Source: Deltaproteobacteria bacterium
GTDB taxonomy: Bacteria > Myxococcota_A > UBA9160 > SMWR01
DNA length: 42,035 nt
Direction: 5' to 3'
NCBI GenBank assembly: GCA_024638705.1
Contig: JAHEJV010000007.1
Coordinates: 1-42,035, forward strand
The notes below the pieces were generated by a model that had not been told where the DNA came from, did not search any database, and saw nothing but the letters and a program-made list of their open reading frames with translations. Position numbers and translations under genes: made by a program. Shown piece by piece: positions 1-42,035 of the stretch (positions within the stretch are counted from its first letter, which is position 1; the number at the start of each line of letters is the position of its first letter).

Positions 1-1
1 G

Positions 2-616
2 CTCGACGCCGAGGGCCCGGTCTTCTCGGCCGGGCACGACTTCGGCGACATGGCCGGCCGCGACCTCGCCGGGATGCGCGAGCTGCTCGAGCGCTGCGCC
101 TCGTTGATGCGGCGCGTGCAGCGCATCCCGCAGCCGGTGCTCGCGAGCGTGGCGGGCTTCGCGACGGCCGCGGGATGTCAGCTCGTCGCCACCTGCGACC
201 TCGCGGTGGCGTCCAGCGAGGCGCGCTTCGCCGTGCCCGGTGGCGGCGGCGGACTCTTCTGCCATACGCCGATGGTGGCGGTGAGTCGGTCGATCGGTCG
301 CAAGCGCGCTCTCGAGATGCTGATGACCGGCGACCCGATCGACGCCGCCACGGCGGCCGACTGGGGGCTCGTCAACCGCATCGTCCCGGCGGATCGGCTC
401 GAGGAGGAGTCCTGGCATCTCCTAGAGCGGGCGACGCGCGGCAGCGCCTTCAGCAAGGGGATCGGGAAGCAGGCCTACTACGCCCAGGTCGATCTCGATC
501 AGCCGAAGGCCTACGAATACGCCACCGAGGTGATGGCGAGCGCGTCGCAGCACCCGGACGCGCAGGAGAACATGCGCGCCTTCCTCGAGAAGCGCAGGCC
601 GGTCTTCGAGGACTGA
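2..616 (+). CDS. Enoyl-CoA hydratase/isomerase family protein, ECHDC3-like (5' partial)
   Basis: This is a crotonase-fold protein whose N-terminus lies before the window. The frame is open from base 2 and ends with TGA at 614-616. The first oxyanion-hole segment (FSAGHDFGDM) and the second (ASVAGFATAAGCQLVATCDLAVAS) are both visible, followed by GLFCHTP and a C-terminal helical region (RALEMLMTGDPIDAATAADWGLVN). The layout matches the ECHDC3 group. The two glutamates that hydrate enoyl-CoA in classical crotonases appear to be replaced: Gln in GCQL and Gly in the PGGGGG stretch. Ordinary hydratase activity is therefore doubtful, although CoA-thioester binding is likely. It converges with the SGNH hydrolase gene, 4 bp away. 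Confidence 0.85.
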   Translation, partial: LDAEGPVFSAGHDFGDMAGRDLAGMRELLERCASLMRRVQRIPQPVLASVAGFATAAGCQLVATCDLAVASSEARFAVPGGGGGLFCHTPMVAVSRSIGRKRALEMLMTGDPIDAATAADWGLVNRIVPADRLEEESWHLLERATRGSAFSKGIGKQAYYAQVDLDQPKAYEYATEVMASASQHPDAQENMRAFLEKRRPVFED

Positions 617-620
617 CGGC

Positions 621-1697
621 TCAGGTCGGGCCGAGCGCCCGGTCGAGGAATTCGGCGAGGCGGCGGTGTCCCTCCGCGGTGAGGTGGCCGTCGCCAGGGA
701 GCGCGCACGCGTCGCACTCGAGGAGGGATCCGGTCTCCAGGTAGCGGACCTGCGCCTTTCGCGCGGCGGAGCGCAGGAGTTCGAGGGCGCGACGCTTCCC
801 CTCGACGTCGCCTGGCGAGGACACGGGGAAGGCGTCGAGATACACGAGATAGAGATCCGCGCCGATCGCCCCGCAGCGGTCGGCGAGGTCGCCGACGATC
901 CGCTCGTAGTAGTGGGAGAGCACGGCGTGGGCTTCGTCTTCCAGCAGCGGCGTGTTGAACGGGCTCGGATCGTCGCTGCGCTCCGCTTCGCTGGATGCCC
1001 AGTTGCCGCGTTGGATCCGGCTGCGAAGCGCCAGGAAGAGCCGGTAGGTGCGAGACTGATACCGGAGTGTGCGCAGACGGGAATGCGGCATCGACGGACG
1101 CGACAGGATCTCTCCGCGAAGCGTTTCGTAGTCGAACGCGTGGATCTCCGGCATCTCGCGGAGACGATCGAGGCCCCGGTACTGCAGGAGGTCGGAGAAG
1201 TCGTTGTAGAACACGAACAGGACGACCTGCTGCGGCGAGAACGGCTCGAGAAAGGTGCGCAGCAGGACGTAGTGCTGGTAGAGACCGTCGCCCTGGCGCG
1301 AGAGGTTGTAGACAGAGTGCCCACGGCGCTCGAGCTGGCTCGCGACGCCGTCTTCCTCCTCGGTGCCGTGTCCGTAGATCATCGAGTCGCCGAGCAGCAA
1401 AGCGCCGTCGACCGGACGACCGGGCGGATTGCGAAAGCCCCGCTCGTCGGTGCGGTGGCTCCACGCATACCCGTTGAAGTAGGCGCGACGCGCGTCGTTC
1501 GGGTGCATGAAGTTCATCTCCGACGTGCGCTCGAAGTAGTAGATCCCGCCCGGCTTCGTCGTGTACGCGGAGAGGATCTGATTCGCAGTGCGCGATCCGA
1601 ACAGCTCGGGCTCGATGCGCAGCGCGACTTCGACGGCGGCCGCCACGAAGACGAGCGAGCCGGCCAGCAGGGCGAATCGGCTGATCCATTCTCTCAA
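621..1697 (-). CDS. SGNH/GDSL hydrolase family protein with N-terminal membrane anchor
   Basis: The protein (358 aa) begins with a hydrophobic segment (WISRFALLAGSLVFVAAAVEVAL) that should be a signal anchor, followed by an extracytoplasmic domain. The GDSMIYGHG block carries the presumed nucleophilic Ser, and DGHLTAEGH near the C-terminus supplies the Asp-x-His pair of the SGNH fold. Such proteins hydrolyse or transfer acyl groups on lipids or glycans; the substrate is not evident. I chose TTG at 1697 because it overlaps the TGA of the upstream gene (TTGA) and sits about 8 bases after a GGAG. The open frame extends further upstream, but only as low-complexity Arg-rich sequence antisense to nothing and overlapping its neighbour. 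Confidence 0.75.
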   Translation of the reverse strand: MREWISRFALLAGSLVFVAAAVEVALRIEPELFGSRTANQILSAYTTKPGGIYYFERTSEMNFMHPNDARRAYFNGYAWSHRTDERGFRNPPGRPVDGALLLGDSMIYGHGTEEEDGVASQLERRGHSVYNLSRQGDGLYQHYVLLRTFLEPFSPQQVVLFVFYNDFSDLLQYRGLDRLREMPEIHAFDYETLRGEILSRPSMPHSRLRTLRYQSRTYRLFLALRSRIQRGNWASSEAERSDDPSPFNTPLLEDEAHAVLSHYYERIVGDLADRCGAIGADLYLVYLDAFPVSSPGDVEGKRRALELLRSAARKAQVRYLETGSLLECDACALPGDGHLTAEGHRRLAEFLDRALGPT

Positions 1698-2383
1698 GCG
1701 TCGGCTCCGGGTTGGGATTGCGAGCCGGCATCGGCGCCGCGAAGGGAGGCCCCGAGCCCCGCTTCGGTCTCGTCGACCAGGATCTCCGCGAGGCGTTCGA
1801 TGCGCGGTTGCCATGACCGCGCCCAGCGGGAAACCCGGGGCATCTCATCGGGAGCGATGCGCAGGCGCGGACGTGCCCGCAGCGTTCGTTCGACGGCCTG
1901 GGCGACGCGGTCCGGGTCGTCGTACCGCGCCACGGGATCGTCGGCGCCGAGGTGGCGGGCGACGCGTCGCATCCGCACCCCTCCCTCCGGCCGGCTCCAG
2001 CCGACGCTGCGACTGGCGCTCGAAGCGGCCGACAGCGCCGCGGCGTAGCGGCGCACCGCCGCCGGGTGCGAGCGGCGATAGAGCGCCCCGTCCAGCAGGA
2101 GCTCGACCCCCACGTGCGCGACGCCCCGCGCCGGACCGCGTCCCACGCCGACGTCTAGCAGCTGTTCCGCGGCTTCCCGAGTCAGTGCGACGAACGTGGG
2201 CGCTGCGTGGAAGGCGCCGTCGCTTCGATGGTGGAACTGCATGCCCGCTGCGAGCGCCGTGTCCGGGGCCGCATCGGGGCGCGCTCCGATCCATCGCAAC
2301 CAGTCCGGCAACATCGCACCGAGGACGAAACCAGGGTCGTCGCGGAATCTCGACGCGAGCAGGGCGTGTGCGAAATAGTTCAT
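1694..2383 (-). CDS. Acyl carrier protein phosphodiesterase-like protein (AcpH/YajB-type N-terminus)
   Basis: The product is 229 aa. The start MNYFAHALLASRF followed by FVLGAMLPDWL resembles the AcpH family, which removes the 4'-phosphopantetheine arm from acyl carrier protein. The next helix contains GMQFHHRSDGAFH, matching the family's H-x-x-x-D metal-binding type of motif. The C-terminal half is helical and more divergent, with an Arg-rich end. It shares a TTGA overlap with the downstream SGNH hydrolase, so the two are probably co-transcribed, and is divergent from the deacylase gene 58 bp away. An ACP hydrolase role is inferred from motif resemblance only. Confidence 0.6.
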   Translation of the reverse strand: MNYFAHALLASRFRDDPGFVLGAMLPDWLRWIGARPDAAPDTALAAGMQFHHRSDGAFHAAPTFVALTREAAEQLLDVGVGRGPARGVAHVGVELLLDGALYRRSHPAAVRRYAAALSAASSASRSVGWSRPEGGVRMRRVARHLGADDPVARYDDPDRVAQAVERTLRARPRLRIAPDEMPRVSRWARSWQPRIERLAEILVDETEAGLGASLRGADAGSQSQPGADA

Positions 2384-2441
2384 TCCGGCGGGACGTTACA
2401 GGCGAGTATACTGCCCGGCACCCCCGAATACGGAGTCCGCG

Positions 2442-4172
2442 ATGCTAGACCTCAAGATCACCGGTGGAACCCTCGTCGACGGCAGCGGGTCCGCTGCGCG
2501 CCGCGGCGATGTCGGCGTGCGAGGAGGGCGCATCGTGGCGCTCGGCGACGTCGACGAAGACGCGAAGACGACGATCGATGCGTCGGGGAAGATCGTCGCG
2601 CCGGGCTTCGTCGATGTCCACACCCACTACGACGCGCAGGTTTTCTGGGACGGCACCCTCTCGCCCTCGTCGTTTCACGGCGTCACGTCGGTGATCGGAG
2701 GCAATTGCGGCTTCAGCATCGCGCCGCTCTCGGACACCGCGGGTGATTACCTCATGCGCATGCTCGCGCGCGTCGAGGGGATGCCGCTCGAGAGTCTCCA
2801 GGAAGGTGTGCCCTGGGACTGGCGCTCCTTCGGCGAGTATCTCGACCGCGTCGAGCCGCGGCTCGCGGTGAACGCGGGCTTCATGGTCGGCCACTCCGCG
2901 CTGCGACGCGTGGTGATGGGCGAGCGCGCGGTGGGACACGAGGCCACCGACGCCGAGCTCGAGGCGATGTGCACGCTGCTCGCGACGTCGCTGCGCGAGG
3001 GCGGGATGGGCTTCTCGTCGACGATCTCGCCGACCCACAACGACGGCGACGGACAGCCCGTGCCGTCGCGCCACGCCAGCCGCGAAGAGCTGCTCGCCCT
3101 GGCGCGGGTCGTCCGCGACTTCCCCGGCACGACGCTCGAGTTCCTGCCGGGCGTCGCGCAGTTCGAGGACGAGCAGAAGCAGCTGATGGCCGACCTCTCG
3201 CTCGCCGCGCGGCGTCCGCTCAACTGGAACGTCCTCGCCCCGAGCGCCGGCAACGGCGACTACGTCGAGGCCCAGCTCTCCGCGACCGATTTCGCGCGCG
3301 AGCGCGGCGCCGAGGTGATCGCCCTCACCGTGCCGCAGGCGATGACGGTGCGGATCAACCTGCTCTCCGGCTTCGTCTTCGACGCGCTGCCGGGGTGGGC
3401 CGCGTTCTTCCAGCTTCCCGTCGCCGAGCGGATCGCGAAGCTGCGCGACCCGGCCTTCCGCAAGCAGCTCGATGAGGGCGCCAACTCGGAGGCGGCGGGT
3501 CTGCTCCGCGGCCTCGCGAAGTGGGAGAACATGCGCGTCATCGAGGCGTTCTCCGAGGCGAACGCGGGCTGCACGGGGAAGACGGTCGGCGAGATCGCGG
3601 AGGCGGAGGGGAAGACGCCCTTCGACGCGATGATCGACCTCGCGATCGCCGACGAGCTGAAGACGTCTTTCATGCCGCCGGGCGCCGGCGATTCCGACGA
3701 CGATTGGAAGGCGCGCGGTCGCGTCTGGCACGACGACCGCGCGGTGATCGGCGCCTCCGATGCGGGTGCGCATCTCGACATGATCGACACCTTCGCCCTC
3801 GCGACCCAGGTGCTCGGCAATGGCGTGCGCCGCCACGGCGTGATGAGCCTCGAGGAGGCGGTGCGTCAGCTCACCGACGTGCCCGCGCGTCTCTACGGCC
3901 TGCGCGAGCGCGGTCGTCTCGAGGAGGGCTGGCACGCGGACGTCACCATCTTCGACGCCGAAAAGATCGAGTCGGGCCCGACCTACACGCGCCACGATCT
4001 GCCCGCCGGCGCTGGACGTCTCTACGCCGACGCCCACGGCATCGAGCACGTCTTCGTCGCGGGCACCGAGATCGTTCGGGGCGGGGAGCACACCGGCGCG
4101 CTGCCGGGAACTGTCCTGCGCTCGGGCCGGGACACCGACACGGTGGAAGTGCCGGGAGGCGGCGAGAGCTGA
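2442..4172 (+). CDS. N-acyl-D-amino-acid deacylase / amidohydrolase family 3
   Basis: This 576-aa amidohydrolase-superfamily enzyme probably hydrolyses N-acyl-D-amino acids or a related amide in the cytoplasm. A small beta-domain (residues 1-55, ending IVAPGFVDVHTHYD) precedes the TIM barrel. HTH at 60-62 gives two metal ligands, FMVGHSALR supplies a further His, and SDAGAHLD is the late catalytic Asp motif. GGNCGFSIAPL is characteristic of the D-aminoacylase family. Length is close to the usual 480-580. ATG follows a GGAG about 6 bases upstream, and a TATACT at 2407-2412 could be its -10 box. It overlaps the next small ORF by one base (TGATG). Confidence 0.88.
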   Translation: MLDLKITGGTLVDGSGSAARRGDVGVRGGRIVALGDVDEDAKTTIDASGKIVAPGFVDVHTHYDAQVFWDGTLSPSSFHGVTSVIGGNCGFSIAPLSDTAGDYLMRMLARVEGMPLESLQEGVPWDWRSFGEYLDRVEPRLAVNAGFMVGHSALRRVVMGERAVGHEATDAELEAMCTLLATSLREGGMGFSSTISPTHNDGDGQPVPSRHASREELLALARVVRDFPGTTLEFLPGVAQFEDEQKQLMADLSLAARRPLNWNVLAPSAGNGDYVEAQLSATDFARERGAEVIALTVPQAMTVRINLLSGFVFDALPGWAAFFQLPVAERIAKLRDPAFRKQLDEGANSEAAGLLRGLAKWENMRVIEAFSEANAGCTGKTVGEIAEAEGKTPFDAMIDLAIADELKTSFMPPGAGDSDDDWKARGRVWHDDRAVIGASDAGAHLDMIDTFALATQVLGNGVRRHGVMSLEEAVRQLTDVPARLYGLRERGRLEEGWHADVTIFDAEKIESGPTYTRHDLPAGAGRLYADAHGIEHVFVAGTEIVRGGEHTGALPGTVLRSGRDTDTVEVPGGGES

Positions 4173-4336
4173 TGGCGCGACGCGACGATCCCGTGGTGAT
4201 CGAGGTGGCCCTGAACGGAGTCCACGAGAGCAATGCGGAGCTGGTCGAGGAGGTGGTCGCGATGGCGAACGAAGTGGGGCGTCGCATCGCGACGCCGGCC
4301 GAGACGGCGAAGCTCTTCGGGTTCCCGCGCGCATGA
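4172..4336 (+). pseudogene. 54-residue BKACE/DUF849 remnant (N- and C-terminal pieces joined)
   Basis: The ORF starts at an ATG that shares one base with the deacylase stop (TGATG) and ends in an ATGA overlap with the alpha/beta hydrolase. Residues 6-15 (DPVVIEVALNG region) look like the first beta-strand of beta-keto acid cleavage enzymes (BKACE, DUF849). Residues from about 18 on (NAELVEEVVAMANEVGRR, then ATPAE and LFGF) look like their C-terminal helix and tail. The roughly 220-250 residues of TIM barrel between are absent. I infer an in-frame internal deletion of an old gene, kept perhaps because it couples translation of its neighbours. A genuine small protein is the alternative. Confidence 0.55.
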
Positions 4337-5517
4337 GTTCGCCCTGGCGACTCCTGGCGCTGCCGACGCTCGGCTTCGGATCCTTCGTCATCGAAGGCAT
4401 GGCCGCCGCGCGCGGCGACTCTGCCTACTCCGAGGTGCCGCCGGTCAAGCCGTCGCTCCGCGTCTTGGCGGAAGCCGCGCTGGATCGCAGCTTCTCGATC
4501 GGGATGAACCTGCTGACCGGCGTGCCGCATCCGACCACGCTGCGGCGCGCGCAGGCCGAGGCGCAGGCGATGGCGCGGTTTGCGGCGGAGAGCGGTTTCC
4601 ACGAGGACCCTGCCTCCTATCACCGCACGCCCCAGGCGCCGGCCGACGTGCAGCGCAAGGCGGCGCGCGCCTGGGCGGGGCCGCGACCGACGAGCTATGA
4701 AGATCTGCGCTTCCCGAGCGCGTACGCCCCGCACGCGGGCGAGCCGGGCGGACGTCGTTGGTTGAAGCATCCGACGAATCACACCTTCGCTGCCCAGCTC
4801 TTCGAGCACGAGGGCGCGCCGAGGCCCTGGGTCGTGTGCGTACATGGTTTCGGGATGGGCACGCCGGTGCCGAACTTCGCCGCGTTCCGGGCGGAATGGC
4901 TCCACCGCGAGCTCGGGTACAACGTCGTGATGCCGAGCCTGCCCCTGCACGGGCCCCGCAGCAGCGCGCGCATGTCCGGGGGCGAGGTGCTCACCCCCGA
5001 CTATCTCCAGCTCGCGCACCTCTTCGCCCAGGGCACCTGGGACGTCCGCCGCCTGATCGCCTGGATCCGCGCGCGCGGCGGCACGCGGATCGCGCTCTAC
5101 GGGCTGTCGCTCGGGGGGTATGTCAGCGCACTCGTGTCTTCGCTCGAAGACGATCTCAGCGGCGTGATCGCCGGCATTCCCGCGGTCGACTTCCCGAACG
5201 TGGCGCGCGACAACGAACCGTGGGTGATGAGTCGCTACGGGGAAGACCAGAAGATCGATTGGGAGGAGGTGCGCGGCGCCACCCACGCGGTGTCGCCCCT
5301 GGCGCACGCCCCGCGCGTGCCCGTCGAGCGCCGCTACATCTTCGCCGGCACGGCCGACCGCGTGGCGCGCCCCGACCAGGCGCGCGCACTCTGGCGTCAC
5401 TGGGACCGCTGCGCGATCCACTGGTTCTCTGGCGGACACGTCGCGGCGCAGTTCAATCGGAGCGTCACGCCGTTCGTGGAGCGGGCGTTGATCGAGAGCC
5501 TCGGCCGGAGCGACTGA
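4333..5517 (+). CDS. Alpha/beta hydrolase family protein
   Basis: The product is 394 aa. A roughly 160-residue N-terminal helical region of unknown role precedes an alpha/beta hydrolase domain. VCVHGFGMG (around 168-176) is the oxyanion-hole HG motif, GLSLGG contains the likely nucleophile Ser259, AGTADRVARP gives Asp342 and SGGHVA gives His369. It probably hydrolyses an ester or amide, substrate unknown. It is translationally coupled (ATGA) to the BKACE remnant and lies in the deacylase operon. It converges with the WS/DGAT gene with 22 bp between stops. Confidence 0.8.
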   Translation: MSSPWRLLALPTLGFGSFVIEGMAAARGDSAYSEVPPVKPSLRVLAEAALDRSFSIGMNLLTGVPHPTTLRRAQAEAQAMARFAAESGFHEDPASYHRTPQAPADVQRKAARAWAGPRPTSYEDLRFPSAYAPHAGEPGGRRWLKHPTNHTFAAQLFEHEGAPRPWVVCVHGFGMGTPVPNFAAFRAEWLHRELGYNVVMPSLPLHGPRSSARMSGGEVLTPDYLQLAHLFAQGTWDVRRLIAWIRARGGTRIALYGLSLGGYVSALVSSLEDDLSGVIAGIPAVDFPNVARDNEPWVMSRYGEDQKIDWEEVRGATHAVSPLAHAPRVPVERRYIFAGTADRVARPDQARALWRHWDRCAIHWFSGGHVAAQFNRSVTPFVERALIESLGRSD

Positions 5518-5539
5518 GCCCGGCGCATCGCTCTGCCGC

Positions 5540-6967
5540 TCAGGCTTCGGCCGACTTCACCATCTCGAGCGGCGCTCTGCTCCGCGACGACTCCGCGAGC
5601 TCGTCGAAGGATGCTTCGAGCGCGGCCGCGAAGCGATCGATGTCGGGCAGTCGATCGAAGTCGGCGTTCAGCGCCCAGCACAGCTTTCCGTCGTAGCTCA
5701 TGATTGCGACGGCGAGCGCGTGGTCCTCGCGCAGCGGGGCGATCCCGAAGCCTTCGAGAAGACGCGCGCCACGGAAGTAGAGCGGCGTCTGCGGGCCGGG
5801 CAGGTTCATGACCGCGAGGTCGACGGGCCGTCGCGAGATGGCGCGAGCGCCGAGGCTCAGGCGACGCGAGCCCGTCCATTCGGCCAGGCCGACCAGCGTG
5901 CGCGCGCCGAGCGCGGGGTTGGCGTCGCGCAGCGCCTGGGTCTGGGTCTGGATCCGCGCGACCCGCGCACGCGGGTCCTTCTCCCAGATCGGCATCTCGA
6001 CGATCCACTCGCCGATGGTCTCGTGGCCGCCCTCGGTGTCGAGAGTGACGGGCGCCGACACGCAGAAGTCGATCGTCGCGGGGTTGACCAGGCGCTCGCT
6101 CAGGAAACGACGGATCGCGCCGGCGAGCACCGCGAGCAGCACGTCGTGGATCGGCGCGTCGAGCACACGGTGCGCGTGCTGCACGATCTCGAGCGGGATG
6201 ACGCCGCGAGCGAAGCGACGATGCGGACCGGCCGGTCCCGAGAGCGGCGTCTCGTTGCGCGGCTTCACCGAATAACCGAGCAGACCGGCCACGCCGCGCG
6301 CGCGCAGCTCGAGGTCGTGGCGCCACTCGCGATTGCGGAGCACGCCTTCGAGGCGCTCGAGTCGTCGCCGCGGGATGCGCGCCTGGCGGATCACCTCGTC
6401 GCGCACGAGCTCGAACGCGGAGGGCATCGGGCGCGGCTTGTAGCTCGCGATGCGCGGTTCGGGCGGGTGGGGCTCGTCGGAAAGCAGCGCCTCGATCAGA
6501 TCGCTTTCGGCGGCCGGGTCGACCATGCAGTGATGCGTCTTCCAGAGCATCGCGAAACGACCGTCCGCAAGGCCTTCGATCACCCAGCATTCCCACAGCG
6601 GCCGATGCCGATCGAGGCGCTGGGCGTGGATGCGCGACACCATCCGACGCAGCTGATCCTCGCTGCCGGGCTTCGGCAGGCTCGTGTGGCGCAGGTGGTA
6701 CTCGAGACTGAAGTCGGGATCGTCGACCCAGATCGGGTGATCCTCGAAGGGGATCCAGCGCAGCTTCTGGCGCGCGCGCGGGACGGTGGCCAGCCGCGCT
6801 TCGATGCCGTCGCGGATCGCGAGGAAGTCGACGCCGCCCGCCTTGTGGGCGAGGTCGCCGGGCTCGAAGACGAGCAGGACGGCGCTGTGCGAGAACGTCC
6901 GCGATCCCTCGCGGACCAGGAAGCTCGCACTCTGGGGCGAGAGGCGTTCGTAGTAGGTGCGCGGCAT
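5540..6967 (-). CDS. Wax ester synthase / diacylglycerol acyltransferase (WS/DGAT) family protein
   Basis: This 475-aa protein transfers an acyl group from acyl-CoA to an alcohol or diacylglycerol and so belongs to storage-lipid or surface-lipid synthesis. The start MPRTYYERLSPQSASFL, the acyltransferase motif HHCMVDP at 145-151, and MNLPGP in the C-terminal half are WS/DGAT hallmarks. The catalytic motif is usually HHxxxDG; here the last Gly is Pro, while both His and the Asp are intact. The length is normal. It starts 11 bp after the usher stop on the same strand, so it may be the last gene of the fimbrial run. Confidence 0.88.
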   Translation of the reverse strand: MPRTYYERLSPQSASFLVREGSRTFSHSAVLLVFEPGDLAHKAGGVDFLAIRDGIEARLATVPRARQKLRWIPFEDHPIWVDDPDFSLEYHLRHTSLPKPGSEDQLRRMVSRIHAQRLDRHRPLWECWVIEGLADGRFAMLWKTHHCMVDPAAESDLIEALLSDEPHPPEPRIASYKPRPMPSAFELVRDEVIRQARIPRRRLERLEGVLRNREWRHDLELRARGVAGLLGYSVKPRNETPLSGPAGPHRRFARGVIPLEIVQHAHRVLDAPIHDVLLAVLAGAIRRFLSERLVNPATIDFCVSAPVTLDTEGGHETIGEWIVEMPIWEKDPRARVARIQTQTQALRDANPALGARTLVGLAEWTGSRRLSLGARAISRRPVDLAVMNLPGPQTPLYFRGARLLEGFGIAPLREDHALAVAIMSYDGKLCWALNADFDRLPDIDRFAAALEASFDELAESSRSRAPLEMVKSAEA

Positions 6968-6978
6968 GGATCCAGCTT

Positions 6979-9804
6979 CTAGGGGAGTACGGGGGACGGG
7001 CAGAGGGGCAGACCGCCGATCGTACCGCGTGCATTGCCGGGCTGCGATCGCGCGCAGTCGGGCGTCAGCTCGAGATCCGCGTCCGAGACGATGTCGCCGG
7101 CCGTATCGATCTCCAGCTCGAGCGCGGGCGGCGCCACCAGGTCGAGCCGTGCCGCGTGTTCCGGATCGACCCGGAGGTGGTAGCGCCCGGCGATCACCTT
7201 CTGGAAGAGGAAGAAGCCGTCGATCTCCGAGCGCGTGCTCTGCACGACTTCGCCCGTCTCGTCGACGAGCTGTACGGACACGCCGGGCAGGGGCTTCGCG
7301 GTCTCACCGCTTCCGAGCCGGATGAAGCCGTCCACCTCGCCGACCGGTACGACCGGGAAGTCGAGCGTGACCGGAGAGCCGGGGCGCAGCACGACACGCT
7401 CGTCCTCTCGCGGGGTCACCCAGTGCGGATCTTCCAGGGTCCCCGGGTCGAGGCCGACGGAGAGATGCTGGTCGACGGGGAGGTCCGTCAGCAGCGTCGT
7501 TCCATCCGCTTCCGTCCGGGCGTTTCGGACGCCGCGCGCGCGGAAACCGATCCCGGGCAGCGGGCGTTCGTCGGTGTCGAACACCCCGTTCGCGTTCTCG
7601 TCGAGGAACGCGCGCGCGCCGACGGCGCCGCTGCGCGTCGCGCCGGGCGCCTGGATGCGCGGTCGGCCGGCGTAGGGGTCGGGGGTGAAGCCGAAGGAGA
7701 CGCCCACCCCCGCCTGGGAGAGCCCCTTGTCGTCGACTTCGACGTGGGCGCTCAACACGAGCGGTCCGAGTCGACGGCTGAGCGATGCGAGCACGGTCGT
7801 CCGCTCCCGGAAGGTATGGATGACACCGAGCCGTGTCGTGGTGCGCGGGAGTGGGGTCCAGTCGCCGACGAGCGAGGCGCTGGTGAGATCGCCCGGATCG
7901 GCGTTGTACGCGAGGCGACCGCGCATTCCGAGGGCGCCGCGGCGATAGCTGGCGAGGAAGTCCCCATCGAGCTGCTGCGTGTTCACGCCGTCGCCGCGGT
8001 CGAGGTTCCCGCGCAGCGTGTGGGTCAGCCAGAGCGGTCGCAGCCACGTCGAGACGCGCAGCAGGCCGTCGGTGTCGAGCCGTCCGCCCGCGAGGCGCGA
8101 AGCACCGAAGGCGAGGCGGTACTGGAAGGGCTGGACGAAGCGCGCGACGCGCCCGGACAGATTCGCCTCGGTGCGGCCGAGCAGGTCTTCGCCGCCGAAG
8201 GTCCGGTTCCGCTCGGAGAGGAAGTCGCGGTACTCGTGATGTTGGAGGCCCATCGTCACGCCGTAGAGGCGCGTCTGCCAGCCGGCGCCGCCCGCGAAGC
8301 CGCCGTCGCCTTCGCCGAGCAGGTCGACGCGCACCAGCGATCCGGCGAGCTGGCTCCGCGCGCTGACGTTCGCGTACTCGTGCTGTCCGTCGGCGAGGGG
8401 AAGCGTCGCCGCGCCGAGCGCCAGCGTGAAGGCATCGCTGAAACCGTGCTCCAGCTCGGCGATGCCGCGCGGTTCCCCGCGCAGGTCCTCTTCCCCGCCG
8501 ACGTCCCCGAACCGGACGAGGTCTTCGTCGTGCTGGTTGAAGGTGAGCCGGTATCGGGTCTCGCCGGAGGGGGCGAGGCCGCCGTCCATCCACACGCGCC
8601 GCTCCTCCTCGCGCAGCTCGCCGCGCGGACCGTGGAAGACGAGGCGCAGGACGTTGAGTCCGGGCACGGTCGGGACGTCCTCGAAGCGGTAGCGGAGCGC
8701 GCTGTCGGCGCTCGCGAAGTCGAGCAGGACCTCGTCGCGATAGAGCTCGACGTCCCAGCCGGGGCGCAGGTCGCCCTCGAGGGTGAGCTGGCCGAGCTCG
8801 GCGTAGTAGTCGATCGGGAAGTTCGAGATCTGGGCGCCGCGCCCGCCGCGGGTCTGGGACAGGAGCGAGACCGACGGGGTGTGCACGTCCCCGACGGCGA
8901 ACTCCTTCATCCGCAGCGGACCGCCCATCTCGCCGTCGATGTCGCGGCGCCCGGCCCGCGCGCGCAACCTGCCGTACTCGTCGGCGATGCCGGTGAACAG
9001 GGTCTCGGTGTGAAGCTGGAGGAGATCGCCAGCCGTGGCGATGTCGTAGCGCGATTCGAGATCGTGCGAACCGCCGAGCACCGGGCGCAGCACGCGGGAG
9101 TTGAGGTTCACATCGATGGCGGGGGTCGAGACCCATTCGTATTCGCGCCGGCTGCCGCCCCGCTCGATGGCGCCGCTGCGCATTCCCATCCGGCGATGCA
9201 GACGCTCGCGGTCGAGTCGATCCTCGACCGGCAGCCGCTCCCGAGGGATGGATTCGATGCGCAGCTTGCGGCGATCGACTTCGATGTCGACGGGCCACCA
9301 CGTCGAGAGGGATTTCGCATCGACGTAGATGTCGCCGGACCAGATGACGATCGAGGCGGTGTCGAGCGTCGACCGCGCGCCCTCGACCGAGAGGACGTCC
9401 GACCCGAGATCGAGCTCGAAGGGGCGTCCCGGGTGCACGATCCAACCGTCCGCCCGCGCGCGCCGGGCGTCCACGCGGATGGCGAGATCGTAGGCGTCGG
9501 CGAGCACGTCGAGGGGAAGCAGGATCTCGCCGCTGCGATCGATGGCGAGGACGCCGTCCGCGAGCACGCGCCCTCCCAATCGGAGCTGGAGCACCCAGAG
9601 CTCGTGATCTTCCACCGTCGAGCGGTAGCCCGGCGCTTCGACCGGGGGGAGGAGGTCGGCCGGACCGACGTTCGCGTTCGCGCGCTCCTGTGCGAACCCG
9701 GAGTTCGCTGCGCCCGCGACGAGCAGGCACACACCCATCACCCACGCGGCGTGCCAGCGTCGACCTCCGAAATGGAGAACGGTTTCAGTGGCTCGGAAGC
9801 CCAA
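6979..9804 (-). CDS. Outer-membrane usher of a chaperone/usher-type fibre
   Basis: The 941-aa protein has a signal sequence (hydrophobic stretch around WVMGVCLLVAGAANSGFAQ) and should form the outer-membrane pore that assembles pilin subunits delivered by the adjacent chaperone. Repeated beta-strand sequence through the centre (for example SLLSQTRGGRGAQISNFPIDYYAELG and GWDVELYRDEVLLDF) fits the usher barrel and plug. The C-terminal part holds a GAVGARAFLDENANGVFDTDE domain and an FLFQKVIAGRYHLRVD carboxypeptidase-regulatory-like fold, as in the alternate/CFA-like usher groups. The start overlaps the chaperone by 20 bp; the internal ATG at VMG is a possible alternative start. Confidence 0.82.
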   Translation of the reverse strand: MGFRATETVLHFGGRRWHAAWVMGVCLLVAGAANSGFAQERANANVGPADLLPPVEAPGYRSTVEDHELWVLQLRLGGRVLADGVLAIDRSGEILLPLDVLADAYDLAIRVDARRARADGWIVHPGRPFELDLGSDVLSVEGARSTLDTASIVIWSGDIYVDAKSLSTWWPVDIEVDRRKLRIESIPRERLPVEDRLDRERLHRRMGMRSGAIERGGSRREYEWVSTPAIDVNLNSRVLRPVLGGSHDLESRYDIATAGDLLQLHTETLFTGIADEYGRLRARAGRRDIDGEMGGPLRMKEFAVGDVHTPSVSLLSQTRGGRGAQISNFPIDYYAELGQLTLEGDLRPGWDVELYRDEVLLDFASADSALRYRFEDVPTVPGLNVLRLVFHGPRGELREEERRVWMDGGLAPSGETRYRLTFNQHDEDLVRFGDVGGEEDLRGEPRGIAELEHGFSDAFTLALGAATLPLADGQHEYANVSARSQLAGSLVRVDLLGEGDGGFAGGAGWQTRLYGVTMGLQHHEYRDFLSERNRTFGGEDLLGRTEANLSGRVARFVQPFQYRLAFGASRLAGGRLDTDGLLRVSTWLRPLWLTHTLRGNLDRGDGVNTQQLDGDFLASYRRGALGMRGRLAYNADPGDLTSASLVGDWTPLPRTTTRLGVIHTFRERTTVLASLSRRLGPLVLSAHVEVDDKGLSQAGVGVSFGFTPDPYAGRPRIQAPGATRSGAVGARAFLDENANGVFDTDERPLPGIGFRARGVRNARTEADGTTLLTDLPVDQHLSVGLDPGTLEDPHWVTPREDERVVLRPGSPVTLDFPVVPVGEVDGFIRLGSGETAKPLPGVSVQLVDETGEVVQSTRSEIDGFFLFQKVIAGRYHLRVDPEHAARLDLVAPPALELEIDTAGDIVSDADLELTPDCARSQPGNARGTIGGLPLCPSPVLP

Positions 9805-10615
9805 TGGCCGCCTCAGCGATCAGGCTGGACGCGCCGGGCTCGGCGTCGCGGTATTCGACGCGGAGCCGCCCCGCGGCCGGGATCGCGCCGTCGGGGAACT
9901 CGAGCGGCACCTCGAAAGGGCGGCTCGTGTTGGGGGTGTAGAGGGCGACGCCGCGCGCCATGCCGACGATGCGATCGGGCTCGCCGGGAGCCTCCCAGGT
10001 CACTTCGAAATCGCCGTAGAGCGATCGCGTGCCCTCGCGGTGGAGGCGAACGCCGAGCGTGGGGCGCTCGCCCTGATGGACCGAAAGCTCCGAGAGGGCG
10101 CCTTCGGCCGAGAGCCGACCATTGCGAACGATGATCGGAACGGTGATGCCGTAGATCGGATTGATCTGGATCGAGATGCCGCGGGCCGAGCTCGGATCGC
10201 GTTCGAGCGCGGCCGGAGGCGCGTCGGGGATCTGCTTCAGCATCAGGTGCGAGCGGTATTCGCCAGGGCCGAGGTCGTCGGGACGCCGCACGAGGATGCG
10301 GATCGTCTGCGGCTCGTCTGGCGGGAGCACGACGGTCCGCGGCGAGAATCGGATCATCCCTTCCGCGAACTTCTCGTCAGGCAGCGCCTCGGGCGCTTCG
10401 ACGATGCGACCCGCCTCGTTCATGCGGCGGTTGACGAGCGAGATCCGGTAGCGCTCGGTCGTGTCGCCCTTGTTGACGAGGATGAACTCCCCGTTGCGCT
10501 CGTTGCCCTCGAAGATCAGTCTCGTGGGTGCAACGAGAACGCCCGCGGATGCGGGCGGAATCGCGCCGAAGAGCGCAGCGACACAGACGATCGCCGTGGC
10601 GATTCTCTCGTACAA
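9785..10615 (-). CDS. Periplasmic PapD-like fimbrial chaperone
   Basis: The product is 276 aa with a signal peptide ending near PPASAG. The mature part starts VLVAPTRLIFEGNERNGEFILVN, the first beta-strands of the PapD immunoglobulin fold. FSPRTVVLPPDEPQTIRILVRRP is the G1-strand region that donates a strand to pilin subunits. It should bind the DUF4402 proteins encoded just upstream and pass them to the usher. The start is TTG with only a G-rich run upstream, so the exact start is uncertain. An 88-bp gap containing a strong hairpin separates it from the pilin gene, whereas it overlaps the usher by 20 bp. Confidence 0.85.
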   Translation of the reverse strand: MYERIATAIVCVAALFGAIPPASAGVLVAPTRLIFEGNERNGEFILVNKGDTTERYRISLVNRRMNEAGRIVEAPEALPDEKFAEGMIRFSPRTVVLPPDEPQTIRILVRRPDDLGPGEYRSHLMLKQIPDAPPAALERDPSSARGISIQINPIYGITVPIIVRNGRLSAEGALSELSVHQGERPTLGVRLHREGTRSLYGDFEVTWEAPGEPDRIVGMARGVALYTPNTSRPFEVPLEFPDGAIPAAGRLRVEYRDAEPGASSLIAEAAIGLPSH

Positions 10616-10652
10616 GCCGCGCCCCCCCGGCGTGCTCGTTGAGACCCCCGAG

Positions 10653-10681
10653 CCGGCAGCGGAGCGTGTCTCCGCTGCCGG
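10653..10681 (-). promoter_or_regulatory. Intercistronic 12-bp perfect hairpin between pilin and chaperone genes
   Basis: CCGGCAGCGGAG at 10653-10664 pairs perfectly with 10670-10681 around a 5-nt loop. No T-run follows on the minus strand, so this is not a textbook intrinsic terminator. Its place directly after the putative major pilin gene and before the chaperone fits a partial terminator or an RNA-stabilising hairpin. Either would let pilin mRNA exceed chaperone/usher mRNA. Confidence 0.6.
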
Positions 10682-10702
10682 TCGGGAGGTGCGAAACGAT
10701 GC

Positions 10703-11191
10703 CTACTGATAGGCGACGGTGACGTTGTAGTTGCCGGAGTAGTCGCCAGCAGCCTGCGACGCACCGACCGTGAGCTGGCCACCGACGTTGAACGTCACGT
10801 TGCCGCCACCGCCGATCGTGGCGGTGGCCGGGGCGTCCGTCGTGGCGGCCATGTCCACTCCGGGGCCGGTCAGCGTGTACGCGGCGTCGGTGGTGACGTC
10901 CACGGTCTCACCGGCCGTGCCGGTCACGGTGAACTCGGCGGCGATGGCGTCGTTGAAGCAGGTGACGGTGACGCACGATTGCGCACCTGCCTGCGTCACG
11001 GTCACCGTACCCGAGCCGACGGCCGCGAGGATGCGGCCGAAGTCGAGCTCGACGTCTTCGGTGAGGGTGAGCGCCTGGAGGATCGTCGCGTTGCCCGTGG
11101 CGGACACGGACTGTGCCGACGCGGAACCGGCGAAGACGATTGCAGCGATCGACGCGACCGCGAGCCCGAGCCATTTCTTGTTCTTCTGCAT
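10703..11191 (-). CDS. DUF4402 domain protein, pilin-like subunit
   Basis: The 162-aa product has a signal peptide (KKWLGLAVASIAAIVFAGSASAQ) and a mature all-beta domain typical of DUF4402: ALTLTEDVELDFGRI near the start and DYSGNYNVTVAYQ at the C-terminus. DUF4402 proteins are secreted subunits found with chaperone/usher genes. The likely role is a fibre subunit, with the C-terminal strand complemented by the chaperone. A Cys pair (SCVTVTCF) may form a disulfide. I chose ATG at 11191 because an AGGA lies 9 bases upstream; longer starts read into the RBS. It lies between a second DUF4402 gene and the chaperone. Confidence 0.8.
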   Translation of the reverse strand: MQKNKKWLGLAVASIAAIVFAGSASAQSVSATGNATILQALTLTEDVELDFGRILAAVGSGTVTVTQAGAQSCVTVTCFNDAIAAEFTVTGTAGETVDVTTDAAYTLTGPGVDMAATTDAPATATIGGGGNVTFNVGGQLTVGASQAAGDYSGNYNVTVAYQ

Positions 11192-11316
11192 GATCAGCAT
11201 TCCTTTCGAGGTCGAGGTGAGGGGGTCGCGTGACCCCAGCATCTCGTCACTCCTCGGTGTCGTACGCTGAAACCTTGAGGGGTCGAACGCCCCGTTCCAG
11301 CCCGAGCGGAATGGCT

Positions 11317-11796
11317 TTACTGCAGGTTGAAGAGGATCGTGAAGTTTCCCGTGTAGTCGCCGCCGATCGTGGTCGGTCCGACCGTGAGGTCGCCGCCGAC
11401 GTGGAGGCGTGCCTGGCCGCCCGGGTTGAGCACCAGGGTGCCGCCGTTGGTGTCGTCGGTGAAATTACCGATCGGGACGCTGCCGCCGCCGCCGACGCGG
11501 TTGAGCGTGTCGCCGCTGCTGTAGCTCACGTCGTAGACGCCGCGAGGATCTCCCCTGACGCGGATCCGCGCCGCCTGGTGCCCGCCGAGACAGGTATGGG
11601 GACCGCAGGAAATGGCCCCCTGCGGCGAGAGCGTCACCGCGCCGACCGACTGCCCGGCCGCGATCAGTCCGAAGTCGAGTTCGCGCTGCTCCCGGACCCG
11701 CGTGATCGTCGCGTTCGCCGGAATGCAGACCACCGCGATGGCGGCCAGGGCGATCCAGCGAGAGTGCAAGCGGAGGAAGCGACGACGTACCTTCAC
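11317..11796 (-). CDS. DUF4402 domain protein, second pilin-like subunit
   Basis: The 159-aa product begins with a basic, hydrophobic signal sequence (LHSRWIALAAIAVVCIPANA). Its mature domain shares the DUF4402 pattern with the neighbour: RELDFGLIAAGQ early and a closing TIGGDYTGNFTILFNLQ. Two Cys (SCGPHTC) sit at the same place as the neighbour's pair. It is the first fibre gene of the run and could be a tip, minor or alternative subunit. The start is GTG at 11796 without a clear Shine-Dalgarno, so lower expression than the second pilin is plausible. It follows the glycosyltransferase gene by 43 bp. Confidence 0.75.
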   Translation of the reverse strand: MKVRRRFLRLHSRWIALAAIAVVCIPANATITRVREQRELDFGLIAAGQSVGAVTLSPQGAISCGPHTCLGGHQAARIRVRGDPRGVYDVSYSSGDTLNRVGGGGSVPIGNFTDDTNGGTLVLNPGGQARLHVGGDLTVGPTTIGGDYTGNFTILFNLQ

Positions 11797-11839
11797 GGCT
11801 GCCGATTCGGAGGAACCGCGCGAATCCTTGAATCGCCTT

Positions 11840-13150
11840 TCAGGATCGGGCGGATTCGTCGCGACTTGCCGCCAGCGCCTCGGCTCCGGCGAAGGCGAGC
11901 AGGGCGAGCGCCGGGGTCAGCGGCAGGAGGTAGCGGAGGTAGAACGCCGCGAGCACGTACGGCGCGAGGACGACCCCGTAGACGAGGGCGACCACGACGA
12001 GGGGGCGCGCGAGTGGGTCTCGGCGCAACGCGAGCAGACAGATCAGGCCGAGGAACGGGAGCGGGTGCAGGAGCGTTCGCAGCGGCGGGTGCCTGCCCTC
12101 GACGCGGGGGCGATAGGGTGGATAGACGAGCGTCGCCGCGAGCGCGCGGCGGGCGGTGCCGAGGGCGAGGGCGGCCGGGTTGTCCTGGGAGGCCCGGGCG
12201 AGCAGCACGCGATAGCGCGCGAGAAACGCGCCCTCTCCCTGGGTGCGATAGACCGAATCCGGCGCGCGCATCGTGGTCCAGACCGGATGGCGCAGGAGGA
12301 AGGGCTCGTCGTACACGCCGCTTCGGCTGACGTAGTTCGCCTGGTAGAGGTCGTACGCGAGGTTGGACTTCACGAGGATCCACTCGCCGAAGACGACGTG
12401 ATTGCGCGCGACCCATGGGCTGACGAGCGCGACCGCGAGCGTGATCGCCGCCGCTGCGGCGGGCCACGCGCGTCGCTCGCGCGCGAGGAAGAGCGTCAAG
12501 ACACCCCACGCCGCGCCCAGTACCGGACTCGCCAGGGCGGTCGTGCCGCCGAGCGCGCCCCAGCCGAGAAACGCGCGTCGGACCTCTCGGGTCTCGAGCA
12601 GTCGCCAGGCGCCGAGCAGCAGCCCGTCGACGAATCCCATCAGGAGCCAGACGTCGTGGGTGATCTGGAAGAACCAGTCGAAATGGGCGGTGAGCCAGAG
12701 CGCGTACCCGACCAGGGCGAACTCGGGCCGCAGTCGCCGCGCGAAGCGACCGGCCGTCAGGAAGACGAGCATCCCCGTCGCGACGAGCACGCCTCCCTTC
12801 AGAAGGACGACGGTGGCGGCGACGGCGGCCTCGCTGTCCGTCGCCGCCAGGAGGCCCGCGAGCAGCGCGGGATAGAGCGGCGGCATCCAGGCCGTCGGTC
12901 CGGACTCGACGAAGAACGGGTCGGCGAAGCCGCGCCCGGCGACGAGGGCGCGGGCGATATTCATGTACTCCGCGCCCAGATGTCGGTTCGCGTTCGCGTC
13001 GTAGCCGGCGACGAAGGGAGGGAAGAAGCGCAGCGCGTCACGATCCGTGACGAGGAACGACGCGTTCGCGTAGAGCGTCAGCGCGAGGACGAAGCCGGAA
13101 AGTCCCGCGAGAGCGGCGCGGTTCGAGAGCAGCGGGCGCGGCGCGGTCAT
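11840..13150 (-). CDS. Polytopic membrane glycosyltransferase-like protein (GT39/PMT or ArnT type)
   Basis: The product is 436 aa with many hydrophobic helices and a large first loop (residues about 30-90: DRDALRFFPPFVAGYDANANRH, PFFVESGPTAWMPPLYPAL) as in GT-C enzymes that use polyprenyl-linked sugars. The YPALLAG pattern after the loop is common in this group. Substrate and acceptor are unknown; it would act at the periplasmic face. Its ATG overlaps the stop of the next gene upstream (ATGA), indicating translational coupling of two related transferases, and it precedes the pilin genes. A role in fibre or surface glycan decoration is inference from position. Confidence 0.7.
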   Translation of the reverse strand: MTAPRPLLSNRAALAGLSGFVLALTLYANASFLVTDRDALRFFPPFVAGYDANANRHLGAEYMNIARALVAGRGFADPFFVESGPTAWMPPLYPALLAGLLAATDSEAAVAATVVLLKGGVLVATGMLVFLTAGRFARRLRPEFALVGYALWLTAHFDWFFQITHDVWLLMGFVDGLLLGAWRLLETREVRRAFLGWGALGGTTALASPVLGAAWGVLTLFLARERRAWPAAAAAITLAVALVSPWVARNHVVFGEWILVKSNLAYDLYQANYVSRSGVYDEPFLLRHPVWTTMRAPDSVYRTQGEGAFLARYRVLLARASQDNPAALALGTARRALAATLVYPPYRPRVEGRHPPLRTLLHPLPFLGLICLLALRRDPLARPLVVVALVYGVVLAPYVLAAFYLRYLLPLTPALALLAFAGAEALAASRDESARS

Positions 13151-14700
13151 CCGGTTGCCTCACTCCCGCGGCGAGACCAGAGCGCGGCGAACCCGTGGCC
13201 CGCAAGGACGGCGAGCGGCGCGTGGATCGGCAGGAAGTAGCGCTGCCAACCCAGCGGGCTCGCGAGCAGCGCCAACGCCGGGACGAAGAGCCACGCCAAC
13301 AGCAACACCGATTCCGCTTCGCGCGGACGGCGGAGGAGCGCAAGCCCGCCGACGGCGACGAGCGCGGCGACGCCGAGGCCGAGCCAGCGCCACGCGCCGG
13401 TGCGACCCGTCCCCCACGTCGCGAGATACGCCTCGTTCTGTTCCTCGACCTCGGGAAAGCCTGCCCACGCGGGATCTTCGAAGAGCTCGGGCTCCGCGAC
13501 GAAGGCTTCCCGAAGGAGCGTCGCGACGCGTTCGCCCAGAGAGCGGTCCGTCTCCGCGATCTGCTCGGCGACGAGCGCCCGGCGCTCGTTCACGAGGTGC
13601 TGTACGTCGCGCAGGGTGACCGAACCGAGATCGGGTTGGTAGACGCAGGCACCGATCACCAGCGCGATCGAGACGATCGGAAGTGCGGAACCCGCGCGCC
13701 GCGCGAGCGGCAGTCCGGTGCCGGCGAACAGGGCGGCGAGCCCGATGAGTGCGAGGGTGCGCGGCGTCGACCCCCAGACGGGCGAGAGCCACGTGAAGAC
13801 GACGATGCTGGCGATCCCGGCGCCGAGCAGCTCGAGCCACCCGCGCGCGAGGACGCGTGGATCCGGGCGTCGCTCGAGCAGGAAAGGGCGACAAGCCAGG
13901 ACGGTCCAGACCGGCACGACGACGGCGAGCGCCGCGTGCTTCGCCGCGACGGCGAGCCCGGTGGCGACGGCGAGGGCGAGCAGCGAGGGCAGGGGGAGGA
14001 CGCCGCCGCTGTCGACGTCCCCGTCGTCGTCGGGATCGGACGGCGACGGTGCATGGCGTCGCAGCAGCCGGAGCGCCAACAAGACGACGAGGGCGGTCGT
14101 GAAGAGCAGCGCCCCTTCCTGCATGGCGCGCCGCCCGTTCAGCAGGAGCGCCGGATTCGTCGCATAACACGCCACCGCGACCCAGGCAGCCACCCTCGAG
14201 CGCGACGCGACCCAGGCGATCGCGAAGACGAGCGGCACGCTCGCCGCCGTCGCGAGGGCCGCCGGGAGGCGCGCGCGATGCAGCAGACTCTCGTCGGGCA
14301 GGCGTCCGGCCGCGACGTTGAAGTCCCACTGCTCCGCGTCCGGGCGCCGGGGCAGCACCCAGATCCAGGGTTCGTTGAGCTCGTCGCGCTCCGTTCCAGT
14401 CGCGAGGAGCATCGCGCCGACACCCAGCGGATGCAGCGATCCGTTCAGCACCCGCAACCACTGGGCCAGGGGTTCGCGCGTGTCCGGATCGAAGCGCAGC
14501 GTCTCGCCGCGTCCCTCGGCGAGCGTGTACGCATCGCGGCTCATCCAGAGGAAGGTGGATTCGTCGCCGTGGAAAGGGACGTCCTCCCGACCGCTCGCGA
14601 CGAACAGGGCGACCGCGAGGACGAAGACGACATCGCGCGCCGAGACGGTCGGGCGAGGCCCATCGGAGCCGGAACGGCGCGGGGCTGGGCGGTCGGCCAT
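13147..14700 (-). CDS. PMT/GT39-type dolichyl-phosphate-mannose-like glycosyltransferase, membrane protein
   Basis: The 517-aa protein has an N-terminal helix followed by the first periplasmic loop with VPFHGDESTFLWMSRDAY. The Asp-Glu pair after HG is the catalytic/metal signature of the PMT/ArnT GT-C fold. About ten further hydrophobic segments follow, plus a soluble loop (about 370-430, LVNERRALVAEQIAETDRSLGERV). GWQRYFLPIHAPLAVLAGHG near the end is the typical family C-terminus. It probably transfers a lipid-linked sugar outside the cytoplasm. It is the first gene of the minus-strand run reaching to 5540, and is divergent from the leader ORF at 14755 with a 54-bp gap. Confidence 0.78.
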   Translation of the reverse strand: MADRPAPRRSGSDGPRPTVSARDVVFVLAVALFVASGREDVPFHGDESTFLWMSRDAYTLAEGRGETLRFDPDTREPLAQWLRVLNGSLHPLGVGAMLLATGTERDELNEPWIWVLPRRPDAEQWDFNVAAGRLPDESLLHRARLPAALATAASVPLVFAIAWVASRSRVAAWVAVACYATNPALLLNGRRAMQEGALLFTTALVVLLALRLLRRHAPSPSDPDDDGDVDSGGVLPLPSLLALAVATGLAVAAKHAALAVVVPVWTVLACRPFLLERRPDPRVLARGWLELLGAGIASIVVFTWLSPVWGSTPRTLALIGLAALFAGTGLPLARRAGSALPIVSIALVIGACVYQPDLGSVTLRDVQHLVNERRALVAEQIAETDRSLGERVATLLREAFVAEPELFEDPAWAGFPEVEEQNEAYLATWGTGRTGAWRWLGLGVAALVAVGGLALLRRPREAESVLLLAWLFVPALALLASPLGWQRYFLPIHAPLAVLAGHGFAALWSRRGSEATG

Positions 14701-14754
14701 CCTCCGCAGCGTAGTCCGAGCGGGTACTCTCCCGCACGCTTGCAGGGAGGCGTC

Positions 14755-14874
14755 ATGGCGAAGCGACCCGAGGCGTCCCTGCGCGGCGCGGCGACCGGAT
14801 GCGGATCGTGTGGTGCGGCGACCGGATTCCGATCATGCGTCCCGGCGACCGGATGCGGGTCGTGCGCGGCGTGA
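14755..14874 (+). CDS. 39-residue repeat leader ORF (hypothetical)
   Basis: An AGGGAGG lies 4 bases before ATG 14755. The ORF encodes MAKRPEASLRG followed by three copies of a 9-residue unit of the form (A/P)ATG-x-x-SC-x, and ends TGA at 14872-14874. That TGA shares a base with the ATG of the membrane protein (TGATG). The ribosome signal is far better than that of the downstream gene, which suggests the short ORF delivers ribosomes to it. The opening residues mirror the downstream protein's start (MKRPEA), hinting at a local duplication. Function is unknown, and a non-coding repeat tract is possible. Confidence 0.4.
   Translation: MAKRPEASLRGAATGCGSCGAATGFRSCVPATGCGSCAA
14788..14868 (+). repeat. 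Three tandem 27-bp repeats
   Basis: Units occupy 14788-14814, 14815-14841 and 14842-14868. Each begins (G/C)CGGCGACCGGAT and ends in a TCGTG- or TCATG-like segment. The period is a multiple of three, so gain or loss of a unit keeps all frames. The repeats lie in the leader ORF and just before the glycosyltransferase-like gene. Confidence 0.85.
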
Positions 14875-16343
14875 TGAAGCGTCCCGAAGCCGCGCTCTTC
14901 GCGATGGCGCTGCTCACCTACGCCTATTTCTATCAGGCCGGAGGGTGGAACCAGAACGTCCGGCTCGATCACACGCGGGCGATCGTCGAGCAGGGCACGA
15001 ACCGGATCGATGCCTATGCGGCGAACACCGGCGACAAGGCGTGTCGCGGGCCGCAGGGTCGCTGCATCGCCGCGCGCCCCGGCGTCGACCACTACTATTC
15101 GGACAAGGCGCCGGGCGTCTCGTGGCTCGCGGTCCCGGTGTGGGCGGCGGTGACGTCGGCGCGCGGCGATCGCAGCGAAGCGGCGTTGGTGGCGCTCGGA
15201 TCGTACCTCGCGACCGTCTTCGTCGTGGCATTGCCGGCGGCGCTCGCGGTCGTCGCGCTCTTCGGCCTGCTCCGCGCGCTGGCGCTCGACGAGAAGACGA
15301 GCGCCGGGTTGTGTCTCGCCTGGGCGTTCGGGACGCTCGCTTTTCCCTACGCGACGTTGCTGCATGGCGTCCAGGTCGCCGCGGCGCTCGGGGCGATCGG
15401 GTTCGCCGCGCTCGTCCGCTGGCGCGACGATCCAGAGGGGCCGCGCTTCGCCACGTCACTCGCCGCCGGGCTGTCCCTCGGTGCCGCCGTCGCCGCGGAG
15501 TATCCCGCCGCGATCGTGGCCGGGGCCGTCTTCGTCTACGCCGCGACCCGGCCCTGGCGCGCGCGTCCGCGCATCCTGGCCGGGTTGCTGGTCGGCGGCG
15601 CGATCCCGGCGATCGCGCTGGCCGCCTATCACGCGACCGTCTTCGACGGCGCCTTCACCACGGGCTACGCCTTCTCGACCCAACCCCACCGCGGATCCGG
15701 CGCCTTCATGGGGATCGGCGCGCCGCGTCTCGACGCGATCGTCGGCATCACGTTCTCCCCGTACCGCGGACTCTTCTTCACCGCGCCCTGGCTGCTGCTC
15801 GCTCTGCCGGGTTGGTTTTGGCTCTGGAAGCGCGCGCGTCCGGAGGCGGCGGTGGGTCTCTTCGTCGCCGGTGCGTTCTTCTGGATGAACGTGTCCCTGC
15901 TCGACTGGCAGGGAGGCTGGGCGTCGGGACCGCGCTACCTCGCGCCGTCGCTGCCGTTCTGGGTCGTCGGCGTGGCCGGGGTCTTCCTCGCGGTGACGGA
16001 GCGGCATCGAAAGCGGCTCGGGTGGGCTTTCGTCGCCCTCGCCGGCCTCTCCGCCGCGTTCATGCTGGTCGCGACGTCGGTCGGCCCGGAAGTGAGCGAG
16101 CGGATCGAGCGTCCCTACGCGGAGCATCTGATTCCGCGGTTCGTGGCGGGCGATCTCGCCGGCAACCGGCAATCGTTCGAGATGGTCCGGCCCGCACCGA
16201 ACGGGCCGCGCCACGCGTGGAATGTCGGCGAGCGCCTCGGGCTCGAGGGGCTCGCGAGCCTGCTCCCGCTCGCCGGGATCTGGTTGGCGTGCGCGGTGTG
16301 GCTCCGCAGCACCTTCGGGCGCACCGGAGCCGCGCGGGAATAG
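14874..16343 (+). CDS. Polytopic membrane protein, glycosyltransferase (RgtA/B/C/D-like) family
   Basis: The product is 489 aa from ATG 14874. A first helix (AALFAMALLTYAYFYQAGG) leads into a loop with RLDHTRAIVEQG, then DHYYSDKAPGVSWLAVPVW, a pattern seen in GT-C-like membrane proteins. About ten more helices follow, with GGWASGPRYLAPSLPFWVVG before the last ones. The likely role is lipid-linked sugar transfer at the membrane; the substrate is unknown. An upstream in-frame ATG at 14799 would start within the 27-bp repeats and add a 25-residue Arg-rich tail before the first helix, so I prefer 14874, which overlaps the leader stop. It converges with the PEP-CTERM gene 7 bp away. Confidence 0.72.
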   Translation: MKRPEAALFAMALLTYAYFYQAGGWNQNVRLDHTRAIVEQGTNRIDAYAANTGDKACRGPQGRCIAARPGVDHYYSDKAPGVSWLAVPVWAAVTSARGDRSEAALVALGSYLATVFVVALPAALAVVALFGLLRALALDEKTSAGLCLAWAFGTLAFPYATLLHGVQVAAALGAIGFAALVRWRDDPEGPRFATSLAAGLSLGAAVAAEYPAAIVAGAVFVYAATRPWRARPRILAGLLVGGAIPAIALAAYHATVFDGAFTTGYAFSTQPHRGSGAFMGIGAPRLDAIVGITFSPYRGLFFTAPWLLLALPGWFWLWKRARPEAAVGLFVAGAFFWMNVSLLDWQGGWASGPRYLAPSLPFWVVGVAGVFLAVTERHRKRLGWAFVALAGLSAAFMLVATSVGPEVSERIERPYAEHLIPRFVAGDLAGNRQSFEMVRPAPNGPRHAWNVGERLGLEGLASLLPLAGIWLACAVWLRSTFGRTGAARE

Positions 16344-16350
16344 CGCGCGC

Positions 16351-17064
16351 CTAGCGTCGCATGCGCCTCCGCGCTGCGAGGCCGATCAGCCCGCTGCCCA
16401 GTAGCAGCGCCGTGCCGGGCTCGGGGATCGGAACCGCCGCGAACTCCCTGATCGTGACCGACGACGTGTTGGTGATGTTCGTGAACACGAGGCGGATCGT
16501 CTGGATGTCGTTCGCGTCGAGGTTCGGGAAGATCGCGAGATCGATGAAGTTGTTCCCGTTGGTGAGCGCGACCGGTGCCGCGGTGTTCACCTGTCCGATC
16601 GGGTTGGTCGGGTTGAACGACTCGTAGAGGTAGACCTGGACCTTGGCCCCCGGACCGGTCGTCGAGACGTTGAGCAGCAGGTTCGTCGCCGTGCTGAAGT
16701 CGGCGCCGAGCACGCCGGGCGGGATCAGGTTTGCCGCGCCGTCCGCGATGCCGTCGTAGTAGAGGTTGAACGAGGCGTTGAAGCTCGAGTCGTGCGAGAG
16801 GGTGAGCGAGCCGCCCGAAACCTCAGCCGTGGCGGTGTCGCCGACACCCGCGGCGCGGGCGTTGGTGAGGCGGACGCCACCGAGCACGCTGCTTCCGGGA
16901 AGCCCGCTCTGCTCGGCGAAGGTCGGCTGGGCGATGTCGCCGCTGTCGACGAGGACGAAATCGCCGGACTCGAAATCGTCGATGATCGTGGTGGTCGCGG
17001 CTGCGGGTGCGACCAGGGCGATCGTGGCAATGGCAGCAATCGAGGGGCTGAGCAGGTGCTTCAC
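16351..17064 (-). CDS. PEP-CTERM sorting domain-containing exported protein
   Basis: The 237-aa product has a signal peptide (KHLLSPSIAAIATIALVAPAAAT), a Gly/Asn/Thr-rich all-beta mature region, and a C-terminal VPIPEPGTALLLGSGLIGLAARRRMRR tail: Pro-Glu-Pro, a transmembrane helix and a basic cluster. This tail is cut by an exosortase (EpsH/XrtA type), which is not in this window, and such proteins are usually tied to exopolysaccharide or biofloc. The mature part (DDFESGDFVLVDSGD, FNLYYDG, LANITNTSS-like strands) resembles jelly-roll surface domains. Start GTG 17064 is supported by AGGAG 7 bases upstream. A sigma-54-type promoter and a nested hairpin precede it. Confidence 0.85.
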   Translation of the reverse strand: MKHLLSPSIAAIATIALVAPAAATTTIIDDFESGDFVLVDSGDIAQPTFAEQSGLPGSSVLGGVRLTNARAAGVGDTATAEVSGGSLTLSHDSSFNASFNLYYDGIADGAANLIPPGVLGADFSTATNLLLNVSTTGPGAKVQVYLYESFNPTNPIGQVNTAAPVALTNGNNFIDLAIFPNLDANDIQTIRLVFTNITNTSSVTIREFAAVPIPEPGTALLLGSGLIGLAARRRMRR

Positions 17065-17089
17065 GGAACTTCTCCTGGTGATCGGAACA

Positions 17090-17132
17090 GGGAAGTCCGG
17101 ACGCACGGCGACACGCCGTAGCCCCCCTTCCC
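17090..17132 (-). promoter_or_regulatory. Nested hairpin in the PEP-CTERM 5' leader
   Basis: Inner arms ACGGCG (17105-17110) and CGCCGT (17114-17119) pair perfectly around a 3-nt loop. Outer arms GGGAAG (17090-17095) and CTTCCC (17127-17132) can pair outside them. The structure would lie between the predicted transcription start and the AGGAG ribosome site, so it could affect stability or translation. No known riboswitch consensus was recognised. Confidence 0.4.
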
Positions 17133-17152
17133 AAGGGCGCGCAGGAGAAGAC

Positions 17153-17168
17153 AGCAAGGATTGTGCCG
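17153..17168 (-). promoter_or_regulatory. Sigma-54 (RpoN)-type promoter for the PEP-CTERM gene
   Basis: Read on the minus strand, the site is CGGCAC-N5-TTGCT. It matches the -24/-12 consensus TGGCAC-N5-TTGCW except for the first base, with the required GG-N10-GC spacing. The predicted start lies near 17141, giving a leader of about 77 nt to GTG 17064. PEP-CTERM genes in several proteobacteria are RpoN/PrsR-dependent (established), which supports the call. Confidence 0.65.
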
Positions 17169-17404
17169 AGAGCGGATTCTTCCAACGAAAACGGAAGGTT
17201 TGGACCCTAACGACCGTGTTCGGGCGGGAGAGGTGAAATCCCGTCTGTTCCCCGCAGGCCGACGCGGAACGTCCCGCCGAAGAAAGGGAAAAAGTTTTCT
17301 TCGATTGGCGAACGGCTTGCCCAGACGGGTCGAACCGGGGCATCTCGCAGCACTTAGACGCTCGGCCGTCAGTACCACGCGCGCGACTCGCAGTCGCCGA
17401 TCCG

Positions 17405-17432
17405 CTCGTCGATGGGGTGTCCCATCGACGAG
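17405..17432. terminator. 12-bp perfect hairpin with 4-nt loop, possible terminator
   Basis: CTCGTCGATGGG (17405-17416) pairs completely with 17421-17432 around GTGT. No T-run flanks it on either strand. It lies 170 bp downstream of the thiolase stop on the minus strand and ahead of the PEP-CTERM promoter, so it may insulate the two units. Termination is not proven by the sequence. Confidence 0.4.
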
Positions 17433-17603
17433 CCGCCGGAGCGCGGTGGTGAGTCCGAGCGCCGCGAATCCGCACATCGACGCGATCGGATTGGCGGCCA
17501 CGGGCGGCGCGATGCCGGTGAGCCACCAGACGGCCGCGAAGATTCAGCAGGCGAGGGCGAGCCCGGGAACTCGCGGCCCCACCCGCATGGGAAGCCCGTT
17601 CGC

Positions 17604-18758
17604 CTAATCCCGACCCAGGATCGCGATGCCGCAGGTCGTCGGCGGACCCCCGATGTTGTGGGAGAGTGCGAGGCTCGCGCCTTCCACCTGCCGCGGCCCG
17701 GCGCGTCCCTGCAGCTGCAGCGTGTTCTCGTAGATCATCCGCACGCCGGTCGCGCCGGTCGGATGCCCGAAGGTCTTGAGGCCCCCGTCCGTGTTCACCG
17801 GCAGCTCGCCGTCGAGCTGGAAGGTGCCACTGGCGATGTGGTCCTTTGCTTCGCCCTTCTTGCACAGGCCGAGGTCTTCGTAGGTGAGCATCTCGGTGAG
17901 CGTGAAGCAGTCGTGGAGCTGCACGACGTCGAGCTCGCGGAAGGGCTCGGTGATGCCGGCCTGGGCGTAGGCGTCCTTCGCGGCGTAGATCGTCGGCTTC
18001 CAGGCGAGGAAGTCGAAGTCGGGGTCGCGCTGGGGATGCTCCGCGACGGCGATCGAAACGGCCTTCACCATCACCGGGTCATCGCGGAAGCTCTTCGCGA
18101 GGTCGGCGCGGGTGATGACGCAGGCGGCGGCGCCGTCGCTCTGGGCCGCGCAGTCGAACAGGCCGAAGGGCCACGAGATGATGCGCGCCTTGAGCACGTC
18201 GTCGACGGTGATCTCCTTCTTGAGCATCGACTTCGGCGCGAGCGTGCCGTTGTGGTGGTTCTTGACGGCGATCTTCGCGAGATCTTCCCGGCCCGCGTCG
18301 AAGGTCTCGAAGTAGCGCGCCGCGCACAGCGAGAACCAGCCGGCCGGCGTCGACGGCAGCCCGCGTACGCGGTCGAAGGCCACCGACGGGCCGGACACGC
18401 CGCGGTCCTTCGGCTTGTCGAAGCCGACGACGAGCACGGTGTCGTACATGCCGCACGCCACCGAGAAAACGCCGAAACGGAACGCGTCGGTGCCGGTCTG
18501 GCAGTAGTCGGAGACGATGCTGATCGGCTTGCCGAAGAGCTTGAGCGCTTCGGCGATCTCGGCGCTGCCCTCGCGCGGATAGACCGCGCCGGCGAACACC
18601 GCCTCGATGCGGTTCTGCGGGTCGTCGATGCCGGCGTCGGCGTAGGCCTCGTAGGCCGCGTCGACGATCATGTCCTCGCGGCTCTGGTCCCAGTTCTCGC
18701 CGAACTGGCACGCGCCGACGCCGACCACGGCCACCTTGTCTCGGATCGATTCGCTCAT
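17604..18758 (-). CDS. SCP2-type thiolase family protein (acetyl-CoA acetyltransferase-like)
   Basis: This 384-aa thiolase probably cleaves a beta-ketoacyl-CoA, or condenses two acyl-CoAs. Cys86 in SDYCQTGTDAF is the expected nucleophile, His282 in HDCF replaces the Asn-Glu-Ala-Phe block as in SCP2-type enzymes, and GHPTGATG (His332) and a late Cys (PPTTCGIAI) complete the usual set. The length is normal for the family. A GGAG precedes ATG 18758. It lies 33 bp after the HMG-CoA-synthase-like/DUF35 fusion on the same strand, so that protein may be its partner; DUF35 proteins are common accessory subunits of such thiolases. Confidence 0.87.
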   Translation of the reverse strand: MSESIRDKVAVVGVGACQFGENWDQSREDMIVDAAYEAYADAGIDDPQNRIEAVFAGAVYPREGSAEIAEALKLFGKPISIVSDYCQTGTDAFRFGVFSVACGMYDTVLVVGFDKPKDRGVSGPSVAFDRVRGLPSTPAGWFSLCAARYFETFDAGREDLAKIAVKNHHNGTLAPKSMLKKEITVDDVLKARIISWPFGLFDCAAQSDGAAACVITRADLAKSFRDDPVMVKAVSIAVAEHPQRDPDFDFLAWKPTIYAAKDAYAQAGITEPFRELDVVQLHDCFTLTEMLTYEDLGLCKKGEAKDHIASGTFQLDGELPVNTDGGLKTFGHPTGATGVRMIYENTLQLQGRAGPRQVEGASLALSHNIGGPPTTCGIAILGRD

Positions 18759-18791
18759 GAGGGCTCCATCTGCGCGATCAAGACCGGGCGG

Positions 18792-20201
18792 TCAGATCTG
18801 GGAGATCGGACTCGCCTTCCAGAAGTAGTTGGGCTTGCCGCCGGCGTCGTGAATCTTGCGGAACACGTACTCGACGGGGAGGTCGAGGGCGACGCTGCCG
18901 GGCCGGATGTTCGCCATCTGCACCTGTACGCGGCAGCCCTCCACCTCGGTCATCACCATGATCGTGGGCGGCTCGGCGGCGGGGAAGAAGTAGTCGAAGG
19001 TGTAGGCGAGCAGCTTCCCCTGTTTGTCGGAGAGGCGGAAGGGCTCCCACTTGTCCTTCTCGAAGCACTTCGTGCACACGCGCTGCTTCGGGAAGTGGAG
19101 CTGGCCGCAGTTCTGGCAGCGGGCGGCGAGGAAGGCGATGTCCGCGTCGCGCTCGCGCAAGCGGATCGTCGCCGAGAGGCCGAGATCCATGCCGGATTCC
19201 CATTCCTTCGGGTCGAGCTTCCGCGCCTTGAGATAGGTGTCGTAGCTCTTGAGGGCGCGGCGGCGCTCGAGGTGCCACGTCATGCCGCGCCGCGCGGGCA
19301 GCTTCGCGATCGCGTCGGTCACCTCGAAGGAGAGCGCGTGGGCGCCGTCGCCGTAGCTCGCCACGACGAGGCGCTCTCCCGCCTGGGCGCTCTCGAGCGC
19401 ATGGGCGAAGAGCATCAACGCGAAGGGCGTGCCCGTGTTGCCGAGCTTCCCGAAGAGCGGGTCCTGCACCTGCGCGGGTTTGAAGCCGACCTTGCGGACG
19501 ACGCCGCCGAGGCTGCGCGCGTCGGGCGCGAAGAGGGCGGCCTTCGCGAAGGCGTCCGCGCCGCGGCCCGTCTTTTCGAAGAGGCCCTGCAACGCGCCGA
19601 CGAGGTTCGGCGTGTAGCCCTCCTGGATCGCGAAGCGGTCTTCCCAGGTGTGGGTGAAGCGCTCGCCGTCGCTGCGCCAGACGTCCTGGAGCTCGTCGGC
19701 GATGGCGGACGCCGCTTCGAAGCGCGCGACCGGGGCGTCGCTGACGAGGAACGCGACCGCACCGTCGCCGAGCTTGCCTTCGAGCGCGCCGCGCGGCGCG
19801 CCCATCCGGCAGTCGCTCGCGACGACGAGCACCTTGCCGCGCGCGCCCGCGCTGACGGCGTGGATCGCGCTCTCGAGCGCGGCGGTGCCGGCGCGCAGTG
19901 AGCCCGCGTGGTCCTGGGTGGCGACGTCGCGACGCAGGTCGAGGGCCTTCGCGATCAGCGCGGCGCCCTGTTTCTCGGCGAGCGGATAGGTGGTCGACGC
20001 GAAGTAGACGGCGTCGACGGTGTCGCGCGCGACACCGGTCAGGCAGTCGACGGCGGCGGTCACCGCCATCGTGATCGCGTCCTCGTCGTAGTCGGCGACG
20101 GCCTTCTCGGGCCCACCCTCCTTCGAAGGGCGGCCGGCGATCAGCGAGAGCGGCAGTCGGGTCAGCGGGATGTACGCGCCGTACGCTTCGATTCCGGGCA
20201 T
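18792..20201 (-). CDS. HMG-CoA synthase-like (KAS III fold) protein fused to zinc-ribbon/OB-fold DUF35
   Basis: The product is 469 aa. Residues 1-340 follow the KAS III/HMG-CoA synthase fold (MPGIEAYGAYIPLTRL, then AVYFASTTYPLAEKQGA, then DHAGSLRAGTAALESA). The position normally held by the acyl-accepting Cys is Ser101 in AGSLRAGTAAL, so classical condensation chemistry is unlikely. Residues 362-379 form a zinc ribbon (Cys362, Cys365, Cys376, Cys379) followed by a DUF35 OB fold (YTFDYFFPAAEPPTIMVMTEVEG). It probably acts as an acyl-CoA-binding scaffold with the downstream thiolase. This fused architecture recurs in actinobacterial and deltaproteobacterial genomes (from general knowledge). Confidence 0.8.
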   Translation of the reverse strand: MPGIEAYGAYIPLTRLPLSLIAGRPSKEGGPEKAVADYDEDAITMAVTAAVDCLTGVARDTVDAVYFASTTYPLAEKQGAALIAKALDLRRDVATQDHAGSLRAGTAALESAIHAVSAGARGKVLVVASDCRMGAPRGALEGKLGDGAVAFLVSDAPVARFEAASAIADELQDVWRSDGERFTHTWEDRFAIQEGYTPNLVGALQGLFEKTGRGADAFAKAALFAPDARSLGGVVRKVGFKPAQVQDPLFGKLGNTGTPFALMLFAHALESAQAGERLVVASYGDGAHALSFEVTDAIAKLPARRGMTWHLERRRALKSYDTYLKARKLDPKEWESGMDLGLSATIRLRERDADIAFLAARCQNCGQLHFPKQRVCTKCFEKDKWEPFRLSDKQGKLLAYTFDYFFPAAEPPTIMVMTEVEGCRVQVQMANIRPGSVALDLPVEYVFRKIHDAGGKPNYFWKASPISQI

Positions 20202-20252
20202 GGCGCCGACGATAGCCGCAGTCTCCGCGGCCTGCTGCCGGTCGCGAGCCCT

Positions 20253-20585
20253 CTAGTTCGTCCTGCGCGGCGTCAACAGCTCGTATCGCTCACCGTCGAA
20301 GCCGCCGAAGAGTTCACTCACCTGGGGATGGGCGATCGGCTCGCCGGACTCGTCCGGCACCAGGTTCTGCTCGGAGACATACGCGATGTAGGTCGTCTTC
20401 TCGTTCTCGGCGAGCAGGTGGTAGTAGGGCTGGTCTTTGCGCGGTCGCTTGTCCTCGGGGATCGACTGCCACCATTCTTCGGTGTTCGAAAAGGTAGGGT
20501 CGACGTCGAAGATCACGCCCCGAAAGGGGTAGAAGCGGTGGCGTACGACCTGGCCGATCGAGAACTTGGCATCGCGGAGCTGCAC
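20253..20585 (-). CDS. hspQ: Heat shock protein HspQ (YccV-like hemimethylated-DNA-binding family)
   Basis: The 110-aa protein carries the full HspQ signature: AKFSIGQVVRHRFYPFRGVIFDVDP, NTEEWWQSIP, and RPRKDQPYYHLLAENE. HspQ is a small cytoplasmic factor that stimulates Lon proteolysis and was first described as binding hemimethylated oriC. The start is GTG 20585. It stands alone on the minus strand, divergent from the YqiA-like hydrolase with only 22 bp between the starts, so the promoters must overlap one or other gene. The length is normal. Confidence 0.92.
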   Translation of the reverse strand: MQLRDAKFSIGQVVRHRFYPFRGVIFDVDPTFSNTEEWWQSIPEDKRPRKDQPYYHLLAENEKTTYIAYVSEQNLVPDESGEPIAHPQVSELFGGFDGERYELLTPRRTN

Positions 20586-20607
20586 GGCGAGCTACTGTAG
20601 CCGCTCG

Positions 20608-21117
20608 ATGCGTCGCGACCTCCGCGTGCAGTTCGTCCACGGTCTCGAGTCGAGTCCGCAAGGCGTGAAGGCCCAGCTCCTCGCCGAGCACTTCGACGCG
20701 CGGACGCCGGAGATGAACACCCGCGATTTCGAGGGCAGCATCGCCGCGCAGACCCGGGCCCTCGAAGCGTTCGATCCCCACGTGATCGTCGGGTCCTCCT
20801 ACGGCGGGGCGATCCTCGTGGCGATGATTCAGCGCGGCGTCTGGCGCGGGCCGACGCTACTCATCGCCCAGGCCGCATTGCGCCGCGGGCTGCCCGCCGC
20901 GCTGCCCGAGGAGCAGGACATCTGGCTCGTGCACGGCAGCCGCGACGACATCATCGGCGTCGAGGACAGCCGCGTGCTCGCGCGTGCCGGCACGCCGGGA
21001 CGCGTGCGCCTGATCGAGATCGACGACGTGCACGCGTGTCACACGACGGTGGAGGACGGGCGGCTGGTCGCGTGGGTGGCCGAGCTCGGGGCGCTCGCGG
21101 AGGGCGCTGGCGACTAG
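20608..21117 (+). CDS. YqiA-like alpha/beta hydrolase
   Basis: The 169-aa product belongs to the small serine-esterase/YqiA-type alpha/beta hydrolases. VQFVHGLESSPQGVKAQLL is the first strand and oxyanion loop, VGSSYGGAI contains the nucleophile Ser, DIWLVHGSRDDII carries the Asp and DVHACHTT the catalytic-region His. It has no lid domain, consistent with its short length. The substrate is unknown; esters of short acyl groups are typical for the family. ATG 20608 was chosen because earlier in-frame codons lie inside hspQ. Its stop overlaps the nitroreductase stop by 4 bp. Confidence 0.75.
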   Translation: MRRDLRVQFVHGLESSPQGVKAQLLAEHFDARTPEMNTRDFEGSIAAQTRALEAFDPHVIVGSSYGGAILVAMIQRGVWRGPTLLIAQAALRRGLPAALPEEQDIWLVHGSRDDIIGVEDSRVLARAGTPGRVRLIEIDDVHACHTTVEDGRLVAWVAELGALAEGAGD

Positions 21118-21722
21118 GGCTTTGCGAACGCCGCCCGATGTCCCCAGGCCCCGGCGAACACGAGCTCTTCGAGCGGCTTGCGCGTGCGCGGTGCGGCGTC
21201 GCGGTCGCGCATGCCCTCGGGCGTCGCAGCGCTCTCGCCCGCGTACCCGATCGCGAGCGCGGTCAGCGGCTCGGCCTCGTCGGGCACACCGTAGAGGTCA
21301 CGCACGCGCTGGGGCTCGATGCCGATCATCTGGTGTACGTGCATGCCGCGTGAAGTGGCCTCGAAGCTGAGGTTCCCGGCGGCCAGCCCGAGATCGTGAT
21401 GGGCCGCCTTGTTCGGCTTCCCGTTGCGCGAGAAGGTGGTGATCGCAACGCCGACGGCCAACACCGGAGCGTGTCGCGCCCAGTTCTGGTTCGCCTCGAC
21501 GAGGGTGGAGAGCAGCCGGTCGAACGCCTCGGCGTCTTCACGCTGCGCGACGATCCAGCGCCAGGGCTGTTCGTTGTAGGACGAGGCCGCCCAGCGGGCG
21601 GCCTCGAAGAGCGACGCGAGATCGTCGGGGTCGACGGACTCGTCCGACCAGGCATACGGGCTCCAGCGCTCGGCGACGAGGGCATGGACGGGATGGTCGG
21701 TGGAGGCGGTCTTCGTGGACAT
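21114..21722 (-). CDS. Nitroreductase family protein
   Basis: The 202-aa FMN-dependent oxidoreductase probably reduces nitro groups, quinones or other acceptors with NAD(P)H. RWSPYAWSDESVDPDDLASLFEAARWAASSYNEQPWRWIV is the typical N-terminal FMN-binding region. HHDLGLAAGNLSFEATSRGMHVHQMIG is the central helix, and PLTALAIGY precedes the C-terminal tail. The length and the order of motifs are normal for small nitroreductases. It is a single-gene unit converging with the hydrolase (4-bp overlap) and separated from the LLM gene by 228 bp. Confidence 0.88.
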   Translation of the reverse strand: MSTKTASTDHPVHALVAERWSPYAWSDESVDPDDLASLFEAARWAASSYNEQPWRWIVAQREDAEAFDRLLSTLVEANQNWARHAPVLAVGVAITTFSRNGKPNKAAHHDLGLAAGNLSFEATSRGMHVHQMIGIEPQRVRDLYGVPDEAEPLTALAIGYAGESAATPEGMRDRDAAPRTRKPLEELVFAGAWGHRAAFAKP

Positions 21723-21950
21723 GGAGTCTCCGTGGAATCGGTGGGGCTCGATCCGGTCAGTCGAGATCGAACCACAGAAAATGGGTCATCGTGAACATGT
21801 CGGGCCCTCCGCCCGTTCCGATGCCGGCGGGTTACAGGAAGGACAGCCCGGAGCGGGAAGCCGGAACGGCGCGGCGGCCGGCGCGGGGTCGGTGCATAGT
21901 AGGGGGCCTTCCGCGCCTCGCGCGTTCCCCTTTTCGAATGGAGCCTTCCT

Positions 21951-22820
21951 GTGCAGTTCCTCACCGGGTTCGTCTGGATCGACCCCACCCAGTACGTCTC
22001 CCTCGCGCGCACCGCCGAAGCCCACGGCTGGGACGGCATCGTGCTCTCCGACCACCTCGTCCATCTCGAGAAGATCGACACGCCCTATCCCTATGCCGAA
22101 GGGGGAGAGCGGCCGTGGCAGGCGACGGATCCCTATCCCGACGTGTGGGTGTCGACGGGCGCGATGGCGGCCGTCACCGAGCGGATCCGCTTCTACCAGG
22201 GCGTCTACGTCGTCCCGATGCGCAACGTCTTCACGCTCGCCAAAGCGCTCGGCACCGCATCCCTGCTCTCGGGCGGACGCGTGTCGCTCGGGCTCGGGCT
22301 CGGCTGGATGAAGGAGGAGTTCGACCTCGCCGGCGAGCCCTTCGCGAAGCGCGGGAAGCGTGGCGACGAGATGATCGAGGTGATGCGCAAGCTGTGGACC
22401 GGCGAGATGGTCGAGCACCACGGCGAGCACTTCGACTTCCCGCGCCTGATGATGCGTCCGCCCGTGCCCTACGACGTGCCCATCTTCGTCGGAGGACGCA
22501 GCGATCTCGCGCTTCGGCGGGTCGGGCGCCTCGGCGACGGCTGGATCCCGGACATCCTGAGCACTCCCGAGCTCGCCGAGGGCGTGGCGAAGATCAAGCG
22601 CTACCGCGAGGAGGCCGGTCGCGGCGACGCTCCGCTCGAGGTGATCGGCGCGCCGAAGGACGCCTTCGACCTCGACGGCTACCGCCGCATGGAGGAGGCC
22701 GGCGTCACGCATCTCTGGACGATCCCGTGGCTGCTCTACGGAGGCGACACGACCTCGCTCCAGGTGAAGGAGGACGCGCTGAAGCGCTTCGCCGACGAGG
22801 TGATCGCGAAGATGCGCTGA
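21951..22820 (+). CDS. LLM-class (luciferase-like) flavin/F420-dependent oxidoreductase
   Basis: The 289-aa TIM-barrel oxidoreductase starts FLTGFVWIDPTQYVSLARTAEAHGWDGIVLSDH. It contains RIRFYQGVYVVPMRNVFTLAKALGTASLLSGGRVSLGLGLGWMKEEF, the classic LLM core. VPIFVGGRSDLALRRVGRLGDGWIPD is the family's second fingerprint. Such enzymes use F420 or FMN for hydride transfer or monooxygenation; which one applies here cannot be told. GTG 21951 follows GGAG about 8 bases upstream. It is monocistronic, with the convergent isochorismatase-like gene 77 bp downstream. Confidence 0.9.
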   Translation: MQFLTGFVWIDPTQYVSLARTAEAHGWDGIVLSDHLVHLEKIDTPYPYAEGGERPWQATDPYPDVWVSTGAMAAVTERIRFYQGVYVVPMRNVFTLAKALGTASLLSGGRVSLGLGLGWMKEEFDLAGEPFAKRGKRGDEMIEVMRKLWTGEMVEHHGEHFDFPRLMMRPPVPYDVPIFVGGRSDLALRRVGRLGDGWIPDILSTPELAEGVAKIKRYREEAGRGDAPLEVIGAPKDAFDLDGYRRMEEAGVTHLWTIPWLLYGGDTTSLQVKEDALKRFADEVIAKMR

Positions 22821-22897
22821 GGCGCGCGCTGCGGGGCCGCTTCGCGCCGTCGCGTCAGTTCATCGCCGAGGCGATCGCGCGTCGGGCCGGGCGGGGC

Positions 22898-23521
22898 TCA
22901 GGCCTTCCAGGCCTCGACGAGCTGCTGCGTCGTCGTGAGCGTCGCGAGCACGCCGAGCGTGTTCTCGAACACCATGTCGACGTACTCGGCGGGGAAGCCC
23001 GCGACGGCGTCGCGGGGGATCACCATCTGGTAGCCCGAGTTCACCGCGTCGAAGGTGAGGTTCTGGATCGCGACGTTCACCGAGACGCCCACGCCGACGA
23101 TCGTCGTGACTCCTTCGTTGCGCAGCACCCAGTCGAGCTCGGTGCCCTGGAAGGGCGAGACGCCGTGCCAGCGTTCGATCACCGGCTCTTCGGGGAGCGC
23201 GCCGATACCTTCGGCGAGCGCCGCCGCCTCCGAGCCCTGCCAGAGTGGATTCTCGGCGCGGGCCATGTATTGGAAGAGTCGCGCGTTCGTGTTGGCGCCG
23301 AAGGCGTCGCGGCGGCGCGCGAAGGTGCAGTGCACGATCTTCACGCCGGCGGCGCGGGCCGCCTCGAGCAGCTCGGCGGCGTGCTCGATCATGCCGACCC
23401 GGGCGACGCCTTCGGCGAGGCCGGGCAGGGCGGACCCCTCTCCGATCACGCCCTCCTGGCACTCCTGGGTGACGACGGCGGTGTGGGCCGGGTCGACGAG
23501 CGCTGCGAGATCGATCGGCAT
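22898..23521 (-). CDS. Isochorismatase-fold protein lacking the Asp-Lys-Cys triad
   Basis: The 207-aa protein follows the cysteine-hydrolase/isochorismatase fold: HTAVVTQECQEGVIG (first strand), AAGVKIVHCTF, ERWHGVSPFQGTELDWVLRNEGVTTIVGVGVSVNV, and FDAVNSGYQMVIPRDAVA. By alignment by eye the three catalytic positions are Glu20 for Asp, Arg117 for Lys and Ala151 for Cys. It is either a different chemistry or a binding protein. It lies 3 bp after the Nudix stop on the same strand and is probably co-transcribed with it. Confidence 0.78.
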   Translation of the reverse strand: MPIDLAALVDPAHTAVVTQECQEGVIGEGSALPGLAEGVARVGMIEHAAELLEAARAAGVKIVHCTFARRRDAFGANTNARLFQYMARAENPLWQGSEAAALAEGIGALPEEPVIERWHGVSPFQGTELDWVLRNEGVTTIVGVGVSVNVAIQNLTFDAVNSGYQMVIPRDAVAGFPAEYVDMVFENTLGVLATLTTTQQLVEAWKA

Positions 23522-23524
23522 CGC

Positions 23525-24205
23525 CTAACCCCCGGTGCGCTCGTAGCGCCAGGGATCGCCGACGGCCCAGAGCCGATGCCGCGCGCCCGGCGCCTCGAGC
23601 TCGCCGCTCTCGTACCCGGCGTCGCCCGGATAGAGCATGCAGGCACCGGCTTCGATGCGGTGGATGCGCGGATGGAAGGGCGGCGGCATGCGCTCGGGCA
23701 GGACGCGGAGCGCTTCGGACGCCTCGCGGAATTCGGCGAGCCAGGTGACGGTCACGAACGTGGGCGGGGCGAGTCGCACTTCCTTTGCGTGATGCGCATC
23801 GAGCGCCGCGGCGGGCGAGAGCCAGCGGTGATCCGACATCTCCTCGCCGTCGACGATCACGCGCGTGTCGGGTGCGATGCGGGCGGCGTAGAACCAGGTG
23901 TCGAAGCGCTTCGGCGAGACCTTGGGGGTGACCCAGCGCGAGATCGGGACGAGCGCGTCGGGTTCGAGGCGCAGGCTCGATTCCTCGTGCGTCTCGCGGA
24001 CGGCAGCGCGACGGGCGTTTCGCTCGTCGTCGTCCAGCGGGTCCCGGCCATCGCCATCGCGGCGATCCACTGGCTCGACCTTGCCGCCCGGAAACACCCA
24101 GGGGCCGGGCTTGCCGTCGCGCGGGGCGCGCGCGAGGAGCAGCACCTCGAGCAGCGGGGCGTCGCGCAGGACGACGACGGTTCCGGAGGGGCGGGGGGCG
24201 CTCAC
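23525..24205 (-). CDS. Nudix hydrolase, NUDT19-like, with interrupted Nudix box
   Basis: The 226-aa product hydrolyses a nucleoside-diphosphate-linked substrate, possibly CoA or an acyl-CoA as in NUDT7/19 relatives. [14 protein letters not shown] at about 35-47 and [12 protein letters not shown] at about 67-78 are the two halves of a Nudix box, separated by an acidic insert, and the final Gly is Ser. The catalytic REThEE core is intact. The start is uncertain: GTG 24205 begins just before the conserved TVVVLRDAP strand, while GTG 24253 would add 16 residues of Pro-rich sequence. It is divergent from fumarase and probably co-transcribed with the downstream isochorismatase-like gene. Confidence 0.75.
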
Positions 24206-24327
24206 GGGGCCGGATTCTAGCGGCTCGTCGGCTGCCGGCGGATGCGGCGCCACCCCCCCCGCGACGCGACGTGACCCCGCGCGCGCCGGCGACTACCCTT
24301 CCGCGTCCGCCGCCCCCGGAGGTTTCC

Positions 24328-25983
<1,656 letters not shown>

Positions 25984-25984
25984 G

Positions 25985-27226
25985 ATGACGGAAGCTGCTC
26001 GGCCGGATTTCGCTCCGGCCTTCGATCTGCTCTCGCCGGACTTCCACGCCGATCCGTTCCCCACCTATCGCGCGATGCGTGAGACGGCGCCGCTCTACGA
26101 GATGTCCTTCGGCGCGGCGACGGCGCGTTTCGCCACGCGCTTCGACGACGTGGCGAAGTTGATCTCCGACGAGCGCCTCACGATGAACATGACGGCGTGG
26201 GATGGCTACGCGGTCGCCGGCCCGGACGACCCCCGCGCGCGCTTCGTCGCGATGACCGTCGACTCGATGTCGGCGCGCGACGGCGCCGAGCACACCCGCC
26301 TGCGCCGGCTGGTGAACCAGGGCTTCACGCCGCGTGCGATGGCGGCCTTCGATGCCAATCTCGCGCGCCTCGTCCGGGACCGCGCCGCGATGCTCGACGG
26401 GCGCAGCGACTTCGATCTGCACCGCGACTTCAGCAAACGCGTGCCGGTGATCGCGATCGCGCGGTTGATCGGCGTGCCCGAGGAGGACGAGGCGCGCTTT
26501 GCCGACTGGGCGGACGACATGGTGGCCGCGGCGGATCCCTTCGCGCCCGACCCGGTGGTGATCCGCGCCGCGGCGGCGATGGATGCGCTCGAGGACTATC
26601 TCAACCGGTTGATCGCCGAGCGCGCGGGGGTCGCGCGCGACGATCTCCTCTCGAACCTGCTCGCCGCGCGCGAGAGCGCAGACCGGCTGACCGCCGGAGA
26701 GATCCTCGCGTTGTGTCAGTCGCTGCTCGTCGCCGGCTCGGAGACGACGACGAACCTGATCGATCTCGGGGTGAAGGCGCTGCTCGACCGCCCCGAAGTG
26801 TTGCGAAGCCTCGAGGCCCGGCCCGAACGCATCCCCGACGCGGTCGAGGAGACGCTGCGCTTCGACCATCCGGGGAAGTTCCTCTCGCGGGTGGCGCGCG
26901 AGGACGTCGCGCTCGGCGACGGTCGCGGCATCGTCCCGAAGGGCGGCCTCGCGCTGCTCGGGATCGGCGCGGCGCATCGCGACCCCGACGTCTTCGCCGA
27001 CCCCGATCGCTTCGACCTCGACCGCGATCGGCGCGAGGCAATCGTCTTCGGCAAGGGGCGCCACTCGTGTCTCGGTTCGCGCCTCGCGCGTCGCGAGGGG
27101 GCGCTCGCCCTGGAAGCCCTGCTGCCGTGGCTCGGCTCGATCCGCTACGACCCGGACGCGATCGCCTGGCGTCGGAGCCTGATCGTGCGCGGAATGGAGT
27201 CGTTTCCGATGCGACGCGTCGCCTAG
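25985..27226 (+). CDS. Cytochrome P450
   Basis: The 413-aa soluble bacterial P450 hydroxylates an unknown hydrophobic substrate using ferredoxin-type electron donors not seen in the window. The I-helix shows LLVAGSETTTN (oxygen activation), the K-helix EETLR is the ExxR motif, and FGKGRHSCLGSRLAR holds the heme-thiolate Cys362. Length and organisation match class I bacterial CYPs, and the CYP family cannot be assigned by eye. It follows fumA by 1 bp, which suggests co-transcription rather than shared chemistry. UspA lies 77 bp downstream with its own strong ribosome site. Confidence 0.93.
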   Translation: MTEAARPDFAPAFDLLSPDFHADPFPTYRAMRETAPLYEMSFGAATARFATRFDDVAKLISDERLTMNMTAWDGYAVAGPDDPRARFVAMTVDSMSARDGAEHTRLRRLVNQGFTPRAMAAFDANLARLVRDRAAMLDGRSDFDLHRDFSKRVPVIAIARLIGVPEEDEARFADWADDMVAAADPFAPDPVVIRAAAAMDALEDYLNRLIAERAGVARDDLLSNLLAARESADRLTAGEILALCQSLLVAGSETTTNLIDLGVKALLDRPEVLRSLEARPERIPDAVEETLRFDHPGKFLSRVAREDVALGDGRGIVPKGGLALLGIGAAHRDPDVFADPDRFDLDRDRREAIVFGKGRHSCLGSRLARREGALALEALLPWLGSIRYDPDAIAWRRSLIVRGMESFPMRRVA

Positions 27227-27303
27227 CTCGGTGGGCGCCTCACGTCGAACCGCGTCGTATCGGTTGGCATGAAACGTGAATCGATTTGATCAAGGAGGTT
27301 CCC

Positions 27304-27759
27304 ATGAGTGAATTTCGAAGCTTCGTCGTCCCTTTCGACTTTTCCGAGCACGCGGAGGCCGCACTCGGTGTGGCGAAAGACCTCGCCGGTCGTCTCGGCG
27401 CGGAGATCCACCTGGTCCACGTGATCACCCCGCCGATCTACGCGAGTGCCTACGGCGCCGCCGTTCCGCCCCAGATCGACATGGCGCCGATCCGGAAGAG
27501 CGTGATGGATTCGCTCTCGGGGCTGATCGATCAGGCCTCGGGGGCCGTGAAGATGACGCCGACCGTCATGGAAGGCATGAACATCGCGGTCACGATCCAG
27601 GAGTTCGCGCGCGAACGCGAAGCCGACATGATCGTGATGGGCACCCACGGACGCACCGGCCTCGCTCACGTCTTCCTCGGCAGCGTCGCCGAGCGGACGC
27701 TGCGCAACGCCCCGTGTCCGGTGCTGAGCGTGCCCATCGAGGAATCGGACGCGTCGTGA
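27304..27759 (+). CDS. Universal stress protein, UspA family
   Basis: The 151-aa single-domain protein probably binds ATP: GTHGRTGLAHVFLGS at 113-127 is the G-2x-G-9x-G-S motif. The N-terminus SFVVPFDFSEHAEAAL has the expected strand and the DFSE motif. UspA proteins aid survival in stasis and stress. AAGGAGG lies 6 bases before ATG 27304, the best ribosome site in the window, so high expression is likely. A long hairpin 45 bp after the stop should end the transcript. Confidence 0.93.
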   Translation: MSEFRSFVVPFDFSEHAEAALGVAKDLAGRLGAEIHLVHVITPPIYASAYGAAVPPQIDMAPIRKSVMDSLSGLIDQASGAVKMTPTVMEGMNIAVTIQEFAREREADMIVMGTHGRTGLAHVFLGSVAERTLRNAPCPVLSVPIEESDAS

Positions 27760-28115
27760 GCGGCCGGCTGCGGATTCCCGCGGCCCGGTGAGACCCTGAA
27801 GCGCGAAGCGGGCCGACGGAGATTCCGTCGACCCGCTTCGGCTCGTCTCGGGACGAAACCGGCATCGCCGATCAGCGCGGTTCCGCCAGCGGCGGTGCGG
27901 ATCGAACCGCCGCCGATGAAGCCGATGCCGGTCATCAGCCGGCAGAGCAATCGGGTGTGGCTCTCCGAATCTTCGAGGAAGGACCGGCCGATCAGCAGGA
28001 CGGCGCAGCTGCCGATCGCGACCAGCGGGAAAGTGCGCAGCCCCGGACCGCGCGCGCTGCGTTCGCGATCCGACGCGAGCGGCACCGAGAGGGCGAAGGC
28101 GATGCCGAGCTGCAC
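27666..28115 (-). pseudogene. Truncated MgtC/SapB-family membrane protein
   Basis: The frame begins GTG 28115 (GGGGAG 6 bases upstream). Its first 75 residues resemble the N-terminal half of MgtC: LGIAFALSVPLASDRERSARGPGLRTFPLVAIGS and CRLMTGIGFIGGGSI. After GGGSIRTAAGGTALIGDAG the resemblance ends. The reading frame continues through the UspA terminator hairpin and then antisense to the uspA 3' end until a stop at 27666. The remaining helices and cytoplasmic domain of MgtC are missing. I read it as a 3'-truncated gene whose lost end was replaced by the uspA region. It follows the DUF2254 gene by 21 bp. Confidence 0.6.
27804..27840 (+). terminator. Hairpin terminator candidate after uspA
   Basis: CGAAGCGGG (27804-27812) pairs with CCCGCTTCG (27832-27840). 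Inside, GACGGA (27815-27820) pairs with TCCGTC (27824-27829), with a 2x2 internal loop and a 3-nt apical loop. No T-run follows. It begins 45 bp downstream of the uspA stop and lies within the truncated mgtC frame on the other strand. Confidence 0.6.
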
Positions 28116-28136
28116 GAGATGCTCCCCGACCTGGCT

Positions 28137-29522
28137 TCACGAGATCGTCGGGATCTCCATCCAGGCGTCCTCGCGCTCCGACCTCGCGCGCGCGAGCGCC
28201 TCGAGGGCGCGCGCGTGGGCGGCTTCGACACGCGCGGCGTCGCGCTTCGACCCATCCTCTTCACGCGCGCGCGCGGCGCATAGCTCGGCCGCCTGTTCTT
28301 CGAGCACGCTCGCCCGATCAGGCGAGAGCTCCGTCGTGGCGGCGTCGTGGATCGCGTCGAAGAGCGCGACGACGACGTCGGGATCGCCCGCGCCGTAGCG
28401 ACGGATCGAATCGAAACAGCTTCCCACGATCTCGGCATAACGCGTCGGTGCGACGACGACGCGCAAGCGACCCTCGTCGTCGAGGCGGCGGCCGGACGGC
28501 ATCCGGCGATCCCCCAGACGTGCGAGGAGCCCGCCCAGGCGATGGATGCATGCGACGGCGGTCGCCGGATCGTTGATCCCGGGGGAGAGGGCTCGCACGG
28601 CCATCTGCACGAGCTGCTCGACCGAGTAGGCGAGGTCCTGCACGGGGGTGCGGTGGTCGCCGAGCAGGAAGCTCTCGCGGATCTCGGTGAGGCAGCTCTC
28701 GGGAAGCTCCGCGTTCGGGAGCACGCGCGCGAGGACCGCGCGATCGACGACGAAGTCGCCGGGACGCGCCGCGACGCCGATCAGCGTGTCCTCGCGGACG
28801 GCGATGTCGAGGAGCGTCTCCTCGTCGATCACGCGGACGTAGCCCTCACCCGCGCAGCGGATCGGTTTGCCGGACGCCTCGAGCGCGGCGAGGCGATCGT
28901 CGCGGGCGTCGGGCGCGGCGTCGCTGTCTCGCGGATCGTTGCCGAGCGCCTCGGGGAACAGATTGGGGAGATGCTCCTCGATCTCGCACGCGACGGCGGC
29001 GATCACGCTCGAGGCCTGGATCGAGCTCGCCGCGTGGTGGATGTAGTAGATCAGGACGAAGAGGCTGGCGATGGCGAGGCCGACCGCCGCGCCCGTCGCG
29101 ACGATCGGCACGCGCTCGGTGTTCTCGACTGCGCGGAGCACGAGCAGGTTGAAGAGGAAGGTGGCGAGGAAGAAGCCCAGCGCGGTCTGACTGCCCCGGT
29201 CGCGGAAGAAGGTGCGGAGCAGACGCGGGCCGAACTGGGACGAGGCGAGCGTGAGCGCGACGACGGTGATCGAGAAGACGACGCCGGTCACCGTCATCAT
29301 CGACCCGGCGATCGTCGAGAGCACCGACCGCGCGGCGTCGGCGGTCACCTCGCCGAGCCAGGCCGGCATCGCGATCGACTCGGCGGCGATGCGGCGGTCG
29401 AGTTCGACCAACCCGAGCGCGGCGGCGGCCGCCAGCGCGGTGAGCTGCGCGGGGAAGAACCAATAGCTGCCGCGGATCGCGTCCCAGCGGTCCGTCAGGA
29501 TCGCGACCCAGCCTCGAAGCAT
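28137..29522 (-). CDS. DUF2254 family integral membrane protein
   Basis: The 461-aa product matches the DUF2254 layout: two N-terminal helices around GSYWFFPAQLTALAAAAALGLVELD, then VLSTIAGSMMTVTGVVFSITVVALTLASSQFGPRLLRTF, two more helices (FFLATFLFNLLVLRAV, ATGAAVGLAIASLFVLIYYIHHAASSIQ), and a large cytoplasmic domain with VRALSPGINDPATAVACIHRL. Function is unknown; an ion-channel or transport role is only suggested by topology. ATG 29522 is the best start because it overlaps the upstream TGA (TGATG); a longer frame exists but covers the neighbour. Confidence 0.82.
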   Translation of the reverse strand: MLRGWVAILTDRWDAIRGSYWFFPAQLTALAAAAALGLVELDRRIAAESIAMPAWLGEVTADAARSVLSTIAGSMMTVTGVVFSITVVALTLASSQFGPRLLRTFFRDRGSQTALGFFLATFLFNLLVLRAVENTERVPIVATGAAVGLAIASLFVLIYYIHHAASSIQASSVIAAVACEIEEHLPNLFPEALGNDPRDSDAAPDARDDRLAALEASGKPIRCAGEGYVRVIDEETLLDIAVREDTLIGVAARPGDFVVDRAVLARVLPNAELPESCLTEIRESFLLGDHRTPVQDLAYSVEQLVQMAVRALSPGINDPATAVACIHRLGGLLARLGDRRMPSGRRLDDEGRLRVVVAPTRYAEIVGSCFDSIRRYGAGDPDVVVALFDAIHDAATTELSPDRASVLEEQAAELCAARAREEDGSKRDAARVEAAHARALEALARARSEREDAWMEIPTIS

Positions 29523-30022
29523 CAGACGCCTCCCGCGCCGGTCGTCTGACCCGGCGATCGCGTTTGCACGGCGCGTGCCAGCAACCCCCCGACCACGCCG
29601 GCGGGCAGGATCAGAATCCAACCCAGCGCTTCGCGCCAGAACGGCGCGGATGGCACGGAAGCCTCGGGCGGCTGTGCGAGAGCGAAGAACGCGAAGAGTG
29701 CCGTGCTCGTCACGGCGATCCAGCCGCCGTGGCGAACGTGCAACAGGCCCGCCCGCAGCGCGCCGACGAATGCGCCGAGCCCGGTGCAGGCGAGCCCGAC
29801 GGCGAGCTCGAGCGCGTTGAAGGCGGTGCTCGCGTAGAGCGCCTGGATCGCCGCGTCGGCTTCGGCCGGGTCGGCCGACATCACCTCGGGCGCGAACACG
29901 AGCAGCAGCACGAGGCCGGAGACGAGCGTGGCACCGATGTCGACGAGCGCTCCGAAGAAGATCGCCCCCACGGAGAGGCCATCGAAGAGTCCCTCGGGCT
30001 CGATCGCGTCGGGCGGGTTCAT
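29522..30022 (-). CDS. Four-helix integral membrane protein, hypothetical
   Basis: The 166-aa product has about four hydrophobic segments (LSVGAIFFGALVDIGATLVSGLVLLLVFA; ALELAVGLACTGLGAFVGALRAG; GGWIAVTSTALFAFFALA; ALGWILILPAGVVGGLLARAV). No family is recognised. It is coupled by TGATG overlap to the DUF2254 gene, so a joint membrane function is plausible. It lies 45 bp after the isomerase-like gene on the same strand. Confidence 0.65.
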   Translation of the reverse strand: MNPPDAIEPEGLFDGLSVGAIFFGALVDIGATLVSGLVLLLVFAPEVMSADPAEADAAIQALYASTAFNALELAVGLACTGLGAFVGALRAGLLHVRHGGWIAVTSTALFAFFALAQPPEASVPSAPFWREALGWILILPAGVVGGLLARAVQTRSPGQTTGAGGV

Positions 30023-30067
30023 GGCGCGTGCGCTTTCCAGCAGATCATGCGTCCGTCCTCCGGCCGC

Positions 30068-30661
30068 TCATGATTCCGCCGCGCGCACGAAGCCATGCTC
30101 GAGCGCCCAGGCCATTCGGTCGTGTCCCCAGAACCGCGCGCCGTCGGGCAGGACGAACATCGGCACGCCGAAGATGCCTTCGTCGTCGTAGCGGGTCTGG
30201 ATGGCGCGGGTGAGGGCGTCGCGCCGCGCGGGGTCGGCGCTCGCGGCGAGGACGAAAGCGGCGTCCGCGCCCGAGGCCTCGGCCGCCCGGCGCAGTGCGG
30301 TCTCGCCGGCGACGTCTTCGCCACGCGACCAGCGCGCGTCCATCAGTGCACGGACGAAAGCCGGACCGCAGCCCTGCTCGTCGGCGGCGACGAAGGCGGC
30401 GTGGGGCACGGCCCAGTCGGGCTCGGCCGCGGGCGGGCGGCCGAGGGGCAGGTCGTAGAACTTCGCGAGGCGGATCAGGTCTTCGATGATGTAGCGGACC
30501 TTCGTCGGCAGGAGGTCTCCGAAGTTCGGGAAGGTCGGCAGCGGGAAGAGCGGCACCCACTCCACCGGGACGTCGGGATGGACCCGCGGAACGATGCGTT
30601 GGGCGGCGATCCACGCGTAGGGGCTGCGGATGCTGAACGCGAAGCGAAGCGGCTCGGTCAT
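30068..30661 (-). CDS. DsbA-family / 2-hydroxychromene-2-carboxylate isomerase-like protein
   Basis: The 197-aa thioredoxin-fold protein has the start FAFSIRSPYAWIAAQRI, where SPYAW is the position of the GST-kappa/HCCA-isomerase active-site Ser. EWVPLFPLPTFPNFGDLLPTK and GIFGVPMFVLPDGARFWGHDRMAW are the later family motifs. Members isomerise 2-hydroxychromene-2-carboxylate in aromatic degradation, but many are used on other substrates; the substrate here is not shown. ATG 30661 follows GGAG. The gene is divergent from the TetR gene and could be under the same operator region. Confidence 0.82.
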   Translation of the reverse strand: MTEPLRFAFSIRSPYAWIAAQRIVPRVHPDVPVEWVPLFPLPTFPNFGDLLPTKVRYIIEDLIRLAKFYDLPLGRPPAAEPDWAVPHAAFVAADEQGCGPAFVRALMDARWSRGEDVAGETALRRAAEASGADAAFVLAASADPARRDALTRAIQTRYDDEGIFGVPMFVLPDGARFWGHDRMAWALEHGFVRAAES

Positions 30662-30722
30662 GGGACTCCTCGGACGCGCGCGAAGGTACTCCGGCCCGAG
30701 GTCCCGACGCTCGGGGGGTCGG

Positions 30723-30751
30723 TTGACGCTCCCCGGGCGCGCTCCCATACT
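30723..30751 (+). promoter_or_regulatory. Sigma-70-type promoter of the tetR operon
   Basis: TTGACG (30723-30728, 5/6 match) and CATACT (30746-30751, 4/6 match) are separated by 17 bp. The predicted start near 30758 lies inside the inverted repeat below. It would drive the tetR gene (GTG 30882), leaving a leader of about 125 nt. Confidence 0.6.
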
Positions 30752-30753
30752 CG

Positions 30754-30777
30754 CCACTTGGTCAGGCGCCTAAGTGG
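30754..30777. promoter_or_regulatory. TetR-type operator candidate
   Basis: CCACTT (30754-30759) and AAGTGG (30772-30777) are perfect inverted arms with a 12-bp centre. The centre contains a GGCGCC hexamer slightly off the axis. Eight of twelve symmetric positions pair. Placement right after the -10 box of the tetR promoter, between divergent genes, fits autorepression. Confidence 0.6.
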
Positions 30778-30881
30778 ACGTCCGATACCCGGACGCGCCC
30801 GCGCCGCTTCCGTTCCGAAGCGTCCCAGTCGGCCTCCGAATCGGAGGATCGGAGCCTGGGTGATGGAGACGGGGAGATTCC

Positions 30882-31550
30882 GTGGCCCGCAGCGACTCGC
30901 GCGAGCGCATTCTCGATGCCGCCGAACGGCTCTTCGCCGAGAAGGGCGTGCAGGCGGCGTCGCTGCGCGAGATCGGCACCCGCGCCCACGCGAATCCCGG
31001 CTCGATCTATTTCCATTGGAAGACGAAGGCGGAGCTGGTGCGGGAGGTGTTCCGGCGTCGCCTCGCCCCGCTCGACGCCGAGCGGATGCGTCGGCTCGAA
31101 GCCGCGCAGGCCGCCCACGCCCCCGACGCGGTGCCGCTCGAAACGGTGCTCGAGGCGCTCGTCGGCCCGATGCTCGAGCTCGTCCACGGCGCCGATCGCG
31201 GCGGCGCGGGCTTCCTGCGTCTGCTCGGGCGCACCTACAACGAGCCCGACCGCGACCTCGTGCGCATGCTGCGTCGAGACCACGGCGCCACCCTCGAGCG
31301 TTTCCGCGATGCGCTCGCGCAGTCGCTCCCCGATCTTCCCGAAGAACAGCTCTTCGTCCGCTTCCACTTCGCGCTCGGGGCGCTCGCCCACACCCTCGGC
31401 AGCGACGCGAGCTGGCAGCTCGTGGTCGGCGCGCGCCGACGTCCCGCGTCCTGGGAGGAGGTGCTCGGCGAGCTGATGCCCTTCCTGGTGGGAGGATTCG
31501 GCGCGCCCAGCGCATCCGAGGGAGCGCGCCGCATGAAGGAGACCGCATGA
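30882..31550 (+). CDS. TetR/AcrR-family transcriptional regulator
   Basis: The 222-aa product has an N-terminal TetR helix-turn-helix: SRERILDAAERLFAEKGVQAASLREIGTRAHANPGSIYFHWKTKAELV. A helical ligand-binding domain follows, with FHFALGALAHTLGSD as in the TetR_C groups of AcrR-like regulators. It probably represses its own promoter and the divergent isomerase until a small ligand (acyl-CoA, aromatic or nitro compound) is bound. The start is GTG 30882. Its last codons (KETA, then TGA) lie in the first copy of a 17-bp duplicate that recurs at the start of the nitronate monooxygenase gene. Confidence 0.88.
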   Translation: MARSDSRERILDAAERLFAEKGVQAASLREIGTRAHANPGSIYFHWKTKAELVREVFRRRLAPLDAERMRRLEAAQAAHAPDAVPLETVLEALVGPMLELVHGADRGGAGFLRLLGRTYNEPDRDLVRMLRRDHGATLERFRDALAQSLPDLPEEQLFVRFHFALGALAHTLGSDASWQLVVGARRRPASWEEVLGELMPFLVGGFGAPSASEGARRMKETA

Positions 31551-31583
31551 CGCCCGTGTGCCGTACGAAGGAGACCGCATGAC
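31535..31583 (+). repeat. Direct 17-bp duplication carrying SD and start region
   Basis: GAAGGAGACCGCATGAC occurs at 31535-31551 and again at 31567-31583, offset by 32 bp. The first copy contains the tetR stop (GCATGA); the second contains the SD and ATG of the nitronate monooxygenase. The first copy also offers an ATG at 31548 opening a mini-ORF that ends at the second copy's TGA. It looks like a recent tandem duplication of the intergenic junction. Confidence 0.85.
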
Positions 31584-32664
31584 CCATCCCGCCCTGAACA
31601 CCGAGCTGTGTCGCCTCGTCGGCGTCGAACATCCGATCGTCCAGACCGGCATGGGCTGGGTGGCGAGTGCGAAGCTCACGTCGGCCACGGCGAACGCCGG
31701 CGGCCTCGGCATCATCGCGTCGGCGACGATGGACCTGCCCCAGCTCGCCGACGCGATCGCCGAAACCAAGGCCCGCACCGACAAGCCCTTCGGCGTGAAC
31801 CTGCGCTCGGACGCCCCGGACGTGATGGAACGCGCCGAGCTGATGGCGAAGGAAGGGGTGAAGGTCGCCTCCTTTGCGCTGGCCCCGAGTGAAGCGCTGA
31901 TGAAGTCGCTCAAGGACAAGGGACTGGTGTGCATCCCGTCGATCGGCGCGAAGCGCCACGCCGAGAAGGTGGCCGGGTGGGGCGCCGACGCGGTGATCGT
32001 CCAGGGCGGCGAAGCCGGCGGACACACGGGCAGCGTTCCCACCACGGTGCTGCTGCCCCAGGTGGTCGACGCCGTCGACATCCCGGTGGTCGCCGCCGGC
32101 GGCTTCTTCGACGGCCGCGGTCTCGTCGCGGCGCTGGCCTACGGCGCGGCCGGCATGGCGATGGGCACGCGCTTCCTGCTCACGAGCGATTCGCCCGTGC
32201 CCGACGCGATCAAGCAGATCTACCTCGGCAAGCGCGTCACCGACACCGTCGTGACGACCCAGGTGGACGGCTATCCCCACCGCGTGCTGCGCACGCCCTT
32301 CGTCGACGAGCTGGACAAGACCAACGCACTCACGAGTCTGCCGCGCGCGATCGCCAACGCGGTCCGTTTCCAGAAGATGCTCGGCACGCCGTGGACGCAG
32401 CTGATCCGCGAAGCGCTCTCGATGAAGCGCAGCCAGGAGCTCTCCTGGAGCCAGGTGGTGATGGCGGCGAACTCACCGATGCTGCTCAAGGCGTCGATGG
32501 TGGACGGCGACGTGGCGTCTGGCGTGATGGCGGGCGGCCAGGTGACGGGCCTGATCGAAGACCTGCCGAGCTGCGCCGAGCTGATCGGACGCATCGTCAC
32601 CCAGGCGTCGCAGGTCCTCGACGCGTTCGAAGCTGCGAACCTCGAAGCTGGGAAGGGCGCCTGA
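31579..32664 (+). CDS. Nitronate monooxygenase family FMN enzyme
   Basis: The 361-aa TIM-barrel flavoprotein starts LCRLVGVEHPIVQTGMGWVASAKLTSATANAGGLGIIASATM. VIVQGGEAGGHTGS is the phosphate/FMN-binding and catalytic His region of the nitronate monooxygenase/2-nitropropane dioxygenase family. VVAAGGFFDGRGLVAALAYGAAGMAMGTRFL completes the FMN site. It probably oxidises alkyl nitronates or reduces an enoyl-type substrate. ATG 31579 has AAGGAG 6 bases upstream. It is the second gene of the TetR operon, followed by a Nudix gene after 1 bp. Confidence 0.9.
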   Translation: MTHPALNTELCRLVGVEHPIVQTGMGWVASAKLTSATANAGGLGIIASATMDLPQLADAIAETKARTDKPFGVNLRSDAPDVMERAELMAKEGVKVASFALAPSEALMKSLKDKGLVCIPSIGAKRHAEKVAGWGADAVIVQGGEAGGHTGSVPTTVLLPQVVDAVDIPVVAAGGFFDGRGLVAALAYGAAGMAMGTRFLLTSDSPVPDAIKQIYLGKRVTDTVVTTQVDGYPHRVLRTPFVDELDKTNALTSLPRAIANAVRFQKMLGTPWTQLIREALSMKRSQELSWSQVVMAANSPMLLKASMVDGDVASGVMAGGQVTGLIEDLPSCAELIGRIVTQASQVLDAFEAANLEAGKGA

Positions 32665-32665
32665 C

Positions 32666-33577
32666 GTGGCGCGAAGCCCCGTCGCGATGGCGAAGCCGAT
32701 GAAGGCCGGGAACCCGGCCGACGTGCCGGTGCGTCCGGCGGCCACCGTGATGGTCGTCGACGACCGACCCGATCTCCACGTGCTGCTCCTGCGACGGCGC
32801 AAGGGCTCGGCATTCGTTGGCGGGATGGACGTCTTTCCCGGTGGCGGCGTCGATCACCACGACGCCGATCCGGAAGTCGAAGCCGTCTGCGCCGATCTCG
32901 ACGACGCGCGCGCGAGCGAGCGGCTCGGTCTCGCCGAAGACGGTCTCGCCTACTGGGTGGCGGCCACGCGCGAGACCTTCGAGGAGGCGGGCGTGCTCTT
33001 CGCGCGCCATCCCGAGGACGGTCGCGCCCTCGACCCGAGCGAGGACGGCATGGAGGAGCGCCTCGCCTCCGAACGTCGCGCCGTCGACGCGGGCGAGCGC
33101 CGTCTCGTCGACGTGGTGCGCGACCTCGACCTCCGGCTGACCGTCGACGAGATGCACTACGCGGCGCACTGGATCACGCCGCTCGGACCGCCGCGCCGCT
33201 ACGACACGCGCTTCTTCGTCACCGCGATGCCGAAGGGCCAGGTCTCCGTGCCGGATCGCCGCGAGGCGATCGAATCCGCGTGGGTGCGGCCGGTCGACGC
33301 GCTCGCGGACTTCGCGTCCGGCGCGCGGGTGATGCTGCCGCCGACGGTCGGCATGCTGCGCGTGCTCGCGAGCTATCCGAGCAGCGCGGCGCTGATGGCG
33401 GCCGCACTGCGCGACGAAGTGGGCGAGGACGAGCGCGTGCGGATGCTCGCGCTCGGCGACGGCCAATGGGACGTGCTGCTGCCCGGCGATCCGTTCGAGG
33501 ACGCGCCCGAGGGCGCGAAGATCCACGACACGGACGCCTGGGTCCGCTTGCGCCGCGGTCCGCTCGAGGTGGGTTGA
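32666..33577 (+). CDS. Nudix hydrolase, NUDT19-like
   Basis: The 303-aa product begins with an N-terminal strand region (RPAATVMVVDDRPDLHVLLLRRR). FVGGMDVFPGGGVD at about 50-63 and AATRETFEEAGVLF at about 99-112 form the Nudix box, split by an acidic insertion as in NUDT7/19 acyl-CoA diphosphatases. All catalytic residues (R, E, E, E, G) are present. HYAAHWITPLGPPRRYDTRFFVTAMP continues the domain. It may hydrolyse CoA derivatives made by neighbouring enzymes. The start is GTG, 1 bp after the nitronate monooxygenase stop. It is a better preserved relative of the Nudix protein at 23525. Confidence 0.83.
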   Translation: MARSPVAMAKPMKAGNPADVPVRPAATVMVVDDRPDLHVLLLRRRKGSAFVGGMDVFPGGGVDHHDADPEVEAVCADLDDARASERLGLAEDGLAYWVAATRETFEEAGVLFARHPEDGRALDPSEDGMEERLASERRAVDAGERRLVDVVRDLDLRLTVDEMHYAAHWITPLGPPRRYDTRFFVTAMPKGQVSVPDRREAIESAWVRPVDALADFASGARVMLPPTVGMLRVLASYPSSAALMAAALRDEVGEDERVRMLALGDGQWDVLLPGDPFEDAPEGAKIHDTDAWVRLRRGPLEVG

Positions 33578-33651
33578 TGCGCGCCGACCGCGCTGCGCCG
33601 CTCTCCGACGCGCGCGCGACGGCCGTCGCCTAGGACGCGAACGCCCCGCCC

Positions 33652-34908
33652 GTGCGCGAACTCTTCGGCGACATCCGCGGGCGCGCGCTCTTCGTCGTGC
33701 TCGGTTGCCTCGTCTGCCAGATGGGGCTCGGCATCGGCTATGCGATCGGGCCGCTCGCGCCGGCGATGCTCGAAGAGCTGGGCTGGTCGCGCGCGCTGCT
33801 GTCGTCGGCGCAGGCGCCCCAGTCGTGGGTGATCGGACTGGCCAGCCCGATCGTCGGGTTCCTGGTCGTGCGCCACGGCGCGCGCGCGGTCCTGTGTTGC
33901 GGCGCGGTCGTGCTGGGCGCGGGATACGGCGCGTTCGCGGCGATGCAGGCCTGGTGGCAGCTCGCGGCGGCGTGGGCGCTGATCGGGCTCGGCGTCACTG
34001 GCCTCGGTGACATCGCGGTGGGCGCCGTCGTCGCTCAGTGGGTGCGGCGCTCGCGCGGGCTGGCGCTCGGGATCGTCTACACCGGCTCGAACCTGGGCGG
34101 GTTCCTCGCCACGCGTGGCATGGTGGCGATCGCCGACGGCGGCTCGTGGCGCGCCGCCGTCGCGGCGGCGGCGATCAGCGCCTTCGTGATCCTGCTCCCC
34201 GCAGCCTGGTTCGCCGTGCGCGACCGCGTCGTTGCGCCGTCGCCGGATGCGGACGAGAGCCGGCGCGACGCACCGGCCTACGACGAGACCGAGCGCGACC
34301 TCGATCTCGCGGCGGCCCTGCGCACGCGCAGCTTCTGGATCCTCACCTTCACGCTGCTCGGTTTCTGGGTCTACCTCTATGCCGTGCTCGCGCACTTCTC
34401 GCTCGCGATCGTCGACGCCGGGACGAGCCGTGCGGAAGCCGGCGGCCATCTCGCGAACGCGGTCGCGATGGGACTCGTGAGCAAGATCGCCTTCGGGTGG
34501 ATCGCCGACCGCCTGTCCGCGAAGCCCGCGTTGCTGCTCGACTACGGACTGCTCGCGGTGTCGGCGGCGCTGCTGACGCTCGTTCCGTCGGGGAATGGAG
34601 TCGTCGTCTGGGCCTTCGTGCTCAGCTTCGGCTTCTCGTACGCGGCCCGCGACGTCGTCACGCCGCTCGTCCTCGTCCATTGCTTCGGCAGCCGCTATCT
34701 GGCGAAGCTCTACGGCGTCCTGATGCTGACGATCCTGCCCGGCGGCACGCTCGGCCCGATCGTTACGGGATGGACCCACGATCGGACCGGGAGCTATGCG
34801 ACCGCCTTCGCGACGCTCGCCGTGTGGAGCGGCGTGTCCTTCGCGCTGCTCACGCTCGTCCGGGACGAACGACGCGTGCCGACGAAGGGTGCGGCGCCGG
34901 TCGGCTAG
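33652..34908 (+). CDS. Major facilitator superfamily transporter (monocarboxylate/oxalate-formate-like)
   Basis: The 418-aa protein has about twelve helices. Helix 1 is RALFVVLGCLVCQMGLGIGYAIGPLAP, then MLEELGWSRALLSSAQAPQSWV, and the region after it resembles the MCT/OFA group. The central loop (RDRVVAPSPDADESRRDAPAYDETERDLDLAAALRTRSFW) divides two six-helix halves; HLANAVAMGLVSKIAFGWIADRL is the second-half equivalent of the A-motif. The likely substrates are organic acids. GTG 33652 follows the Nudix gene by 74 bp and is probably in the same operon. The stop overlaps the convergent gene by 4 bp. Confidence 0.83.
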   Translation: MRELFGDIRGRALFVVLGCLVCQMGLGIGYAIGPLAPAMLEELGWSRALLSSAQAPQSWVIGLASPIVGFLVVRHGARAVLCCGAVVLGAGYGAFAAMQAWWQLAAAWALIGLGVTGLGDIAVGAVVAQWVRRSRGLALGIVYTGSNLGGFLATRGMVAIADGGSWRAAVAAAAISAFVILLPAAWFAVRDRVVAPSPDADESRRDAPAYDETERDLDLAAALRTRSFWILTFTLLGFWVYLYAVLAHFSLAIVDAGTSRAEAGGHLANAVAMGLVSKIAFGWIADRLSAKPALLLDYGLLAVSAALLTLVPSGNGVVVWAFVLSFGFSYAARDVVTPLVLVHCFGSRYLAKLYGVLMLTILPGGTLGPIVTGWTHDRTGSYATAFATLAVWSGVSFALLTLVRDERRVPTKGAAPVG

Positions 34909-35675
34909 GCGGCCTCGCCAGCGACGGCGGCGCGCTCGCGGATCCGATCCAGATAGCGCGCGGGCGGGAAGAAGCTCAGGCTGAGCGCGACGGCGGCGAC
35001 CGGCGCGGCCGCCAGGAACACGACCTGCAGCGCCATGAAGATCTGGGTTTCCAGCGCTCCCGGAGTCCCGCCGGCTTCCCAGAATACGAACACCCGGTTC
35101 AACATCCTCGCCGCGAGGGCGATGCCGGGCAGGACGGACACGGCGCACGTCCAGATCGACCACAGTCCGAAGCGGTTGGCGACGACCGGGTCGGCGAGGC
35201 CGAGCCGGACGCGCTTCTGCATCGCGACCCAGTAGCGGAACGACTCGCGGAAGGCCCAGCCCGTCGGGACGAGGCGCGCGAAGTTGGTCGCGATGATCGC
35301 GATCGAATCCTCCTGGCTGCCCTGGCCCGAGACGAGCGTCCAGACCGTGGTCGCGACGATCGCGGCGATCGTCGTCAGCGCGAATTGGCTGGCGACGGCC
35401 CGGCCGGGATGGAAGACGCGCCATGTGAACAACGTCATCGCGATCGCGCCGCCGGCGAAGAAGAGATGGCCGGCCATGTTGATCCATTCGCCGCTCTCCG
35501 GGTCGATGGTGAAGACGGCGATCCCGTAGACGCGCAGCGGGATTCCGATGCCGGCGCCGAGGAAGTAGAGCCCGGCCCACAGCTCTGGCATCTGCCGCGT
35601 CCGGAGCGCCAGCAGCAGCAGGCGGACGGCGGGCGCCAGGAGCAGGGCGGCGACGAGAAACGGGATCACGGTCAT
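34905..35675 (-). CDS. Seven-helix integral membrane protein, hypothetical
   Basis: The 256-aa product has roughly seven hydrophobic stretches with short loops (MTVIPFLVAALLLAPAVRLLLLAL; PELWAGLYFLGAGIGIPLRVYG; NMAGHLFFAGGAIAMTLFTWRVF; FALTTIAAIVATTVWTLVSG; WSIWTCAVSVLPGIALAA; IFMALQVVFLAAAPVAAVALSLSFF). No family is recognised. ATG 35675 overlaps the TGA of the upstream 73-aa ORF (ATGA), so the two are coupled. Its stop overlaps the MFS stop on the other strand. Confidence 0.68.
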   Translation of the reverse strand: MTVIPFLVAALLLAPAVRLLLLALRTRQMPELWAGLYFLGAGIGIPLRVYGIAVFTIDPESGEWINMAGHLFFAGGAIAMTLFTWRVFHPGRAVASQFALTTIAAIVATTVWTLVSGQGSQEDSIAIIATNFARLVPTGWAFRESFRYWVAMQKRVRLGLADPVVANRFGLWSIWTCAVSVLPGIALAARMLNRVFVFWEAGGTPGALETQIFMALQVVFLAAAPVAAVALSLSFFPPARYLDRIRERAAVAGEAA

Positions 35676-35893
35676 CTGGGGTTTCTCGGGGTCTGTGCGA
35701 TCCGGCCCCGCATTTGCGGTTCGCCCGGAGGGAGCTTCTCCAGCACGACGGCGATCTCGCGCGGCGTCCCATCCCCTGGCTCGCGGCCGGCGTGCCGGCG
35801 CGCGATCCGCGCCGTGCCGTGCGCCTCGACCAGGTTCGGCGACGTCTCGGCTTCGAGCGACTGGGTGGTGGAATCGAAAGCAGGGGCGGCCAT
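35672..35893 (-). CDS. Hypothetical 73-residue protein
   Basis: The ORF MAAPAFDSTTQSLEAETSPNL continues to TPRNPR and overlaps the membrane protein by ATGA. It has no signal, helix repeat or motif I recognise and is Arg/Glu-rich, probably soluble. The evidence for it being a gene is the coupling overlap and the lack of a rival frame. Confidence 0.45.
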   Translation of the reverse strand: MAAPAFDSTTQSLEAETSPNLVEAHGTARIARRHAGREPGDGTPREIAVVLEKLPPGEPQMRGRIAQTPRNPR

Positions 35894-36040
35894 GACCGGG
35901 GTCTCCCGCCGTGCCCCACCGCTCGGACGGGACCGGTGTCCGAGAGGGCCTTCGGCGGAACCGATGCGCCGGTTGAGATCGAATTCCCGTACCCGATCGG
36001 GCCGGGTGCGAGGGGTGCGTCTCCGGGCCGGGACGCTCGC

Positions 36041-36340
36041 CTAACGACCGTCGGCGAACTCCTCGAGATCCCAGAGTGCTTCGCGCATCGCGTCGCCGTC
36101 CGGATCCTGCTGCGCGCGGATCTCGGCGAGCACGACGAGCGCCTTCCGCTCCCGCGCGGAGTATTCGCCGACGAGCACATCTTCGAGCTGCTCGTCGTCG
36201 AGCTCGCTCGGCTCGTGGCCTTCGTAGTCCCCGTCTGTGCGCGCTTCGACGAGCACGTCGCAGGCGGCGTCGATGTCGTCCGTCTCCCACCCCATTTCGT
36301 GCAGGTGGACCAGCGCGTCTTCCCGGTTTTCGTCCGCCAT
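36041..36340 (-). CDS. Small acidic hypothetical protein
   Basis: The 99-aa product is strongly acidic (DENREDALVHLHEMGWETDDIDAACDVL; EPSELDDEQLEDVLVGEYSARERKALVVLAEI). It is predicted to be helical and soluble, and no family is recognised. ATG 36340 precedes a clean frame with coding-type third-base bias. It is a single-gene unit between the DUF35 gene (100 bp upstream) and the 73-aa ORF (147 bp downstream) on the same strand. Confidence 0.6.
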   Translation of the reverse strand: MADENREDALVHLHEMGWETDDIDAACDVLVEARTDGDYEGHEPSELDDEQLEDVLVGEYSARERKALVVLAEIRAQQDPDGDAMREALWDLEEFADGR

Positions 36341-36440
36341 GCGCCGTTCCTCCCGTCGAGCTTTGCGCGCGCGGCGTTCTCTGCTCCCTGTTCCCGATTC
36401 CTCGGGCGTGTGGGCGTCGTCGCGAATCCGCGTCTTCGCC

Positions 36441-36884
36441 TCAGTCGCCCGGCACCCAGCGGGGGAGCGTGACGTCGTCGTCGATCTTCTCGAAGACGGC
36501 GCGGACGCGTGCGCCGATCGTGACCTCGGCGGGAGGAAACGCCTCGATCGGGTCGCCCGCCCGCGCGACCAGGTTGCCGATCAGGCGCACGGTCGGGTCC
36601 TCGTCGAGCGCGACGGTCACCACCACGTAGGGCGCGAGGTCCTGGAAGGGCGGGAGCAGCGGCGGGTGGGGCACGGCGAACGACCAGATCGTCCCGCGGC
36701 CCGACACCGTCGTCCAGGTCGGCTCGGCGCGCGGGGCCCACGGGCTCATCGGACGCGGCGGAAAGATCAGCCGGCCGGTCTCGGAACACTGCTGCATGCG
36801 GAGCTCGCCCCGGCGACACCCCTCGAAGAAGGGCGCCGAGTCCTCGTCGCAGGGAGCCAGCATCGGATTCGGGAAGTCCGGCAT
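36441..36884 (-). CDS. DUF35 OB-fold protein, thiolase/aldolase accessory subunit
   Basis: The 147-aa protein has the DUF35 layout: an N-terminal helix (EDSAPFFEGCRRGELRMQQCSETGRLIFPPRP), then an OB fold (WTTVSGRGTIWSFAVPHPPLLPPFQDLAPYVVVTVALDEDPTVRLIGNLV). The zinc-ribbon Cys set is nearly gone: Cys33 remains, while the three other positions are Gly, Met/Ser and Pro/Trp. It starts 7 bp after the SCP2-thiolase/Ltp2-like stop. Such DUF35-plus-Ltp2 pairs are known in steroid side-chain cleavage (ChsH2-Ltp2 complex), so a complex with the upstream protein is likely. ATG 36884 follows GAGGA. Confidence 0.8.
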   Translation of the reverse strand: MPDFPNPMLAPCDEDSAPFFEGCRRGELRMQQCSETGRLIFPPRPMSPWAPRAEPTWTTVSGRGTIWSFAVPHPPLLPPFQDLAPYVVVTVALDEDPTVRLIGNLVARAGDPIEAFPPAEVTIGARVRAVFEKIDDDVTLPRWVPGD

Positions 36885-36891
36885 GCGTTCC

Positions 36892-38031
36892 TCAGTTGCG
36901 CAGCAGCACGGCGCTGGTCGGCACGCCTTCGCCGGCCGTCACCAGGCAGGTGCGCGCGTCCTCCACCTGGCTCGTCGAATCGCCGCGCAGCTGTCGCACG
37001 CCTTCGTTGATCAGGTTGAAGCCGTGGACATAGGCCTCGGAGAGCCCGCCTCCGGAGGTGTTGATCGGGAGGCGTCCGCCGAGCTCGAGGTTGCCGTCCT
37101 CGGTGAACGCCGCGCCCTCGCCGCGCTCGCAGATTCCGTAGCCCTCGAGCGAGAGCGGGATCAGCGGCGTGAAGGCGTCGTAGAGCTGCGCCACGTCGAG
37201 GTCGGCGGGGCGGATGTCGGAATGACGGTAGAGCTGTTTCGCGCAGGTCCAGGCCGGGCCGCGCAGCGGATCCTCGCACCAGTAGTTGACCATCGTGTGG
37301 TGCTGGGGCGGCAGACCCTGGCCGAAGCCATGGACGAAGACGGGCTTCTTGCGGCAGTCACGCGCGCGCTCGGCCGACACGACGACGCAGGCGAGCGCGC
37401 CGTCGGTCTCGAGACAGTTGTCGAAGAGACAGAGCGGCTCGGAGATCCAGCGTGCGTCCATGTACTGCTCGCGGTCGAGGGGCTTGCCGTGCATGACCGC
37501 GCGCGGGTTGCGGTTGGCGGCGCGGCGGACGGCGAGGGCGACGTTGGCGAGATGGTCGCGGGTCGCGCCGTACTCGTGCATGTAGCGCCGCGTCAGCATC
37601 GCGATCTCGTCCACCGGACGGAGCAACCCGTAGGGACGCGTCCACGTCGCCTGGGCGCTCGCCTGCACCGCGCCGGCCCACGGCCGCTGCCCCGACCCGC
37701 GCTTGCGCGAGCGCCACGCCACGCCCACCCGGCATTGCCCGGTCGCCACGGCCATCGCCAGGTGTCCGACACAGCCCGGCCCGGCGCCGCCGCCGTAGTG
37801 GATCTGGCTGAAGAAGGTCACCTCACCGGCGCCGATGTTCTTCGCGATCTCGACCTCGTCGTTCGTCTCCATCGTGTAGGACGCGAGGCCGTCGACCTCG
37901 CTGGGCGCGATGCCGGCATCGTCGAGCGCGCTGAGGATCGCCTGGCAGGCGAGGGCCTTCTCGCTCGGTTCGAGCCGCTTCGCGAAATCGGTCTCGCCGA
38001 TGCCGACGATGGCGGTCGCGTCCTTGAGCAA
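36892..38031 (-). CDS. SCP2-thiolase-fold protein, Ltp2-like retro-aldolase candidate
   Basis: The 379-aa protein has the thiolase fold (ATAIVGIGETDFAKR; HYGGGAGPGCVGHL with Cys87; INTSGGGLSEAYVHGFNLINEGVRQLRGD). Where thiolases have HDCF or NEAF, it has YDAF (Tyr284), and a second Tyr334 is in SEAYVHG. Ltp2-type steroid side-chain aldolases rely on two Tyr, so aldol cleavage of a 17-hydroxy or similar side-chain CoA ester is possible; a thiolase is the alternative. TTG 38031 follows GGGAGA by about 7 bases. It is divergent from the acyl-CoA dehydrogenase gene with a 96-bp regulatory gap. Confidence 0.8.
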   Translation of the reverse strand: MLKDATAIVGIGETDFAKRLEPSEKALACQAILSALDDAGIAPSEVDGLASYTMETNDEVEIAKNIGAGEVTFFSQIHYGGGAGPGCVGHLAMAVATGQCRVGVAWRSRKRGSGQRPWAGAVQASAQATWTRPYGLLRPVDEIAMLTRRYMHEYGATRDHLANVALAVRRAANRNPRAVMHGKPLDREQYMDARWISEPLCLFDNCLETDGALACVVVSAERARDCRKKPVFVHGFGQGLPPQHHTMVNYWCEDPLRGPAWTCAKQLYRHSDIRPADLDVAQLYDAFTPLIPLSLEGYGICERGEGAAFTEDGNLELGGRLPINTSGGGLSEAYVHGFNLINEGVRQLRGDSTSQVEDARTCLVTAGEGVPTSAVLLRN

Positions 38032-38084
38032 TGGCGTCTCCCGTCGCGCCTGGGGCGCGGCGACTGGTGATTTCGGGAACGCAT

Positions 38085-38094
38085 CGTATCGTAT
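38085..38094. promoter_or_regulatory. Shared 10-bp element CGTATCGTAT in the divergent gap
   Basis: CGTATCGTAT sits between the divergent Ltp2-like and acyl-CoA dehydrogenase genes, 33 bp before GTG 38128. The identical 10-mer occurs at 40945-40954 before the second dehydrogenase, where it is part of an inverted repeat. It is a candidate binding site for a common regulator. Confidence 0.45.
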
Positions 38095-38127
38095 TGGTCC
38101 GACGCGCCGTGCCGCGATGGAGACCCC

Positions 38128-39303
38128 GTGAATTTCGATCTCGCACCCGAAGAAGTCGCCTTCCAGCGGGAGGTCGAGGCGTTCCTCGCCGCGAACGCAT
38201 CGCCCGAGGTGATGGACGCGCACCCCGAGCAGCTATCGCAGACCGTCGACTCGCCCGCGAAGCGCGCCTTCATGCGCAAGCTCGCCGACAAGGGCTGGCT
38301 CGGGATGTCCTGGCCTGCGGAGTACGGCGGCCAGGAGAAGAGCGGCATCTACGACTTCATTCTCACCGAGTCGCTCTCGCGCTACGGCGCGCCGCAGCCG
38401 GGGAAGGGAGTCGGGATCGTCGGCAAGACGATCATCCGCCACGGCAACGAGACGCTGAAGCAGTTCTTCCTGCCGAAGATCATCCGCGGCGAGGTCGAGT
38501 TCGCGATCGGCTACAGCGAGCCCCAGGCCGGGTCCGACGCGGCGAACATACAGCTCAAGGCCACGAAGGTGGACGGAGGCTGGAAGCTCGATGGGAAGAA
38601 GATCTGGACGACGTCGGCGCACTTCGCCGACTGGTACTGGGTGGGCGCGCGCACCGACACGAGCCACAAGCACAAGGGCATCACGCTCTTCCTGATCGAG
38701 ATGAACCACCCCGGGCTCACGATCCACCCCACGATGACGATCGGCGACGAGCGCACCAACGAGGTGTTCTTCGACGACGTCTTCGTGTCCGACGACTTCG
38801 TCGTCGGCGAGGTCAACCACGGCTGGACGTACATCTGCGAGGCCCTCGACCTCGAGCGCTTCGCGATGATGCCGGTCGGTCCGCTGGAGAAGAAGGTCGA
38901 GGCGCTCACCGAGTGGGTGCGAACGTCCACGTGCGACGGCGAGCCGCGGCGCGACGTTCCCGACGCGCGGCGCTCCGTCGCCCAGGCCGTCACCCAGCTC
39001 GAGGTGGCGCGCATGCTCCAGCGCCGGGTGATCTCCGAGGCGCTCAAGGACCGGGTGCCCACCGTCGAGTCTTCCCAGTACAAGCTCTTCATGAACGAGC
39101 ACGGCCAGCGCGTCGCCAACGCCGCGCTCGATCTGATGGGCGCCGCCGGACAGCTCAAGCCCGACAACGACGACGCCCCGATCGGCGGCCGCTTCGAGCG
39201 CTCCTATCGCTACACCGTCGTGGACACGATCGGCGGCGGCGCGTCGGAGATCCAGAAGAACATCATCGCGCGGCGCGGCCTGGGCCTGCCGCCCAATTTC
39301 TAG
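38128..39303 (+). CDS. Acyl-CoA dehydrogenase family protein
   Basis: The 391-aa FAD enzyme oxidises an acyl-CoA at the alpha-beta bond. KGWLGMSWPAEYGGQEKSGIYDF is the N-terminal domain; FAIGYSEPQAGSDAANIQLKA and GKKIWTTSAHFADWYW are the FAD/substrate strands; and the C-terminal helix ends TIGGGASEIQKNIIARRGLGLP. The MCAD-type Glu (YEGT) position is Gly, but Glu243 in ALDLERF aligns with the helix-G base of isovaleryl-CoA dehydrogenase and the steroid FadE/ChsE enzymes. It is a close paralogue of the dehydrogenase at 41011. GTG 38128 is divergent from the Ltp2-like gene. Confidence 0.9.
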   Translation: MNFDLAPEEVAFQREVEAFLAANASPEVMDAHPEQLSQTVDSPAKRAFMRKLADKGWLGMSWPAEYGGQEKSGIYDFILTESLSRYGAPQPGKGVGIVGKTIIRHGNETLKQFFLPKIIRGEVEFAIGYSEPQAGSDAANIQLKATKVDGGWKLDGKKIWTTSAHFADWYWVGARTDTSHKHKGITLFLIEMNHPGLTIHPTMTIGDERTNEVFFDDVFVSDDFVVGEVNHGWTYICEALDLERFAMMPVGPLEKKVEALTEWVRTSTCDGEPRRDVPDARRSVAQAVTQLEVARMLQRRVISEALKDRVPTVESSQYKLFMNEHGQRVANAALDLMGAAGQLKPDNDDAPIGGRFERSYRYTVVDTIGGGASEIQKNIIARRGLGLPPNF

Positions 39304-39314
39304 GGCGCCATTCG

Positions 39315-40775
39315 TTGCGGAAGGTCGCGCTCTGGGCCGTGATCGCGGGGGCGCTCGCATGGGTCGCGTGCGCGCCGCCCGAGCCCCGCGAGCCGCCCCA
39401 TGTCCTGCTGATCGTCGTCGACACGCTGCGCGCCGATCATACGAGCCTCTATGGCTACGAGCGCGACACCACGCCTCATCTCCGGAAGCTCGCCCGGGAG
39501 GGCACGATCTTCGCGCGGCATCTCGTGAATGCACCGTGGACGAAACCATCGGTGGCGTCGATCCTCACGGGGCTGCTGCCGCCCGCGCACGGCTCGCAGT
39601 GGGGCGACTTCAACCGCGTCGCCGAGGGCGCCGTCGACGTCCTAGCCGAGAGCTTCGAGACGCTTCCCGAGGTGCTGCAGCGCCACGGCTACACGACCGT
39701 CGCAATGATGACCAACACGACGATCACGCCCGAGATCGGTTACGCGCAGGGCTTCGACCGCTTCGAGCAGATCGGTGCGGATCTCACGAGCGACCGTCGC
39801 TCGGTGCTCGGCGCGTTCGAAGCGCTGAACGCCGCCAGCGGGCCGACCTTCGTGTGGTGCCACGTGATGGCGCCACACAACTACGTGCTCCCGAAGGGAC
39901 GCAAGCGCGTGTTCGAGTCGGAGACGCGCACGCCGATCCTGCGGCGCGAGTACTACGGCCCGAAGATGTGGAACAGCTACGGCTTCCGCTTTCGCGAGCC
40001 GGCCATCGACGTCTACGACGAGACCGTGCGCTGGGTCGACCAGGGCGTGGGCGCGCTGGTCCGCCGCGTGCGGGAGACCCATCCCAACACGCTGATCCTC
40101 TTCACGTCCGACCACGGCGAGGAGTTCGGCGAGCACGGCGGCTATCTCCACGCGCGCACGCTCCACAGCGAGATCCTCCACGTGCCGCTCGTGATGTGGG
40201 GGCCGGGCGTGCCGCGCGGACGCGTCGTCGACGAGCTGAGCCAGTCGATCGACCTGCTGCCGACGGTCCTCGACGTCGTCGGCGTGGAACCGCCCGCCGA
40301 GGTGCAGGGACGCTCGCTGCTCTCCGGTGGAGAGGACGAGCCGATCGTCTACGCCGAGAAGCGCAACGGCCGCAATCTGATGCGCGCCGTCCTCACCCAC
40401 GATGGGAAGCTGCTCGAGAGCCAGCCGGACGGCACGCCGGGAAGGAAGCCGGCGAAGGGCGACGAGGGCACCTGGCACTACTTCGAGGATCCGGTCGGCC
40501 CCGACCGCGAGAGCCGTCTCGGCGCGCTCGCCCCCGACGAACTCACCCGTCGCCAGGCGCGGCTCGAAGCGATCTGGTCCGACAGCGTCGCGCTCTTCGA
40601 AGCGCGGACCGGCGGAGAGTCGCAGCGCGCGATCCGCGACGAGGAGATCGAGGCGCTGCGCGCGCTCGGCTATGTCGACGACGAGGCGAGTGGGGACGGC
40701 CCGGGCCGCGGCGGGTCGGGCGACGAGACCGGTCAGGACCCCGGCGACGAGCCCGTCGGCGGCGCGTCGAGCTAG
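39315..40775 (+). CDS. Sulfatase-superfamily protein with Thr at the nucleophile position
   Basis: The 486-aa alkaline-phosphatase-superfamily hydrolase probably acts outside the cytoplasm: helix VALWAVIAGALAWVAC ends in a possible lipobox Cys19. PPHVLLIVVDTLRADHTSLYGYERDTTPHL carries Asp36 and Asp41, and LFTSDHGEEFGEHGGY carries the metal Asp-His pair. The sulfatase signature (C/S-x-P-S-x-x-S-x-L-T-G) reads TKPSVASILTG with Thr76 as nucleophile. This rules out formylglycine and favours a Thr-dependent phosphotransferase or phosphodiesterase. The TTG 39315 start is weakly supported. The C-terminal about 25 residues are Gly/Asp-rich. It follows the dehydrogenase by 11 bp. Confidence 0.82.
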   Translation: MRKVALWAVIAGALAWVACAPPEPREPPHVLLIVVDTLRADHTSLYGYERDTTPHLRKLAREGTIFARHLVNAPWTKPSVASILTGLLPPAHGSQWGDFNRVAEGAVDVLAESFETLPEVLQRHGYTTVAMMTNTTITPEIGYAQGFDRFEQIGADLTSDRRSVLGAFEALNAASGPTFVWCHVMAPHNYVLPKGRKRVFESETRTPILRREYYGPKMWNSYGFRFREPAIDVYDETVRWVDQGVGALVRRVRETHPNTLILFTSDHGEEFGEHGGYLHARTLHSEILHVPLVMWGPGVPRGRVVDELSQSIDLLPTVLDVVGVEPPAEVQGRSLLSGGEDEPIVYAEKRNGRNLMRAVLTHDGKLLESQPDGTPGRKPAKGDEGTWHYFEDPVGPDRESRLGALAPDELTRRQARLEAIWSDSVALFEARTGGESQRAIRDEEIEALRALGYVDDEASGDGPGRGGSGDETGQDPGDEPVGGASS

Positions 40776-41010
40776 TCGTTCCGGATCGAAGAGGCGCCCA
40801 CGAAGAACGGCGCCGAAGGCGGCGCGGGCAGCTCGGCGGCCCCCCCGAGGCAGCGCGCCTGGGACGAGGCGGCCGAGGCCGGGCCGGGTGCGCGTGGGGC
40901 CCTCCACGGGCGGTGATCCGCCCTCCGGACATTGCGATACGTTGCGTATCGTATATCCTCCGCGGGCTGGCGCGCCACTCCATCCGCGCGCCCCGTGCCA
41001 GGAGGATTCC
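40776..41010 (+). other. 235-bp intergenic region before the second acyl-CoA dehydrogenase
   Basis: No gene with coding bias is visible here. The half nearest the dehydrogenase holds an inverted repeat at 40935-40951 and AGGAGG immediately before GTG 41011. The other half is G/C-rich with no recognisable motif. Confidence 0.6.
40935..40951. promoter_or_regulatory. Inverted repeat operator CGATAC-N5-GTATCG
   Basis: CGATAC (40935-40940) and GTATCG (40946-40951) are perfect inverted arms around GTTGC. It overlaps the 10-mer CGTATCGTAT at 40945-40954, which also occurs at 38085-38094. The site is 59 bp before GTG 41011. A TetR/GntR-type regulator of fatty or steroid acid genes is the simplest reading; the protein is not identified. 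Confidence 0.55.
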
Positions 41011-42035
41011 GTGGACTTCGATTTCACCCCCGAAGAGCAGGCCTTCGCCGAGGAAGTGGAGCAGTGGCTCGTGGAGAACCACGACCCGGTCGTGATGGAC
41101 CCCACGCGCGAGAACTTCACCCAGCTCGCCGACACCCCCGAGCGCCGCGACTTCATGAAGAAGCTCGCCGCGAAGGGCTGGCTCGGGATGTCCTGGCCGA
41201 AGGAGTACGGCGGCCAGGAGATCGAGGGCATCTACGAGTACATCCTCAACGAGGCGCTCGCCCGCCACGCCGCGCCGCAGATCGGCAAGGGCGTCGGCAT
41301 CATCGGCAAGACCCTGATCCGCCACGGCAACGACAAGCTCAAGCAGGATTTCCTGCCGAAGATCCTCTCGGCCGACGTCGAGTTCGCGGTCGGCTACAGC
41401 GAGCCCGAAGCCGGCTCGGACGCCGCCAACATGCAGCTCAAGGCCGAGAAGGTGGACGGGGGCTGGAAGCTCAATGGGCAGAAGATGTGGACGACGTCGG
41501 CGCACTTCGCCGACTGGTACTGGGTCGGCGCCCGCACCGACCCGGACAAGCCGAAGCACGACGGCCTGTCGCTCTTCATGATCCCGATGGACCACCCCGG
41601 CCTCGAGGTGCAGAGCCTGCCGACGATCGGCAAGGACACCACGAACCAGGTGTTCTTCGAAGACGTGTTCGTGCCCGACGACTACCTCGTCGGGCAGCGC
41701 GGCAAGGGCTTCCAGTACATCTCCGAGGCCCTCGACCTCGAGCGCTTCACGATGTTCACGCTCTCGCCGATCGCCGAGCGCACCCGCGTGCTGATCGAGC
41801 ACGTGAAGATTGCTTCGCGCGACGACGCGCCGCTCAAGGACGACCCGGACGTGCGCCGGCTGGCCGCCCACATCGCGACGGACACCGCCGTCGCGAAGGC
41901 GCTGTCCACGCGCTTCGTGTGCGCGGCGAAGGCAGGTGGCAAGCCGCCGACGATCCCGTCCTCGCAGTACAAGCTCTTCACCACGTCGCTGTCGCAGCGC
42001 GTCTGCAAGGACGCCCTGGACATCTGCGGGGTCGC
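41011..42035 (+). CDS. Acyl-CoA dehydrogenase family protein (3' partial)
   Basis: The gene runs off the window end with 341 complete codons visible. It is strongly similar to the dehydrogenase at 38128: KGWLGMSWPKEYGGQEIEGIYEYI, VEFAVGYSEPEAGSDAANMQLKA, MWTTSAHFADWYWVGARTD, and ALDLERFTMF with the presumed helix-G Glu. The order and spacing are the same, so the two are probably paralogues, perhaps forming alpha/beta subunits of a heterotetramer as in ChsE-type enzymes (inference). GTG 41011 follows AGGAGG with 5 bases between. An inverted repeat upstream is its likely operator. Confidence 0.9.
   Translation, partial: MDFDFTPEEQAFAEEVEQWLVENHDPVVMDPTRENFTQLADTPERRDFMKKLAAKGWLGMSWPKEYGGQEIEGIYEYILNEALARHAAPQIGKGVGIIGKTLIRHGNDKLKQDFLPKILSADVEFAVGYSEPEAGSDAANMQLKAEKVDGGWKLNGQKMWTTSAHFADWYWVGARTDPDKPKHDGLSLFMIPMDHPGLEVQSLPTIGKDTTNQVFFEDVFVPDDYLVGQRGKGFQYISEALDLERFTMFTLSPIAERTRVLIEHVKIASRDDAPLKDDPDVRRLAAHIATDTAVAKALSTRFVCAAKAGGKPPTIPSSQYKLFTTSLSQRVCKDALDICGV

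Follow-up and report, generated by a model that had tools for sequence, protein, structure and literature searches.

In front of 99 of 167 PEP-CTERM genes of Proteobacteria, Haft et al. (2006) describe sigma-54 motifs, accompanied by an upstream motif of 17 nt that ends in TTTACA (PMC1569441). The promoter-to-start distance has a mean of 71 (s.d. 38.5), and the regulation of proteobacterial PEP-CTERM genes is tied to PrsK, PrsR and PrsT (PMC1569441). Among the species that the paper discusses, the motifs occur only in Proteobacteria; many PEP-CTERM genes, both in and outside Proteobacteria, lack them, and the paper expects further regulators to be found (PMC1569441). In the available text on Aquincola tertiaricarbonis RN12, which has PrsK and PrsR, the pepA gene has a mapped -24/-12 promoter (TGGCAC, CTGCTT) and RpoN-dependent transcription (PMC9850573). 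PrsR and PrsK are also reported for Geobacter sulfurreducens in the part of the source cited here (PMC7726332).

We analyzed a window of 42,035 nucleotides (the whole stretch of DNA presented) and the genome to which it belongs, an assembly of 4.76 Mb in 505 contigs that is 90% complete (here the own genome, G000). The arrangement that we predict has several elements in common with the Prs system of Haft et al., as far as the cited sections describe it: a sigma-54 motif ahead of PEP-CTERM genes, a putative enhancer motif farther upstream, an activator of the NtrC type, a link to exosortase and exopolysaccharide (EPS) genes, and a similar promoter-to-start distance (89 nt here). The candidate enhancer appears to differ. 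Here it is GGAA-N6-TTCC, located about 100-160 bp upstream, often in tandem and without the TTTACA of the published motif, whereas that of Haft et al. is, in the text description, 17 nt long, ends in TTTACA and is located about 63 nt upstream. Like pepA of RN12, the gene in the window is a PEP-CTERM gene with a putative -24/-12 promoter; RpoN dependence was shown for pepA (PMC9850573, cited in part), and the window protein scores 31 bits with the PepA family, under the cut-off of 80. We read the genome as encoding a PEP-CTERM sigma-54 regulon of known type, but apparently with a different activator and enhancer. We found no literature on this enhancer or activator for PEP-CTERM genes in a search that covered mainly papers available without subscription.

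A predicted sigma-54 promoter upstream of a PEP-CTERM gene

The gene and its predicted start signals are as follows:

16351..17064, minus strand: PEP-CTERM protein gene with a GTG start, 237 aa, with PF07589 and TIGR02595 matches
17069..17076, minus strand: ribosome-binding site AGGAGAAG, a good site by sequence
17142, minus strand: predicted +1, 12 nt after the GC, placed by sigma-54 geometry
17153..17168, minus strand: putative sigma-54 -24/-12 promoter element CGGCAC-N5-TTGCT, from sequence and enrichment upstream of PEP-CTERM genes

The 237 aa protein has the C-terminal PEP motif, hydrophobic segment and arginine cluster of PEP-CTERM proteins, and its sorting signal is over the cut-offs of both PF07589 (28.8 bits, E 1.2e-6, cut-off 20.7) and TIGR02595 (21.4 bits, cut-off 16). 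A signal peptide was identified by eye. A tblastn search of the genome contigs with an alignment of the protein gave no close relatives, and the other 284 genomes searched contain one weak match. A paralogue on contig C499 encodes a protein that is 42% identical and has the same promoter arrangement.

The promoter element is AGCAAGGATTGTGCCG on the plus strand (17153-17168) and CGGCACAATCCTTGCT on the minus strand (17168-17153). Ten bases separate the GG (17167-17166) from the GC (17155-17154), which is the strict GG-N10-GC spacing, and 9 of the 10 specified bases of TGGCAC-N5-TTGC are matched. Compared with TGGCAC-N5-TTGCW there is one mismatch (C for T), and the base after CAC is A, not G. 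The element is intergenic, on the strand of the gene and 89 nt from the GTG at 17064. The original prediction, made from the sequence, described a minus-strand sigma-54-type motif with strict spacing and one mismatch, and it is correct in both sequence and place; its start near 17141, 77 nt before the GTG, becomes about 17142 and 78 nt here.

The CGGCAC-N5-TTGCT string alone is within chance for 42 kb, and it is the context that gives it credibility. The count of GG-N10-GC by itself in the window is close to expectation (976 versus 983 expected). There are 4 window sites that match TGGCAC-N5-TTGC with at most one mismatch, compared with 1.4 expected, and 8 of 100 shuffles reach 4. The one-mismatch counts are also no higher than those of the reversed control, with 75 sites against 101 in the own genome (final W included) and 3490 against 4230 in 17 genomes of the family. 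These numbers would fit a chance match that is no promoter, a reading that we consider very unlikely given the strand, distance and intergenic position of the element, the similar arrangement at the C499 paralogue, a dyad at the distance typical of the family, the enrichment before PEP-CTERM genes across the family (both described below) and the result that no sigma-70-like promoter was found in 16300-17640.

The stricter pattern YGGCAC-N5-TTGC is commoner than its control in the own genome (31 sites against 10 reversed). Included among these are sites upstream of genes similar to amtB (twice), glnK, flagellin and flgB, all named by eye; these four are usual sigma-54 targets. The genome encodes rpoN, the absence of which had been named as a result that would speak against the promoter, in two copies (PF04552, 220.7 and 211.5 bits, cut-off 22.8). 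They are found on contigs C25 (L001) and C417 (L002). We consider the promoter credible because of the excess of the strict motif, the enrichment before PEP-CTERM genes and the enhancer-like dyad upstream, and positions 17153-17168 are very probably a real sigma-54 promoter before the gene for a sorted surface protein.

Sigma-54 sites upstream of other PEP-CTERM genes

The own genome has 15 PEP-CTERM matches over the cut-off, and all 17 family genomes searched have such matches, 372 in total. For the upstream comparison, a script with a home-made rule picked 136 PEP-CTERM-like genes from 100 fetched stretches among the best of the 372 matches, plus the loci given by searches. The set includes 16 genes of the own genome (3 with a sigma-54 site) and 120 from 16 relatives (12 with a site); L041 and L048 were not picked, the wrong ORF was taken in at least L047, and L050 and L051 are included though they are below the PF07589 cut-off.

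Sigma-54 sites with up to one mismatch occur within 300 nt upstream of 15 of these 136 genes, compared with 2 for the antisense strand, 1 for the reversed motif and 1 inside coding sequence (each out of 136). Whole-genome counts predict 0.9, compared with 14 when the window gene is left out (Poisson P about 1e-12). In the extreme case that all such sites of the family preceded some gene, and with an assumed gene density, the enrichment would have a P of 0.009. The genes with a site in the own genome are the window gene, the C499 paralogue and a gene on C452, whose PEP-CTERM product matches GDSL-type lipase families below their cut-offs. The two besides the window gene compare with 0.06 expected in 14 (P 0.002). 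A scan of this kind had been proposed with the original prediction, and the motif, the sorting signal of the gene and the family-wide enrichment together support its claim of a sigma-54 promoter ahead of a PEP-CTERM gene. That a strong site is found in only 15 of 136 PEP-CTERM genes counts against the regulation that we propose below.

A candidate enhancer upstream of the promoter

Two further features are predicted upstream of the promoter element:

17287..17300, minus strand: candidate enhancer dyad AGAAAACTTTTTCC, GGAA-N6-TTCC with one mismatch, scored with a weight matrix, 132 bp upstream of the promoter element
17266..17269, minus strand: TTCC half-site, exactly 21 bp from the dyad on its downstream side, matching the tandem register of the relatives; weak alone

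The six-base spacer is distinctive: GGAA-N6-TTCC has 21 matches in 16 of the 136 upstream regions, and every other spacer from 0 to 16 gives 0-6. With one mismatch allowed in each motif, the dyad is found in 13 of the 15 genes with a sigma-54 site versus 23 of the 121 other genes (P 3e-7). It is located upstream of the promoter, at a distance of 100-159 bp in 21 of 27 cases. Tandem dyads are frequent, and 9 of 11 close pairs are spaced by 21-24 bp, about two helical turns. Based on these patterns, GGAA-N6-TTCC is a candidate enhancer.

A weight matrix made from 65 dyads, all of other genomes, gives the window dyad a score of 18.2 (P 0.0006, GC-matched 0.0024). The C452 dyad has two mismatches (P 0.003, GC-matched 0.004), and the C499 dyad is weak (P 0.026, GC-matched 0.083). 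All three PEP-CTERM promoters of the own genome (window, C452 and C499) have imperfect dyads, and none of the four exact dyad-promoter sites of this genome precedes a PEP-CTERM gene.

Across 60 genomes there are 239 matches to dyad-N95-125-GGN8TTGC and 27 to its reversed form; the counts for the 17 family genomes are 70 and 3. Eight of 30 dyad-promoter loci from the 60-genome search precede PEP-CTERM ORFs. Among the family sites with at most two sigma-54 mismatches, 15 of 52 precede PEP-CTERM genes, as read from the protein tails, and two more probably do (L300, which is cut by a contig end, and L301). The automatic call was 20 of 52, from which L290, L292, L297, L311 and L321 were removed, as the displayed ORF is not PEP-CTERM; the contigs of L290 and L292 (C353 and C417) have no PF07589 match. 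The sites with three or more sigma-54 mismatches (17 of 69) were treated mostly as background; nevertheless, L231, L296, L302 and L306, which have weak sigma-54 sites, precede PEP-CTERM-like ORFs. Other sites among the 52 are located before genes for a conserved 162-aa protein, a membrane protein of small size, small proteins that resemble regulators, and a hybrid regulator, and the predicted regulon is therefore wider than PEP-CTERM.

Some of these other genes recur. The 162-aa protein (MKRGVGYCENT-CEDYAKGVFLLNHGDTFYCPRC...) is encoded behind a dyad and sigma-54 site in three genomes (L235, L334 and L225), as is a small membrane protein of 110-120 aa, also in three genomes (L291 on contig C393 of the own genome, L239 and L222). 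The hybrid protein of the own genome (L290:3533-5479 on C353, minus strand) contains AAA+ lid and HisKA domains and could be a kinase of the circuit; an exact dyad precedes its gene, as does a perfect sigma-54 site. In another genus, a gene encoding a similar N-terminus has the same arrangement (L243, on contig C451 of G005).

Leader and intergenic region

The region between the predicted +1 and the start codon contains the following:

17065..17142, minus strand: predicted 5' leader, 78 nt, partly conserved with the C499 paralogue (alignment and fold)
17124..17132, minus strand: leader element GGGAAGGGG, which recurs upstream of PEP-CTERM genes
17105..17119, minus strand: hairpin ACGGCG-NNN-CGCCGT, common to the C499 paralogue

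The GGGAAGGGG element has 17 matches in 16 of the 136 PEP-CTERM upstream regions, with none antisense and none in coding sequence. The leader folds mildly better than shuffled sequences (z -1.74). In Rfam, positions 16900-17620 have three matches, each scoring far under the gathering score of its family, and no known riboswitch. We dropped an RNA model for the leader: within the genome its pattern, GGGAAGGGGGNNNACGGCGNGTCGCCGTG with up to three mismatches, matches only at the window gene and C499, with one match in the reversed control. We also considered, by eye, whether a short upstream reading frame encodes a leader peptide, and discarded the idea because the frame shows no conservation.

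The motif GGGAAGG is present in 11 of the 15 sigma-54-positive PEP-CTERM genes versus 18 of the 121 others. It follows 13 of 65 dyad-promoter sites at a distance of up to 130 nt, versus 1 antisense, and is often near the predicted transcript start. Between the end of a thiolase gene (17604, minus strand) and the PEP-CTERM promoter there is a perfect 11-bp inverted repeat at 17404-17433 (GCTCGTCGATG...CATCGACGAGC), with no T-run.

An NtrC-type activator encoded beside an exosortase

The own genome has four PF09721 exosortase matches over the cut-off. Three are strong, and the fourth (25.5 bits) is over the cut-off only with its neighbours. On contig C251 an exosortase gene (TIGR02602, over the cut-off) is found with an EpsI-like gene and a carbamoyltransferase gene, both named by eye. 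A gene for an NtrC-type activator (C251, 5640-7097) is divergent from these, and the gene after it is for EPS export (TIGR03027, 148.8 bits, under the cut-off of 180). The activator contains receiver, Sigma54_activat and Fis-type HTH (HTH_8) domains, with a GAFTGA motif and the receiver motif LDVVLP. Its scores for NtrC, AtoC and PrsR are all under the respective cut-offs. NtrC (TIGR01818) is the best-scoring family (445.5 bits) and has the same domains; unlike NtrC, the activator is below the cut-off of that family (558.6) and is encoded in an exosortase/EPS locus.

Relatives of the activator (71-83% identity) adjoin an exosortase in 19 of 43 named loci, 15 of which are Myxococcota or Deltaproteobacteria by title. 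Seven of the 43 are too short to judge, and the activator is absent from 17 of the 36 that are long enough to tell (Nitrospira, Desulfuromonadales, the PVC group and others). In a tree with long branches among the other activators, 18 of the named-locus relatives and the own-genome activator form one fully supported clade, apart from Nitrospira PrsR. The HTH end ISYKALLYKMKE-GL is present in all 13 readable activator rows, the other 7 of 20 being misframed or cut. No adjacent kinase gene was found in three named loci (L247, L252 and L253), based on crude ORF calls read by eye.

Two metagenome-assembled genomes, titled Spirochaeta sp. (L262) and Leptolyngbyaceae cyanobacterium (L266), have exosortases that are 54% and 58% identical to that of the own genome. 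The activator is present in L262 and absent from L266. It is possible that these are mislabelled or contaminated bins.

Exact dyads occur within 300 nt upstream of 11 of the 20 exosortase-locus activator genes, and 9 have none; other spacers give 0-3 matches upstream of these 20 genes (spacers 1 and 5 give 3 each). For other activators, an exact dyad is upstream in 1 of 15 rows, which represent 11 distinct genes (four were fetched twice), three of them Nitrospira; the exception is on C431 (L062). In 315 kb of exosortase loci, 12 of 25 dyads fall within the 6 kb upstream of the activators, and the own-genome activator gene is preceded by one exact and two near dyads. A dyad before the gene of the activator suggests autoregulation, and we assign the dyad to this activator because the dyads upstream of its own gene would fit such control. 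The promoter and enhancer could both be real and the dyad be bound by another NtrC-like activator or by a regulator that is not sigma-54 dependent. There are many other regulators in the own genome that match TIGR02915 (44 stretches, many of which match through the receiver part alone), the same dyad core occurs in papers on Caulobacter and methanogens, in the portions available, and the predicted regulon reaches beyond PEP-CTERM genes. The concentration of dyads upstream of the exosortase-locus activator, compared with that single case among other activators, argues against this, and we regard a different binding protein as unlikely.

A PrsK/PrsR pair had been predicted elsewhere in the genome, and in the 90%-complete assembly nothing is over either cut-off. 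The best match to PrsR (TIGR02915) has 422.6 bits versus a cut-off of 502.6, and the best to PrsK (TIGR02916) has 107.7 versus 300. As a positive control, two Nitrospira proteins encoded in exosortase loci reach 616 and 605 bits with the PrsR model, compared with 405 and 404 for two of the exosortase-locus activators. Canonical PrsK/PrsR might activate the promoter if the pair is encoded in the 10% of the genome that the assembly lacks, or is too divergent to reach the cut-offs. In favor of this, the genome has PEP-CTERM and exosortase genes, a gene for EPS export and sigma-54 sites, the 89-nt distance agrees with the mean published by Haft et al., and, in the text cited above, the pair is reported in G. 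sulfurreducens. Against this, beyond the scores, the recognition helix of the activator (ISYKALLYKMKENGL) differs from that of PrsR (ISRPTLYQLLDRYGL) and the dyad has no TTTACA. We find activation by PrsK/PrsR improbable, and the exosortase-locus activator appears to be a better candidate than PrsR for the dyad-linked promoter. Overall, the original prediction is supported for the sigma-54/PEP-CTERM link, rpoN, the enrichment and the exosortases, which were to be looked for, and is not supported for PrsK/PrsR.

Proposed regulation

We predict, with a probability of about 0.7, that the sigma-54 PEP-CTERM promoter is activated via upstream GGAA-N6-TTCC dyads by the NtrC-type activator of the exosortase locus. 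What can be read from the genomes is the putative promoter, the dyad, how the two are associated from one genome to another, and a conserved activator gene preceded by dyads. The related genomes suggest that activation comes from boxes upstream of the promoter, through a regulator that is encoded next to the exosortase and is not PrsR.

The activator, with its receiver, AAA+ domain with GAFTGA, and Fis-type HTH, would be produced from the exosortase/exopolysaccharide locus and phosphorylated, the signal probably being phosphorylation by an unlinked kinase. It would then bind one or two GGAA-N6-TTCC dyads about 130 bp upstream, if activator and dyad are correctly paired, and a DNA loop would bring it to RNA polymerase-sigma54 at CGGCAC-N5-TTGCT (17168-17153). 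There it would drive ATP-dependent opening of the predicted promoter. The activator may also control its own gene through the same dyad. Since the activator is encoded with the EPS/exosortase locus, the PEP-CTERM protein would be made alongside the exopolysaccharide and the exosortase, which handle it.

We lean slightly toward a broader reading, in which this is a second circuit that is not of the Prs type. An orphan NtrC-type activator in the exosortase/EPS locus of a Myxococcota-like order would read tandem GGAA-N6-TTCC enhancers and control its own gene, the PEP-CTERM genes and other genes with envelope and regulatory roles, among them that of the hybrid AAA+/histidine-kinase protein, and the GGGAAGGGG leader may be a second, RNA-level layer.

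If the proposed regulation is true, sigma-54, exosortase and PEP-CTERM genes are linked beyond the classic Prs system as well, through another activator and another enhancer. For a lineage that is known here mostly from metagenome-assembled genomes, this would define a box in the DNA and a candidate protein and would predict a regulon.
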